Shown here piece by piece: positions 1-64,000 of a stretch of DNA of 64,000 nt. Location of the stretch: positions 1,550,001-1,614,000 of the forward strand of contig CM007991.1 of assembly GCA_002189035.1 (NCBI GenBank), written 5' to 3'. Under the pieces are notes generated by a model. That model saw only the letters and a program-made list of their open reading frames with translations. It was not told where the DNA came from and did no database searches. The number at the start of each line of letters is the position of its first letter. Position 1 is the first letter of the stretch. The position numbers were made by a program, and so were the translations under genes. The DNA is from Utricularia gibba (taxonomy: Eukaryota > Streptophyta > Magnoliopsida > Lamiales > Lentibulariaceae).

Positions 1-299
1 TCAAATGTGGTATCAATTACCAGCCCCCTACGGTGGTTCCTGGAGGTGATCTTGCTCGTGTTCAGCGTGCTGTTTGCATGATTAGCAACAACACAGCTGT
101 GGCAGAAGTTTTCTCCAGAATCGACCACAAATTCGATCTCATGTACTCGAAGCGTGCATTTGTCCACTGGTATGTGGGTGAAGGTATGGAAGAAGGTGAA
201 TTCTCAGAGGCGCGTGAGGATCTCGCTGCTCTTGAAAAGGACTATGAGGAAGTTGGTACCGAAGGTGCAGAAGATGAAGATGATGAAGAAGGCTACTAA
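1..299 (+). CDS. TUA: Alpha-tubulin, C-terminal part of last exon (5' truncated by window)
   Basis: The gene starts outside the window. The reading frame begins at base 3 and gives the C-terminal ~98 residues of alpha-tubulin. The highly conserved stretch [14 protein letters not shown] is present, then the helix ending in [20 protein letters not shown], the microtubule-surface segment [16 protein letters not shown], and an acidic tail ending EDEDDEEGY. The terminal tyrosine is the residue removed and re-added in the detyrosination cycle. Alpha-tubulin pairs with beta-tubulin to form microtubules. No intron is seen in this part. The tail [14 protein letters not shown] is isotype-specific and could help name the paralogue. 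The family call is certain from the sequence; the isotype is not determined. Confidence 0.97.
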
Positions 300-1095
300 A
301 AACTTGTTGGATGAGATTATCACAAGTTTTTGGTTTCCCTATTCAATCCTTGTTTTCTAGTGTGCTTTCGAATGGCTGCAATTGCATTTGGATGTTTCTC
401 ATATCATTGGAGTGGATATGCTTTGGTCATCAGAGTCTCCTCCTTTTATTAACCACTCTTCTGTCTGTATATGTGCTTTTGTCATTCATAACCCTTCCAG
501 GTTCTCATTGATTAGTAGACTACGAGTTTATCCATGAAGTGAAAAAGGATCCGGCTTGGTAAGATAGCAAGGTAATGTTGGTGGATACTCCATTCAACGG
601 GTTCAAGATGATGCTATTTTCTTCCAGCTCAATACCACTCTTTGAAATGGTTGTTATGAGATTAGCAAACACACCAAGTTTGTTAATTTTATGTTTATTT
701 AGAATTATTTAGTATTTTTTAATCTAGTTATAATGTTAACGTGTATGTGAAATTGATGTTTACTGGACAAAAACATCGTTCGGTTCAACTTTATTGGCCA
801 ACCATCGTTTAGGAGAGATTTGGAAGGCTGATCCTCCTTTTTACGTTGTTGTCTGTGCAGTTGATGGATGGAACTTGGTGTTTTTGGGCTATCGGGCCCG
901 CCCCGGCTAATGGCATTGAAGAGGATGGCAGCTTGATCTTTGTTGACAGGTAGCTGAGCGGATGCGTCCAAACCGAACTGCATTTATTTCTCTTCCATCT
1001 TCCCATAAATTCAAAGGCTCGGAACCAAGGAAGAAGACGACCAGTTCAAAGACTCCATTTTCCCTGGTATCTGTATCCGCATATTGATTGATATT
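300..1095. other. Tubulin 3'UTR and spacer upstream of the LTPG gene
   Basis: About 0.8 kb without a supported coding region. The first few hundred bases after the tubulin stop are presumably 3'UTR. The part just before 1096 should contain the promoter and 5'UTR of the lipid-transfer protein gene. No RNA gene or repeat was recognised. Confidence 0.5.
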
Positions 1096-1668
1096 ATGGC
1101 TCTGGTGGAGGCGCTCATTCTTCTTGCGTTTGTGTCCACGGCCGGTGCGGCCACCACGGACACGGCCTCGCGTCCTTGCGGGATTCTGAGTAATCTATCA
1201 GCTTGCAGCTCTTACATTTATGGGAATCCAAGAAGCACAACTCCACCATCGAGTGATTGCTGCAACACCCTCACCTTCATCCTTCACACGAAGCCGCTTT
1301 GTCTGTGTAAGGTTGTGCAAACCGATAGCTACCTTGTGCAGAACCGAGCTGTGGGTCTTCCTAGATCTTGCAATGTTACCACTCCGCCAGTTTCGCTCTG
1401 CCCACGTAAATTAATCATTCCAAGCATTTATTCTGACATTTCCTTACCCTCCTACTTCAACTTTCTTTCTCAGCTCACACCCAGTTTTTTTTGTTTTGTT
1501 TTTACAGATGAAACATCTTCAGGTAAGCTAATTGCCATCTTAAATCTGGTTACTCCAGAATCATTGTGCCATCTAATTTGCTGAGTTTCTTCAGGGCATG
1601 GAGCCGAGATTGTAGTAGTTTTTCAACTGCTATGTTTCCTTGCAGCGGTTTTCAGAATAGTATTATGA
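1096..1668 (+). CDS. GPI-anchored non-specific lipid-transfer protein (LTPG/xylogen-like)
   Basis: Three exons: 1096-1405, 1508-1522 and 1595-1668, totalling 399 nt and 132 aa. The N-terminus MALVEALILLAFVSTAGA is a signal peptide. The mature part has the eight-cysteine signature of the LTP/2S-albumin fold (C, C, CC, CLC, C, C), the last in VSLCP. The third exon encodes a hydrophobic tail (EIVVVFQLLCFLAAVF), as expected for a GPI-attachment signal. The protein would therefore bind lipids at the outer face of the plasma membrane or cell wall. Exon 2 is only 15 nt long, yet it keeps the frame (HETSSG) and has good splice sites on both sides. The ATG at 1096 was chosen because it begins the signal peptide. 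The spacer between the CLC motif and the GPI signal is short for the family. Family call is strong; the exact LTPG subgroup is not resolved. Confidence 0.85.
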
Positions 1669-2453
1669 ACGATTGAAGAGTAAATCAACAGAAGCAAAAA
1701 GCTTCTGATTTGATGCGCGATCTCTTACTTGAGGATTGGACTGATTTTTGGTGCCATTGTGATAATGGGAAGCGATACAGAAATGGGAATTTAATTCCAC
1801 ATGCCAAATAAATATCCCTTGTGATGATAGGACTGACAGCTCTCATCTACTACCTTCCCCTCACCTACTTGTGTGGTTTCTGTGTTTTCTTTTTCTTTTT
1901 CTGTGAAACATTTACAACTCCAGACAGGCAAATTTCATTGGCGTTGGGTTCTGCTGGACAGCCTTGGCTCTGCCTCTGCATTTAGTGTGAGTTAGGTAAG
2001 TCCCCACTGAAGGCAATGGCCCTCGTTATGTTGTGACTCATTCCTCTTTGGATCCAACTGCTGCATCTTCCACCAAGACATCATTCCTTGAGGGTGGTGA
2101 TGGTTTAGTAGGCTGCATGTTTTTTGTGATCCTCAGAGGCTCCCCTCTTTTGTATGTGCTGCAGGCACAATTTGACTGAGAAATCAACTGAAAAGGAGTT
2201 TAGGAAAATTAAATGAGCTCTCAAGTAACCTTTGTAATGAGCTTGATTCCCCCGGAAAGCCACCAATCTGCATCATACGTCAGCTGTCATTTCGAAACTA
2301 AGTAAATAATGATCCACGAAGTGGGCATTTTTCAAGTATTTTCACCACTTGAACCTTAACTTAGACAATGTGACTCCCCACGTTACTTCATGTGGTCACC
2401 AGGCTCATTTTTGGTATACTTACTAAGTGCATTGAGGTGCAACTGGGCGTAGG
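1669..2453. other. Spacer between LTPG gene and PRP18 remnant
   Basis: Convergent 3' ends face each other here, so most of it is probably 3'UTR of the two flanking genes. No coding potential, RNA gene or repeat was recognised. Confidence 0.45.
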
Positions 2454-3829
2454 TCACGAGTCATCGTCGCAGTCGTCTGCGGTTGCAGAAGCAGGAGTAC
2501 CTATCAACACAAGTCTTTCCTCAGGCTTGTGCCTTCCCAAGTTTCCAGATTTCTCTTCAGCCAGCAGGGACTGCAGATCGCTGCATTTGCTAGGCTGTTG
2601 AATTCAACAGCTTTGGAAGGCATTGTTAGGTCGCGACGTTGGGCGAACGTCATCAGCCGTTTGACGGATTGGTGTGTGCCACGCTGTTGGTGTAAATCTT
2701 TTCACGAGCAGACCGCTCATGGATACCGATAGGCCAGGGAGCATTTCCGATTGCCAGCTTTATGTAATGGTCCATTGCCGGAAGGTAATCACGGTTCAGA
2801 GAGCAGTCAACCACCAACATCAGCGCAAGCCGAATATTATCAGGAAGAACCTGCGAGTGGAAACCCATGATAATGAAAGTGAATTCAATCTGTGCAACAC
2901 CGGAAGACCACAGAAGGAATTGACTGAGACCACGCCGCAACGCTGAACCATTCCATTCATGATTCAAAAAACAGGAGATGAACAGATTAAACAGCTGAGA
3001 CAGAGAGAAACATACCTTCTTTCTGCAGAACTTGAAGAGTGGATTCAAATAGCGAGCACACTGCTTGAAAGTAGCCACCATTGACTTTCCTTTGGCGGTC
3101 CTCTTCTCAGCCTCACTCATCTCATCGAGCTCTTGATTCCATTCATTCAACAGTTTCTTGAAAAACACCAAAATCTTATCCTCATCACACAATTCTTCAA
3201 AATTGGTTTTCATTCTTTTCAAACCCTTCTCATGGTCAACCCCAGAAGACGCCCCGTCCCCGCTGAGATCCTCATCCCCCCCACTCTCCTTGTCCTCTCC
3301 TCCATCCTCTGCCGTCTTTCTTTTCCTATCACTCAAAATCCCGGATTTCTGACGCTTCTTCAACTCCGCGATATCCCTCAAAAAATCATTCGTTTGTCCC
3401 TCCGTCATATCGCTGTCATCGACTTCAAATAACCCAGCTTTCAACACATATTTCAATCGGTCAAGCCGGGCGTCGTCATCTTCCCCAAACAGGGTAACAG
3501 GTTGCTTCAAGAATCGTAGCCTTCGGATCACTTCCTGCTTGAGAGATTAAGATTGTCGATGTTGTTCTCCTCGGCGACGGATTTTGAAGAGGACTCGGGC
3601 TTCGATTTAGACACTTCCAATTTTCGCGTCGAATCGAGAACAGTTATGTTCTCCGCATTGCTTGACTGCTTCTGGCGAAGTGCCTTCGCCTCGGCTTCGC
3701 GCTTCTCCTCCTCCCGCAACCGCTGGAGGCGTTTCTATTAAATCTCAGACCGCTTAAACACTTTCTTCCCCCGGTCTCCTCCGCCAGGCTCTTCCGCTTC
3801 CTCAGTAGCTCCTCCTTCAGCACATCCAT
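2454..3829 (-). pseudogene. PRP18: Decayed pre-mRNA-splicing factor 18 (PRP18) gene
   Basis: On the minus strand, fragments in several frames match PRP18, a step-II splicing factor of the U5 snRNP. The start at 3829 gives MDVLKEELLRKRKSLAEETG, followed by the acidic linker, the KQCARYLNPLFKFCRKK segment, a normal intron (3015-2851), then VLPDNIRLALML and AMDHYIKLAIGNAPWPIG. The frame is broken repeatedly. A base is missing after the GGRK motif. Two consecutive stops (TAA TAG) sit where the family has Glu-Gln. A base is missing near the SSRK end of the second fragment. Five codons (VTMVG) are lost after PWPIG. About 11 codons are lost with a frame change after NSVAH. A further base is missing in the SLANGSDLQ region. 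Some single-base losses could be assembly errors like those elsewhere here, but the stops and larger deletions point to a real pseudogene or a badly misassembled copy. Confidence 0.7.
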
Positions 3830-5256
3830 GGCTCGATCCGGCAACCGCAGTGAACGATAGCAATTGAAGATCGTGGATGAATTAGGGCTTCGAGTTCAAG
3901 ACGAGGGAAAAACAAATTCGAAATTAAAATTCCAAATTCCTAGTTTTGTTCCCTAAAGTTAAAACAAATCGTTAAATAAAGGAAAATTAAATAATTATTC
4001 CACAAAAAAATGAACTAACTTTATATTGATGGGACAACCTCCTATACAATTTAAAGACAAAATTGATGAATTTTTTAATTCAAAATAATTATTAAATCAA
4101 GATGCTATCTTCATGGATAGCCACTAATTTTTGGATTAAAAATTGAATAGTTGCAATTATAACATTTAATGTGGAGTGATTTAGATGATTAAATTTGAAG
4201 TTAATTTTAATTAATCCAAATTCATGGGTTGTTTTATTTAAATAATAATTTTATTTTTTAAAATACTTTAAAATGTAATTAAAATTATTGGATTTGTCTC
4301 GATATAATATAAAATAATTCAATCTAAATACAAAAAATAGTGCATTTTTGGGTAAGTTTGTAAATATACGAAGGCATCCCTGCACTTCCGGCTGCAGAGG
4401 GTTCTTTTGTTGGGTAGTTACTACAACATTGATCTTTTGTAAGAATGTGAGTTCTTTGTAAGATGAAACGAACTCCACGGCAAGAGACACATTCATTTGC
4501 GATGCTTCCGAGTTCAAAGGTTCCATCTTTTTCTTCTTTTAACTGCAACTTAAATCCGGGCATTGAATGTTACCTGGAAGGAAGTCCTTAATTTCAAGGC
4601 TATGGATTCTCTTGGTTCCTTCTGGTTGTTGCCACTGTTATTGAGTTTGAGTGTTGTTACTATTATTTTACTTTTATGAGCAGAAGAGACACTGTTCCAG
4701 GCTGTCTCCTGAATAAACAGCCTTTAATCTTTTCCCTCTTTATCTTGCAGTCGTTGAAGTTTGAAATTAGTAGCTCCACTAGTAGTGACAACCGAATCAT
4801 GGCGCTGTTGGCTAGGGGAAGGCTTGGCTGGGGCTAATTTATTTCTTCCATCTGGGAAAGTCAGTGTGTATTGAATGGTGTTAGCAGATTCATTTCCAAG
4901 ACCAAAACTTGGTTCATTTCTGACTAAAGATCTCATCTTGATCTTCAAACTTGAGTGATTTGGGAGGAGGTGAGCCACGATTACTTCTTTTGAGGTCCCA
5001 TTTTCAGGAGAAATAAAAGTGAATCTTGCTTTAAGCTGTTTTCTTCATCGACTGCTCTTAATCCCACCGAACTCCATAAAGAACGTTTCGTTGTGTGGAT
5101 AAAACATCTTTCAAGAGCTGGATGCCCAGACCTCAGGAAGCCACATCATAAAGACTGTTTTTCTTCTTACAGAGAACTAGTGGCACGCCTTCCGTTGATA
5201 CAGTTTTTGCGTGGGATGACAACATAACCACTTTCTTCTCTTCTTCACTCTAAAGA
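3830..5256. other. Spacer and likely 5' leader of the remorin gene
   Basis: Bases ~3900-4330 are AT-rich with no feature. Bases ~4340-5250 are less AT-rich and may contain the promoter, 5'UTR and a leader intron of the remorin gene; an acceptor-like polypyrimidine tract followed by ag lies at ~5160-5176. I found no conserved protein on either strand. Confidence 0.4.
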
Positions 5257-7534
5257 ATGCTGAAGGTGGGTTTTCAAAATCTGCGTTCGGGCCGAGATCT
5301 AAGCCCGGATTCGGTTATTTTCACCGGTGAATCCAACTTGAGTATGTTCTCCTCCGCTTCCGCCAGTGTAGACCGCTGCTCTTTTGCATCTGATCCAGAT
5401 TCTGTTGCTTCCGCAGTTTCTCAAGTAATGTTCTTCTACAAGCTTCTCGATTTCGCTACATTCTTTTTTTCGGGATTGTTGGTGATTTTGCTCATCCCCA
5501 TTCTTCGAGCCTGGTTCCAGTTGTTTTTAGTGGGCGAATCGTGTGACTCGCCATCGTGTTTTAGTGGAATCTAGTTCTTTCTAACTCAACAGATGTGTTG
5601 TCCGATGGGGATGTGAAGTTTGATTCTTGATTTTTGAATCAGAAGTTGGTAGGGCATGAAAGGTCTGAATTGATAGGTGGTGGTCCTGATCCAGGCAAGC
5701 CCACGTCCGTGAACAAGACAAGCGTTGTTCTCAGCAGAAAAGAGAAGTCCAAAGGTACATTTTTAACTTTCGAATGATGGGCCAATGGAGGAAATTTCAG
5801 AACATGTTCAATTTTTCAACGTTGGTTTCATGTGCATAGAGCTGAAGTGTTTTCCCTCAATCATGTCCTTCAGTTTTAGATGCCAGTGAAGCTGAGACAA
5901 CGGAGGATGACAATAGCGCCATAGATTCTGCTAGAAATTCTTTCTCTAGAGCTGTTAAAGGTACGTTATAGTGTGAATTCTGTGCATTGCTGGTTTGCAT
6001 TTCTCATGTTTCTTGGAAATTCTTTTGTTAGAATGCCAGGAAAGACGCTTAAGATCCGAAGTTGTAGTCAAAAAAACAGGACGCCCGAGATTGGCATCTG
6101 TGGAGCTTCACAATTCTTCATCTAATACCGTGAGCTCTTCATCGCCAAGAGCCGGGTTAATGCGACTGCCATCATCTACAAGTCAAAGAACAGGATGGTT
6201 CCCCAGCCCAGGAACTCCAATCTATAGTAACTCCAGTGTTGTGATTCAAAAAGGTTGGAGCTCAGAGCGAGTTCCCTCCATCGTAACATGAACAGAAGAA
6301 ACGTGAATGGTGGTTTGATGCCCTGCAACAATGGGAGGACTCTGCCTTCCAAATGGGAAGATGCTGAGAGATGGATTTTTAGTCCAGTTTCTGTTGAATC
6401 TTCAGTTAGAACATCATTTCAACAGCCTCAACAGCGGCCAAAGTCAAAGAGTGGTCCACTTGGGCCTCCCGGAGTGGCTTACTATCAAATGTTTTCCCCT
6501 GCAGTTCCTTCTTTTGAAAGGGGAAGTTTTGGGAAGATGGCAGGAGATTCACCAATTTCGGCAGGAGCCATATGTACCAATCCCTCGTCGGCTTTGTATA
6601 GAATACGTCAAGAGAATGGTAACTTGATCTCACCCACAAATCCTTGCATAACAAGGTCAATCAGTATTCATGGATGTGGTGAAATAGTCGGCCAGTCAGC
6701 GCTGCCAGGACATGAAGGTAACACTGCTTCCCCTCTGCAAATGAGTCTTGTATCAAGTTAGATAAACTATTTGTATCATGAGGATCTAGTCTGTTGTCTT
6801 GGTCTGATGGCTGATTCATCCTTCAGGCGCAAATGAAGGTGGAAAATACAATGGCATGGAAAATGCTGCTGTGAACAGCATGTCCATTGGGCTATCAAGG
6901 AAGGATATGGCTACTCAGATGAGTCCTGAGAACAGCTCCAATTCCTCCCCAGAGCGTACCTCCTCATTCTCCATTGCAACACCATCAGTCCTTCCCCTTG
7001 TAGAGTTGCATGCTTCCCAGCAAACAGCAATGGAAGAACATGTTACCATGTCGAGGTGGTCAAAGAAGAGCTGGATAATCTCAGCAGGGGCATCAAAAAG
7101 CATTTCAAAGTAATGGATATACACGGCCTGCATATTTTTGTCAAAAATACTTATCTGCAACATCAAATGCGTGTTGCAGGGCACAGAGAGAGGAAGCCAG
7201 GATTGCTGCTTGGGAGAATCTACAGAAAGCAAAAGCTGAGGCTTCAATAAGGAAACTAGAGGTAGATCTGAAGTCTTCTTCGACTGCTGCCGGTTCGACC
7301 TGCACTACTATTCCATTTGTTTGTTCAATGCAGATGGAACTGGAGAAGAAGAGGGCATCGTCCATGGAAATGATAATGAACAAACTTAGAGGTGCACAAA
7401 GGAAAGCACAACAGATGAGGAGCTCCATGATGGATAATCAGGCGGCTCATCGAAATTCAGACCGAACGACATGGCGTCGGAGGATACTTCGTGGTGGATT
7501 CTTTAGCAGATACTTCACTTGCCATGCTTCTTAG
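5257..7534 (+). CDS. Long remorin-family protein (Remorin_C), one frameshift
   Basis: Seven exons: 5257-5424, 5643-5754, 5874-5960, 6032-6717, 6827-7109, 7180-7261 and 7334-7534 (539 aa after one base is added). The N-terminus with SPDSVIFTGESNLSMFSSAS, the LPSKWEDAERWIFSP block and the KSKSGPLGPPGVAYY block are typical of long remorins with a disordered N-terminal region. The C-terminal coiled coil REEARIAAWENLQKAKAEAS...MELEKKRASSMEMIMNKL is the Remorin_C domain. Remorins are membrane-associated scaffold proteins of plasma-membrane nanodomains. The C-terminus (RGGFFSRYFTCHAS) is cysteine- and aromatic-containing, as in membrane-anchored members. Exon 4 breaks frame at the CCC run 6274-6276: the family reads SERVPLHRN, which needs CCCC. 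The summed exons are 1619 nt, one short of a multiple of three, so a missing base is likely an assembly error. Confidence 0.85.
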
Positions 7535-8073
7535 CTGTTGCAGAGTTGCTACTTGCTGCTCTGGTGAGAATAAGGTAGTAAGAATTAAATTACCCTGCTC
7601 CCCATCTGTTGAAATCTGCCGGTTATGTTTGCTTTCTCGTGTGTCAATGATAGAAGACTTGGACGCCATTCACCTCTTAAATGTGGAACCAGACAATCAG
7701 AAACACTGTTAACAATGCACCATATTTTATGAGAAAAATCAAGTCTTGAATACTTTCACGTGGCAAGGGCAGCTATGGTTATGCGTGGAGCTCAAGTGCA
7801 AAATCCGGCCCCACCATGTCACCGTCGCCGGAATCACCACCTGATTTTCCGTCGCCCTCACCCTAGCCGTCTGTAAACCCGGAGAGGCATTCAACGGTCG
7901 AGAGAAGGCATGGTTTGTTCGTGTTCATAACAAGGTATTCAGGAACCGAAACGACAAAGGATTGCTGTGTTTATGGTTCTTAAAATCTTCACACAGTAGT
8001 ACGGAACTAACACAACCTTACGCCCGGTGAACATGAACAAGGTGATTAAGCTGGTAATCATTCATTTCATTCC
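7535..8073. other. Spacer between convergent remorin and bHLH genes
   Basis: Probably the two 3'UTRs. No coding region, RNA gene or repeat was recognised. Confidence 0.45.
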
Positions 8074-8685
8074 TCAAACGGACGAAGGATCCGGGTAGCT
8101 TGACGGATGTTCAACGTTAGGAACCGGAAAAAAACTACCCATCGGAACGCCAGCCTCCGGCGTACCCACCCTGCTAGTCGAAACCTGCTCCAGAGACTGC
8201 ACTTGATTCTTCAAGAACTTGACATAAAGTATCGCCTCATCGAGCATCGACGCCGTGTCCATTTTAGTTCCCCCGGGGACGAGTCGCTGCAGAATCCGGA
8301 TCCTCTCGCTGATCCTCTCCCTGCGGTGCCGCGCGGCGACGCTCTGCGGGTCAGTGGAGATCTTGACGTTTCTCCTCTTCGGGGGCTTGACAGATTCCGG
8401 GTCAATGTGAACCGGCTGCATAGCCGCGATTCTGAATATCATTTCTCGCATAGCCGCCATCGAAGCTCTCTTGCCGCCACCAGCCAGAGGCAGAGACGTA
8501 TCCCCTGCTCCCTCGGAAGAGGAAACAGGGAGAGTTGGATTCGGCTGGTGGGTCTGGAAACAACCATTGATTGTGCTGCTGTTGTTGATGCTGATGTAAG
8601 AGGATGAGAAATCAGGGAGATGCTTCCCGACCTGCATCAGCATCATCTCCATCTGATCTTCATTTTCTTCCTTCGAGAAATCCAT
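8074..8685 (-). CDS. HEC: HECATE-type bHLH transcription factor
   Basis: Single-exon gene of 203 aa. The conserved block [20 protein letters not shown] followed by [11 protein letters not shown] precedes the bHLH domain (about residues 112-166: [20 protein letters not shown], then [18 protein letters not shown]). This is the group VIIIb signature shared by HEC1, HEC2, HEC3 and INDEHISCENT. The wording MIFRIA and [11 protein letters not shown] is closest, from memory, to HEC1/HEC2. HEC factors act with SPATULA in gynoecium, stigma and shoot-meristem development and influence auxin and cytokinin signalling. The basic region has Ala-Ala where typical E-box binders have a Glu, as is normal in this group. 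The absence of introns matches the family. The serine-rich N-terminal half is poorly conserved. Confidence 0.92.
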
Positions 8686-10414
8686 GGGAGGAGGAGGAAA
8701 CAGAGAACCGAATGGAACAGTTTTTTCATGGAAGACAGGGGCACTTCAGGCTGCCTTTTATGCCAACAAAGGGGCACTTCTTGAAATCATCAATTATGTA
8801 CCCTAATCTTTGACATGCTTATTTTGATTTTACTTCTAAATATTTTAATATTACTCAAAATTTTACCTAAAAATTAGACATAAAAACATAAGAAATAAAT
8901 TATTGTAGTTTTTTATTTATGTTTTTTTTTAATTTCCAAAGTCTTGCTATTTCTCATCTCCTTTTGCCACGTGGGGTGGTGGTGTTGAATTGATTTGATA
9001 GCTTTTTATCAATATATATGTTGGATAAAATGCATACTTAAAATTCTTTTTTGTATATTGTTTTATTAATCAAATAATGAAAATATCTTATTACATATCA
9101 TCATAATGACTTATTGGTCGGCATTAAGTATAATGATTGGGTATACTCCCGCCCAACTTTCTATTCCCTTATCTGTTTCGAATTCCTTCTCGAAATCCTC
9201 ACAGACAACCAACCACACAAACAGCGAAGGATTCAGCCACTCGATCGCGTTCTTCAAGTGGTCATGGTTGATGAGTTTTTTCTTGCTTTCTTTTTGTGAT
9301 TGAAGAGTGTAGTGCAAAAGACTGTTGAGGTCTGAGCTTGTGGGTGAATGGATGAATGAAATTCAGTCTTGTGTGTGTTTCATTGGGATGGAGGCATCTG
9401 AAGCGTACGGCCAGAGCTTTTCTGTGAAAATTTATCGTCTTGTTAACAGGTGCAGCCTCCCCATTTGCCCCTTCTCCCCATACCTCGCGCACAGGATCAT
9501 GGGTCTTCCTCAAACTCCGAGAATATCGAGGGCGGGCTGGCTTCGCCTGCGCAGCCACATGCCTCCATTTAAGGATTTATCTTTCAAACATCCTTTGACT
9601 GTTCGTCTTACACAGTGTAGCATGTATCAGGAATCAAAAAGATACCAAGGCTGAGAGGTGCCGGCAGTGGCAACAAGTTTGTCGACCCTGACTCGAACCG
9701 GGCGATACGGTACACTTGACTGTGGTGTGGTTTACGAGCTTGAGGGGAATTCAAATCCCTGCAACATTTTCGGAAGCGACAACCATCCTCTACCCACATG
9801 AAGGGCGTCAGAGCTCAGAATGAATCGAAAAAAATATTGTACTTTCTGGCAACCGAATGGCGCCCCAATTAATCGCAGCAAGATTTGAAACACTTGGCTC
9901 GATGTCTAGTTATTACTCTTGTGTATGATATGGTGTTATTTTGGACAAACCTGGGCACGACCCATGTTGTGAGGAAGAAGGCGGGGCGGGGAGTCCCTAC
10001 GCAATATTTTATTCTCTGTATCACCTTATCTCATCCCACCCACCAACATCACAGATACAATTCACGGGGATGAAGATGAGATTCCAGTCTGGTGGATTTG
10101 TAGTTCACCTGATATAGCCTGGAACCAAACAATTTAGCAGGTGTCCCGGCAGCAATGTACAACCCATACCATTATTATCAGTGTTCTGTCGTAACAGGGT
10201 ATATTCAAAGAACATCCTGTAAGAAGTATAACTGGGAATATTTCAAGCAAACCACCATTCAAATCATTAATGGTTTGCTTGAATTCCATGAATTTCTAGC
10301 TCACTGCTCAATTCGTACGCTCTTTATGGTTAAAAATCTTTGACATGGGTGATGGTGAATTGTCAGATACAATGGAAAATGTGCAGTTAGATACAAGGTT
10401 TCTTAGCTTCCTAA
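8686..10414. other. 1.7-kb spacer, bHLH promoter side
   Basis: This lies between the 5' end of the HEC-like gene and the 3' end of the BRG-like gene. Bases ~8810-9100 are very AT-rich. The remainder is of mixed composition with short unconserved open frames only. A stretch at 9670-9770 superficially resembles a tRNA but fails (see rejected items). Confidence 0.4.
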
Positions 10415-12145
10415 TCACATATAAACCTCCATGCCTGTATATTTCCACGACTGGCACACAGGACAAATGCTCAACTTGCTCTCGCATTCTTTACACATAC
10501 ATAGATGCTTACACGGAAATAGTAGCATGCACACCTGGTTCACCCCACAAACCTTGCACCTCATAGGATGCCGGTTCGTGCTCACCGGTGGGAGGCCCAC
10601 TGGACGGCCGTTGCAGCAAGAAGCGGTGTCTTCAACCTCGCTATCCCACACCCTTCTTTGCTATCTCTGCCTTGGGCATAAACCTGCTGTAGATTCTGCG
10701 TCAAGCTGTTGATCATGCTCTCAATGTATTTTGCTCTTTGTTGCCAGGCATTAGCCTCCATGGAGAGGCGATTCACTCGCAGCTCGAGCTCCATGTTCTT
10801 CTTGTTGATGTCCTCCACCTCGGCCTCCTTCTCACGTAGCTTTTGCATTACCTTCTGCTCCACATATGAGACGGTTTGAAGTTGCGTTGCCTGGAACTTC
10901 TCAAGAATAGCTTGCCGAAGACGATCCCCCTATCATCAAAATAGCAATTCAGATTCACACTCCAAGAAGATACTAAACTCTTTACGCTGGGAAAGCATGA
11001 AATTTCAGGAACTTCTTTGGAGTATGTTCCAGTGCTAGTGAATAGTATATACTATCTAGTGCATCAAGAAAAATCATAGGGGCTCGTTACTGTAAATGAG
11101 TATCAGACAACACTTGCTCTTAATTATTATTAAATATCCCACAAAAAAAAGACGAAATCATAATACCAACGCACTTAATCCTCACAATGAAATGGATAAC
11201 TTTTACCCAAATTTCGCCAAAAGGTTACTTTTATCCACATTTTGCCAAAAGGGGGAATGGATAACTTCCTTAGCTAAAATGGGTGTAGACACAATGGTTC
11301 AGGGTCTAAATCGATTAAAAAGGGAAGGTCAACCACACCATACAAGAAAACAAGAATCCAGATACTGGCGCAAGGAAAGTAATATGCAATAACTCTAAAG
11401 GGGTAAAAAGAACCCACCTGAAGCTTAATATATCTTTCAATGTCAGCATCCTGCCTTTGCACTTCTTGCTCAATAGAATCAAACCCCAGGCCAATAACAG
11501 TCGAATCACCCGAAGATGTCAAGAGTGGATTTTCCAAAGAAAGACCCAAGCCAGTGGACACTGACTGTGGATGCATCAGCTCCGCCGACGACAACTGCGA
11601 GTTGTTGTTACTATTGTCGTCCATAAAAACTTGCTCCGTGGGCGTCGTCGTCTTCAATCCTAACCCAAAATTCCATTGCAAATCAAGATCATCTGCCTCA
11701 TGAACGGAGACCGGCGCCTGCCCCGCGACTTGAACTGTTCATGGATAGAAATGGTTAACAAAGACACCGACAAAACCACAACAACCAAGGATGAAAAGTC
11801 TTTGGATGGTAAGCGAAAATACGAGAAGGGATATAGGGAGGATGATCTTCCAGCAGATTATCGGTGTTGAAGTAGACAACTGGCTGCGAAATCTGGCCCT
11901 CCATGCTATTGTTATACAAATCGCTGAAACAGAAATCCCAATTTCCATACATAAACAGCCGTACGTTACGAATTGAAAACAAGAACCTCGCATACCAGCA
12001 AAAACCTAATTCTAGAACACAAAGCAATGACATCCTTCTTTTGGACCGCACACAAAATTCTAGACCAAAAATACCTGAACGGCCTCGATTGCTCAGGCTG
12101 CTGCTGATGAAATTGCTGAAACTGGTTTTGGGGGAAGGGAGCCAT
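10415..12145 (-). CDS. BRG: BOI/BRG-type RING E3 ubiquitin ligase, one frameshift
   Basis: Four exons on the minus strand: 12145-12075, 11923-11823, 11734-11418 and 10929-10415 (1004 nt, one short of 335 codons). It starts MAPFPQNQFQQFHQQQ, contains the family block PQSVSTGLGLSLENP and the paired-helix region (EKEAEVEDINKKNMELELRV; QQRAKYIESMINSL). It ends in a C3HC4-type RING: CKVCGVNQVCMLLFPCKHLC and CPVCQSWKYTGMEVYM. BOI and its relatives (BRG1-3) bind the R2R3-MYB BOS1 and DELLA proteins and restrain cell death and gibberellin responses; S-RNase-binding protein 1 is a relative. The frame breaks at CCC 10645-10647 (GGG on the coding strand): CGDSEVEDTASCCNG needs GGGG. This is the same homopolymer-loss pattern as in neighbouring genes, so the gene is probably intact in the organism. 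Confidence 0.9.
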
Positions 12146-12820
12146 TTGCTCAAATCTTTCCGACCAACGACGAAATGAGAGCGCAGCCGGAGGCACATTA
12201 TATAAACATTTTATTTAAAAAATAATAAATTGACATCTCAGCACGTTTTTCAAACTCAACAGAAATTTATTCGATATTATTACAATTTTAATGATATTCT
12301 AGTTGACAATAAATTTTAATATATATAATTTGATTTATTATATAAATAAAAAACTCTCCTAAATTTTAATAAAAATATTAATTACAAATTTCATCATTTT
12401 CGAGCATAATATTTGACACAAAGAGATATAATCCAATCAAAATGATATAATTTTTAGCATCGGATTAAAATCCATTAATTCATAAAATATTATCACAATA
12501 AATTAATATTACTCTCCATGCCGTACTTAATATTAGTTATAGTTTTAGGATGTTTCTTTTTAATTATAATTATAATAATAAAAATTTGAATTTAATACGA
12601 TCTAATTATTAATTGTACTGTTAATTTCGTGATTTTCAACCTGTCCTCATCACCGTGAGCTTTGTCTTCTTTTGGGCCTTTTTGGGCTCCGGAACACTTG
12701 GACCGGGCTGGGCTATTATATTTTTAGAAACTCTAATTAAAAAGTAATATATTTATTGAAAAGAGAGAGACACTTGTGCGTCTGTAGAGAGGGGAAGGAG
12801 TGGTGCAGGCAGCGCCGGCG
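12146..12820. other. AT-rich spacer upstream of the BRG-like gene
   Basis: About 0.67 kb, strongly AT-rich between 12200 and 12640. It should contain the BRG-like promoter and the asparaginase 3'UTR. No repeat or RNA gene was recognised. Confidence 0.4.
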
Positions 12821-14061
12821 CTAGTTCCAGATACCGACTTCCATGAAGCCTTCTTCGGTAGCACACCCTCTGAACATACCAACACTGTTGAACCCACAAG
12901 CAACTTCACCGGTGCTGGACACGGCAATCATTCCGGCCTTTCCGCCGCCGTCGAGCCGGTTCTTGATTACAAATTGTACTGCTTCTTGCAAATTCAGTCC
13001 CTTGTACTCCATCACGGCCGCTACGTCACGGGCAAGAGTGCCACGAATGATGGCCTCGCCTTCTCCGGTGCAGGAGACGGCGCAGATGTCGCAGGCGTAG
13101 GTACCCGCGCCGATCAGGGGGGAGTCACCGATCCTGCCAGTCATTTTGTTCATCAGCCCACCAGTGGATGTGGCGGCTGCGCAGTTCCCCGCACTGTCAA
13201 CGACCACGCACCCCACCGTCTCCGGCGCGTACACGCTGATAGGAAGCCCGTTCATCTTCAATGGGGACTCTGAGACCGCGCACCCCGCGATGGGGATCCT
13301 GTAATCGAACTGGGGAACCAGAAATTAGTTCACGATAGACGGCGTGGATTGGGAATGGAATGCTGAAATGGTGGTGGCAGACGTACTAGAATGGCATTTG
13401 CTTCTTTCGCCAATTTCAGCATGGAAACATTGTCCTCTGTGATGAAATGCTCATTTTCAACCATTTCAACACCCTGATTAACACCAAAGAGAAGAAAAAA
13501 ACTCAACGTTGCGTGACAGAGTCTGAAAAGAAAAACAAGAATACAGTGAACGCGATTCCCGATATCGATTTTGTAGTTAGCCGCAAAGAGTACCTGTTGC
13601 TTTGCGAACTCTTCTGCGCCAGAGAAGGCGAGGTAAGAGTGTGGAGACTTCTCCAATACAAGCCGAGCAAGAGAAACAGGATTCTTCACCGTCGTGAGTC
13701 CAGAAACAGCGCCGCATCGCCGGCCGTTCCCGTCCATAATGCTCGCCTCCATCTCAACCGTTCCCTTCTCCGTCAGCGCAGATCCACGCCCCGAATTGAA
13801 AAGCGGATCGGTTTCCAATTCACGAACCTACACAACCAACACAAACAAAAAATTCAAGTATCTCAACGTCGCACATGAGATATCGAGCAGACGAATTACC
13901 ACAAGTTCGACGACGTCAATGGCGGTGGCGGAAGAGCGAAGGGCGGAAATGCCGAGGTTCAGACAACGAGTGAGGAGTTTCTTCGCCTCCTCCTGGCGTT
14001 GTGCAGGAAGATTAGGATCCACACCAGCGCCCCCGTGCACCGCTATCGCCCAGCCGCCCAT
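12821..14061 (-). CDS. Isoaspartyl peptidase/L-asparaginase, plant type
   Basis: Four exons on the minus strand: 14061-13900, 13827-13594, 13473-13387 and 13309-12821, giving 972 nt and 323 aa, normal length for the plant-type Ntn-hydrolase family. It begins [19 protein letters not shown], with the conserved [15 protein letters not shown] and [14 protein letters not shown] follow. The autocleavage and catalytic threonine is Thr192 in [10 protein letters not shown], and the substrate loop is [20 protein letters not shown]. The precursor cleaves itself into alpha and beta subunits. The enzyme releases ammonia from asparagine and hydrolyses isoaspartyl dipeptides from damaged protein. Residue 191 is Glu where many members have Gly before the Thr. 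All splice sites are GT-AG and the frame is intact. Confidence 0.95.
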
Positions 14062-14932
14062 CCTGTCTCAACCAGACCCGCTCCTCCGTTCCTATTCTGA
14101 AGGGACACGGCGATCGCTTCCAATTTTATAGGCGCGACCGCAACCGGACCTGAAATGAATTATTTTCTCATTCAAATTAACTTTACGAACCAAATGAGTT
14201 CCGCCTTCATCTACCCGCCTCCCCACCTCCAACTTCCAAATTCTAACACATGAAACAAAATTAATTAGCAACTAAAACGGTTATTTTAAAGCATAATCCA
14301 TTCCAAACACACACTCAAGCATACATTAAGGGAATGATCCGTTGGAATAATTTAATTAGCAATATATTTAAATAAATATTAAATTAAAAATATATTTATT
14401 TAGATTAAAAAAATTGTGTTCACAAAAATTATATAAATGGTAAGTTTGAAAAGGACGCGTCGAAAAAATCTAATTATAAAATTATAACATGTGGATGTGG
14501 AGTCCACGGAATATATGTATTATATTGGCAATCCGTGGTGCCTCCGACACACCACTGTGCGGATTCCACCACTTGGACAGGCGCGGACGAAGGTACAAAA
14601 ATGTCTCTCGTGCCGCCTCCTACAAAAGGAAGACAACTTTCCCTTGCAATTGCTTGTCGTCTGGGTGCTATTCTAGTCCTAACTAGGGTGGAACCTTCCG
14701 AAACTAGTTCCTTACTGCCTTAATGGTTTGTTTAAAAAGAAAGATGTTTTGGAAGATGGGGCATGGGTGTCGGAAAGATTCGAATCCGTGGGCAGTGGAT
14801 CTGGGAATCCTCCAAAGATCCCACCGCCACATGCATCTCGCAGGAGGTGACCCTATCGAATCACATGGGGCGGGGCATTCACCAGCTTTTTCCCTTGCCT
14901 TGTTTTCTTGCATATCTGGGGCGACGCCTGAT

Positions 14933-15575
14933 AGGGAATATGGGCCTTAAATGGGCCTAGAGCAACTTTTATAGTTAACTCGTGTAGCATTAGGAAACGA
15001 TAGAGGTGGGTTCGATTTCGAACAGTATGGTTTCAAAACCATGGTTCGTCGTGGGCAACAATTCCAATTTCAATTTGAAACTGTATCCTCAAATCTTGAA
15101 TCGAATAGAAATCGGAACCATACGGACGATTTTGATTCAAAACTGGAATCGAAATTTGCGAATCAAACCATAACCGAAACCAATTAATTAATGTTTATAG
15201 GTGTTTTATTGTTACTCATATGAATCTGTAGATGTTTACGAAATTTTTAATAATTATTAATTTTGTATATTTAAGTAGATATATTACAATATTAATTTTT
15301 ATATTTAATTAAATATTAATCTCTTGAAATCGAATCGAAACCAAAACCGATGATTTCGGTTCGAACCGCCCACCTCTAGAAAATGAGATCGAATAGATGG
15401 GTCCGACCCGACGAGCCATCATCAATGACCCCTGATGGGTCACTCTGATGCAGGGAATATGGGCCCAAAAAGGGCCTAGAGCAACTTCTCGAGTCAGCTC
15501 GTGTAGCATAGTGAAAGAAAGAGATCGAATAGATGGGCCCGACCCATGGCTCCTGATGGGTCACGCAGATACAGG
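14933..15575 (+). repeat. Tandemly duplicated ~125-140-bp unit, first copy split by a MITE
   Basis: Copy A is 14933-15000 plus 15379-15451; copy B is 15452-15575. Both begin AGGGAATATGGGCC, continue with GGGCCTAGAGCAACTT and CTCGTGTAGCAT, then GAGATCGAATAGATGGG, and end near CCTGATGGGTCAC. The copies are diverged by scattered substitutions. Copy A is interrupted by the element at 15001-15378; copy B shows the uninterrupted arrangement. Function unknown. Confidence 0.8.
15001..15378. mobile_element. hAT-like MITE
   Basis: 378 bp with perfect 10-bp terminal inverted repeats TAGAGGTGGG / CCCACCTCTA. Subterminal regions rich in inverted GGTTTCGA/TTCGAAACC-type words follow, and the centre is AT-rich without coding capacity. 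The flanks GGAAACGA and GAAAATGA form an imperfect 8-bp target duplication, the size used by hAT elements. The TIR resembles ends of plant hAT elements. Copy B of the surrounding repeat provides the empty site. Confidence 0.75.
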
Positions 15576-16279
15576 CTGCACCTTGACTCGATACGGTCTA
15601 GCGTAGGTCAACAAAAACGACGAAAATGTGCACCACCTTATTAGTGTTTTAAAAAATAATTTAATGCATTTTTCGGATTAATCTTATATTTAATTGAAAC
15701 CTTTTTATATAATAAATTGAATCTAATTCATTAATTTCTTAATTATATTTATTATAAATTAAAAAATTAAGAAATTGGAAATTCGTTAAAGTTTCGATCC
15801 GTAGCTTATTACAATTACACTAGGTGTCATGTGTCGGGCAGTTGCCACGTGCGCGGCAAGCCAAACAGAAACAGCGCTGCTTCACGAGTGCAACGGCTCC
15901 TCGTTTTTCAACCTCGAGGGCCGTGCACAACCACTAAAGCTTGCAAATGATTTTTTTTCGGGATGAGGTATTAAAATGATATTACATTATTTTATTTAAT
16001 ACATTTTGAATTATGCATTTGAAGGGTGTATTTATTAGACTCAAAAAAGAAAATAAAAAGGTAAACAAACATGATCCAACGGCTCTGCGAGGAGACAAAA
16101 TTTGCATACGATTTCATCATTGCTGTCAAACTCACCGGAGCGTTTGATATGCCACGGAGATGCAGAGATGATGGGTCGCCGTCTCGATTCAGAGTCATAC
16201 AATTAGTTCGTTTATTCTCCGGAGGTGGATACTGAAATCTCAGCGATCGGGTGAGTGAAATGATCAGAAACGAAAATTT

Positions 16280-17558
16280 TCATCCTGCGGCCTTGCTTTT
16301 CTTGCTCGGCGACCACAGGACGGGGGCTGGGTTATTTAACTGCATTTGACAGGATTCACTGCAGGAGCTGCTGGAACTGAAACAGACGCCGGCAATTCCG
16401 GTGGGGATTTCCGAGATTGCTGCGTTTTTTCTTTTGATGTAAGAGTGGGGATTCAATTTCGCTGCTGCTCCTTGTATTATGCTGCAGCATTCTTCGACTT
16501 TGTCCTGTTTAGGTTTCCGTGGGAAAAGTCAATAATCTGCTCTTCCGTTAACGAGGAAAGGCAGGTTAAGTTTTGAAAATAAAACCTTGTTGATTCCGAG
16601 GATTCCGATGAGATCGCAGCGGCAATCGGCGGCGATTCTGGGTTCAAAGCTTTTAAAAGCGAACAGCATTGTTGCAGTTGCAATTGCGGAGGGTAAACAT
16701 CTCATGAATCTGTAGTCTGTAAGACGAATGAGAGGATCTTTCAAGCTACAGCTATAAAATTTCTGGGCATGTTGAATTTGTGAATGTTGTTACCAGAGAG
16801 AGCAGAGCAGAGCAGGGATTCACATATCCTGAGAAAAAACCGAAGGAGAGAGCCCTTGAATCCAAGCTCTTTCGAAATGCAATGAATAAAAGAAAGGGGG
16901 GTAACAGAGTTCATCTTCCATTGAAGTGTGGACAGCACTAAAATCTCCATCCTTTGAATTGTTTTCGCCTCAAAGACGTATCTGGAATCAACCTGAATAA
17001 CAAAGAAAAAACAGAGGAACCAATTCATTTCAGACACCAAATGCCACATTGCAGAAACGGCTCATAAAAATTGAATCTTTAAACATACCTGGAGATCTAC
17101 GAGCAGGGGAACATGTGTTTCTTCAACTTTAGCAGCTAAAGAAAGACAAGCAACAGCAGCAAGATGTATTGTCCACGGCTCATCTTTGTGCGCTTTGAAA
17201 GTATTGAGAAATCTGTCCAAACAGTAAACACCACGAACCGCTGTCTGGGCAGAAAATGAGTAATACCCAACAACGCCAAGCATCCACTCTACCGCCTCCG
17301 CCCTGGCAGGAAAAGGGAACTCTTCAAAATCATCACCGAAACCGATTTCCATTTCCTTCTCAAGCAGAGTACTCAAATTTTCATCTTCCCAAAAGTCACA
17401 AAGGTCACCATTACCCCCTTCCCCATCCTCAGCATACCCTGCCGCTTCTTCCCATGACTCTGAATCACTTCTCCATTATCCCACAAAGGTTCCTCCTCTT
17501 CGCAGTACAGAGAGCCCACAAACAAGGATTCGTGATGGGGAAACATATTCTTGTGCAT
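16280..17558 (-). CDS. CYCD3: D-type cyclin (CYCD3-like), one frameshift
   Basis: Four exons on the minus strand: 17558-17089, 16992-16794, 16716-16586 and 16504-16280 (1025 nt, one short of 342 codons). The N-terminus carries the retinoblastoma-binding LxCxE motif (SLYCEEEE). The cyclin box reads AEAVEWMLGVVGYYSFSAQT, YCLDRFL, WTIHLAAVACLSLAAKVEET and EAKTIQRMEILVLSTLQWKM. The C-terminal cyclin fold contains DYRFMRCLPSAIATATML. The last exon (DKVEECCSIIQG) ends in a Ser-rich tail. D-type cyclins pair with CDKA to phosphorylate RBR at G1/S. The frame breaks between PLWDNGE and SDSESWEEAAGY: one A is missing in the AA at about 17472-17473. The start is at 17558; a second ATG at 17546 is equally possible. 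CYCD3 assignment rests on the cyclin box and four-exon structure. Confidence 0.85.
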
Positions 17559-20500
17559 GCCCGCTCATTCTGAGGCGCAGCAAGGAGATAAACTGTGGAA
17601 CGAGGCAGGGGTCTGAGCCATTCCTGGGAAATGAGAGCAAGAGGGCAATGCGAACCGGAAAAGAGGGATGAGAGATTTTGTGGAAGCCAGCAAGACAGCC
17701 TTGGCATTCTCTCGTGTTGTATATATGTCTGAAACGAAGCATGTGTTGGTGTGCGTAAGCGCCGAGCGGGAATTAAGAATTAAAAATTGGGAAAAAATAC
17801 AACTAATTATTCATGATGTAAATGACCAATTTGTCCTTTATATCGTAATTATATCCCTAATAAAAACCTTAATATATACATTTAAAGGTAATAAAATAAC
17901 ACACCATACCATTAACAACATTCAACACACAAATGCGATGTCCATAAAATCCAAACTAACATCATTTCTATCACCATGCCATTAGTCACATGGGTCAGTC
18001 CCATACGTTGATAATTGATTCCGTACAGAAAATAAGTTTATATAAAATTAGAATAAATAGTAAAATGATAAATAAAAATATTATAATATAATATTCTATA
18101 ATTTATAAAATTAAAATTATTTCATAAATAAAAATAAAAATGTATTGTATTATGTAAAATTATTAATTTTTACTATTAAAAATGAGAAATAAAAATAAAA
18201 TTATTTCGAACACATTCTTAACGTTACAATCCAATAAACTTAATACTTCCTTTTGGCATGTGCTTTATCATTTGAAATTGATTTTTTCACGTTTTAAAAT
18301 AATGTTTTATTGTCAAATATAATTGAATATATATTTCAAAAAAAGTATTTTTTTTAATAAATTGAAAAGCCCCATGTGTTGGCATGTCATTTACTATATA
18401 ATCAGATGGTGTGATGATTCTGTCTCTGCGCTAGTTTGGTCGCGGTAAAACTGCATAGCATTTGACCCACGCTCTCGCTTTTCCTCTTTTGCATCACGCT
18501 CTTCCTTCCTCTTCCCCCCATGCCCTCTTCCTTTCTTGGTTGAATGAATACCTTTTTTACCTCGTTAACCGTGAGTTTTACTGCACTACTTCATTACAGT
18601 AATGATCAGGGTTTGCCTCAGGAGGAGATAAAAAGGGAAATGGGTGTTGTTGGGGAGGAGGGGTTAAGAAGCTAGGCAGGATGTGTGAAAAACTTGAATC
18701 TTGCAAGTGGAAAATATGTAAAGGACACACGAAAATCTGACTGCTAACAGCTTGTCTACAGGAAACTAGCAGATTGGATTTGTGTAAACTTGGAAAACTC
18801 CGTGTTGTGGTGCTCTGATATGACTATACCAAGAGTGCTTGGAAAACTTGATCATGTCGTTACGAAGCAAGTTCATGGCATTCTCCCAGTGCACAGAAAA
18901 AGAGGACATGAATAATTAGAAGAAGAAGACGAGGAAAAGAACAAAAGGGGAAGAAGGCAATGACCCCCCTTGGAGAATTCAGACCTTTTCTCATGGAGAA
19001 AATTAGGTCAAAGGTTTTTCAGACAAGGGAAGGTTTTTTCCCAACTTCCCTGCGTCTTTGTCTACGACTCTTGCCACTCCATAGCTTTTCTTCCTTTCTT
19101 GATATCCCAGATCTCGATGGGGCTCTGACTCTGGACTTCCTCCTCACCCCAACCAACAAACTTAAAATAAACCCAAAAATCTACACTAATTATTCATTTC
19201 GTTTCATGGGTTGTTGAAGAATTGAAACCACTCCCCAAACTCGCCCCGAAAAATCCAACATGGACCGTAACCATCTTTTACTTCTAAACACTAAAGTAAA
19301 AGTTTTATATTGATATTGACATTTTTTATATTAATAAAACAAATATAAATAATTGTGTCCAATAGGATGATGCCTTCATTACAAGATTAGTGTAATATTT
19401 GTTTGAGTGCAGGGTAGAAAAAGGACACAAAAAAGCCCCTGCGTCCCCCTCGGGGTCTTAAAAAAGAAAAAGGAGACGCAAATATTTTTGTTTTGTCTTG
19501 CTTCTAGGCTTGTTTTATAGGATGGGGGTTGGTTGGGACTTTAGGCATCGGACGTACGTACAATCATTATTTTTTATGAAATAATATGGAAAATATTTTA
19601 ATATTTGAAAATAAAGGAGCATTTAATCTAGTACATTTAATTAAATATAATTAATTGTGACATAATAAATTGTTTTTTTTAAAAAAGGAAGTTTTGCTGG
19701 ATCGGGCATACACACCGCACGTTGAAATTGATTTAATGGTGGCCGTCGATTTCGATCCCCCAGGATCTCAATGATGCATAAGAAACACCATCTGTGTATT
19801 GAGCTGTTGGATTTCCTTACCATATGCGTTGGGCCTGAAGCCCAATTACGTCGCTGTCCGGAGCCCAGTTTCCAATCCGTGTAATTTTAGGACTACGTCC
19901 ATTGTAAGTAAATCCATTGCTAATAATCTGCTCCATCCCGATACTATTACTGTAACTGTGATCTCATCCGTCGAAGGTTTTATTTTATTGTTCCGGTTAA
20001 GACTGGCTCGAAGTGTTAAAGAAGGAAACTTCACATGTGGGAGATGCATCTGTGGTTATTTTGTTTATTTGGAGTGAAAACGGCGTTGGCTTCGAATCCG
20101 ACACTGCTGTGCATCTGTCATACTGTTTGATGTGGTAAAAGTTAAACTGTAACATGCATAACAGTTTTACTTAAGCACCCAGCCCATATTCTTGCGGTTC
20201 ACGGCGGTGAATTCTGAAAGAGTAGGTGGGGGGGAGGGAGGTGAAAGAAGTTGTGTATAAGATGGGGTCTTGCCAACTCAGTGTTCGATGGATGCTCTCT
20301 TTAGAGGTGAGCGTGAAGGACCACCCATTAGTTGTCCTGGTGGGGCTGGGACAGAGCCTCTTCATGTCTGCAATTATTTTGATTCTTGTCCATTTTTTTT
20401 TTCCTCTATCAAACTCTGCAACTTGTTTCTCCTCCTTTTACCGCATCTCTCAGGGGTTTCACTGTCACCATTTCGAATGCCGACGCCCCAAAATCCCCTT

Positions 20501-21094
20501 CTCCCAAATGCTCGATCTTGTTCTTCCTTATGGTCCAATGGGAAGAAGAAAGAACCCACTTTGAGAAGTGGGAGATGAGTGGACTTAGATGTGAAGTTAG
20601 GTTTAGGCGCAAGTTGTGAAGACTGCGGTGGTAGAGTGGTTGTCCCTTTGTGATTCCTGAAATTTCTTTTTTTTTTTTTATTTCTGGAGAAATTGATTCC
20701 TGCAATTGAATTCTTCCGGGGCTAACGAAATTGTTAGGTCCACAAAACAATGTCACTTTTTCGCACATTGAATGTGTCGGGATTTGGCCCAGAAAGTTAA
20801 AAAAGAAATCAGACCAGTGCTTTTCGACATCTTGATCTCTTGATTAGAAGCACAATTAGCGTAATGGCTGCTGAATAAACCCAGGAAATTGATGAAATGA
20901 TTGGAGAATGTGTTGCAATCAACAGGGGGATATGTCGGTGTCAACAGGTTTACATACACATTTTTTTTTTCCTCTGACAAACTAGTAAGGCTGTTCACAG
21001 ATGCATATTCTTTTCCTTTCCAGTTTACCTGCTATCAACAGTCTTCCAATCTGGAGTTTTCTTTCTACTGGAATCAATAGTTCTGTTCAACAAA
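17559..21094. other. 3.5-kb gene-poor region
   Basis: This lies between the divergent cyclin and RSS3-like genes. Bases ~17770-18360 and 19280-19680 are AT-rich; 18040-18220 carries MITE-like A/T-rich inverted words ending near TTCGAACAC. Parts of 18420-19260 and 20160-20760 have pyrimidine-rich, non-AT-rich sequence that may be transcribed leader or unannotated noncoding RNA. No conserved protein was found in either strand. Confidence 0.4.
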
Positions 21095-22678
21095 ATGGAA
21101 GGACGCCTTCCAACAATCAACTGTTTGCTGCAGCATTCTCTCAGAAGTCTCTGTGCATGCTCTGATTCTTCTTCTTCTTCACCTTCCAAGTGGGTGTACG
21201 CTGTATTTTGGAGAATACTTCCAAGAAACTATCCACCTCCAAAGTAACCAACCGCATTATCCTTGAAAATGAGCTTCTTGTTCTGTTAAACTCTGTCTCT
21301 TCTCGTTGCAGGTGGGATTATGGTGGAAGCTTGCTTGACAGAACCAAGGGGAACAAGAGGAACTGGTGTGCTCACCTTGAACATGTCCTGTTAAACCATT
21401 CTGGGAAAAAGGACTTGACATTTTGGCTGTGCTTTGGGTTCAGGATTCTTGTTTGGGAAGATGGGTATTGTGATTTTGTTGCTTGTGAAAATGCTGCAAA
21501 TGGCTACAGCAAGGGGATAAGGTTCGGAGCTGATATATTCTTCAAGATGTCTCACGAGGTTTACAATTTTGGAGAAGGGTAAAACTGAAAGAAATGCTCT
21601 GTTTCACTCACACTCTCTACTGTGACTTCTTTCTCTTTGTCTAATGCTAATTTTGTTGGGTAGAATGGTGGGTAAAGTTGCGTCAGATTACAGCCATAAA
21701 TGGGTGTACAGTGATAGCCAAGATCACAATGAATCCAGCTTCATTTCCTCATGGAATGCCTCAACTGATCATGTGAGCAAACATTTGATCTGATAAAAAC
21801 AGAAAGCCTTTTGTTTTGGTTCATCTCTTTACACACTTTTGTTCAATTAACAGCAACCAAAAGCTTGGGAAGCTCAGTTCAGCTCTGGTATTGAGGTGAC
21901 AATCTGAATTCCCGTTTCCTTTTCATTGAGATAACATCAAATCCTGCTCTTATCATTCCCAATGGTCCTGCAGACTATAGCAATTATTTCAGTGAGAGAA
22001 GGAGCCATCCAACTTGGCTCCTTTGATAAGGTATACTTGATCAATATCTAGCGTCGAAATCGGATCGAAAACCAATACAGTGAAAGCCCCTCCACTCAAC
22101 TTCTTGTTTGATCTAATCAGGTTCTTGAAGATCTCACACTGGTCCTAAGCATCCAGAGAAAGTTCAGCTACCTGCACAGCATACCAGGCGTGTATACAGT
22201 CCAGAGACCTTATGTTCCTGCACAAAACCCCAGCTTTTTGGCTGATTACCCCAACTCCTTGATGAAAAATGAGGCTGTGGATGTTAAGCCTCAGATCACA
22301 AGATTCAAAAGGCAAAGATGTGACCAAAATGAGAGTGATTCAGCCTCCCAATCTGTTTATTCAGGAAACAGCAGCCCAAAAAACAGACTTCTTGGAACTC
22401 TGCCTTTGTACTCTATTCCACCCCTTTTGCCATCAATGCCTTACAACGTTGGAGCATTCCTGTGGAAGATCAACTCAAATCCAGCAGCAGCTGACCATGA
22501 AGAGACCTCGAATGATAAGCGAAATGGGAGTCTAAAAAGCGGTGGAATGAATCAGAATTTGGCAGTTGAGGAGATCTGGGGAAGTGATTCCCATCTGGAA
22601 ACATCCCACGGCGGCCTTGAAGAACAAGAGAGGCCACAAACAACCATGAACCAGAAACTCAAATCTGAGGATGATTAG
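21095..22678 (+). CDS. bHLH-MYC_N domain protein, RSS3-like (no bHLH)
   Basis: Six exons: 21095-21243, 21312-21578, 21664-21772, 21854-21895, 21974-22030 and 22121-22678, giving 1182 nt and 393 aa with intact frame. The N-terminal 200 residues form the bHLH-MYC_N fold: KWVYAVFWRILPRNYPPPKW, then YNFGEGMVGKVASDYSHKWV, WEAQFSSGIETIAIISVREG and VLEDLTLVLSIQRKFSYLHS. No basic helix-loop-helix follows; the C-terminal half is low-complexity and Ser/Asn-rich. This matches the RICE SALT SENSITIVE 3 and related Arabidopsis proteins, which bridge JAZ repressors and non-R/B-like bHLH factors in root cell elongation and jasmonate responses. Some databases mislabel these as WNK-like. The RSS3 link is from family knowledge; the exact orthologue is uncertain. 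Confidence 0.85.
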
Positions 22679-24320
22679 GCAGTGCTTGTACAAAAACTTA
22701 GATTGGGTGATCAGGAAATAATGCTACTTCCGATTCCAAGTAAGTTGCTCATATGTTTTGTCTGTCTTTCAGTGGATTCGATTGCTGTCGTCATCGCATT
22801 CCAATGTTCGATCCTAGTACAAAAACAACTGAAATATAAACCAGAACCCAAATGAACTCCACCCTCATTCAACCCGTGACAGGGGGACCGCCCCCATTTG
22901 TTTTATCTTCAGTCGATGCCACAAGAGACAACTCCCTCCCTCATCCTATCGATATGCCAAGATCAAACTCGGTTAACCCACAACCTCACAAACCGGCGCG
23001 GGGCATTCTCGATATCTTCAACAGCGGCCGCCATTGCCCCACACAAAAAAAGAAAAAAATAATAAGAAGAAATTGAATTAAATTCGATAAAACCATAATT
23101 AAATTAAAATTAAATTGTTTTATAGTATGAATTATATTCACAATATTTTTTTGGTCATTTTAAATATGGAATCCACTCAGATTTCCAAAGTACATATAAT
23201 ATGTGTTTTTTATTTAATCATGTGATCTTTTGTATTTACCAATTTATTTTCCAATTGAATTTTTTTCTATTATTCGAACTGTAAAAATTCTAATTTTCTA
23301 TAAAATATATTGTCTCAACCCATTTCTATTTTGCATAATATTGTCCGTTTCTGATATTCAATTATTATAATTTTACCTTTTTTCATTTCAAAAAAAAAAT
23401 TCATGTAATATTAAAAGTATATTTCTATTTAAACTTATTTACTAGCCCATAACAAATGTTAGATACCGTAACTAAGTATTTGGCCTTACATATATTGACA
23501 CCAATATTCAAAATTTGTATGTAAATTTCCACTAAATTTCAATTTATTTAAAAAATTAGAATAATATTTTTGAGACAGAGAACTTTGTAATGGAATAATG
23601 TAATGTTGGGAGGTTTTAATGTGAGCTGCAAGGGCATTACATTTGGAAAGTGGGCCACAAAAGATTCGTGTGTCAGATGGGCCTGGCCCATGTATGAAAT
23701 TTATCGACGGCCGCTCCTCATTTACCCCTTGCCATAAATTCGTCCCTACCGGTGCTCTGTTTTTAATATCATTTTACCGCTGGGCTGCGATCTTGTCCCA
23801 ATTCAATGCGCTGTTGACTCTCTTTGTTACATCTGATGTCACTCGGGTGGGAACATTGATGATCGCTATTCGGTACAGCTACCCATCGGATTATTTTCTT
23901 TAATGGCGGATGAATGTGTCTCCGGGATACAGAAAATTATTTGTATCGGAGTATGCGAATTGGAGGAAAGAAAAGGAAAATACTTCTGGGTGTGTGAAAA
24001 TCTGCCATTGTTGGACCAGTTTGCGCTGTGAACTAGTAATGATGGACAGGTTCAACGGCGCCGTTCCCTCCTTTTCTATCATCGTGACAAAAGACTGCAC
24101 CTTTGTTAATTCCCCACCTCTGTTCTTGCTTCCTTTCTTCACGTGATTTCTGAGTCTAGCGTTCAGTGTTGGTTCCGATTCTCAACCCTTTTTTCGCATA
24201 CTCTTGTCGTCGTCTGGGGAAATACCCTTTTCTTCTCTGTTTTCTTTTTTTTTTTTTTTGTTGATGATAATGTAGTTACTTCATTTACTCCGATTTAGTT
24301 CTGTGAGGGAAATTGAATGT
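22679..24320. other. Spacer upstream of the LRR kinase gene
   Basis: 1.6 kb. Bases 23040-23620 are very AT-rich. Bases 23640-24300 are of mixed composition and end in a T-run and pyrimidine-rich leader before the kinase start. No gene or RNA was recognised. Confidence 0.4.
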
Positions 24321-26357
24321 ATGTGGGGAGGGGGGAAGAAGATGAAGGAGATTAGGATGGTGCGTTTTCTGTTTCTTGCTTTGTGGGTGTTTCGGTATGG
24401 GTTCTGGGTTTCTTCCTCGTCACCATCCGACGCAGCGGCGTTGCTGGATTTCAAATCTGCGGCGGACTTGCGGGGGAATTTGGGTTTTTCCGACAACACT
24501 AGCTTCGCCTTTTGTAAGTGGGTTGGGGTTCAGTGTTACGGTACGTCGGCGGTTAAGTTGGTGATTGAGGATTTGAATCTCGGCGGGGTTTTTGCTAGTG
24601 ACACCCTCACGCGCCTCCACGAACTCCGGGTTCTCAGTCTCCGGAACAACTCTCTCACAGGCCCCATTCCTGACCTCTCCGGCTTGGCGAATTTGAAGGT
24701 TCTGTTTCTTAGTAGTAACTACTTTTCAGGGTATATTCCTTCTTCTCTTTCATCCATTCATCGTCTCAAGACCCTTGATCTTTCGTACAATATGCTTTCT
24801 GGTTCGATTCCAGAATCTCTAGCAAGTCTGGGCAGATTGCGCTATCTCCGTCTCGATTTCAATCGGTTGAACGGTTCTATTCCGGCGTTAAACCAGTCGG
24901 GTTTAGTGATCTTCAATGTTTCACATAATGAACTCGCCGGTGAAATTCCGGTGACTGCCGCTTTATCTCACTTCGATTCCTCTTCGTTTGCTCTGAATTC
25001 GGGGCTCTGTGGAGATGTAATTCGCAGGCCCTGCAATTCGACTCGCCCCCCTTCTAATACGAGCGCATCGTCGCCCCACCTCTCGGTCAAGCTGCGCAGT
25101 TAACCGCCGGCATTGGATTGAAAAACAACGGCTTTCGGAAGCGCAGGATTGCTTTCGTTGTCGGTCTCTCTCTCGGTGTGATTAGTTTACTCATTTGCAT
25201 TGCGGTCTTTATCTTGGCAGTGAGAAAGAAAAAGGGCTCTAACTCCCACCGATTAGCAATGAAACCGGAGATGGAGACCAGCGCCATCGGAAACGCCGAG
25301 GCTTTAGTGAGAATCGCCGCGGAAAGCCAAGAGCTGGAGGAGAAAGTAAAGAAAGTTCAAGAAGGGAAGCAACAGCGGATACAAATGATGCGGAAAAGTG
25401 GGAACTTGATTTTCTGCGCTGGTGAAGCGCCGGTTTATTCTCTGGATCAGCTAATGAGAGCCTCCGCCGAGCTCCTCGGCCGGGGTACAATCGGGACGAC
25501 GTACAAGGCAGTGCTCGACAACCGTTTGATTGTAACGGTTAAGAGATTAGACAGCGGAAGGCTTTCCTCCGCCGCGCCCGAAACTTTTGAAGCACATATG
25601 GATCACGTCGGCCGGTTACGACACCCGAATCTAGTTCCCCTCAGAGCTTATTTTCAGGCCGGAGAAGAAAAGCTTCTGATTTACGATTATCAGCCGAATG
25701 GGAGCCTTCATTCTCTGATTCATGGTACTGCATCTCCTTCTTCAAACCTGTGAAATCAAATCGGATTTCTGACATTCGCATCATAGGTACAAAATCAGCG
25801 AAGGCAAAGCCACTTCACTGGACATCATGCTTGAAAATAGCAGAAGACGCAGCTCAGGGACTCTGTTACATCCACCAGGCTTGGAGACTGGTACACGGCA
25901 ATTTGAAGTCTTCAAACGTTCTCCTCGGAGCAGATTTCGAAGCTTGCCTCACCGATTACTGCCTGGCAGCGCTGGCAACTCCCCTGGCGGAGGAGGATGC
26001 GAATGCCCTTGCCTATAAAGCACCGGAAACTCTGAAACCAAGATACTCGGAACCGAACTCCAAGTCTGATGTTTATTCATTTGGGTGTTGATCATCGAGC
26101 TGCTTACCGGGAAGCCACCTGCACAGCATCCGAATCTGTTTCCCGGAGACATGATTAGATGGATTAGATCCCTGCGCGGCGACGGCGATTGCGGTGACCG
26201 ACGGCTGGAGATGCTACTGGAGGTGGCGGTGGAGTGCAGAATGGGATTGCCGGAGCAAAGGCCGACGATGTGGCAGGTGTTGAAGATGATTCAGCAAGTG
26301 AAGGATCTGGAGCTCGTGGAGGAGGAAGGCGGCGGTATCAACCCCGGCGTGTCTTGA
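24321..26357 (+). CDS. LRR receptor-like pseudokinase (At5g67200/PRK-like), two frameshifts
   Basis: Two exons, 24321-25724 and 25787-26357 (1975 nt, two short of 659 codons). The product has a signal peptide ([14 protein letters not shown]), an LRR N-cap ([23 protein letters not shown]), about five short LRRs ([20 protein letters not shown] and similar), a transmembrane segment ([16 protein letters not shown]) and a kinase-like domain. The catalytic loop reads HGNLKSSN instead of HRDxxxxN, and DFG is replaced by DYC, so it is predicted to be catalytically inactive. VAIK-type Lys is kept (VTVKRLD). Such class III LRR-RLKs act as scaffolds or co-receptors. The frame breaks at CCCC 25074-25077 (needs CCCCC, to read [12 protein letters not shown]) and at GGG 26083-26085 (needs GGGG, to read [16 protein letters not shown]). 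Both are homopolymer losses, and adding two bases restores the full 658 aa, so the gene is probably functional. The start could also be ATG 24342. Confidence 0.87.
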
Positions 26358-26481
26358 CATGAGACGGATGATGCCTCAGCGGCCACCAACTCTGTAACTG
26401 GCTGCCACTGTCGTATAACCAATTAGTTGTATTGTACACGGCGTGTGTACGGTTAGTTCCTCAGACGGCAAAAAGGCCACG

Positions 26482-26510
26482 CCAGCCCAGCCCAGCCCAG
26501 CCCAGTCCAG
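26482..26510 (+). repeat. CCCAG tandem repeat
   Basis: About five to six copies of CCCAG just downstream of the LRR-kinase gene, likely in its 3'UTR. Simple-sequence repeat with no evident function. Confidence 0.85.
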
Positions 26511-27735
26511 TGCCCGACCCTACCCTTGTTTATTCTTGTAATAATTTCATTTTCTTTTTAAAAAATTACATCAAAAAAAATTTAAATTGAAGTTGTAACA
26601 AGTATAATTATTTTTCGAAACTTGATTTGAATTTAAATTGTATGGTTTGATTTCATTGTTGATTTAGTTTAAACTTTAAAATTCTGGTTTCGATTTCGAA
26701 ACTAGAATCTATTACATACATCTAATTATGATTTATAAATTATTTATTTTCATATACTGATTGATTCCGAACCAAAATATCTATTTTGCATCGATCTCAA
26801 CTCCTTGTTGGAAATTTGGTATTGAAAAAAATGTGTGTAATACTACATTACTAATTGAAATTCATTTCAATTAGATCATATAGAATGAAATTTTAATTGA
26901 ATTTGATGCATTTTAAAATGAGGTGAGCCCCCACATGCACATAGGGTCTATTGGGCTTTCTGAGTATTCTAGAAACTCAAAAAGCTATGTGCGTAGAGGG
27001 AAGTGCAAATTTAATCTCGAAAGACTCTTAACATTTGCATGTGGACGAGGCCAAGTCTAGCCCATGTTTTGTCTCAATTTGATTATGGTTAGACGTTTAT
27101 ATATTCAATGTATTAAATTGATTTCTATAGATTAGATCTTATTCTCAAGACTATTGAAACTTGATTAATCGAGAAATTCTTTAGAATAACATGTATACAT
27201 ACCTATTCCATTTTCATCCGTCTTTACATAAGCTACAATAAGATCAAGGGGAGCATATGCAGCCAAGTGCCACAAGTGTGATGTCTTTTCCCTCGTACTT
27301 TCTGCGTGTTATCTCCATCTTTACGCCATTTGCAGCCAACCACTAGCGGCGTGGACCAGCAGCAGTTGCTGTATGGATAGAATGTTGTGTGTTTAATTCT
27401 CAAAAAGTGGCAACTTAGGGGGCGGCCGGGGTGATAAATCATGCAACTTGAGGAAGACGAACCAACCAATGAATGCACTTGCTCCAAAGCTGCTCGCTCT
27501 CCCACATGGGATGTCAATTCCCAACTATACACTTTACACACACGCACACACCAACTTAATTCATTCTTTATTCCATTTAAGATAAAAATGCTCGTCGGCC
27601 GTCCCATCCCCGCCTTGCGTGCGCCGCCGGCACTCCTCCCACCCATTTATAACTTCAACTCTTGTGTCGGCCTGAACGGATTGGTAAATGGGAGGGATTT
27701 AATATGGTCAGTGGGTGCCATAAATTAATAAATTA

Positions 27736-27964
27736 GTGTTCTGAATAATTTTTAAAATATATTTTTATTTTTTAAAAATTATTTTTAAAAAATAGAAATA
27801 AGAAATAAAAATAACTAACTATTTAATTTTTCAAAAATAATTTTATAATATAATTTTAAAATTGTTTTTGATAGAATTAATTTTATAATTAAAATTATTC
27901 TGGAACAAAAATATTTTTATATTTAAAAAATAAAAAAATAAAAAATAAAATTTTTATAGAACAC
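27736..27964. mobile_element. Tourist-like (PIF/Harbinger-type) MITE
   Basis: 229 bp, extremely AT-rich, no coding capacity. Ends are GTGTTCT and AGAACAC, with further imperfect complementarity inside (AATAATTTTT / AAAATTTTTAT). It is flanked on both sides by TTA, the 3-bp target duplication made by PIF/Harbinger elements. A related word (ATTTCGAACAC) occurs near 18200. Class is inferred from TSD and TIR only. Confidence 0.5.
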
Positions 27965-29040
27965 TTATTAAAAATTTGCAAATTATCACGATTTAATGAA
28001 AATATAAAAAATAGTCCGTTATTAGTATATCTCATGGATTTAGTGCTCCATACTGAACATATTTAATTTTCAATATTTTTTACTTCAATCATTTTTTTTA
28101 TCAATATTATTTAAATGTCATTTGTAAGTAATTATCAATATTTAAAAATGCATATATTTAATCCCTATTATTTATTAATTTGACAAAATTGATTCACATT
28201 TTCTCCGATCACTGTGACCGCCGCTAAGCACCACCGACCATTGCCGGCAACGGTGAATCATAATATATATATTTAATTAAAAATCCTAATATTTTATTAA
28301 ATAAATTACTGTACCAACACAACTCCAAAATGTTTCTATTAAGTTACTGGTTTTATTCTTTTGTGAATTATTTATTTGTGGTTCATATTATAAGAAGTAT
28401 GATTGTGTCATATCAAGGACAAGCATCTAGCATGAGAAGTGGTGTCACAATTTGCCTCTTATCTCGGATTATACTATTTTATTCTCATATAAGATGAATG
28501 AGAGATAACATAAGGTATGTGTCACGGTCACTGCAACCTGTGACAATGTCGTTACCGTAGGTACAACAATAGTATGTTGCGTACATGAATGATTCATTAC
28601 TGAGAATCTCGTATGTGCCCAACAAAATATCAAGAATATCCATAGTTGATTTTAATTCAAAATTGAAAAATCATCAAAAAAATTAACAAAAACCCATTAA
28701 TTATTTTTAACTTTTTTATTGTTAAAAACAAAAAAAATTGATAAAAAAAAAAGATATCCATGGAGTTACATGGTTATAGTTATGACTGGACAGTGTGTTG
28801 TCACGTTAGTGGATGGATTTTCGTATTTAAAAAATGATTATTATAAAAAAAACAAATTATTTTTGGAATTGCGGAGGGTGCGTTAACAGTACAAAAATGA
28901 TTCCTCCGGCTCAATATATATCTGCGTATCCTCCGAAGGGATGAAAGGACACGTATCCGTGGTAGTATGACACGGGAGCTTCTCTTCTCGCCGCCTCGGT
29001 CAAATCCCTGATCTGAATGAAGAATTCCCTCCAATCCGCC

Positions 29041-29517
29041 ATGGAAACTGCTTGCTGTACCTCGTCCTCCGCCTCTTCGTCCAGTTCAGAGACGTCGAAG
29101 AAGAAGGGGCGGGAGCACCCACCGGACAGGCCCTACAGAGGGATCCGTATGAGGAAGTGGGGGAAATGGGTGGCCGAAATCAGGGAACCCAATAAGCGAA
29201 CCAGAATCTGGCTCGGCTCCTACTCCACCCCGATCGCCGCCGCCCGCGCCTACGACACCGCCTTGTTCTACCTCCGTGGCCCCAACGCCCGTCTCAACTT
29301 TCCGGAGTTTATACTGAAGGAGGACCGCGTGAATCAGCGCCCACACGATCTATCCGCCGCCGCGATACGGAAGAAGGCCACCGAGATCGGCGCCATGGTC
29401 GACGCGCTCCATTCCTCCTCCCCAGGCAGCGGCGCTAACGATTCCCGGGTCCGCGAGAAACCCGATTTGAACCAGTACCCTAGCCCCGAGAATTCCGAAG
29501 GCGAAGAAGATAATTGA
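29041..29517 (+). CDS. AP2/ERF transcription factor with EAR repression motif (ERF group II, DREB A-5)
   Basis: Single exon, 158 aa. The AP2 domain spans about residues 30-87: [59 protein letters not shown]. The C-terminus carries DLNQYP (residues 142-147), a DLNxxP-type EAR motif that recruits TOPLESS co-repressors. This combination is typical of group II / DREB A-5 proteins, small repressors of stress-responsive genes. An upstream in-frame ATG exists at 29017, but 29041 was chosen because it sits in a strong Kozak context (CCGCCATGG) and gives the usual short Ser-rich N-terminus. The coding region is GC-rich against an AT-rich surrounding. Confidence 0.9.
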
Positions 29518-31430
29518 ATGTTTCCTTTCTTTTTTCCGAATTTTCACTCTACAAAAAATAAAGTTTCTCGATTTGTATAATATTTTGCTCGGCTGTTCCT
29601 GCAATCATTCTCATCAAACTTGTCAAAAATAATCGAAATAAAATTCCTAAAAACATTAAATAATAATTATATATCCATAAATTAACTTATAAATGTTCAC
29701 ATCAAAGAGGTCTCTTTTTCACACTTTATTCAATATAAAGCGTTTATTGATTTTCAAGAACCGTTTAATGAATTACATTATAATTTATGCTGTTCCATTG
29801 CCGAAGGATAAGGTGGGGGCCTACTTGGCGCGAAGTGGCAGTTTGCCAAGACGAGTGTTTTAAATATTTTTGTTTATGTTTTTTTGATAATGAATTGAAA
29901 ATCTAATTGAATTCAATAATTATTAATCATATTTTAAAATACTTAAAATTTATCAACTAACACTATGTTGGATTTATGCATTTTCTTTTTTCGGATTTTG
30001 TGGGTGAATTCAAGTTAATACAGTTACAACACCCGAATCGTATCACCATAAACTCATAATTGATCATATAACTATTACGATTCATGTTTTTATTATATGA
30101 TTTTGTTCGATTGTACTATTAAATCCTCATAGTTTTATGTTTTTTTATTTTTTTAAAAAATACATCATATAAAAATAGAGATATCCATCTATTTAAATAC
30201 ATTTCTTTTCTCGTTCATAATTAAAATGAAATAAGATTATTAGTTTTCAACAAATACATTTAAATAGAATAATTATACGAGATTTTTTAACTAAAAGGAA
30301 AGAAAGTAACTATGGATTAATAGAACCGGACAATATTGTAGGATTAGTAGCGTGGTTAGAGACATGTAGCTGATTATCTCGAGTTTTTGAAAGTGGGGAG
30401 GGCTTAATTAATTAACAGAAGAGGCGCGTTGTTAGTTGATAATATTGATTAATTAATAATGTGTCGTCAGCCGCTTACCATTTATTGCATGCTTTGCACG
30501 TTATCATAAATGAAAGTAGGACGTGACATAAGGACACCGACGACAACGTATCTTCTACATGTCAATCGCTTACCGACATCATGTTTATTTCACTAATCGT
30601 AATTATGGTCGACGTTCGCTGCCCGAACGAATAGTTTTCATGCGTGCTAATACAAGATCTTCTCCAACAGCGAGATTTTCGGCGGCCCTAAACCGGCAGC
30701 GCCTCACAGCCGTCGGATCCGAATGGGGGATTTTGTCGGAAGTAGAAATTAGATTTGTGATGTGGAATTAGGTGGATATGGACAAAAAAGGAAAATGAAC
30801 GGGCGCATTCTGACGTCATCCTGCTCAATCATATCGCCATTGGATCCAACAGAATTTTAGAGGCGAGATTCGATGGTGCACTGTGTGGGTAGGGGTAGAT
30901 TGGGTATTGAAAATGAATGGATGCAAAAGGGGTAGAAGATATTTATTTATTAAAAAAAATATATTTTGAAAGGTGGCTGAGGAGACATGTATATTGATTG
31001 GAATTTGGAAATTTATTCACTGTCCATGACATCCTGTGAAATTACTGAAATACCCGCGGGCAAATTGGCGATGACTTTATTGTCTGGGACCATTTTTGGA
31101 ATCCGCAGGTACCAGTTGCCCATCCCGATTATTACCGTGATTGACAAGACTGGGCAATTATTAGAACCGTTGAATCACATACATCTTGTTGAATCTTACA
31201 GGTATGTGTTTGTCCCAGATGACTTTCTAACAGTAAAATGCAGAAAACACACGAGTTTATGCTCCCATTCAGAAACTAATGCGTATGCAAGTGAACCTCC
31301 TGGTGAACTTGAAACTAGGAGCTCAAGAGCTTTTCCTGAATCACACAAGAGGTAAAGGACAAGGTGGAATGTGGAAACCTGGTAGCAATGTACAGAACTG
31401 TATGTGGTCTGGAACTGGGAGAGGTTATAC
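29518..31430. other. 1.9-kb spacer between ERF and UBTD genes
   Basis: Convergent 3' ends. Bases 29590-30420 are AT-rich. Bases 30540-31430 are of mixed composition with only unconserved frames. No RNA gene or element was recognised. Confidence 0.4.
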
Positions 31431-32630
31431 TCAGCTGTCATGGATCAGGTTAGTTGGCTCGCTCAGGACATATTTGGGAAGTTCATATTTGGCACCTGTA
31501 GCAAGTAGAAATCTTGTTAGTAAGATAAATGTTGGGATATTCTTGACATGGATGAAAGAAGTTGATAAAGGGCTTGGCCAAATCCTAGATGGGGAGAAGG
31601 TAAACTCATTGTGACAAACTTCTCAAACAAAAATCCTTAGATAACCTCTTTGGTCATAGCAGGTTGTTAAGTCGGGGTTCTCGGCAATAATACCGGCACT
31701 GTCAACAATCGCCTGTGCGAGTGCAAGATCAGCATCAGCTGCTGCTCGGAGGGCATCCCAAATTTCTGATCAGTACAAGGGACAAAGAAGATGAGCTCGC
31801 AATTCATTACATGGGATCTGTGGTTGTGTATCACATTTTTTACTAGTCACAAGTTTAGTTGATGGAAAAGAGTGCAAAATCCGAAGAAGATTTTTATCAG
31901 CTAAGGGACGCATGGTTAAATGAACACATGGAACTGAAGATCATATATCACCAACTTCATCGTAGGGCCATAGCAACAAGGGCATTCAAAGCCTTCTTTC
32001 ATTGAACAGTTTTCAAAACATTGAAACGTTGAGAAGACATGCCTTTTTGGCCACCATAATGTGGAGCGGTGTCCCAGAACTCCTCGCGCATCCGCAATAA
32101 CTGATCCCTTGTTATGGACTCAGAATGCCTCCATGGCTTGGGTTTACGTATCTTCTTGGGCGACTCTGAACAGATATTAGCATGATTTAACAGGCAAGAA
32201 AACATTGAAACACTTTTCAAAGAGTTCATAATGAAAAAGTAAATTCAATGGTGAATTCAGTGGGAGCAAGGCACCCTTTTGCCTCGATTTCTTTGCAGGA
32301 TTTAGCTTTCCAACAGCTGGATTTTCTCACAAATTAATCGCTCACTGTTAAGCATAAAACCTATGATCAAGGGATACGGCATATCCCCCCACTAACACCA
32401 GGAAGTACAAGCAAAACTTATTTTTCGAACAAAACCAATCACCGTCAGCCAGCGATTACCAAAGCTAGCTAGTAACTAATCTTCAGAACAAATGTTACGA
32501 GTAAGAATCACCTGATCGAAGACATCTCACCAGGACAAGAAAAAAGGGAATCAACTATTCGACACTTGTCGCAATTCAAAAAAGGATAATAAAAACCCTT
32601 GCCTTGATTTCTTGATGCAACACAACCCAT
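31431..32630 (-). CDS. UBTD-type protein (ubiquitin-domain-containing protein 1/2 N-terminal domain)
   Basis: Four exons on the minus strand: 32630-32597, 32165-32043, 31765-31646 and 31495-31431, giving 342 nt and 113 aa. The protein starts MGCVASRNQGKESPKKIRKP: Gly2 is a possible N-myristoylation site and Cys3 a possible palmitoylation site. The conserved domain reads LLRMREEFWDTAPHYGGQK, EIWDALRAAADADLALAQAI, VDSAGIIAENPDLTTCYDQR and GAKYELPKYVLSEPTNLI. This is the UBD domain found N-terminally in UBTD1/UBTD2; plant members like this one have no ubiquitin-like domain. In animals UBTD proteins bind E2 enzymes of the UBE2D family; the plant role is unknown. Intron 2 uses a GC donor (AAAAG|GCATGT). 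No single open frame covers more than one exon, so the gene is easily missed. Confidence 0.9.
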
Positions 32631-34467
32631 GCCGTGAACCACGATGCGACCGAAGATTCCAGTGCCACAATCCCGAACGAATCCAGAAGAAAAAAACGAA
32701 TGCTTCGATTCGTCACGAAACAGTTACAGGTTGAAACTGGGGGCGCTCTCCCGGCGCAGCAATCCCGGTTGCCTTCTCCTCCGGGTATTAAAATTCGCAC
32801 TTTCTCCCTGTTGTAGTCCAATGTTCTTCAACTTCCGAGTCGCAAAGAATTGGACCCTCTGTTTACTTACATATTCGCCCCGTAAAAGTCCCGCCATTCC
32901 ATAACAACCCCAGCCCAAAACCATATATTTCCACAATCGGCCCATTAACTCCGAGAATGTCAGAGGCCCCTATGGGGCACCCCAGTTTGTACGGCTAGTG
33001 AATCCATTAGAAGGAACATTTAGAAAAATGACAATTGTACCTTTCTCTATCATATATTACGATTAAAATTTTACATATATGATAATCATTTTTATCACAC
33101 ACTCACAATATAATGATCAAATTTGTAATACACCCCCCTATAAGAGGTGAGTATGCTTAAGATTATCTTTACTCATTTTCAAAAATAATGATGTCATTTC
33201 CAAAAATGGAATAAATGTTTTCAGAAATGATTAAATTTGTTTCTCATTTTTTTTAGTAAACGAAAATAATGAAACCCAGTTTACTTCAAGAAACGATTTA
33301 AAATGTAGTTTACAATTTAATATGATTTTAATATTACAATTTCATAAAATGAATATAATGGTGAAAACTCAATAACTTAATTTTTGGAAATATCATGTCA
33401 TTATTTTCGAAAATTGATAAAAATGCTGACAAACTTAGGTGTGTCAATTTGCAGAATTGTGTACTATCGGGGTGATGAGGAACAACATTACAACGTTCAA
33501 GTGATCCCAAACGAACCCAAACTCACTCCATTCACAGTAAAGTGAACATGGTACTGTGGGAAGTCAAATGCAGCAGAGGGAAGCAGCAATAAAGTGTATG
33601 GTGATTTGAAAATAGTCTGATGGGAATGGAGTGGCAGGGCGAGGAAATACGAAGCTGCAACTGCGACTGCAGCAGCAGCCTCAGTCCTCAGGAAGAGAGA
33701 ATCTTGAGGTTCAAAGAAGAATGTCAGGGTTCACACTCAGGGCTTTCCTCCCCATTTTCCACAACCCATTTATGTTTGTAATAAATGCGTGCTTCCGTTT
33801 GTATGTCATCTGTAGCATCACCCCAACTCCCCGTTTCCCTTATATGGAATGGCAACATGTGTGCGTTGTATACGAGGTGCATATTTCGAAATTGCGAATG
33901 TGGCATTAATTCCTGTTGTTGACCCAACTCTTTAATCAAAATTCTGTATCATTTTGAACTTTGTTGTAAATGAAATACTCTCCATAATCATCCTACTCCT
34001 AATGAACTGTGCTTAAGTTATATGGGCACATCTGATGTGAAGTTGGGGTAGATTTAAAGCATGTTTAGTGATAAAAGAATGCATCTTTATTATGATATGG
34101 AATGAGATTTGCTAGCGAACTCGTGGGTTTTCTTTTCTGGGTCACAAAGGTTTAAACTTTACAGGCTTGTTAGGAGGCATGAGTTATGCCCACTTCTCGA
34201 ACAAAAAGGGAAATGAATTTGGTGGTTGAATAATTTCACATGTGACTTCGACATGGAAGTGGGGGCTGCTGCGTTCGTCATTGGTTGTAAGTGCAACGCA
34301 AGATTTACAGGAGATTGGGGTCGAATCCTGCACTATAATTACGGCCATGGGATTCGAAAACTGGCAAGAAAATTGGACACGATTCACAAAACGGGCGTTC
34401 AAAATCTCTTGGGAGAAAACAAGCATCCCTGCAAAAGATTTTGTTTTTTTCTCTGGTTCAGCAGAAG
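32631..34467. other. 1.8-kb spacer
   Basis: Contains the UBTD promoter side and an AT-rich stretch at 33010-33420. Bases 33440-33930 and 34180-34460 are of mixed composition with no conserved frame. No feature was recognised. Confidence 0.4.
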
Positions 34468-34779
34468 CTATGGTGTAAAATGAGAGGAGGGGTTGTTGCG
34501 TACAGTGAGAGAGAAGCAAGATCTTCTTCTTCTAGCATTATGCATCTCCAGCGCCATGGACACCTTGGCAGCCAATTCCCGGTCGGTAAAGATCCGGCCG
34601 CCGTGGGTGTCCGAGAGGAAGGCCGTCCGGTGGACGGGCGGAGACCAGAGCCCGCTCGTGGCGTAATCGAAGTCGAACTCGGACACGTCGGAGAACTTGG
34701 AGAGAAGGCGCCGGGACACGGAGTTGGAGACGAGCTGGATGCGAAGGTGATGGGACGTCGAGGGATCGGAGGACGCCAT
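34468..34779 (-). CDS. Small conserved plant protein of unknown function
   Basis: 103 aa, single exon, starting [20 protein letters not shown]. The block [20 protein letters not shown] followed by [16 protein letters not shown] and [11 protein letters not shown] matches, from memory, a family of short uncharacterised plant proteins with the signature [17 protein letters not shown] and a basic, Cys-containing tail (here [13 protein letters not shown]). No signal peptide, membrane segment or catalytic motif is visible. The ATG at 34779 was chosen because upstream sequence is low-complexity (Asn-rich from ATT repeats) and not conserved. It is GC-rich relative to the flanks, which supports coding. 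The function is unknown and I do not infer one. Confidence 0.65.
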
Positions 34780-35943
34780 TTTTCTGTGGCACAGAACACA
34801 AATGCAAAAAAGCCCGATGATCCAAGCGAAGAAAGAAAGCAACGCTGAAAAGCGGTTTGGTGGCACGCACCTTGTCGCCCATTCATCAAATATATTATTA
34901 TTATTATAATTATTATTGTTATTAATTTTACCAGTCCCCCACACATTTTAAAAATCCGCCTTATTACGTGTCGCCCGAAAAGCAATTAAAAATCCAGAAA
35001 CAAAAAGAAAATCAACATATTTTAGTTTATTTTATTTTTAATATCACTCAATCCAAAATTTAAATTTTAAATACAAATGATATAAAATAGGGTTGTCATC
35101 TCCCGGCGTCATCTAAAAAAGTGGGTATTTACTGATTTTATACTACACATTAAAAAAAATGAATATTTAAAATATTTATTTTTTTTCATTTTCTAAATAT
35201 TATATGTGCATGTAAATAATGCAGGAATTGTACTCACATTTTAAAATGCATCTAACTCAGACAATAAATGGCTTTAAAATCCACATTGAATTCCACAATA
35301 ATTAAGGATGCAGCCACCTGCCCATGCTGCACCATACTTCATCAATATTTCAAAATTATGAGGGCTATTTTATCCTTTTAGATTTTCATTGTCCAAAAAA
35401 ATATATTTTTTTTCAAAATTGAAAATTTCTGTTTTTGAGCTCATCAATTATTCATAATAAGATTGGTACTAACTCTTAGGCCTTGTTTGTATGAATGAAA
35501 TATTATTTGATTTTAAATAGCATATTTTTAGTAAATAATGATATTATAGTATCATAGATTACATATCCAACAAATTTTATTATTTTAAAATTTGTGTACA
35601 TTAATTATATAATATAGATATTCTAATAATATTATAGATAATTATAATTATAACAATTTATATCAAATGAAAATTTCTGTAAAATATTTTTGAAATTATT
35701 TACTTTTATCTGAATTAATTTCATTCGTATTTAATATCAATAATCTTAGTTTTTGGTTGCCATGGGATTTCTATATTAAAACAGGGATAATTTTTTAATG
35801 GGAAATAAGTAATTATTTGAATGAACTATTTTTGATTTAAAAATAATAAATCTGACCATGAAAAAAGAAAAATAATCAGTGTGTTTGGAGGACAGATGAA
35901 GGAATTTTTGCGATGGCGATGTGCAGCATTGAAAAACTGTGAG
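34780..35943. other. AT-rich spacer, possible MITE remnant
   Basis: An ATT microsatellite lies at ~34890-34918. Bases 35485-35735 may be a decayed MITE: the left end GGCCTTGTTTGTATGAATGA is typical of Tourist-like elements, and TATGAATGAAAT recurs inverted near 35718-35730, but the right terminus is not clear. No gene found. Confidence 0.4.
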
Positions 35944-36040
35944 AGTGAGTAGCAGGGCAATTCTCCTTTGGCATGCTCCAGCCCCATGCACATGCACAGC
36001 AATTCCTGCATGCCAAAGGAGAATCGCACTCCTACTCATA
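35944..36040 (-). ncRNA. MIR399: MIR399 precursor hairpin (minus-strand copy)
   Basis: Read on the minus strand, bases 36040-36008 and 35976-35944 form a ~33-bp stem with only about three unpaired or wobble positions, closed by a ~31-nt loop. The 3' arm (35973-35953) is a canonical miR399: it begins TGCCAAAGGAGAATTGCC and continues CTG. The 5' arm carries the star strand (ATTCTCCTTTGGCA core). miR399 is made in phosphate starvation and guides cleavage or silencing of PHO2/UBC24 mRNA to raise phosphate uptake. A TATA box lies ~120 bp upstream on the same strand and a P1BS site just beyond it. The plus-strand reading also folds, but its mature sequence would end GAATCGCACTC, less like known miR399. 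A protein frame overlapping this hairpin is not credible. Confidence 0.92.
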
Positions 36041-36160
36041 CTCCCACACCTCCGCCTGCCTACGTCCATGTCCATCTGAATATCATTCCGGCGGCGAAGA
36101 GCTCCGGCGTCTGCGGTCGCCGGCGCTGCACATGGGCAACAGAAGGTGAGAGGAGGCAGG

Positions 36161-36166
36161 TATATA
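36161..36166 (-). promoter_or_regulatory. TATA box of minus-strand MIR399
   Basis: TATATA reads CTTTATATACC on the minus strand, ~120 bp upstream of the hairpin base. This predicts a start near 36130. Inferred from position and sequence. Confidence 0.6.
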
Positions 36167-36183
36167 AAGGGGCACCCGGGGTT

Positions 36184-36191
36184 GGATATGC
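36184..36191. promoter_or_regulatory. P1BS site (GGATATGC), proximal to minus-strand MIR399
   Basis: Matches the palindromic PHR1-binding consensus GNATATNC. It lies ~20 bp upstream of the minus-strand TATA box, the usual position in phosphate-starvation genes. Confidence 0.7.
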
Positions 36192-36260
36192 CAGGGAATG
36201 ACACCAGAGAAGGCATATACTGTGGACTCTTCACCTACCCTTCTTTTCCTGTTGGTAGGA

Positions 36261-36268
36261 GGATATGC
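36261..36268. promoter_or_regulatory. P1BS site (GGATATGC)
   Basis: Second match to GNATATNC, 77 bp from the first, in the shared upstream region of the two MIR399 copies. Confidence 0.65.
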
Positions 36269-36518
36269 TGTGTTTTACACCATGAAACCTCGTTTTTTCG
36301 CTTTCCCTAGCGACTCCTGACATCCGATTCCTCACATGGGATATCCAATTTAACAGAAGATGAACTCTGTTACGATCTGATGAGATGCCTAATTGCTGAC
36401 TGATCATGTGTTTTCTTTTTCATTTTGCTGCGTGATGCGCAGTCGTAGTTCAAGAAGGTTACAGTCGGTTTCTTTGAATTTCCAACGTGCTCGAGTTGCC
36501 TCATCGGCATAAGATTTT

Positions 36519-36526
36519 GGATATGC
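36519..36526. promoter_or_regulatory. P1BS site (GGATATGC), mid-spacer
   Basis: Third match to GNATATNC, near the midpoint between the two hairpins. Two telobox-like AAACCCTAA words follow at 36652 and 36682. Confidence 0.6.
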
Positions 36527-36890
36527 CATGAGTCACCAAAGTGAGGAGGTATATGCTGGGAACTATCCTTGAGGAAGAATCTGCTTTCGAGCTGTAAGAT
36601 TCAGTCTGCATGTAGGCTTTCCATGCATCACAACTTACGTGCACAATCACCAAACCCTAAACCCAAAACATAGAGATTGAAAAACCCTAAATATTGGCTT
36701 GCCATGCATCATTACCTGGCCTTGTTAAAAAATACAGGATTTACAGGTTCACTAGGATAGTGTGTAATGTGTGTATGTATGCCTATGAATGTGTAAGTGG
36801 GATGGGAGCTTCAGATCTGCAGTGGAGTAAGGGAAGAAGTATGTGAAAAATGAGAGTTGATCAATTGAGAGTATGGATATGAGCATATAA

Positions 36891-36898
36891 GAATATGC
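36891..36898. promoter_or_regulatory. P1BS site (GAATATGC), proximal to plus-strand MIR399
   Basis: Fourth match to GNATATNC, ~25 bp upstream of the plus-strand TATA box. Confidence 0.7.
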
Positions 36899-36922
36899 GG
36901 GGAGAAGAAGCAGAAAGCACTC

Positions 36923-36929
36923 TATTTAA
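36923..36929 (+). promoter_or_regulatory. TATA box of plus-strand MIR399
   Basis: TATTTAA within CTCTATTTAAAC. It predicts a start near 36955, about 55 bases before the hairpin base. Confidence 0.55.
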
Positions 36930-37010
36930 ACGCAATGGCAGCCATTTTTCTTTCTGTGGAGCAACACACAAGCATTACATCTGCAGGGAGTTCTGACAAA
37001 GGAGAAGAAG

Positions 37011-37123
37011 GTACGAGTGCATCATGGGGCAAATACTCCATTGGCAGGAGCTGAATTTCAGCTTGCATCAGCCTGGTTCCAGCGACCCTGCCAAAGGAGA
37101 TTTGCCCCACAATGCAGATGTAC
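37011..37123 (+). ncRNA. MIR399: MIR399 precursor hairpin (plus-strand copy)
   Basis: The 5' arm 37011-37048 (GTACGAGTGCATCATGGGGC, then AAATACTCCATTGGCAGG) pairs with the 3' arm 37087-37123 over ~36 bp with a few mismatches and one bulged A. The mature miR399 is on the 3' arm at 37089-37109, beginning TGCCAAAGGAGATTTGCC and ending CCA, like the UUUGCCC-type members of the family. The star strand is near 37026-37046. The variant differs from the minus-strand copy at the centre (GATTTGCC versus GAATTGCC), so the two loci make distinct isoforms. It shares its upstream region with the other copy. Expected target is PHO2/UBC24 mRNA; none is in this window. Confidence 0.92.
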
Positions 37124-37466
37124 TTGCGAACAACGCACGATGGCACCCTCGAGTGGAGTGTTCAACATTCATGTTTTTCTAAGTGCATCTTTGAGGAACA
37201 AGGAGGATAGTGTAAGTCTTGGCATAACTGATCAATCTTTTTCATAACATGGGACAGGGAAAAGGCATACCATGTAGAATGCATAGATGGAAGCCGAAGG
37301 CAGTACCATCACCGACCACTCAGTTGGCCTGGGCTGGAGCAATCAGTAATTTACAAATTTGCTGTCCTGTGTTTTTACAGAAGGTTACAGGCTGTTCTGA
37401 AAGCTGACTTTCAGGTTCGCCGCCATCAATCAGTACATGGAACAAGGAACTGGAATTGGAACACAT
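37124..37466. other. Spacer between MIR399 and RINGv gene
   Basis: Presumably the primary miRNA transcript tail and the 3'UTR of the RINGv gene. Nothing else was recognised. Confidence 0.4.
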
Positions 37467-38299
37467 TCATACAGAGAGCACGTTCATATGGACAAACCAT
37501 GGAAGGACAAATGCAATGGTAAGGCAGAGAGTGAGCAACCAACATAGCAGTTTGTCATTGAAGAATCTTCTTGATGAAGATGATAAATTTGAACCAAGAT
37601 CAGCTGATATCATGATCTCCACAGCTCTGTTTTCTAAGACAACACTCGTCGCAATTTCACCACATATCTCACACGATCTGAAATATCAAGTTGAAGAAAA
37701 TCACTATATCTGAATCCTAAACTCAAGATAGCAAAGAAACAGCGCATAACACCTGTTCAGCCAGTATCCATCAAAACAGAAAAGAAATGCTAACAAATTA
37801 CTGCATAGTGAAAACTTCAGAACCAGTTACCAAGGCCACATTGAATAAAAAGAAAGATCACTCGAATATTACAACAAGATACCAATTGCAATTGTACAGC
37901 ACAACTCAGAAACTATGGAATGTTAACTTCCGTCAATATGCAAAACTTGCTTAATTTACTCTGTTTTTGAACTAGAAAACAAACCACGAGAAAGAATGAA
38001 TACCTGTTTCCCTTTACCCTGAACCAGGACTCAGCACAGTGGGGATGCGCAACTCCGAGTTCTCCTTTACAACCACACCCCAATTCAATCAAATCATTCC
38101 CAATTTTGCCAATCTCCTGCCCACCCAGTTGACAAATTCTACAAATCCTCTGATCCTCACACTCGTTAACTTCAATGTTGCAAGATGGAACTTGTTCATC
38201 TCCCTCACTTGTACCAACGTGCTTCTCCTCCCCAATTTCGGCCGGATTTTCTCCGGCAGGGGCTAGTCCGGGAGCAGCTTCGCCGGGCCTTGGATACAT
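37467..38299 (-). CDS. Membrane-anchored RINGv (MARCH-like) E3 ubiquitin ligase
   Basis: Two exons on the minus strand, 38299-38004 and 37677-37467, giving 507 nt and 168 aa with intact frame. The RINGv (RING-CH) zinc finger fits C4HC3 spacing exactly: C53 and C56 (CRIC), C75 and C77 (CGC), H85, C88 (HPHC), C101 and C104 (CEIC). The conserved AESWFRVKGNRSCEICG spans the splice junction. A single hydrophobic helix (LLCWLLTLCLTIAFVLPWFV) near residues 143-163 anchors the protein, so it is tail-anchored with a cytosolic RING. Members transfer ubiquitin to membrane or secretory-pathway substrates. The N-terminal 50 residues are acidic and unconserved. The start is the first ATG in frame with the domain; an in-frame stop lies shortly upstream. 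Confidence 0.88.
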
Positions 38300-39023
38300 G
38301 AAATGTGCCCCAAGATCAGATCTTTTTCATGGAAAAAGGGCTTTCTTCCTCCTTCACATCGATTAACGGTTCTTCCTTCAGTTGACCTGCAACTAACACT
38401 CACATACTCACACTAACACCATCTTCTTCGTACGCTACCATCTCTGGTTTGTGGCCTGCGCCTGCAAATTTTGTGTTTTTCTTATCATAAACGTACTTTT
38501 GAAGAATTACTACTAATTAATTATTTTAATTAAATCAGTACTAATTAATCATCTTAACAAATCTATCAGTTTTTTTTTTTTTTGAGAATAACTAAATAAA
38601 TAAATACATAAAATTATCCACGTTATCTTCGTGTACTGCTGGTGGAAGAACACTGAACCCTATTTCACAGGTTTCTTCCCTTCCAATCGTTTCATCAATG
38701 GCGTGAGGGAAAAGGCAGGTGAGCGTAATCCCATTCACTTTAAATCTTCCAATTCCATGGCTGTAGAGCGCATTGGTGCAATGTTGCGAAAGTTGTGGTT
38801 TTCTGTGAAATTTGCTTCTTTCGTTATGATATTTCAATTCTTGTGAGTATGTGCTGATTCCTTAGATGGTGGAAGTGAGTTCTAGTTCTTCGTTTTACAA
38901 ACCAGGAGGAATTTACTGTTTTTTTGGAACTCAGGTACGCCGTTTTGGTGTTAGGAAACCGGAGAAAACGCTATTGCTTCATCATTTTCTTGACGTTGGG
39001 TGTTCCCGTTTTTGCTATCGCAA
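38300..39023. other. Divergent promoter region of RINGv and TIC56 genes
   Basis: 0.7 kb between two gene starts, with an AT-rich centre (38500-38620) including a T-run. Short open frames here are not conserved. Confidence 0.45.
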
Positions 39024-41458
39024 ATGGCGTCTCTCAATTTCAACCCTTTCAACGAAAACTGGTTCAGTAGGCCAAATAGAGTGCCCTTTCAGCCTATCAA
39101 TCTCATCCATTCCTTCCTTCAACCCCGCTCTCAAACCCCTAATTTTGCCTCCATTTCCAATCTGTTTTCGAGAAAACCGAAATCTAAGAATGGTAAGGAG
39201 CCTGGTAAGTATTCCAAAATGCTCGATCAGTTCTTCTGGGAGGTGGAGAACTTTCCAGATTACCGGGATTCCCCTGAAGTTGAGAAGATTTTGAATGATC
39301 ACCCATTTATTGAGAAAAAGGAAAACCCGACACAGGAAGAGGTTGAGGAGAACAACCAATGGTGGGACGCGGTATTGGCCGACCCGGTGACCAAGTTCAT
39401 GCTACGGGCTGAGGAAATTGCTGATCAAATTAATGAGCAGGAACTTCAAGAGAACTCCGTTCCCTATAGGAAGGAAGATAAGAAATTATGGCAGGTACTT
39501 GTTTCTTTTCTGTGATCCTTTAGTTGAGAATTGAATTTTGTTGCTTGAGTTTATCGCCCACATTCTCTTTGTATTGTTTGTGAAGGCTATACCAAATGTT
39601 ATTGGATTGGATGGAAGACCAATGCCGAGAAAAGCAATAAAAACTAGAGAGGAGTCAGATAATAAGTTTTGGGATTTTGCTAGGCAGTTCTTTTTCGGGC
39701 TCTGGGGATTCAGACAGAGGCCTTACCCACCTGGCCGACCGATTGATGTCACACAGGCTATCGGTTACAAGAAACTCGAGAAGCGGTATTATGACTGTAA
39801 GATTACATTGCTATCTCACTGATCAGTGTATTTATTGCATAAAGCTGTCTTAGAAATGATCCAGTTTCATTTTTGGCACCGGGTGTTTTTCCAAATTTCA
39901 TTTTATATGTCTTCTAAAGATGAATGTAATATCAATTTTTTGATTTCAGAGTACAGCAATGGGTGGGAAAGTGCATTTGTATCTTTTCTGAAAGCACTCT
40001 ATTTTAAACTGCTGTCTCTTATGTTGCTCCATTTTATCGCAATTTCAGCGCATAACGCTGGAAAAGTGCTTGTTTTTTAACATCTTCTCTTTGAGCAATT
40101 TATGGAAGGCTGTTAGTTTCAGTTTCAAAACAACAGTTCTTTACGCAATCATTACAATTTAACTGGTGAATCCTATATTTTGTTAATGATGTTCAGTTTA
40201 TGGAGTCCGTTTTAGATATCTGAACCTGGAGGCTTGCATTTTTGTGGCCTCTATTCCTTGTCTTGTTGGATTGCTTCATGGATTAGAGACTTCACAATCT
40301 CTTCTCCATCCTAGTTATCATGAGAAGCGGAGGATTTTTCTACAAGGATCGACTGGGTCGAACCAGGGGTCCGATGGAACTGATACAACTCAAAACAGCT
40401 TGGGGTGCCGGGATAATTGACAAGCATACTTTCGTCTGGGGCGAAGATCTGGACGAATGGGCACCTATAGGGATGATTTATGGCATGGAGCGTGCAATCG
40501 CCACGTGGGATGGTTAGTGTTTAGTATTGGAAAACATGTCCTGTTCTCCACTGCTTCTGATGGTTTATGAGCTTTCGTTTTTTGTTCAAGTAAAAGTTCG
40601 TACATGCTTAAGGCTCAGTGCAGAGAAATGAAACTTGCAGTTAGGTTGGGTGCCGCTGCAACAGCTTTTCTTCATAAACTTCAAAAGGGTATCCCACCCT
40701 GGGTTCCTTTAAAGGGTTTTGAGGAGAAAACTTATAAGCAGCTTCAAGACGAGGCATACGAAAGCAAGCGGCGTGATTTAGCCGTGTTGGAGGCAAACAA
40801 CGGCGTTTGGCCTGGCGTTTCCATCCCGAGTCATGCACTGTTTCTCTGGGCGGGCGGCTCGGAGTTAACAACTCTCCTGGAAGAAGGTGATCATATGCCC
40901 AACATGTTCATCCCAAAAGACCTCAGGTTCTACAAATCATATATCCTCATTGCATTGCCCTTTTTGGTACTTCAAAATGTGATACTAGTCTTGTTCTTTT
41001 CTTTATGCAATAGGCTTCAGTTGATCAAGGCAATACCAGGTCTGAGACCATGGGAAGTTCTTAGCGTTGAGCAGGCAATGGATGAGATCACATATGGTGG
41101 AGAATGGTACCGTGAGCCACTCGGCTCGTACTCAACCGGACCGCCATACGTCACCGAGTGGAACAAAGATTTTATGGTCCGCACCTATTTGCAATCTACG
41201 AATTACGTCATCTTCTTCTTCAATTTGACTAACATCACTTATTACATTTGGCAGAGACTGTTTAAAGTCTTCCATGACCTTAGCGTGGAAACATATCAGA
41301 AGCTCGAGAAAACGATTCCGGGGTTCGCCACCGTGATGGAAAAAGTACAGCAAGATAACCTTGATAGGAATGCCCGGAAAAAGGCAAAGAGGGCGGAGAC
41401 CGTGGCAGCGCGTTGGAAACAACTCCCCTCCTCGGCCCAGGAGAGCAAGGAAGAGTAA
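39024..41458 (+). CDS. TIC56: Chloroplast TIC56 (inner-envelope translocon component)
   Basis: Four exons: 39024-39494, 39586-39796, 40315-40512 and 40641-41458, giving 1698 nt and 565 aa with intact frame. The N-terminus (MASLNFNPFNENWFSRPNRV) is Ser/Asn/Arg-rich, as a transit peptide should be. A GYF-like domain lies at about residues 230-285 (GGFFYKDRLGRTRGPMELIQ, FVWGEDLDEWAPIGMIYGME). The C-terminal part has LHKLQKGIPPWVPLKGFEEK, EITYGGEWYREPLGSYSTGP and a hydrophobic stretch (ILIALPFLVLQNVILVLFF). This is the plant TIC56 protein found in the 1-MDa complex with TIC20, TIC100 and TIC214, and implicated in plastid protein import and plastid ribosome assembly. All introns are GT-AG. Confidence 0.95.
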
Positions 41459-42682
41459 ACTAGGGACAAGTGTTTTTTGGGAAGAGTTATCTGCAAACAG
41501 GGAAATGTGGATAAATGTGAAAACTGAATCCATATTCTCATCTGCTGCATTTATGATGGATTCTGGACAAAGGTAGTTCCTTTAAAAGGGGGTGTGAAAA
41601 ATTATGATCAATCCTTCCCAGCGAGGAATTCGAAAACGTGTCTCTTATGTTGACTTCAATGAGCTGTGGGGAGGAAAGTGAACTGATTCTGATCTGAGTT
41701 TCTTGCAATGGCGACAAAAAAAGTTCCACCTCCAAGCAGCGGAAAAAAGCTCCTCTGTTTTCTTCCCCAGCAGATTTGAGAAGGGTTACTTTGATTTTCT
41801 GCAACTGCTGCTGCATCGAAATGTGTGTTCTTGAGAACTGAACTTTGACTGGTTGAGAGGAAGGGGGAGGAGGAAGGAAGCAGGAGACGACCACGACAAA
41901 AATCGGCAAACACAGACTGGAATGAGCTGGCGATAAACGACGTCGGATTATCTGTGGCGTGGCGGTGCATTGGGCCTCTGTCTTTGCTGGCCTTTTCTTG
42001 TCAATGCCACCCCTTTCTTTGGCCCACTCCATCCTGTAAAAGCTTTTTACTAAATACATTAATAATGATATAATTAATTACTTTCTGCCCGGCAACCAGA
42101 TAAGGCATAATATAATAAGATTTTCCTGTTTTTTGTTGCAACAAAATATATAATTTTTTCTTACATGTAATAAGTTTTACCTTTTGATTCCATTATAAAT
42201 CGCATTTAATGATGATTCTTGTCATAAAAGAACACCCATCTCCACTTAAAAAAAATCTTAATTTTATTGTAAAAAAACATAAATAATTAATTAGCATGAT
42301 CAGTATTATTAATACGGAATCTAAATTGTCCAAGGGCAGGTGAGAGACAGCGCACACCATTAATCGGCGGTAGTTGTTAGTAATTAGGGAGAAGTATGGG
42401 GGTATTTGTGGAACATACTGACAAGAGAAATAAAGAAGACGAAGAAGAAAGGGCTGTAATCACATGGGTGCTGTTAAATATATGGGGTCCTGCTCCACTC
42501 ATGGCTAGCTGCTCCTTCTGCTTCGTCTTCCCTCTCTCTCTCTCTCTCTCTTCCTCTCTCCATCTCTCTGTCTTGTCTTCTGATTTCTGTTGCCGACAAT
42601 TGTGACCGCTGAACCACAAGGAGGGTCGCCGAGGAATTTTTGGGAGAGGTTTTTGTTTTAGGAACGAACACGTTTTTGCGCC
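41459..42682. other. Spacer and 5' leader of the GSK3 gene
   Basis: The first part is TIC56 3'UTR. Bases 42050-42340 are AT-rich. Bases 42400-42682 are pyrimidine-rich and probably the GSK3 leader, including a CT repeat. Minus-strand open frames at 41540-42060 have no recognisable similarity and were not called. Confidence 0.45.
42532..42551 (+). repeat. (CT)n microsatellite in the presumed 5'UTR of the BIN2-like gene
   Basis: Uninterrupted CT run about 130 bp before the start codon. CT-rich leaders are common in plant 5'UTRs. Confidence 0.85.
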
Positions 42683-45050
<2,368 letters not shown>

Positions 45051-45935
45051 GCAAAAGGCCTAAGCCTGAAGACTCTTTTTCGAATCAAGGGCATGTTTGG
45101 TTCTTGGATTTTGTGAGTATTTTGAAATCTTAGACCCAAACATGCCGTGTTATGCTCCCCCGCAAGTATATAGTTGTTTCCTGCTGCTCCTCTGTTGTTT
45201 CTGTTCACGGAGAATGGATGATCGAAAAGTGTGCATAGGCCTAAAAAAGAGCCACCTGTTTACTTACCTATGTTCCATTCGGATCCTGCACTCGTATCGT
45301 GTTCAGGTATGAGTGAATGCTAGTTTCACAATTCACTCGTGTAATATTATCCTATTGGTGTGTTGAATCCCCGCTTGATGCTATTCTTTGTTGCCTCCCT
45401 TTTTCTCCGTGGTAATGATAACTTGCGAAGGATTCCGCAGTTCCCCATGTATTCCAACTCTCTTGATAAATGGAAGGGTGATGCATGAAATGATGTTGCG
45501 GCACTAGCAGCTACATTAACCAGTCAGGAAGAAGATTCTCATCAAGCTGAGATAAGTATTGGTAATGGTCCTCATTGATGCAACCCAAATGAGGCATGTT
45601 TGTGTTGATCCATACCTGAGGTTCCTTGGAAAGGGGGGATACATGTTCCAGGTGAGGTGACGTGGGCGTCGATGAACCACACAAATTTGCGATCTGCACA
45701 AATTGGCAGGTTCCAACAAGTAGTACTAATTTCGTGTTACCTCGGGACAGGGAACAGCTGGTTAGTTCAGTTCAATGAACCCACGCTACGAAGACAAGAG
45801 TGGAACGCAGGCCGATGTAGGAAAACTCACGAGATTTTGATCCCTGCTCCCCGCACAACTTGTATATTACACCTAGGTCCTCAAATCAAACGCCAATATA
45901 AAACAACCGAAGATTCCCTTTCCTACGTTTCGAAA
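45051..45935. other. Spacer: BIN2-like 3'UTR and DOG1-like promoter
   Basis: 0.9 kb. An ACGTG core (GTGACGTGGG) at 45657-45666, ~270 bp upstream of the DOG1-like start, could be an ABRE or G-box-like site, but this is weak evidence. No other feature. Confidence 0.35.
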
Positions 45936-46724
45936 ATGGCGGTTGAGGGGGGCAAGGTTGGAGAATGTGCGTACCAGGCGTGGATGCGTCTCCAGGAGCA
46001 AGAGCTCTCGGAGTTGAACCGAGCATTGACACTCAAATCCAGCGGCGGCGCAACTGACGCCCAGCTGAGCCTCTTGATCGAGAAGATTCTCGATAACTTC
46101 GAGGATTACATACAAAAGCGGAGCGTGATGGTGCGGCAAGACGTGTCCCCTTACTTCGCGCCGCCGTGGTGCTCGTCTCTGGAGCGATCGGTGCTATGGA
46201 TCGGGGGATGCCGGCCGACGTCTTACATCCGTCTGATCTATGCCATCTGCGGAATCGAGATCGAGTCACAAATTTCCATGGCTCTCCAGGGGGCGGAAAT
46301 TGAGAATTTAGGGGCAATTTCGCGCGCGCAAATTGTGGCGGTGGATCAATTGCAAATTAACACGGTTAGAGAGGAGAGGAAGCTGTCGACGAGGCTGGCG
46401 AGCCTCCAGGAGGAAGTTCTCGACAATCCGTTGGTGGCGATAGCGCTTCAATCCCGCCGCTGCGGTTGCGGCTGCAGCGGGAGTTCCTCGTCCCAGGGTC
46501 ACGGATTGGAGCAGGCGCTTGAGAAACACGGACTCGCGATGGCGACGATCCTAGGCGAGGCAGATCGGTTGCGAATAGATACAGTGAAGGAGATCGTACG
46601 GATTCTCAGTCCGTCCCAGGCGGTCGAGTTTTTAGCGGCGGGGAAGAAGCTCCGGCTCTGCCTCCAGGAGTGGGGGTACGGAAAGGATATCGAACGCGCT
46701 AGGGAATCAGGTAACGGAAACTAG
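45936..46724 (+). CDS. DOG1-domain protein (DELAY OF GERMINATION 1-like)
   Basis: Single exon, 262 aa. The DOG1 domain is recognised from the opening [20 protein letters not shown], the segment [23 protein letters not shown], split as APPWCSSLE and WIGGCRPT, the later [20 protein letters not shown], and the closing [20 protein letters not shown]. The domain is shared by DOG1, DOG1-likes and TGA bZIP factors; this protein has no bZIP. DOG1 itself binds heme and AHG1/AHG3 phosphatases in seed dormancy; the role of this paralogue is not known. A short Cys-rich insert, RRCGCGCSG, followed by SSSSQG, sits between helices. The ATG at 45936 was chosen because the conserved domain begins a few residues later and upstream sequence is not conserved. 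Confidence 0.88.
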
Positions 46725-47428
46725 AAAACGTCGTCGTATCGCACATAACTCTATGTATCTATGTATCTATGTATCTATGTATCTATGTATCTATGTTCAT
46801 TTTGTCCGATACGATAGATGGCAATAATAGTCAGGCTTTTATTTATTATTTATTAATCGTAGCCCTAGCTAGCCACGATCCCTTCCTTCCTACTTGCGTG
46901 GGTTTGCAATGAATATCTGCATGGTTTGAGGGAGTCGTGGCAACAACTCTCAATAATCACAATGATTTAGAAATTCTATAATACATATCTTATAAAATTA
47001 ATCAATTTTTAATGTTAATTTTTTATTTTAATTTATAAAATATAAAATAAGAAGGGTCGGATTTGGGAATCACATATACGCGGATCATAGTTGAAACGTG
47101 CAGGCATCCACACTCATCACCTTGACCCTTCGTTCTTTTGAACTTCTCCAATTCCAGACTGACACGTGTACACAGGCACGTGTTTCTATTCCCATCCGAA
47201 ATTATAGTAATTAATAATGGTGTTATTTTGTCAACACTTTTAATTTTCGAAATTTTTTTGAAAGTGAGGGTATAAAATGATTAATTGAATTTTTTATTTT
47301 TAATAATATAAAATATATATTTGCTTTTATTTTCTTGAGTGGGAGCGCACCTCATCTTCCTTTCAAAAGGCAAGAGATTGGTTGATTTCTGAGACGGAAG
47401 AGAAAGGGGGAGACTTTCTTCAGTTTGG
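46725..47428. other. Spacer upstream of the DUF4228 gene
   Basis: Starts with the octamer repeat listed next; 46960-47060 and 47200-47330 are AT-rich. Contains CACGTG at 47178-47183 (GCACGTGT) and ACACGTGT at 47162-47169, two G-box-type sites ~250 bp upstream of the DUF4228 start. Confidence 0.45.
46751..46796 (+). repeat. Octamer microsatellite (ATCTATGT)n
   Basis: About 5.7 perfect copies of an 8-bp unit 26 bp after the DOG1-like stop codon, probably in its 3'UTR. Likely polymorphic. Confidence 0.9.
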
Positions 47429-47877
47429 ATGGAGGCGTTGAAGGATTTGGTCAGATGCGTCGTCTCTTGCATTCTTCCCTTCGGCGTCCTGGACGTCGTC
47501 AGAATAGTTCACCCTAACGGCCGTGTCGAGGAGATCACCGGCGACGTCACGGCGGGGGAGATCATGGAGCTCCACCCCAAGCACGTCCTCAAGAGGCTCG
47601 ATTCATCGTCCTTGGAAAAGGATGATCGCTCCAGAGTCTCCGTTACTCCCCCGATTCTGTTCTGAAACGGGGCAGGTTTTATTTCCTCATCCCGGTGACG
47701 CCGCAGTCTGAGAAAGCGCCGCGAAAGAGATGTCGGGGAGAAAATAGAGGCGGATCGGATCCTTCGATCATCCCCGACTCCACTTGGAAATCGGGACCGC
47801 CGACCGAACGGAGGCGCCGCTCTGGACGCGAGTGGCGGCCGCAACTGGAAGCCATCAGCGAGTCCCCTGCGTTGTAA
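47429..47877 (+). CDS. DUF4228/PADRE-domain protein, one frameshift
   Basis: One exon of 449 nt (149 aa once one base is added). The domain reads VVRIVHPNGRVEEITGDVTA, GEIMELHPKHVLKRLDSS and, in the next frame, DSVLKRGRFYFLIPVTPQSE, followed by a basic tail (APRKRCRGE; ERRRRSGREWRPQLE). This is the plant PADRE (DUF4228) family: small proteins often induced by pathogens and abiotic stress, with an unknown biochemical role. Many members begin MGNC and are myristoylated; this one begins MEALKDLVRCVVSC and is not. The frame breaks at CCCCC 47648-47652: six C would join PP to DSVLKRG. This is the same type of loss as in four other genes here. A pair of G-box-like ACGTGT sites lies ~250 bp upstream, consistent with stress regulation. 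Confidence 0.82.
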
Positions 47878-49158
47878 AAATCCTGCTTTCTCGGTTGTCT
47901 GCGGAAATATTTTGTGAATGGAAAAAAAAAATCAATTATTATTATTTTTTTATATTTCACACATTAAATTAAAAAATTAATATAAAAATATTCATTTTTA
48001 TCACAAAAAAAAAAAACACAATAAAAAAAGACATCTGTTCTAGTGGAATACCTTGATACACGTATACATTGTTGAAACTCCCCATATGTTAATCATATAG
48101 AAATTACAATTTCCTAATCCAGAGTCCAGACTGTCAGTCAATCATCAATATGTACGGGCATATTATTTTATAATATCCAATACTTTCATGATACCATCTT
48201 TTGTGTTTCCATATTATATAAGTATTTTAATTATAAACTTCATCATATCATTTTTAATATATCATAATTCACATAAAACACATAAGATTTTTGAGAAACT
48301 AATTATATCCAATGCTATTATTTTCTCATAAATAAAAAGTATTTAATCATAAATAATAAACATTACGCGTAAATTAAATATTTAAAATTCAGTAGTTGGA
48401 TTTAAATGATATTTTTCTACTCTACATGCCATTTTTTAAATGGGTATTATAATAATGATTGAAAAAGATTTATTATATTATTAGTAAATAACAATAATTC
48501 AATATTATTCTTCAAATATCTTATTTTACATTCTAAAAAAATTCGAATTGTGGTTGGATGTTAAAGATAATCTGAATTTAGAAAAATAAATTGATAATTT
48601 TATTACCAATATCACATTATTTTATTGGCTTTTGGATTTATGAGAAAAAACCCAATTTGATATTATTGTCACCATTATAGAAAAACCTTTAAATCAATCA
48701 TCAATAATGAGTCATTATTGATTGAGACGCTTTATTTTCTTATTTTTTTAATAATTATGGAAATTGATTATAATGGTTGAACCATATCCTTTTTTGAATT
48801 CAATACAATTTAGTGATGAATTTAATAATTTTTTTATTATATTTTTATTTATTTTTAAAAATAATTAAATTCTTTATCTAATTAGACTCTATTTTGTACA
48901 ATTTATTTGGAATGAATTTTCAAAAAAATTAGGAAAAATTATAAATTAAGGTTTTTTAGATTTTTAGAAATAATAAGTGCCTTGGTAATAATAACATTTA
49001 TTAATATATTTGAATTGAACTCAATATAACATAACCCCCTCAAACATGATTTTTTAACTGCATTGGTGAAACCAAGTTATTACAGTGTTCCCTTTCGCCA
49101 TGAACTTCCTCCATCTTATTGCATTCTCTAGGCTTCAGCAGTGGAGATTGCTCTGCTC
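47878..49158. other. 1.3-kb AT-rich spacer
   Basis: Very AT-rich from 47930 to 49030, with A- and T-runs. No terminal repeats, coding region or RNA gene could be supported. Confidence 0.5.
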
Positions 49159-49754
49159 CTAAATGAGATGGTTGGGATCGATTTGCAGCTCCTTGAAGAG
49201 CTTAGGGCATCCCGCACCGCGTTTCTTGGTGGTGAATCCCAACGGATTCGCCTGCCGGATGTCGTCGTGGAACCCGTTGTTCTCCGTGATCGTGATTTTT
49301 GACGACGGCTCCAACGCCCATCCCTCGTTGGGCAGCTCGGCGCAGTCAGGGCGGCTGCTCTTAACCAGCGTCACTTCGCATTCCTCGTCCTCGTGATCAC
49401 CCTCCGCCTTCAAACGGTAATGGCCATGAGCGTCCGTCTTCCCTTCGATGCTGTAGGTGATGTTGCCTTTTTCTTCCCCACGGCATTGCAGACGTACCGT
49501 AGCACCTGCACTCAGATTCAATTTAGCCGCGTTTCAATGGATTTGGATCTAATTTGCCATCTGATTCGGGTCAGAAATTGTGGGTTACCTGGCATGGGCT
49601 CACTGAGCTTGTTAATGAAATTGACACGGCAAACTTCGCAGAAAACTTGCCCCTCGACGAAGAAATGAGGAACCTTAGATTCCACGGTGCAAATGAGAGA
49701 GAGCAGGGACAGGGCTCCGGCGAGGAGAACCGCGATCTTCCTAAGACTTGCCAT
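49159..49754 (-). CDS. Pollen Ole e 1-like secreted protein
   Basis: Two exons on the minus strand, 49754-49589 and 49505-49159, giving 513 nt and 170 aa with intact frame. The N-terminus MASLRKIAVLLAGALSLLSL is a signal peptide. The mature start carries VEGQVFCEVCRVNFINKLSE, fitting the Ole e 1 consensus (EGxVYCDxCR), with further cysteines in RLQCRGEE, DEECEVTLV, RPDCAELP and GAGCPKL, six in total, likely forming three disulfides. The family was named from an olive pollen allergen; members are extracellular beta-rich proteins linked to pollen tubes, cell walls and growth. Expression outside pollen is common, so allergenicity is not implied. The name of the closest orthologue is not clear. 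Confidence 0.9.
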
Positions 49755-50140
49755 TCCCGATCAGTTGTAGAATGTGAATTGAAATGTGATATAAGTTCTT
49801 CGAGAGAAGGGTGGTATTTATATGCGTTGGTGGTTGTTTATTTCTTCTCCAGGGGCCAAAAATTTCTCTCCACCCCTAAATAAAGTCCTGTCTTTTATGG
49901 CCACCCGGAAAAGTCTGCCTTGATCTGAACTTTCTGGGTCGGGTCGGGTATACCATGATCCCACTAATCATCTTGATGTTGATGCGTTTCTTTGTATAGC
50001 AGAAGGCAATTTGGGGTACAATTCCAGGGCATTGGGAAGAGTGTCAGATGATAAAGAACGGCTATCCTTGCAAATCCTTGCAACCCATCTGTCTCACGGA
50101 TCAGTCGATTTCACGCTGCTTGACTATAAATAGAGTATCA
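49755..50140. other. Divergent promoter of Ole e 1-like and lipase genes
   Basis: About 385 bp between two start codons on opposite strands. TATTTATATGC at ~49814 is a possible TATA region for the Ole e 1-like gene, and CTATAAATAG at ~50123 for the lipase gene. Confidence 0.5.
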
Positions 50141-52733
50141 ATGGCATCTTCTTCTTTGTGTTCGTGGGACTCCCAGCGATTGTTCGGTTATTGGAGATCA
50201 AGCAGCGAGATTCCCACTTCATCATGTTCGAGTTCCTCCAATTTTAGTCTATTTCATGGTCGCTTAGGCGGGAGCAAGGCGTTTTCATGTGAGTGCACTC
50301 AAGATTCCTTTTTTTTTACGCTTGTGTTATGGGACGCTGACTCGCTTGATTAGACGTGGTGATTCTTTTTTGTTTGTGTTATGGGAATTGAGTGGTGTTT
50401 GTTATGAACTGATTCTCTGGGTGAAGAAGGACAAGTTTATTCTCTGTTTTTTCATCTTGAGATCAGGAAAAAGACTCTGGCTCTAAATGGGATTATCATG
50501 CCTATAACGATCAGCTAGTCTTACTTTCTCCCTGCTGAAAATTGTTTGTTGGGTGTTTGCTGTTTTACTGATGGGAAAGCTATCAGATGCCGCATCTTCA
50601 TATTTCAGTTATTTGCAACGCAAGCTTTTCATTGATGATGCAAAAAAGATGAATTTTCTATTATTTTGTTTTCATTGTGGCCTTGAAAATCTTTATGCTT
50701 GTGATATTTGATGGTCATTGAGGAAATTGTATGTTGCAGGCATAAACAGTAGTCAGAACGACTGGGGTCTTGGAGGTCTACAAGCCATGAGTACTTCTAA
50801 AGGGAATCTTGCCTTCACAAGCACGAATGCTAGTGATGATAATCCTGATCATCTTCTTGTTCTTGTTCACGGCATCTTTGCAAGGTATGTAATTTTGTGT
50901 TTCGGGAAGTAGAATTTTATAGATTCCTCCAGGGATGGTTCAAAAAAGTATCCGCGGTGTTGATGTTATATTTCGTTTGATACATTCGCAACTGCAGTCC
51001 TAGCGATTGGATATACTTTGAATCGGAGCTGAAGAGGAGATTAGGAAAAAAATATCTGATATACGGTATGTTACAACTCCCTTGTATGTGAGACTTAGAT
51101 TTAAACTCTCATCTTAGACTGCTTGATTTTTGTTTCTGTGTGATGAAAATGATGTTTAGTTATGTTGGTTAGTGCAGCCAGTTCGAGCAACACGTACACA
51201 AGGACCTTCACAGGAGTTGATGGTTCAGGCAAACGGCTAGCAGAGGAAGTCAGATAATATCTCCCTTTGATTTTTTGGTGTTTCCCAAATGTACACGCAT
51301 ATAAACGTTGATGCATAATCTCTTTATAGAAGAACAGGTAATGCAGGTTGTGAGGAATGCAGGAAGCTTGAAGAAGATATCCTTCCTGGCTCATTCTCTT
51401 GGAGGATTATTTGCCAGATATGCAATCTCTATTCTCCACGATCCTCGTGTCTCTCCTCTTCAGTGTGATGATACAACTTGCCCTGGTTCTTCTAGAGGTT
51501 TGATTGCTGGCCTTGAAGCAGTCAATTTCATTACTCTTGCAACGCCTCATCTTGGTGTCAGAGGGAGAAAGCAGGTTTGTTTCAGTTCATTCTCTTCCTC
51601 CTGTTGTTATTGCATCAATATTGAGACTATTATTTTCCAAATGTCAGCTCCCTTTCCTTTTGGGTTTATCGTTCTTAGAGAAACTTGCAGCTCCCCTGGC
51701 CCCCTTTATCACTGGTCGAACAGGGAAACAGCTGTTCCTCATGGATGGCAAGCCCAGTAGACCTCCTCTCCTGTTAAGAATGGTGTCTGATTGTGAAGAA
51801 GGAAGATTCATGTTAGTGCAAAGCTGCTCCCTTGGATCATATGCTCGTTTCTTCTTCTGATTTCATCACAGTTGAATCTTGTGATTTGTTGTTTCTCCTC
51901 AGATCCGCACTCGCTGCTTTTAAATCCCGAGTTATTTATGCTAATGTTTCATATGATCGTATCCATGAATCAAGCAACAAGTGCTGTTTAAATCTGTATT
52001 ACCATCATTTTCTGTTCCATTTGTTATCTTCCTTAAGAAGCACACAGATATGGTTGGCTGGCGTACATCATCCATACGAAGGGAAAATGAACTTTTCAAT
52101 GTAAGATGCACTTTGGTTCACCTCTTTTCGATTGCATTCCTCTATAAGACTGATGAACATTGATTCTGGCAGCAGGCTCCAACTCGCTCTTTGGATGGAT
52201 ACAAGCATGTCGTTGATGTTGAGTATTGCCCTCCTGTTTTATCAGAACACCCTGAGTTCCCACCACTAGCAGCCAAAGCTAAGGAAGCCGCTCAAAATGA
52301 TCCAACCCTGCAGAACACTGTGGAGTATCATGAAATCATGGAAGGTTCTCATGGACCAGTCCATTCTAAAAAGGCGTCTCCACCCTGAATCCCATCTTCA
52401 CATATTTAATTTGTCTCTGCTTCTTCAGAGGAAATGATTGACGGTTTACAGCGGCTCGGGTGGATGAAGGTGGACGTCAACTTCCATTCAGCGTTCTGGC
52501 CTTTCTTTGCCCATAACAACATCCATGTAAGGCTCTTATCCTGCCATGGCTGTGTTAGCCTTTCCTCCCCCGATTCATATTAGCATTCAGGTTACTTCTT
52601 TTTCCTTGTTTCAATCGCAAAATAGGTAAAGAACGAATGGTTTCACAATGCTGGAGCTGGGGTAGTTGCACATGTTGTGGACACAATCAAGCAGCAGGAT
52701 TCTTCTTCTTTGTGTATCCCTGCAAATCTGTAG
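50141..52733 (+). CDS. DUF676 alpha/beta-hydrolase (putative lipase/serine esterase)
   Basis: Eleven exons: 50141-50288, 50740-50884, 50998-51065, 51178-51248, 51338-51574, 51648-51811, 51903-51958, 52048-52100, 52176-52344, 52429-52526 and 52626-52733; 1317 nt and 438 aa, intact. The oxyanion strand is LLVLVHGIFASPSDWIYFES. The nucleophile is Ser164 in the GXSXG-like elbow LAHSLGG, followed by FARYAI. A catalytic His is probably in the C-terminal NAGAGVVAHVVD segment. The domain is DUF676/PF05057, as in Arabidopsis At1g29120-type and yeast Rog1-type hydrolases, which act on acylglycerols or lysophospholipids. The N-terminus is Ser-rich (MASSSLCSWDSQRLFGYWRS) and could be a plastid transit peptide. 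The exon 9 acceptor could also be 3 bases upstream. Substrate is not known. Confidence 0.9.
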
Positions 52734-52918
52734 CTCCCTTTTGATGTGTGCTTGTATCAGCAGAGAAGTTCGCATGTTATTGCATCTGGAATATTGATAG
52801 CATGTATTCCTTCTCTTTTGTGTCATCAATGAGAGTGTAATTCATTCACATGTCGTATTACAGAAAGAGGCAGAGTTTTTTTGTTTCTTGTTTCTGAAGT
52901 TGAGTTTACTGCAGCAGA

Positions 52919-55425
52919 TCAGCAAGCACAGGCTGAAGACCTACCAACAGATGATCTCTGCTGCTGGTGCTGATAATTCTGGCAGGCCTGAGCTTTATGC
53001 TTCAGCTCCTGAAATGCCTTCATCGTCTCCACATCAAATCCACCCGCAAACTGCAAGGATCGACAACCAGATAACAGAGGATTCTTGATCTCATCAACAG
53101 AAGGCGGAGGCGGCCCACCTCAGTTCACATGATGCTTGTAGCGTACCTGATGCACACGAAAGGCGAATTTGACGGCTTGCACAATGAGCTCCTCCTCCTC
53201 GGGACCACCGGCTCCTTGCAGCCCGAGCTCAGCCGATACACGTTTCATGTACTTCATCGCTAGCTTCACCGATGCCAGCTTCATCTGCGGTGTGGTGACC
53301 ACACAAGTCCTTGTCTCAAATCCAGGTAACTTGCATCAAGATAACTCTACTTCAAAGCAGCAGCTTTTTTTTTTTTTCTTTTTTTTTTACCTGGCTGACG
53401 TAGCCTGTGTCCAGCATCCAGTTCATGGGTATTCTGAACGACTGGTATCGTCTCGAGGCGGATTCCCTCATCCGAGACAAGTTGTAGACGCCGTGCTCCA
53501 ATCTGGGAGAGCAAAAACAAGAGAGGAAACTTGATTTATCGCATTAGACACCATCTGCAGCTATGTGTTTCGGGTTAAAACCAGCATTACTTGTCAAACA
53601 GGGATTGCATTTTCTTGAGAGCCGCTCCGCAAGGCTGCCGGGGATCGTCGTGGAAGGACCACGCCTCCGATTCGAGTTTCTTCAGATCACTGTACCCGAA
53701 TGCAGCTTCTCTCAGGGCGTCAGCCTTCTGCTCTGGCCAGTTGAAGTGCTTTAGCACTGCCCTCTCATCAACCTGTGCAACATCATGAATGAATACACAG
53801 TGCTGGTGCATGGTCTGGATCATCTTCAAGAAATGTTACCAGGAAGGAGAGTTCATCGTCAAGCCATTTCACAAATGGAACGACGTCTTCTATGTCTGCA
53901 AATGCAGCATCCTCGACTTCTTTGATCAGGAACTTGATGAATTCTCCCTGGGTTTCTACATCTGTCTTGATCTAAAAACAACAAGATGAGCTGAATCTTC
54001 ATGGAAACAGCCTCGTGGCTACACAGAGAATATTCGTTCATGAAGATTTGATTTTGATTTGAAATCATGGGATCATAAATGGGAAAAAGAGGTTCTAAGG
54101 AATATTTTTGAGGAGGTGAGAATTTGAAATGAGTGTGACTTGACAGGGAGGGAAAACTGTATGGTAGGTAACATTCATGAGATGAACAGAATAAAACTTA
54201 CCGCTAGTAAATATGCAGAACGGTTCTCAATTTCTCCGATCATATCCTTGGCTACGGCTCCGGCGGCCGGAGCATCAGATGCGGGGCCTCCTGCGCCGTT
54301 GTCCCTCCGAAAACTGCTATCCCTTTTCATTAATGAATGGTAGAACTCGACGACTTCGGGAACTCTCCGGACCTTGGCTTGGTTGGCTTTCGAGGGGCCC
54401 TTGGGAGGAGGTGGTGGCGGCGGTGGTCCAGAAGCCACGTTCGCAGGTAGCGGCGGTGGTGGTGGAGGGGCTGATGATTTAGCTGTAGGCGGGGGTGGAG
54501 GAGTAGGTACCGGAGAGGGTGGAATGTTGGAGATTTCCGTCAACGCCCGGTCCGTGGAGTCGGCTGAGGAAGAAGCTGAAGTTAGCAGAGATGAAGAAGA
54601 GGATGGTGAAAAAGATGAGATGCTGGACGCCGACGGCCGCGGCGGCGGCCGGGGAATACGAGGAGCGCGTGATTTCATCTCCAGCAACGCATCTGGAATT
54701 TCCGCCAGAACATTGGGCTCCACTTTTTTTAATTCAGGTTCGATCTTCACGGTGCCACTTCCATTTTCCGGTGGATGTACAGGGGCGGTGGTTTGAGTGA
54801 CGAATTTTTTTGAAGACTTGGCAGCAGAGAAACTGGATTTGTTGATCTGGGTCATTGAAGAAGATGACGCTTCCTCCTCCTGCTCTTCTTGCTCTCTCTC
54901 AGCAACTGCTCTTTTAATGTTCGATAGCTCAGATTGCATACATCTAATTCTCTCTTGATATTTCGAGTTCAATTTGGACAACTCCATGTGCAGAAACTCA
55001 TTCTCTTGCCGGAGAAGTTCATGCTCCTTTTCCAAGCACTCCAATTTCTTCTTATTCCTCGCAATCTCGGATTCCTTGTTCGATATCTCTGTCTCAAGAA
55101 CAGGAACAATGGCAGCCGATTCCTTGAGTAATTTCTGCTCCAGAAGCTCCGTCTTTAACCTCGATTCCCTCTCCCGAAGCTCCTCCACGACTCGCAGAAG
55201 CTCGGCGACATTATCCGGTGGCCGTGGCCGTACCTGCGACAAAGACCGAGGGAAATGACCTCCAAACGGCCGTGAAAAAGCAGCCCCCCCACCGGATCCC
55301 TTCTTCTCCGATTTGGGCTTCGCGGGAACAGGCTGTTTCAGCGAACCCATTTCGCCATTCATCTTCACCCCAGACGGCGACCTCTGTAATCCCATCGCCG
55401 TCCTCACTTTCCCGGCCACCATCAA
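52919..55425 (-). CDS. CHUP1-family protein (coiled coil, proline-rich)
   Basis: Six exons on the minus strand: 55425-54202, 53971-53840, 53772-53591, 53502-53391, 53284-53147 and 53050-52919; 1920 nt and 639 aa, intact. Residues ~72-188 are a coiled coil (ELLRVVEELRERESRLKTEL and onward). Residues ~255-350 are proline-rich (PPPPPPLPANV; PPPPPPPPKGPSKANQ). The C-terminal half is the conserved family domain: VRRVPEVVEFYHSLMKRDSS, then VEDAAFADIEDVVPFVKWLD, AVLKHFNWPEQKADALREAA and MKLASVKLAMKYMKRVSAEL. CHUP1 itself links chloroplasts to actin for light-driven movement. This protein lacks CHUP1's hydrophobic N-terminus, so it is closer to the CHUP1-like/IPGA1 group, which acts on microtubules and cell expansion. 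It converges tail to tail with the lipase gene, 185 bp apart. Confidence 0.9.
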
Positions 55426-57301
55426 CCCCCCCGCAGAACCCCGAAAGTGGACAAAATCGTATCACTCTCCAGCTAACTGTAAACGCTCTCACCCTTCGAA
55501 ATTGTCCCAAATGCAGAACAAAACAAAACGCAGAATCGAGAGAGAGAACACTCGGAGAAGATGAGGAAAGAAAGAAAAACGGTCCTCTGAGTTGGTAGTC
55601 CCAACTTTATACCGTACACAGTGAAAATTTGAACTCTCACCTTCCTCCAACTTCCACTTGAAGGGTATCCTCATAATAACAGAATCTTAGATTACTACAC
55701 GCAACTGCACAAAATTCATACCATCCTGCCCCCACCCTATCATAATTTTATCTAAAATAAACCAATAAAAATGACATTATAATATCAGGAATTATAACTC
55801 TAAGTTGGCATTTAATAATTTGTTTTCATTATTTAATTACCTTCGTATAACTAATCATTTATATTTGATAGTTCAATTTAATAATATCAAAATATGTTTG
55901 ATAGAATAATCTAATTTTTAAATATATTTATCAAATAATGATATATAAAATCGAAGTATTAAATAAATTTTAATTTTAATCATACAATATGTATTTATAT
56001 ACATACAAATAACTCAAATACATTATTAATGAAACTAACACATCCTAATTCTCTACTAATCACTTTCTAAAATAAAGAGGTGCTACAAAAACGCAGAAGC
56101 AATAATAGTAGAGCAATTAATACCTACGAGAAATATTATTTTTTATGTGATTTATAATATTTAGGGAAAAAATTAAAGATTAAAAACTCCCCAACGGTCA
56201 TATCCTTGGTATTCTATTCCTTCAATAATTCGCCCTACTTGTCCGAACTCGGGGCGGCGGTTCTCCTCAAATGATTAAAAATAACCAAGAAATTGTCGGT
56301 GGTGATTATGTGTTTATTATTATTATTTTTATATCAAGAAATTAATATTTAATGTGATTATTTTTTGTCACATATATATCATTAATTTTGTGAATAATTC
56401 CATGGGATTGGATGGGATGTAATAATGTGGGAGTGTGATGAGATAAGATGGGGATAATACCCAATCACATGCTCCACTTCCTGCTACTGCAAACCTAAGC
56501 ATCCTCTAAGGGATATGTCTCCGCATTCTCGTGAATCTGAATAAAGGCAGGTGATTCACATGAATGCCTTGCTTTTCTTACATGAGAAGCATGTAATTAA
56601 TTACCATAACCATGGATTCCTTAAATTATGGTCATTAATTAAGATAAAATGGGTATAAGAAGTTTAAAAATATCTTATCAAACTAAATATAATGCCTACA
56701 AGACCAACTGTAAGTGGCTACATTTAAAATCTTTGGACATGGATGATTGTTTAATTGAAAAATGAGAATATAAAATAAAATGCATTATTATTATTATTGT
56801 TATTATTATATTGAGAGTGAAAGGTGGAGGAGTGTAATATTGGGAGGCAGACAGACAGAAGTATGGTGAAAGGGAGAGAAGAGGAATGTCTGAGCACCTT
56901 GTCCGAAACCCGAATCGCTCCCCCATCGCCCCCATTAATGCACAGCACTTACTAGTTACTTCAACTACTCAATAATAATGATAATTATTGTAATAAATAA
57001 ATAAACTTTTTTTGTATTGGGCTTCTATCGGTCCACTGGGCAAGTAATCTACTTGGGCCAGCCGGTTCTTGAATTTGGTCCATGCTGGCATCCACGGGGC
57101 GCCACGTCAGCATGCGGGTTCGCACTGAAGGGCGCGCCGCGGGGTTAACTCGTGCCAGTCCTTGGAAACACGCGTTCTTATGTTGCCAATTACAAGTCGA
57201 CACGTGGGGAGACTCTTATCCGCACATGTTGCCTAACGTAGGGGATCTTTTTTTCGATCTCTGTGTGTTTGGGGAAGAAGCGGTTTGGATTCACGGGAGC
57301 C
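55426..57301. other. 1.9-kb spacer, divergent promoters of CHUP1-like and DGAT3 genes
   Basis: AT-rich at 55690-56210 and 56320-56820, with a TTA microsatellite at ~56784-56812. Bases 57060-57300 are less AT-rich and likely form the DGAT3 leader; CACGTGG at 57200-57206 is a G-box-type site. No gene found. Confidence 0.45.
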
Positions 57302-58641
57302 ATGGAAGCCATCAATGTGGCCTTGACGCAGCCTCTGCGTTTCCGATCTTCGATCTACGGCGCCCTTTCGTCCAACTCCAAGGAACATGGAGCGATTTGG
57401 GGGATAGGGTTTCCATGCCGGAGGAGGGGCCAGGTTCGGATCCTCGCGCCGGGTTTCCGCGATCAGGGTCATGTTGACTATTACGGTTCTTCCTCCTCCG
57501 CGAGGAAGATGAATTCGGTAGTCTGCGCTGGCGGAATTGAGAAAATCGTGGCGGATGCGAAGAAAGGTAAGAAGAAGCAGATGAAGTTGCTCAAGGGGAT
57601 TTCCAAGGAGTTGCTAACCCTTTCCCAGATTAGTTTCGAGAATGAATCTGGCGCCGATCATCACAGCAAAGGCCATATAATCTCGGTTCGATCCAAGCCC
57701 TCCTTAGAATTCTTGTTTGCTTCATCCTCTATGTCGAATTGCACTTCTTCCAAATGGAAAAATTCTAAATCTCCTTTCCGCAGGAAGCTGCTGAACTTCT
57801 CTTGGAGCAATTACAAAAGCTGAAGGCGAGTGAATCATCTTCTCCATCAGAATCGAGCGACGGTGAATGCGCTGGTTCTGCAGATCCAGTTTCAGTTATA
57901 CAACCCATTCTGTCAATTCCTCTCTGCAACCCGGAGATGGATTCTGGGATTGGTTCCAAAGAGCAGCAAAAGGAGAAGCTTTTTGGTGAAGAAGAAAAGA
58001 CAACATTTGATAACATGGCAATTGTTGATGGTTCCAGGAAGTGTGGGAAGAAGGACGAAAAGATTAGATCAAAGGCGAGCAAGAAGTTACAGAGAAATGT
58101 TACTTGTGAAACTTCTAGTTCCAGTTCTTCGTCGGAGTCCAGCGATAGTGAATGTGATGAGGTTGTGGACTTGGAGAACCTCAGGCTTGGGCAGATTCAA
58201 CAAAACATTAAACCACAAGAGGCTCCCACTCCGATCATTGAGACCGCGGCTTCGTTTCAATCAAAACTCTATGAACCAAAGCCACTGGCTCTCCTTCCCA
58301 CATTGGGCACAGAGAACAGACCTAAGGTACAAAAGCAGGAAGACATTGGGAAAGACCCTGGCAGCTTGGGAGGGGTTAATTCTACAAAAATAGAAGTATG
58401 TATGGGGGGAAAATGCAAGAAATCAGGCGCAGGAGCCCTGCTGGAAGAATTTCAGAGGGTTGTGGGCATTGAAGGTGAGGTCACTGGTTGCAAATGCATG
58501 GGGAAATGCAAAGAGGGACCAAACGTAAAGGTAGATGAAAATTCTCTTTGCATGGGTGTTGGTATAGAAGATGTGGGCGTTATAGTGACCAATTTCTTGG
58601 GTAAAAATGAAGATCAACTCGGGTTTGCTACTTCTGGTTAG
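57302..58641 (+). CDS. DGAT3: Soluble diacylglycerol acyltransferase DGAT3
   Basis: Two exons, 57302-57685 and 57784-58641, giving 1242 nt and 413 aa, intact. The N-terminus (MEAINVALTQPLRFRSSIYG) looks like a plastid transit peptide. The N-terminal helix region contains IEKIVADAKKGKKKQMKLLK. Two acidic serine tracts (ASESSSPSESSDGECAGS and SSSSSSSESSDSECDE) follow. The C-terminal ~84 residues form the thioredoxin-like ferredoxin domain: KIEVCMGGKCKKSGAGALLE, GCKCMGKCKEGPNV, with C334, C339, C366 and C370 as likely [2Fe-2S] ligands. DGAT3 is the only soluble DGAT class; it makes triacylglycerol from diacylglycerol and acyl-CoA and is an iron-sulfur protein in Arabidopsis. Length, exon pattern and domain order fit the family. 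Confidence 0.93.
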
Positions 58642-58952
58642 AACTTCATATCTGCAGCAAAATACGTGAGACAAATCCAGCAAGGAGACCAAGTTCTATC
58701 ACATATGCATTTAGATTGAAGATATGTCTATCATATGTAATCTTCCATGCGTTATCTATGTTTTATAGACTACCCAAGCACATGGTACTAATAAGATGCT
58801 ACTGAAAATTCCACAGAAGGGTATTATATAAATGCAAACTTGAAACACTGCAACGTCAAAAGTAGTATCAAGGTATGCCAAGTTGGAAACTAATAAGCTG
58901 AATACTTGACACCAGCTCATCTCTGAAATTCGAGAATCAAGAGATGCCGACA
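58642..58952. other. Convergent 3' region of DGAT3 and PDAP1-like genes
   Basis: About 310 bp between two stop codons on opposite strands. Expected 3'UTRs; nothing else seen. Confidence 0.5.
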
Positions 58953-60301
58953 TCACTTACGGGCCTCTATCTTTTTCTGCTCCTTGGCTGCGGAAAGAAT
59001 GAGGATAACGGGAAGGCTAGTAAGGAACTAAACAAAAGGTAAAGAAAAGAGATAGGTGGCAAATAATGGCTGATTACCAGCTTTTTCCTCTTCCCGTTTC
59101 TTTGCAGCATCTGCTCTCTGCTGGCGTATGAGGGCCAAACGCTCTGCAGTTTTGTGGAAAACAAACAATTGATGAAAAATACAAAGAAGCTAAAGAAATA
59201 AGATGAATGTTCAAACGTAAGATCAGCAATTATCAAGTCCCGATGAATTACCTAAATCCTTTCTTGCTTGTTCTGTCTTTCCCTGTTCTTGCAGCCGCAT
59301 GAACCTTTCATGAGCTCTCTGCTTCTCAATCTCCTCTCTGTTAACATCAACACATAATGCACATATGAGGTAAACCAAAAGAGGATCATAGAGAATTTAA
59401 AATTTGATATTTCTTTCTTAAACCAAACATAATGTAGGAAGAAGAAATTGCAACGCAGGAAAATAATCAAACCTCTCGCGTCTTGAAAGCTCTGTTGTTT
59501 TCTCCAGCTGAAAAAAAAAAAATACACAGTAGGTATGAAAGATTTAAAGGGAAGGCAAGAAAACATAGTTATTGTTTCTAACATCGACATCTCTTGCTTT
59601 CAAGTTCTTCGGTTTTGCCAAGTTTGGATTTTCGATCTGAATGACACCTTCAGCACCCTTCACTTTCTGGAAATCAGATAAAAAAGACCGAACGTCCGAG
59701 CCAATGAGACAACAAAATAAATAAAAGAAAGTGAATTAACAAGATTGTTAATCCAAGAGCTACATCATGATTTCACTGACTTCAGGTTCTTCTTCGGAAT
59801 CCTCTTCTGACTCTTCCTCAAACGTCTCTTCCTCCTCCTGCACCTCAGCTACTTCCTGATATGAAATGACTTAGCATCATCAAGAGAGCAAGAAAAAAAG
59901 GCACTTTCATTTAACATCCCGAAAAAAAAAAACTAGAAAACACTCTAAAATTCGCATACCAATAAGAATCACACTTAAATATAACCAAGGAAAAAAAAAA
60001 ACTTACCTTCTTGAAGGTACGAGGACGATTAGCGGAGGTGCCCGCCACTGAAAATCAGGGCAAAGGAATAAAGAACAAAACTCAGTATACTAGAAAAAAA
60101 AGCCCAATCAGAATCATTACCAGACTACTACAACAATACAGATTCCGCAATCCGAATTACCATCTCCCAAATCATACGTCAATTTTGATCCAAATATTGA
60201 AACAAGAGAAAACAAATTGAGGAATCAATCATACTCATTTCTTCAGGAGTGGAGAACTGGCGACGCCCGGTGGGCTTCCCCTTGAACTTCCCTCTTCCCA
60301 T
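58953..60301 (-). CDS. PDAP1/PP28-domain protein (28 kDa heat- and acid-stable phosphoprotein-like)
   Basis: Eight small exons on the minus strand: 60301-60235, 60047-60007, 59855-59781, 59666-59583, 59507-59473, 59337-59252, 59143-59078 and 58987-58953; 489 nt and 162 aa, intact. The protein starts MGRGKFKGKPTGRRQFSTPE. It has an acidic middle (EVQEEEETFEEESEEDSEEE), the conserved block GVIQIENPNLAKPKNLKARD, and a charged helical C-terminus (LERLALIRQQRADAAKKREE, ending KKIEARK). This is the PDAP1 (PP28) family, first described as a casein-kinase substrate and PDGF-associated protein in animals; the plant function is unknown. The exons are too short for open-frame search and were joined by splice sites and phase. 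All introns are GT-AG. Confidence 0.92.
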
Positions 60302-61842
60302 TTCTTCGAGCTCCGCCTGATTTCTTTCTCCTCTCCTTAGATTCCAAGATTTCCCCCTTCAAGAAGCCCTAACTTCAATACTAACCCCACCCTCCACTCA
60401 AAAGAATATTTTTTTTATTTCTTTCATAAACTTCAAACACATTTTTTCGTTGCCCCATTAAAAAAAATTCTTTTATTTTTCACTTAATCACCCACCAATC
60501 ACCTTCATACCTTTTTTTAGAAAAAGAGTAATAATTATTCCAAATGAACACCAATTTTGTTCCTTGTGGAGAGTGAAAGTTAACATTTTTACATTAAAGT
60601 TTTCATTTTTAGTAAAATTGGATTAAATAAGAATAAGGAGTGAACTGGTTTTTATGTTTAATTTAAAGTATCATTTTATTAGTTAAAATAATTTTATAGA
60701 TACAATGATAAAATACTATATCGAACATACATTAAAAACTACAAATAATATTTAATTTTAGTTCAATAATACCCATTACCAAACGGCCCACTTAAAAAAC
60801 CGGGCTTGACAAACACCACTTGGGCTTTCATTTTTATGCATTTTTAATATATATACCATATATTAAATTTAATAATAATTTAATCTATTAAACATATACT
60901 ACGTAATTTAATATTTTGAAATTTATAATATATCCTTACATTATCTTATAAAATATTTTTATAATATTGAAATTGATTTTACTTTTAATAATGCTGAGTA
61001 CAATTTAAAATTACAGAACATGCTCTTAAAATAACTTAAATCTAGGAGGTAATTACAAGCCGCAATGTCAATTTCAGTTATTAGGCTACATCTCCCATGC
61101 GCCAACTCCCCCTTGGAGCATTAACTATGAAATAATGCAAGATTTCATAGGATCAAAACTAATTGTATCTTAAATACTTTTAACACTGTTGATGAAATAA
61201 TTATTTTAATAAGTATAGTTGATGTTATGATTAAGAGTATGAGTACATGGACTTGTCATGGTCACGAGGTCGCATGTTGTGCGTAACATGATTGAATTCC
61301 AGTTATGCCCTCGGGGGACACGTTTTAAAAGTGAGTTCCTTTATAAAAATAGTATATGGTTGTCATACAAATCTGATGACGTGGCCACAATTAATTGTGT
61401 AGTGAATAATCAAAGGCGCGTAACCCTGCCCCTTTTAGAAGGGAACCAACACCCTAGGAGTAGGGCGTAGGCTTCCAGATACTTCTTCTAGTTCTGGTTT
61501 TTTTTTCCTATTTAATTATTATTTTTTAATATATTGGTAAAATACGTAACGTTTAACGGTGGAGGGGTGTCACATCACATCACTCTCGTCTGTGAGGCCA
61601 ATTAATCAATTATTTACTATAACTAACACTAAGTGGGCCCCACGCAGTCGCCGCTCAACCCTCATTAATCCGACGTCGTTTCCTCGAATCTTCCGCAACA
61701 GCGTGACGTCATTTGCACAGCTGTGATGTGCATCGTTACATCACCGCCGTTGACGTTACATCGTCTGCTTTTGTTTTCCTCGTCTTTAAATAATTCTTTT
61801 CCCAACTCGGCGGCTTCTCAAAATTCACCGCCGTCCCGGACC
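60302..61842. other. 1.5-kb spacer upstream of the glutaredoxin gene
   Basis: AT-rich from 60400 to 61020. Bases 61540-61840 are the glutaredoxin promoter and leader, with ACGT/TGACG elements. No gene or element was recognised at 61020-61500. Confidence 0.45.
61704..61711. promoter_or_regulatory. TGACGTCA palindrome upstream of the CC-type glutaredoxin
   Basis: Perfect C-box/TGA-type bZIP site 132 bp before the start codon; a second TGACG core lies at 61751-61755. Such as-1-like sites mediate TGA-factor control of GRXC9-type genes. Binding here is inferred. Confidence 0.55.
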
Positions 61843-62238
61843 ATGCAACAGCAAGCGTTTTACCGATCAGCCGCCGCCGCCGACGATCCAGAAACGGATG
61901 ACGTGGCGGGCTCCAGAAAGTTGTCGGAGATCGGGAAACTGGTGGCTGAGAATGCGGTGGTGGTGTTCGCGCGGCGGGGATGCTGCATGTGCCATGTGGT
62001 GAAGCTGCTGCTACAGGGACACGGTGTCAGCCCTTTGATCTTTGAAGTCGATGAGAAGAAGGAAGGTGGCGTTGCTTCTGAACTCTCGACGATCGGCGGG
62101 TTGGGACGACAACCGCCGCGGCTCCCGGTGGTGTTCGTCGGCGGCGAGATGTTCGGTGGACTCGAAGAACTCATGGCCGCTCATATTTCCGGCGAACTCG
62201 TGCCCAAGTTGAGACAAGCCAAAGCTTTGTGGCTTTAG
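61843..62238 (+). CDS. CC-type glutaredoxin (ROXY/GRXC9-like)
   Basis: Single exon, 131 aa from the ATG at 61843. The active site is CCMC (residues 47-50, in FARRGCCMCHVVKLLLQGHG), the hallmark of the plant-specific CC class. GSH-binding and fold residues appear in LPVVFVGGEMFGGLEELMAA. The C-terminus AKALWL matches the ALWL motif that allows binding to TGA bZIP factors and TOPLESS-type repression. ROXY proteins modulate TGA factors in floral development, jasmonate/ethylene defence and nutrient responses. An upstream in-frame start at 61723 would add 40 unconserved residues; 61843 gives the normal length. Upstream TGACG sites suggest feedback from the same TGA factors it binds. Confidence 0.93.
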   Translation: MQQQAFYRSAAAADDPETDDVAGSRKLSEIGKLVAENAVVVFARRGCCMCHVVKLLLQGHGVSPLIFEVDEKKEGGVASELSTIGGLGRQPPRLPVVFVGGEMFGGLEELMAAHISGELVPKLRQAKALWL

Positions 62239-64000
62239 AGAAATAACTTTTTCACACTCCGGCGCCACAGCGCACCGCCATCTCCGATGATGATGAAAAC
62301 CAATTAATTTCCTTCCAAGATACACTCTTAAGCACCACGTTATTTTCTATTTTTAAGTAATCTATATATATATAAATATATAATTCTATATTAAATTTAT
62401 ATAGTTCATTTTATTTGAAAACAAATCAACACAATATTCTTATCGTAATTTGAAAACATGTTCACGGATTCATTTGGTACGACATTGATTAGTTAACAGG
62501 TTGTTCGAAAAAGACAGGTGTGCGCCTGTGCGGTCGGTGGAGTGGGTCCCAAAGGATGAGGCGCATCACACCCATTGTCAAATTACTTTTAACCCCCTAA
62601 TGGGCCGGGAATAGAGTGGCCCAGTAATCCCCTCTGCCGGCGGCCCAGCTTCCAATACTAAAAGCCGAATAGAGTCCTCTTTCTTATCCCCGTCCAACAC
62701 ATATGGACACTTCCCTTAATTGGGCCAAGCCTTTTTCTCTTGATGAAATATAAATTGGGATTCTGAAATTTTTTTAAAAATAAGGACAATTTCTATTTAT
62801 TTTTTATTTTTATTTAGTTGTATCACGTTGACTTCTGTGTCCAAGAGTGCTTTCTGTGTGGCGCATAATTGGGAATGCGTTGAGGAACCTCACTTGGGTA
62901 TTCTCCCCAAATACAACACATGGTTGGTTGTGGGTTTTAGGAGTTGATGGTAACCCATCATGTGGGATGGCGCCCACTGCCCAGCAGTGCGAGTAGTGAG
63001 TGATGGGGATTTCAAAATAGCCCGGCAGTTGATCGGCATAAATTCGACGAGTGGCTTCCGTGTGTGTCCTGCCGACTAGGAACCCCTCCCTATCGTCTTC
63101 CACTCCTCGCCAAAGGAAAACAAGCACAGGAATTCAGACTCCCTCCCCAATTTCACGTTTTCCCATTTCCGTGGCACGAGCTGATCAAATCACCCTTCCT
63201 TCTTGCAGTCTCTGGAAAGTGGAAACTCGAATGGGTGAGAATGAAGCAGTACTGCAGCCGGGGATGTGGATTTCTGCTGCCTATCGCTGGTCCCAGTACC
63301 AGTCCTAGTGATGATGATTTGTGAGGCGAGGTTGGGGTGGGTGGGCCTGTTGGCCCATTTCTGCACTGCACCTAGTGTGCTTTGGCCCACTCCATTCATT
63401 AAATGCCTCGAATATGAACTGAACCCCCATCCCGCCCCCCCCCCCCCCCCCCATTCATTATTATTATTATTAATAATAAATTGAGGATTATCATCATTCT
63501 CTCTCTTATAGAAAAAACGATGAACAATTTATATGATTAGTTGTTGGTTTCCGTCTTCTATCGTAAAAATTTCGTCACCTAAAACGATTGGATCATGATT
63601 TTTTGATCATTTGAAAAAACAATAATTAAGCTGATTATTCGTGAATTGCTATGGATTAGGACAACTATACCCCTCAAAATATTCATAGGACAAGTAAATA
63701 TGTGGGGACAAGATAAGCGTAATGTCCCACGAGTAAGAAAATGTCTTAATCTAGCTACACAAGTGTCCCACGTGACACATAATGTTGTGTTAACCACCGA
63801 CCCCACAGGGCACGGACTTGTGTCTTATTTTCTTAGAAATGTAATTACTAAAATACGTGGAAATGGAACACGACATAGTTTGCGGCGAAATTGGAATGCA
63901 TTAAATTCGAATCTAAATTCATCATTATAATAATACAAAAAACGAATAAAAGGTAATTTTTGATTTTATTCCTTTCGGTGTAGTGAAAGGGGTGGAAGTT
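62239..64000. other. 1.8-kb terminal spacer
   Basis: No supported gene. AT-rich at 62340-62420 and 62750-62820. Contains the poly-C tract listed next and an inverted (TTA)/(TAA) run at ~63458-63479. The sequence to the end of the window has only short unconserved open frames. Confidence 0.45.
63435..63452 (+). repeat. Poly-C tract of 18 bases
   Basis: Uninterrupted run of 18 C. Its true length is doubtful given the homopolymer losses seen elsewhere in this window. Confidence 0.9.

Follow-up and report, generated by a model that had tools for sequence, protein, structure and literature searches.

Organization of the MIR399 locus

The analysed window, a 64,000-nucleotide stretch equivalent to C3:1550001-1614000 of the 100.09-Mb genome, contains two MIR399 hairpins that are located on opposite strands and point away from each other, separated by a gap of 973 bp. 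The left hairpin (positions 35943 to 36041, minus strand) was recognized by the Rfam covariance model RF00445 with a score of 59.1 bits (E 2.7e-11) and a folding energy of -71.8 kcal/mol (z -9.4), the right hairpin (positions 37015 to 37119, plus strand) with 71.8 bits (E 4.9e-15) and -62.7 kcal/mol (z -7.5). On these strands both exceed the gathering score of 57 bits, the left one by 2 bits, and for either hairpin none of 200 shuffled sequences was as stable. In both, the 3' arm of the stably folded precursor carries the family's mature sequence of the type TGCCAAAGGAG..TTGCCC. The results confirm a preceding sequence-only reading, which had proposed two strongly folding MIR399 hairpins in head-to-head arrangement about 1 kb apart at this place. 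A search with the 19-nt miR399 core gave one exact match per strand; with up to three mismatches allowed, three matches were obtained versus 0.06 expected, which excludes a chance origin.

The mature sequences, assigned on the basis of the core matches and the duplex geometry, represent distinct isoforms, as had also been claimed, with a GAATTGCCCTG form on the left and a GATTTGCCCCA form on the right. The left mature miR399, TGCCAAAGGAGAATTGCCCTG, occupies positions 35953 to 35973 of the minus strand (core at 35955 to 35973) in the 3' arm, and its predicted miR399*, GTGCGATTCTCCTTTGGCATG, lies at 36009 to 36029 of the same strand, where the geometry of the duplex provides a 2-nt 3' overhang. 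The right mature miR399, TGCCAAAGGAGATTTGCCCCA, occupies positions 37089 to 37109 of the plus strand (core at 37089 to 37107), likewise in the 3' arm. In the predicted duplexes, two miRNA bases are unpaired on the left and one on the right, where the star side has one extra base. Grapevine MIR399A and MIR399H, as listed in a corrected table (PMC2831844), have the same mature sequence as the left gene.

Both hairpins are near-palindromic, and their antisense strands likewise fold well. The antisense strand of the right hairpin is even more stable than the sense strand (-67.9 versus -62.7 kcal/mol) and scores above the Rfam cut-off (60.8 bits), and that of the left hairpin, i.e., the plus strand, has -53.4 kcal/mol and 49.5 bits, below the cut-off. 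The would-be mature sequences of the antisense strands deviate from the miR399 family. The strand assignment, minus on the left and plus on the right, is based on the 3' arm carrying the canonical mature sequence, together with the Rfam scores and the places where the TATA-like boxes and P1BS motifs lie.

A self-comparison of positions 35900 to 37700 (E ≤ 1) revealed two matches between different places, one between the two hairpins (71% identity over 76 columns) and the other an 18-bp direct match between 36453 and 37379 (E 0.51). The two units share no lasting similarity outside the hairpins, which gives no support to an origin of the pair by recent inverted duplication, and the 18-bp match is too short to mark a third, hairpin-less unit. 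A palindrome pattern search for short-loop hairpins gave zero matches.

Other MIR399 sequences in the genome

One other MIR399 hairpin was found in the genome, with 44 of 4081 candidates scored. It is located on contig C244, carries the GAGTTGCCCTG form, and reaches 39.7 bits, which is below the Rfam cut-off. A decayed MIR399 sequence, TGCCAAACGAGGATTGCCC, is present at C213:1593710-1593728; its mature part has two changes, there is no clear star arm, and the surrounding segment is related to that of the C244 copy. Near both copies lies a frame that we take to be UreF-like. A search for decoy RNAs of the IPS1/At4 type with one motif and at most two mismatches gave a single, weak match with two mismatches (C375:3157125-3157146); the nearest P1BS is about 1.5 kb away, and no decoy is claimed from it.

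P1BS motifs and TATA-like boxes between the hairpins

The intergenic region (positions 36042 to 37014, 973 bp) contains seven P1BS motifs (GNATATNC), one-third of the 21 present in the window. Dinucleotide shuffles of the region had a mean of 0.24 motifs, and none of 2000 reached seven. When the window was scanned in 10-bp steps, the region had the highest count of all 973-bp stretches, and ten other stretches of the genome contained 26 motifs in 86,500 bases, i.e., 0.30 per kb. The motif and its connection with PHR1 are established, and P1BS is cited as GnATATnC (PMC10319397). It is a palindrome of short length in which six positions are invariant, and a match to it is in itself no proof of PHR1 binding.

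The right hairpin is preceded by a TATA-like box, TATTTAA, at positions 36923 to 36929 of the plus strand, the start of which is 92 bp away. The box that we ascribe to the left gene, TATATA (positions 36161 to 36166, minus strand), begins at a distance of 125 bp from the left hairpin. Its sequence is the same in either direction, and the better agreement with the consensus is found on the plus strand (TATATAA), so that the TATA assignment is firmer for the right gene than for the left. The statement of the sequence-only reading that both TATA boxes are directly visible thus applies to the right gene and less firmly to the left. According to a published definition, the genes of a bidirectional pair are on opposite strands with no more than 1000 bp between their start sites (PMC2648788); here the distance is 757 bp from TATA to TATA, with the transcription starts placed according to the TATA positions, and 973 bp from hairpin to hairpin.

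The P1BS motifs are distributed over the gap as follows. A first pair, GGATATGC (36184) and GCATATAC (36213), spans positions 36184 to 36220; in the minus reading, its two motifs precede the left TATA box by 17 and 46 bp. Two further motifs, GGATATGC (36261) and GGATATCC (36339), are found within positions 36261 to 36346, and a second pair, GGATATGC (36519) and GTATATGC (36549), within positions 36519 to 36556. The seventh motif, GAATATGC (positions 36891 to 36898), lies 24 bp upstream of the right TATA-like box. The flanks of the second pair also resemble those of the first, with a local alignment score of 18 compared to 10.1 ± 2.0 for shuffles that kept the P1BS motifs, 7 of 2000 of which reached 18. 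The two modules, 36184 to 36230 and 36519 to 36565, each have their two motifs 29 to 30 bp apart, corresponding to about three helical turns.

The P1BS cluster lends suggestive support to a shared control region for phosphate starvation, and the left and right MIR399 genes would accordingly be co-regulated. Of the bidirectional phosphate-starvation module that had been proposed for this pair, the enrichment of P1BS motifs speaks for the phosphate-starvation part; the sharing of elements is less clear, as each promoter has its own proximal P1BS. The hairpins could therefore also be two independent neighbours, working MIR399 genes with promoter-proximal motifs of their own and nothing in common beyond their closeness. 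Motifs close upstream of each TATA-like box (36184 and 36213 on the left, 36891 on the right) fit such an arrangement, as does the single C244 copy, where one P1BS, GGATATCC, occupies a similar place 100 bp before the hairpin, followed after 35 bp by a TATA-like stretch identified by eye. However, four more motifs (36261, 36339, 36519, and 36549) are located in the middle of the gap, and the resemblance of the middle pair to the left pair suggests a common array; we consider independence of the two genes rather unlikely.

Improbable is an organization as one main unit, in which transcription would start at the plus-strand TATATAA at 36161 and lead to the right hairpin, with the left hairpin antisense, silent, or read from the plus strand. 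The better consensus of this box on the plus strand and the above-mentioned fold and score of the left hairpin's plus strand are in favor of it, and antisense reads have been reported for barley MIR399 loci (PMC3878733). Against it, a separate TATA-like box is available to the right gene, 92 bp ahead of its hairpin, a plus-strand reading of the left hairpin would yield the non-canonical TGCCAAAGGAGAATCGCACTC from a precursor below the Rfam cut-off, and the two P1BS motifs directly upstream of the left TATA box on the minus strand would be placed downstream of it on the plus strand. An interpretation of the left hairpin as a copy in decay, as might be imagined from its narrow margin over the Rfam cut-off and from the decayed sequence at C213:1593710, is very improbable given a mature sequence identical to grapevine MIR399A/H (PMC2831844), a nearly fully paired duplex, and promoter elements that are in place.

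The PHO2 gene and its predicted miR399 target sites

PHO2/UBC24 was identified 40 kb to the right of the pair, beyond the window, with an open frame at C3:1627359-1628738. Its translation resembles a protein of Forsythia annotated as putative E2 24 (54% identity) and an unnamed E2-domain protein of Genlisea aurea (57% identity). The frame matches three SH3 families of the UBE2O type, and the E2 (ubiquitin-conjugating) domain is found in later exons. A genome search revealed one other, much weaker relative, represented by two pieces on C1 with 41% and 36% identity; apart from the C3 frame, no close match to PHO2/UBC24 was found in the genome.

Two miR399 target sites are predicted at C3:1626973 and C3:1627022 on the plus strand, ahead of the start codon of PHO2 by 0.3 to 0.4 kb, and would be part of the PHO2 transcript. 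The right isoform is perfectly complementary to both sites over 19 nt (penalties of 1 and 2), whereas the left isoform has a central mismatch; the left and the C244 isoforms each have penalties of 3.5 and 3 at the two sites. The next-best site on either strand of the same 8 kb has a penalty of at least 8.5. The exact core matches on the minus strand at C3:1626975 and C3:1627024 correspond to these plus-strand target sites; an interpretation of C3:1626975-1627042 as additional MIR399 hairpins was rejected, as there is neither a MIR399 hairpin among the folds nor an Rfam match and the PHO2 coding region follows downstream. The two sites found here compare with five reported for PHO2 of Medicago (PMC10319397) and four for PHO2 of Salvia (PMC6918228).

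With two MIR399 loci and one PHO2 gene placed at random, the chance of one MIR399 locus lying within 40 kb of PHO2 is approximately 0.0016, a value for which the number of loci is a lower bound in view of the 44 of 4081 candidates scored.

The RING-variant neighbour and linkage in other plants

The right MIR399 gene is adjoined by a gene for a RING-variant (RING-CH) protein in convergent orientation, the first coding exon of which has its open frame at positions 37913 to 38299 of the minus strand (Pfam RINGv, E 3e-8). A membrane-like last exon is open to 37470, about 350 bp from the right hairpin, with exon limits set by eye. The transcripts of the RING-variant gene and the right MIR399 gene may overlap. 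Relatives of the RING-variant protein are mostly from Lamiales, and the closest named relatives of the proteins encoded at the locus belong to this order as well, with some of the listed matches coming from other orders. Farther to the right, the gene at positions 40604 to 41458 has no Pfam match and no match in the genome other than itself; we presume it to be TIC56-like.

PHO2, the RING-variant gene, and the MIR399 pair are all located within C3:1585943-1628738. The arrangement resembles that of Arabidopsis, where a MIR399 cluster, presumably MIR399d/e/f (At2g34202/4/8), lies beside a RING gene, which we take to be At2g34200 of the RING/FYVE/PHD type, on the same arm of chromosome 2 as PHO2 (presumably At2g33770). 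There are presumably three hairpins in Arabidopsis, compared to two here, and the distance from the cluster to PHO2 is about 165 kb compared to 40 kb here. No paper on At2g34200 was found in the open-licence literature.

Within the Lamiales, the picture is mixed: putative RING-variant orthologues and PHO2 matches agreed in location in two of seven cases, according to tables that contain one longest contig per cluster and, in one instance, 120 of 445 entries. In Salvia miltiorrhiza the two matches are on contigs of equal size, and in Erythranthe the agreement is between tags 08G138600 (E. tilingii) and 08G142000 (E. guttata). The contigs differ in Rehmannia, Phlomoides, Sesamum radiatum, Sesamum latifolium, and Salvia splendens; the Rehmannia tags are 149 apart and on separate contigs.

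A relative of the RING-variant gene is present at C304:2739131, with 51% identity over 71 residues. A search for MIR399 in the 9.9 kb around it (C304:2734301-2744200) found none. It adjoins a permease-like exon, for which Xan_ur_permease scores 26.6 bits, just under the Pfam cut-off of 27. In Arabidopsis, At2g34200 is presumably adjoined by a permease gene, At2g34190. The C304 region is perhaps a duplicate of the locus of the pair from which the microRNAs were lost.

Comparison with known MIR399 and microRNA clusters

Grapevine chromosome 10 is reported to carry MIR399 a, d, e, f, and h, with the b, c, and i genes on chromosomes 16, 15, and 2, respectively (PMC10931670). According to the corrected table in PMC2831844, the mature sequences of A and H are of the GAATTGCCCTG form, those of D, E, and F are GATTTG forms, and those of B, C, and I are of the GAGTTGCCCTG form; the same table gives zero reads for each of these except I. 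PMC2831844 is a correction of PMC2822795, whose data were called unreliable, and left the sequences of A to H unchanged and changed that of I. The partition of isoforms in the present genome is similar: GAATTG and GATTTG forms are together on C3, as on the grapevine chromosome, and the GAGTTG form is alone on a separate contig, C244, as it is on separate chromosomes in grapevine. The grapevine chromosome 10 set comprises five copies, compared to two here. The shared partition suggests that the two isoforms of the locus are old rather than the product of a recent duplication, in agreement with the self-comparison.

Clustering of MIR399 genes is well known, and the layout found here is uncommon. 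Barley has two pairs, MIR399b/e-1 and MIR399-3/-4, with the members about 2 kb apart, both described as co-oriented (PMC3878733), in contrast to the divergent pair. Eutrema salsugineum likewise has several MIR399a copies on one chromosome, in this case described as a fourfold tandem duplication (PMC3604812). A count over Arabidopsis, poplar, and rice gave 31 microRNA clusters of less than 1 kb with the members on the same strand (8, 9, and 14) and four with members on opposite strands (PMC2812943); the latter resemble our pair in having two microRNAs on different strands within about 1 kb. Together with the co-oriented barley clusters, these counts agree with the earlier remark that such clusters are usually tandem. 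The orientation of the pair is thus uncommon among microRNAs, not unheard of. Among titles and abstract beginnings of the open-licence literature, neither a divergent MIR399 pair nor a linkage of PHO2 and MIR399 was found.

Proposed function and significance

We consider it probable that the locus represents a genuine divergent, phosphate starvation-induced MIR399 pair that silences PHO2 in a plant of the Lamiales. Under phosphate starvation, MYB factors of the PHR1 type would bind to the P1BS motifs between the hairpins, and transcription would proceed outward from two core promoters, the TATA boxes of which are 757 bp apart. Each transcript would form its hairpin and be processed by a plant Dicer to a 21-nt miR399, and both isoforms would then silence PHO2 via the two sites upstream of the coding region. 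The resulting loss of PHO2 protein would allow for more phosphate transport. Points that count against this reading are the stable antisense folds of both hairpins, the better fit of the left TATA box on the plus strand, the separate proximal P1BS motifs of the two genes, and a smaller number of target sites found than in Medicago and Salvia.

More tentative is the possibility that the pair and PHO2 form an ancient linkage block inherited from the rosid-asterid ancestor, in which the target and its silencing microRNAs have been kept together and the right isoform has been fitted to the linked target; we regard it as conceivable rather than probable. If true, the block would bear on whether the PHO2 leader gave rise to miR399 through inverted duplication, or whether joint regulation or inheritance preserves the linkage.

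miR399 and PHO2 form a central switch of the phosphate balance of plants. The compact divergent pair with its seven clustered P1BS motifs offers a test piece for the question of whether one PHR1-bound region drives two isoforms. The linkage to PHO2 is a more interesting lead than the divergent layout: if it is conserved, the way in which a microRNA family originates near its target could be tested directly through a comparison of leaders with hairpins from different plant orders.
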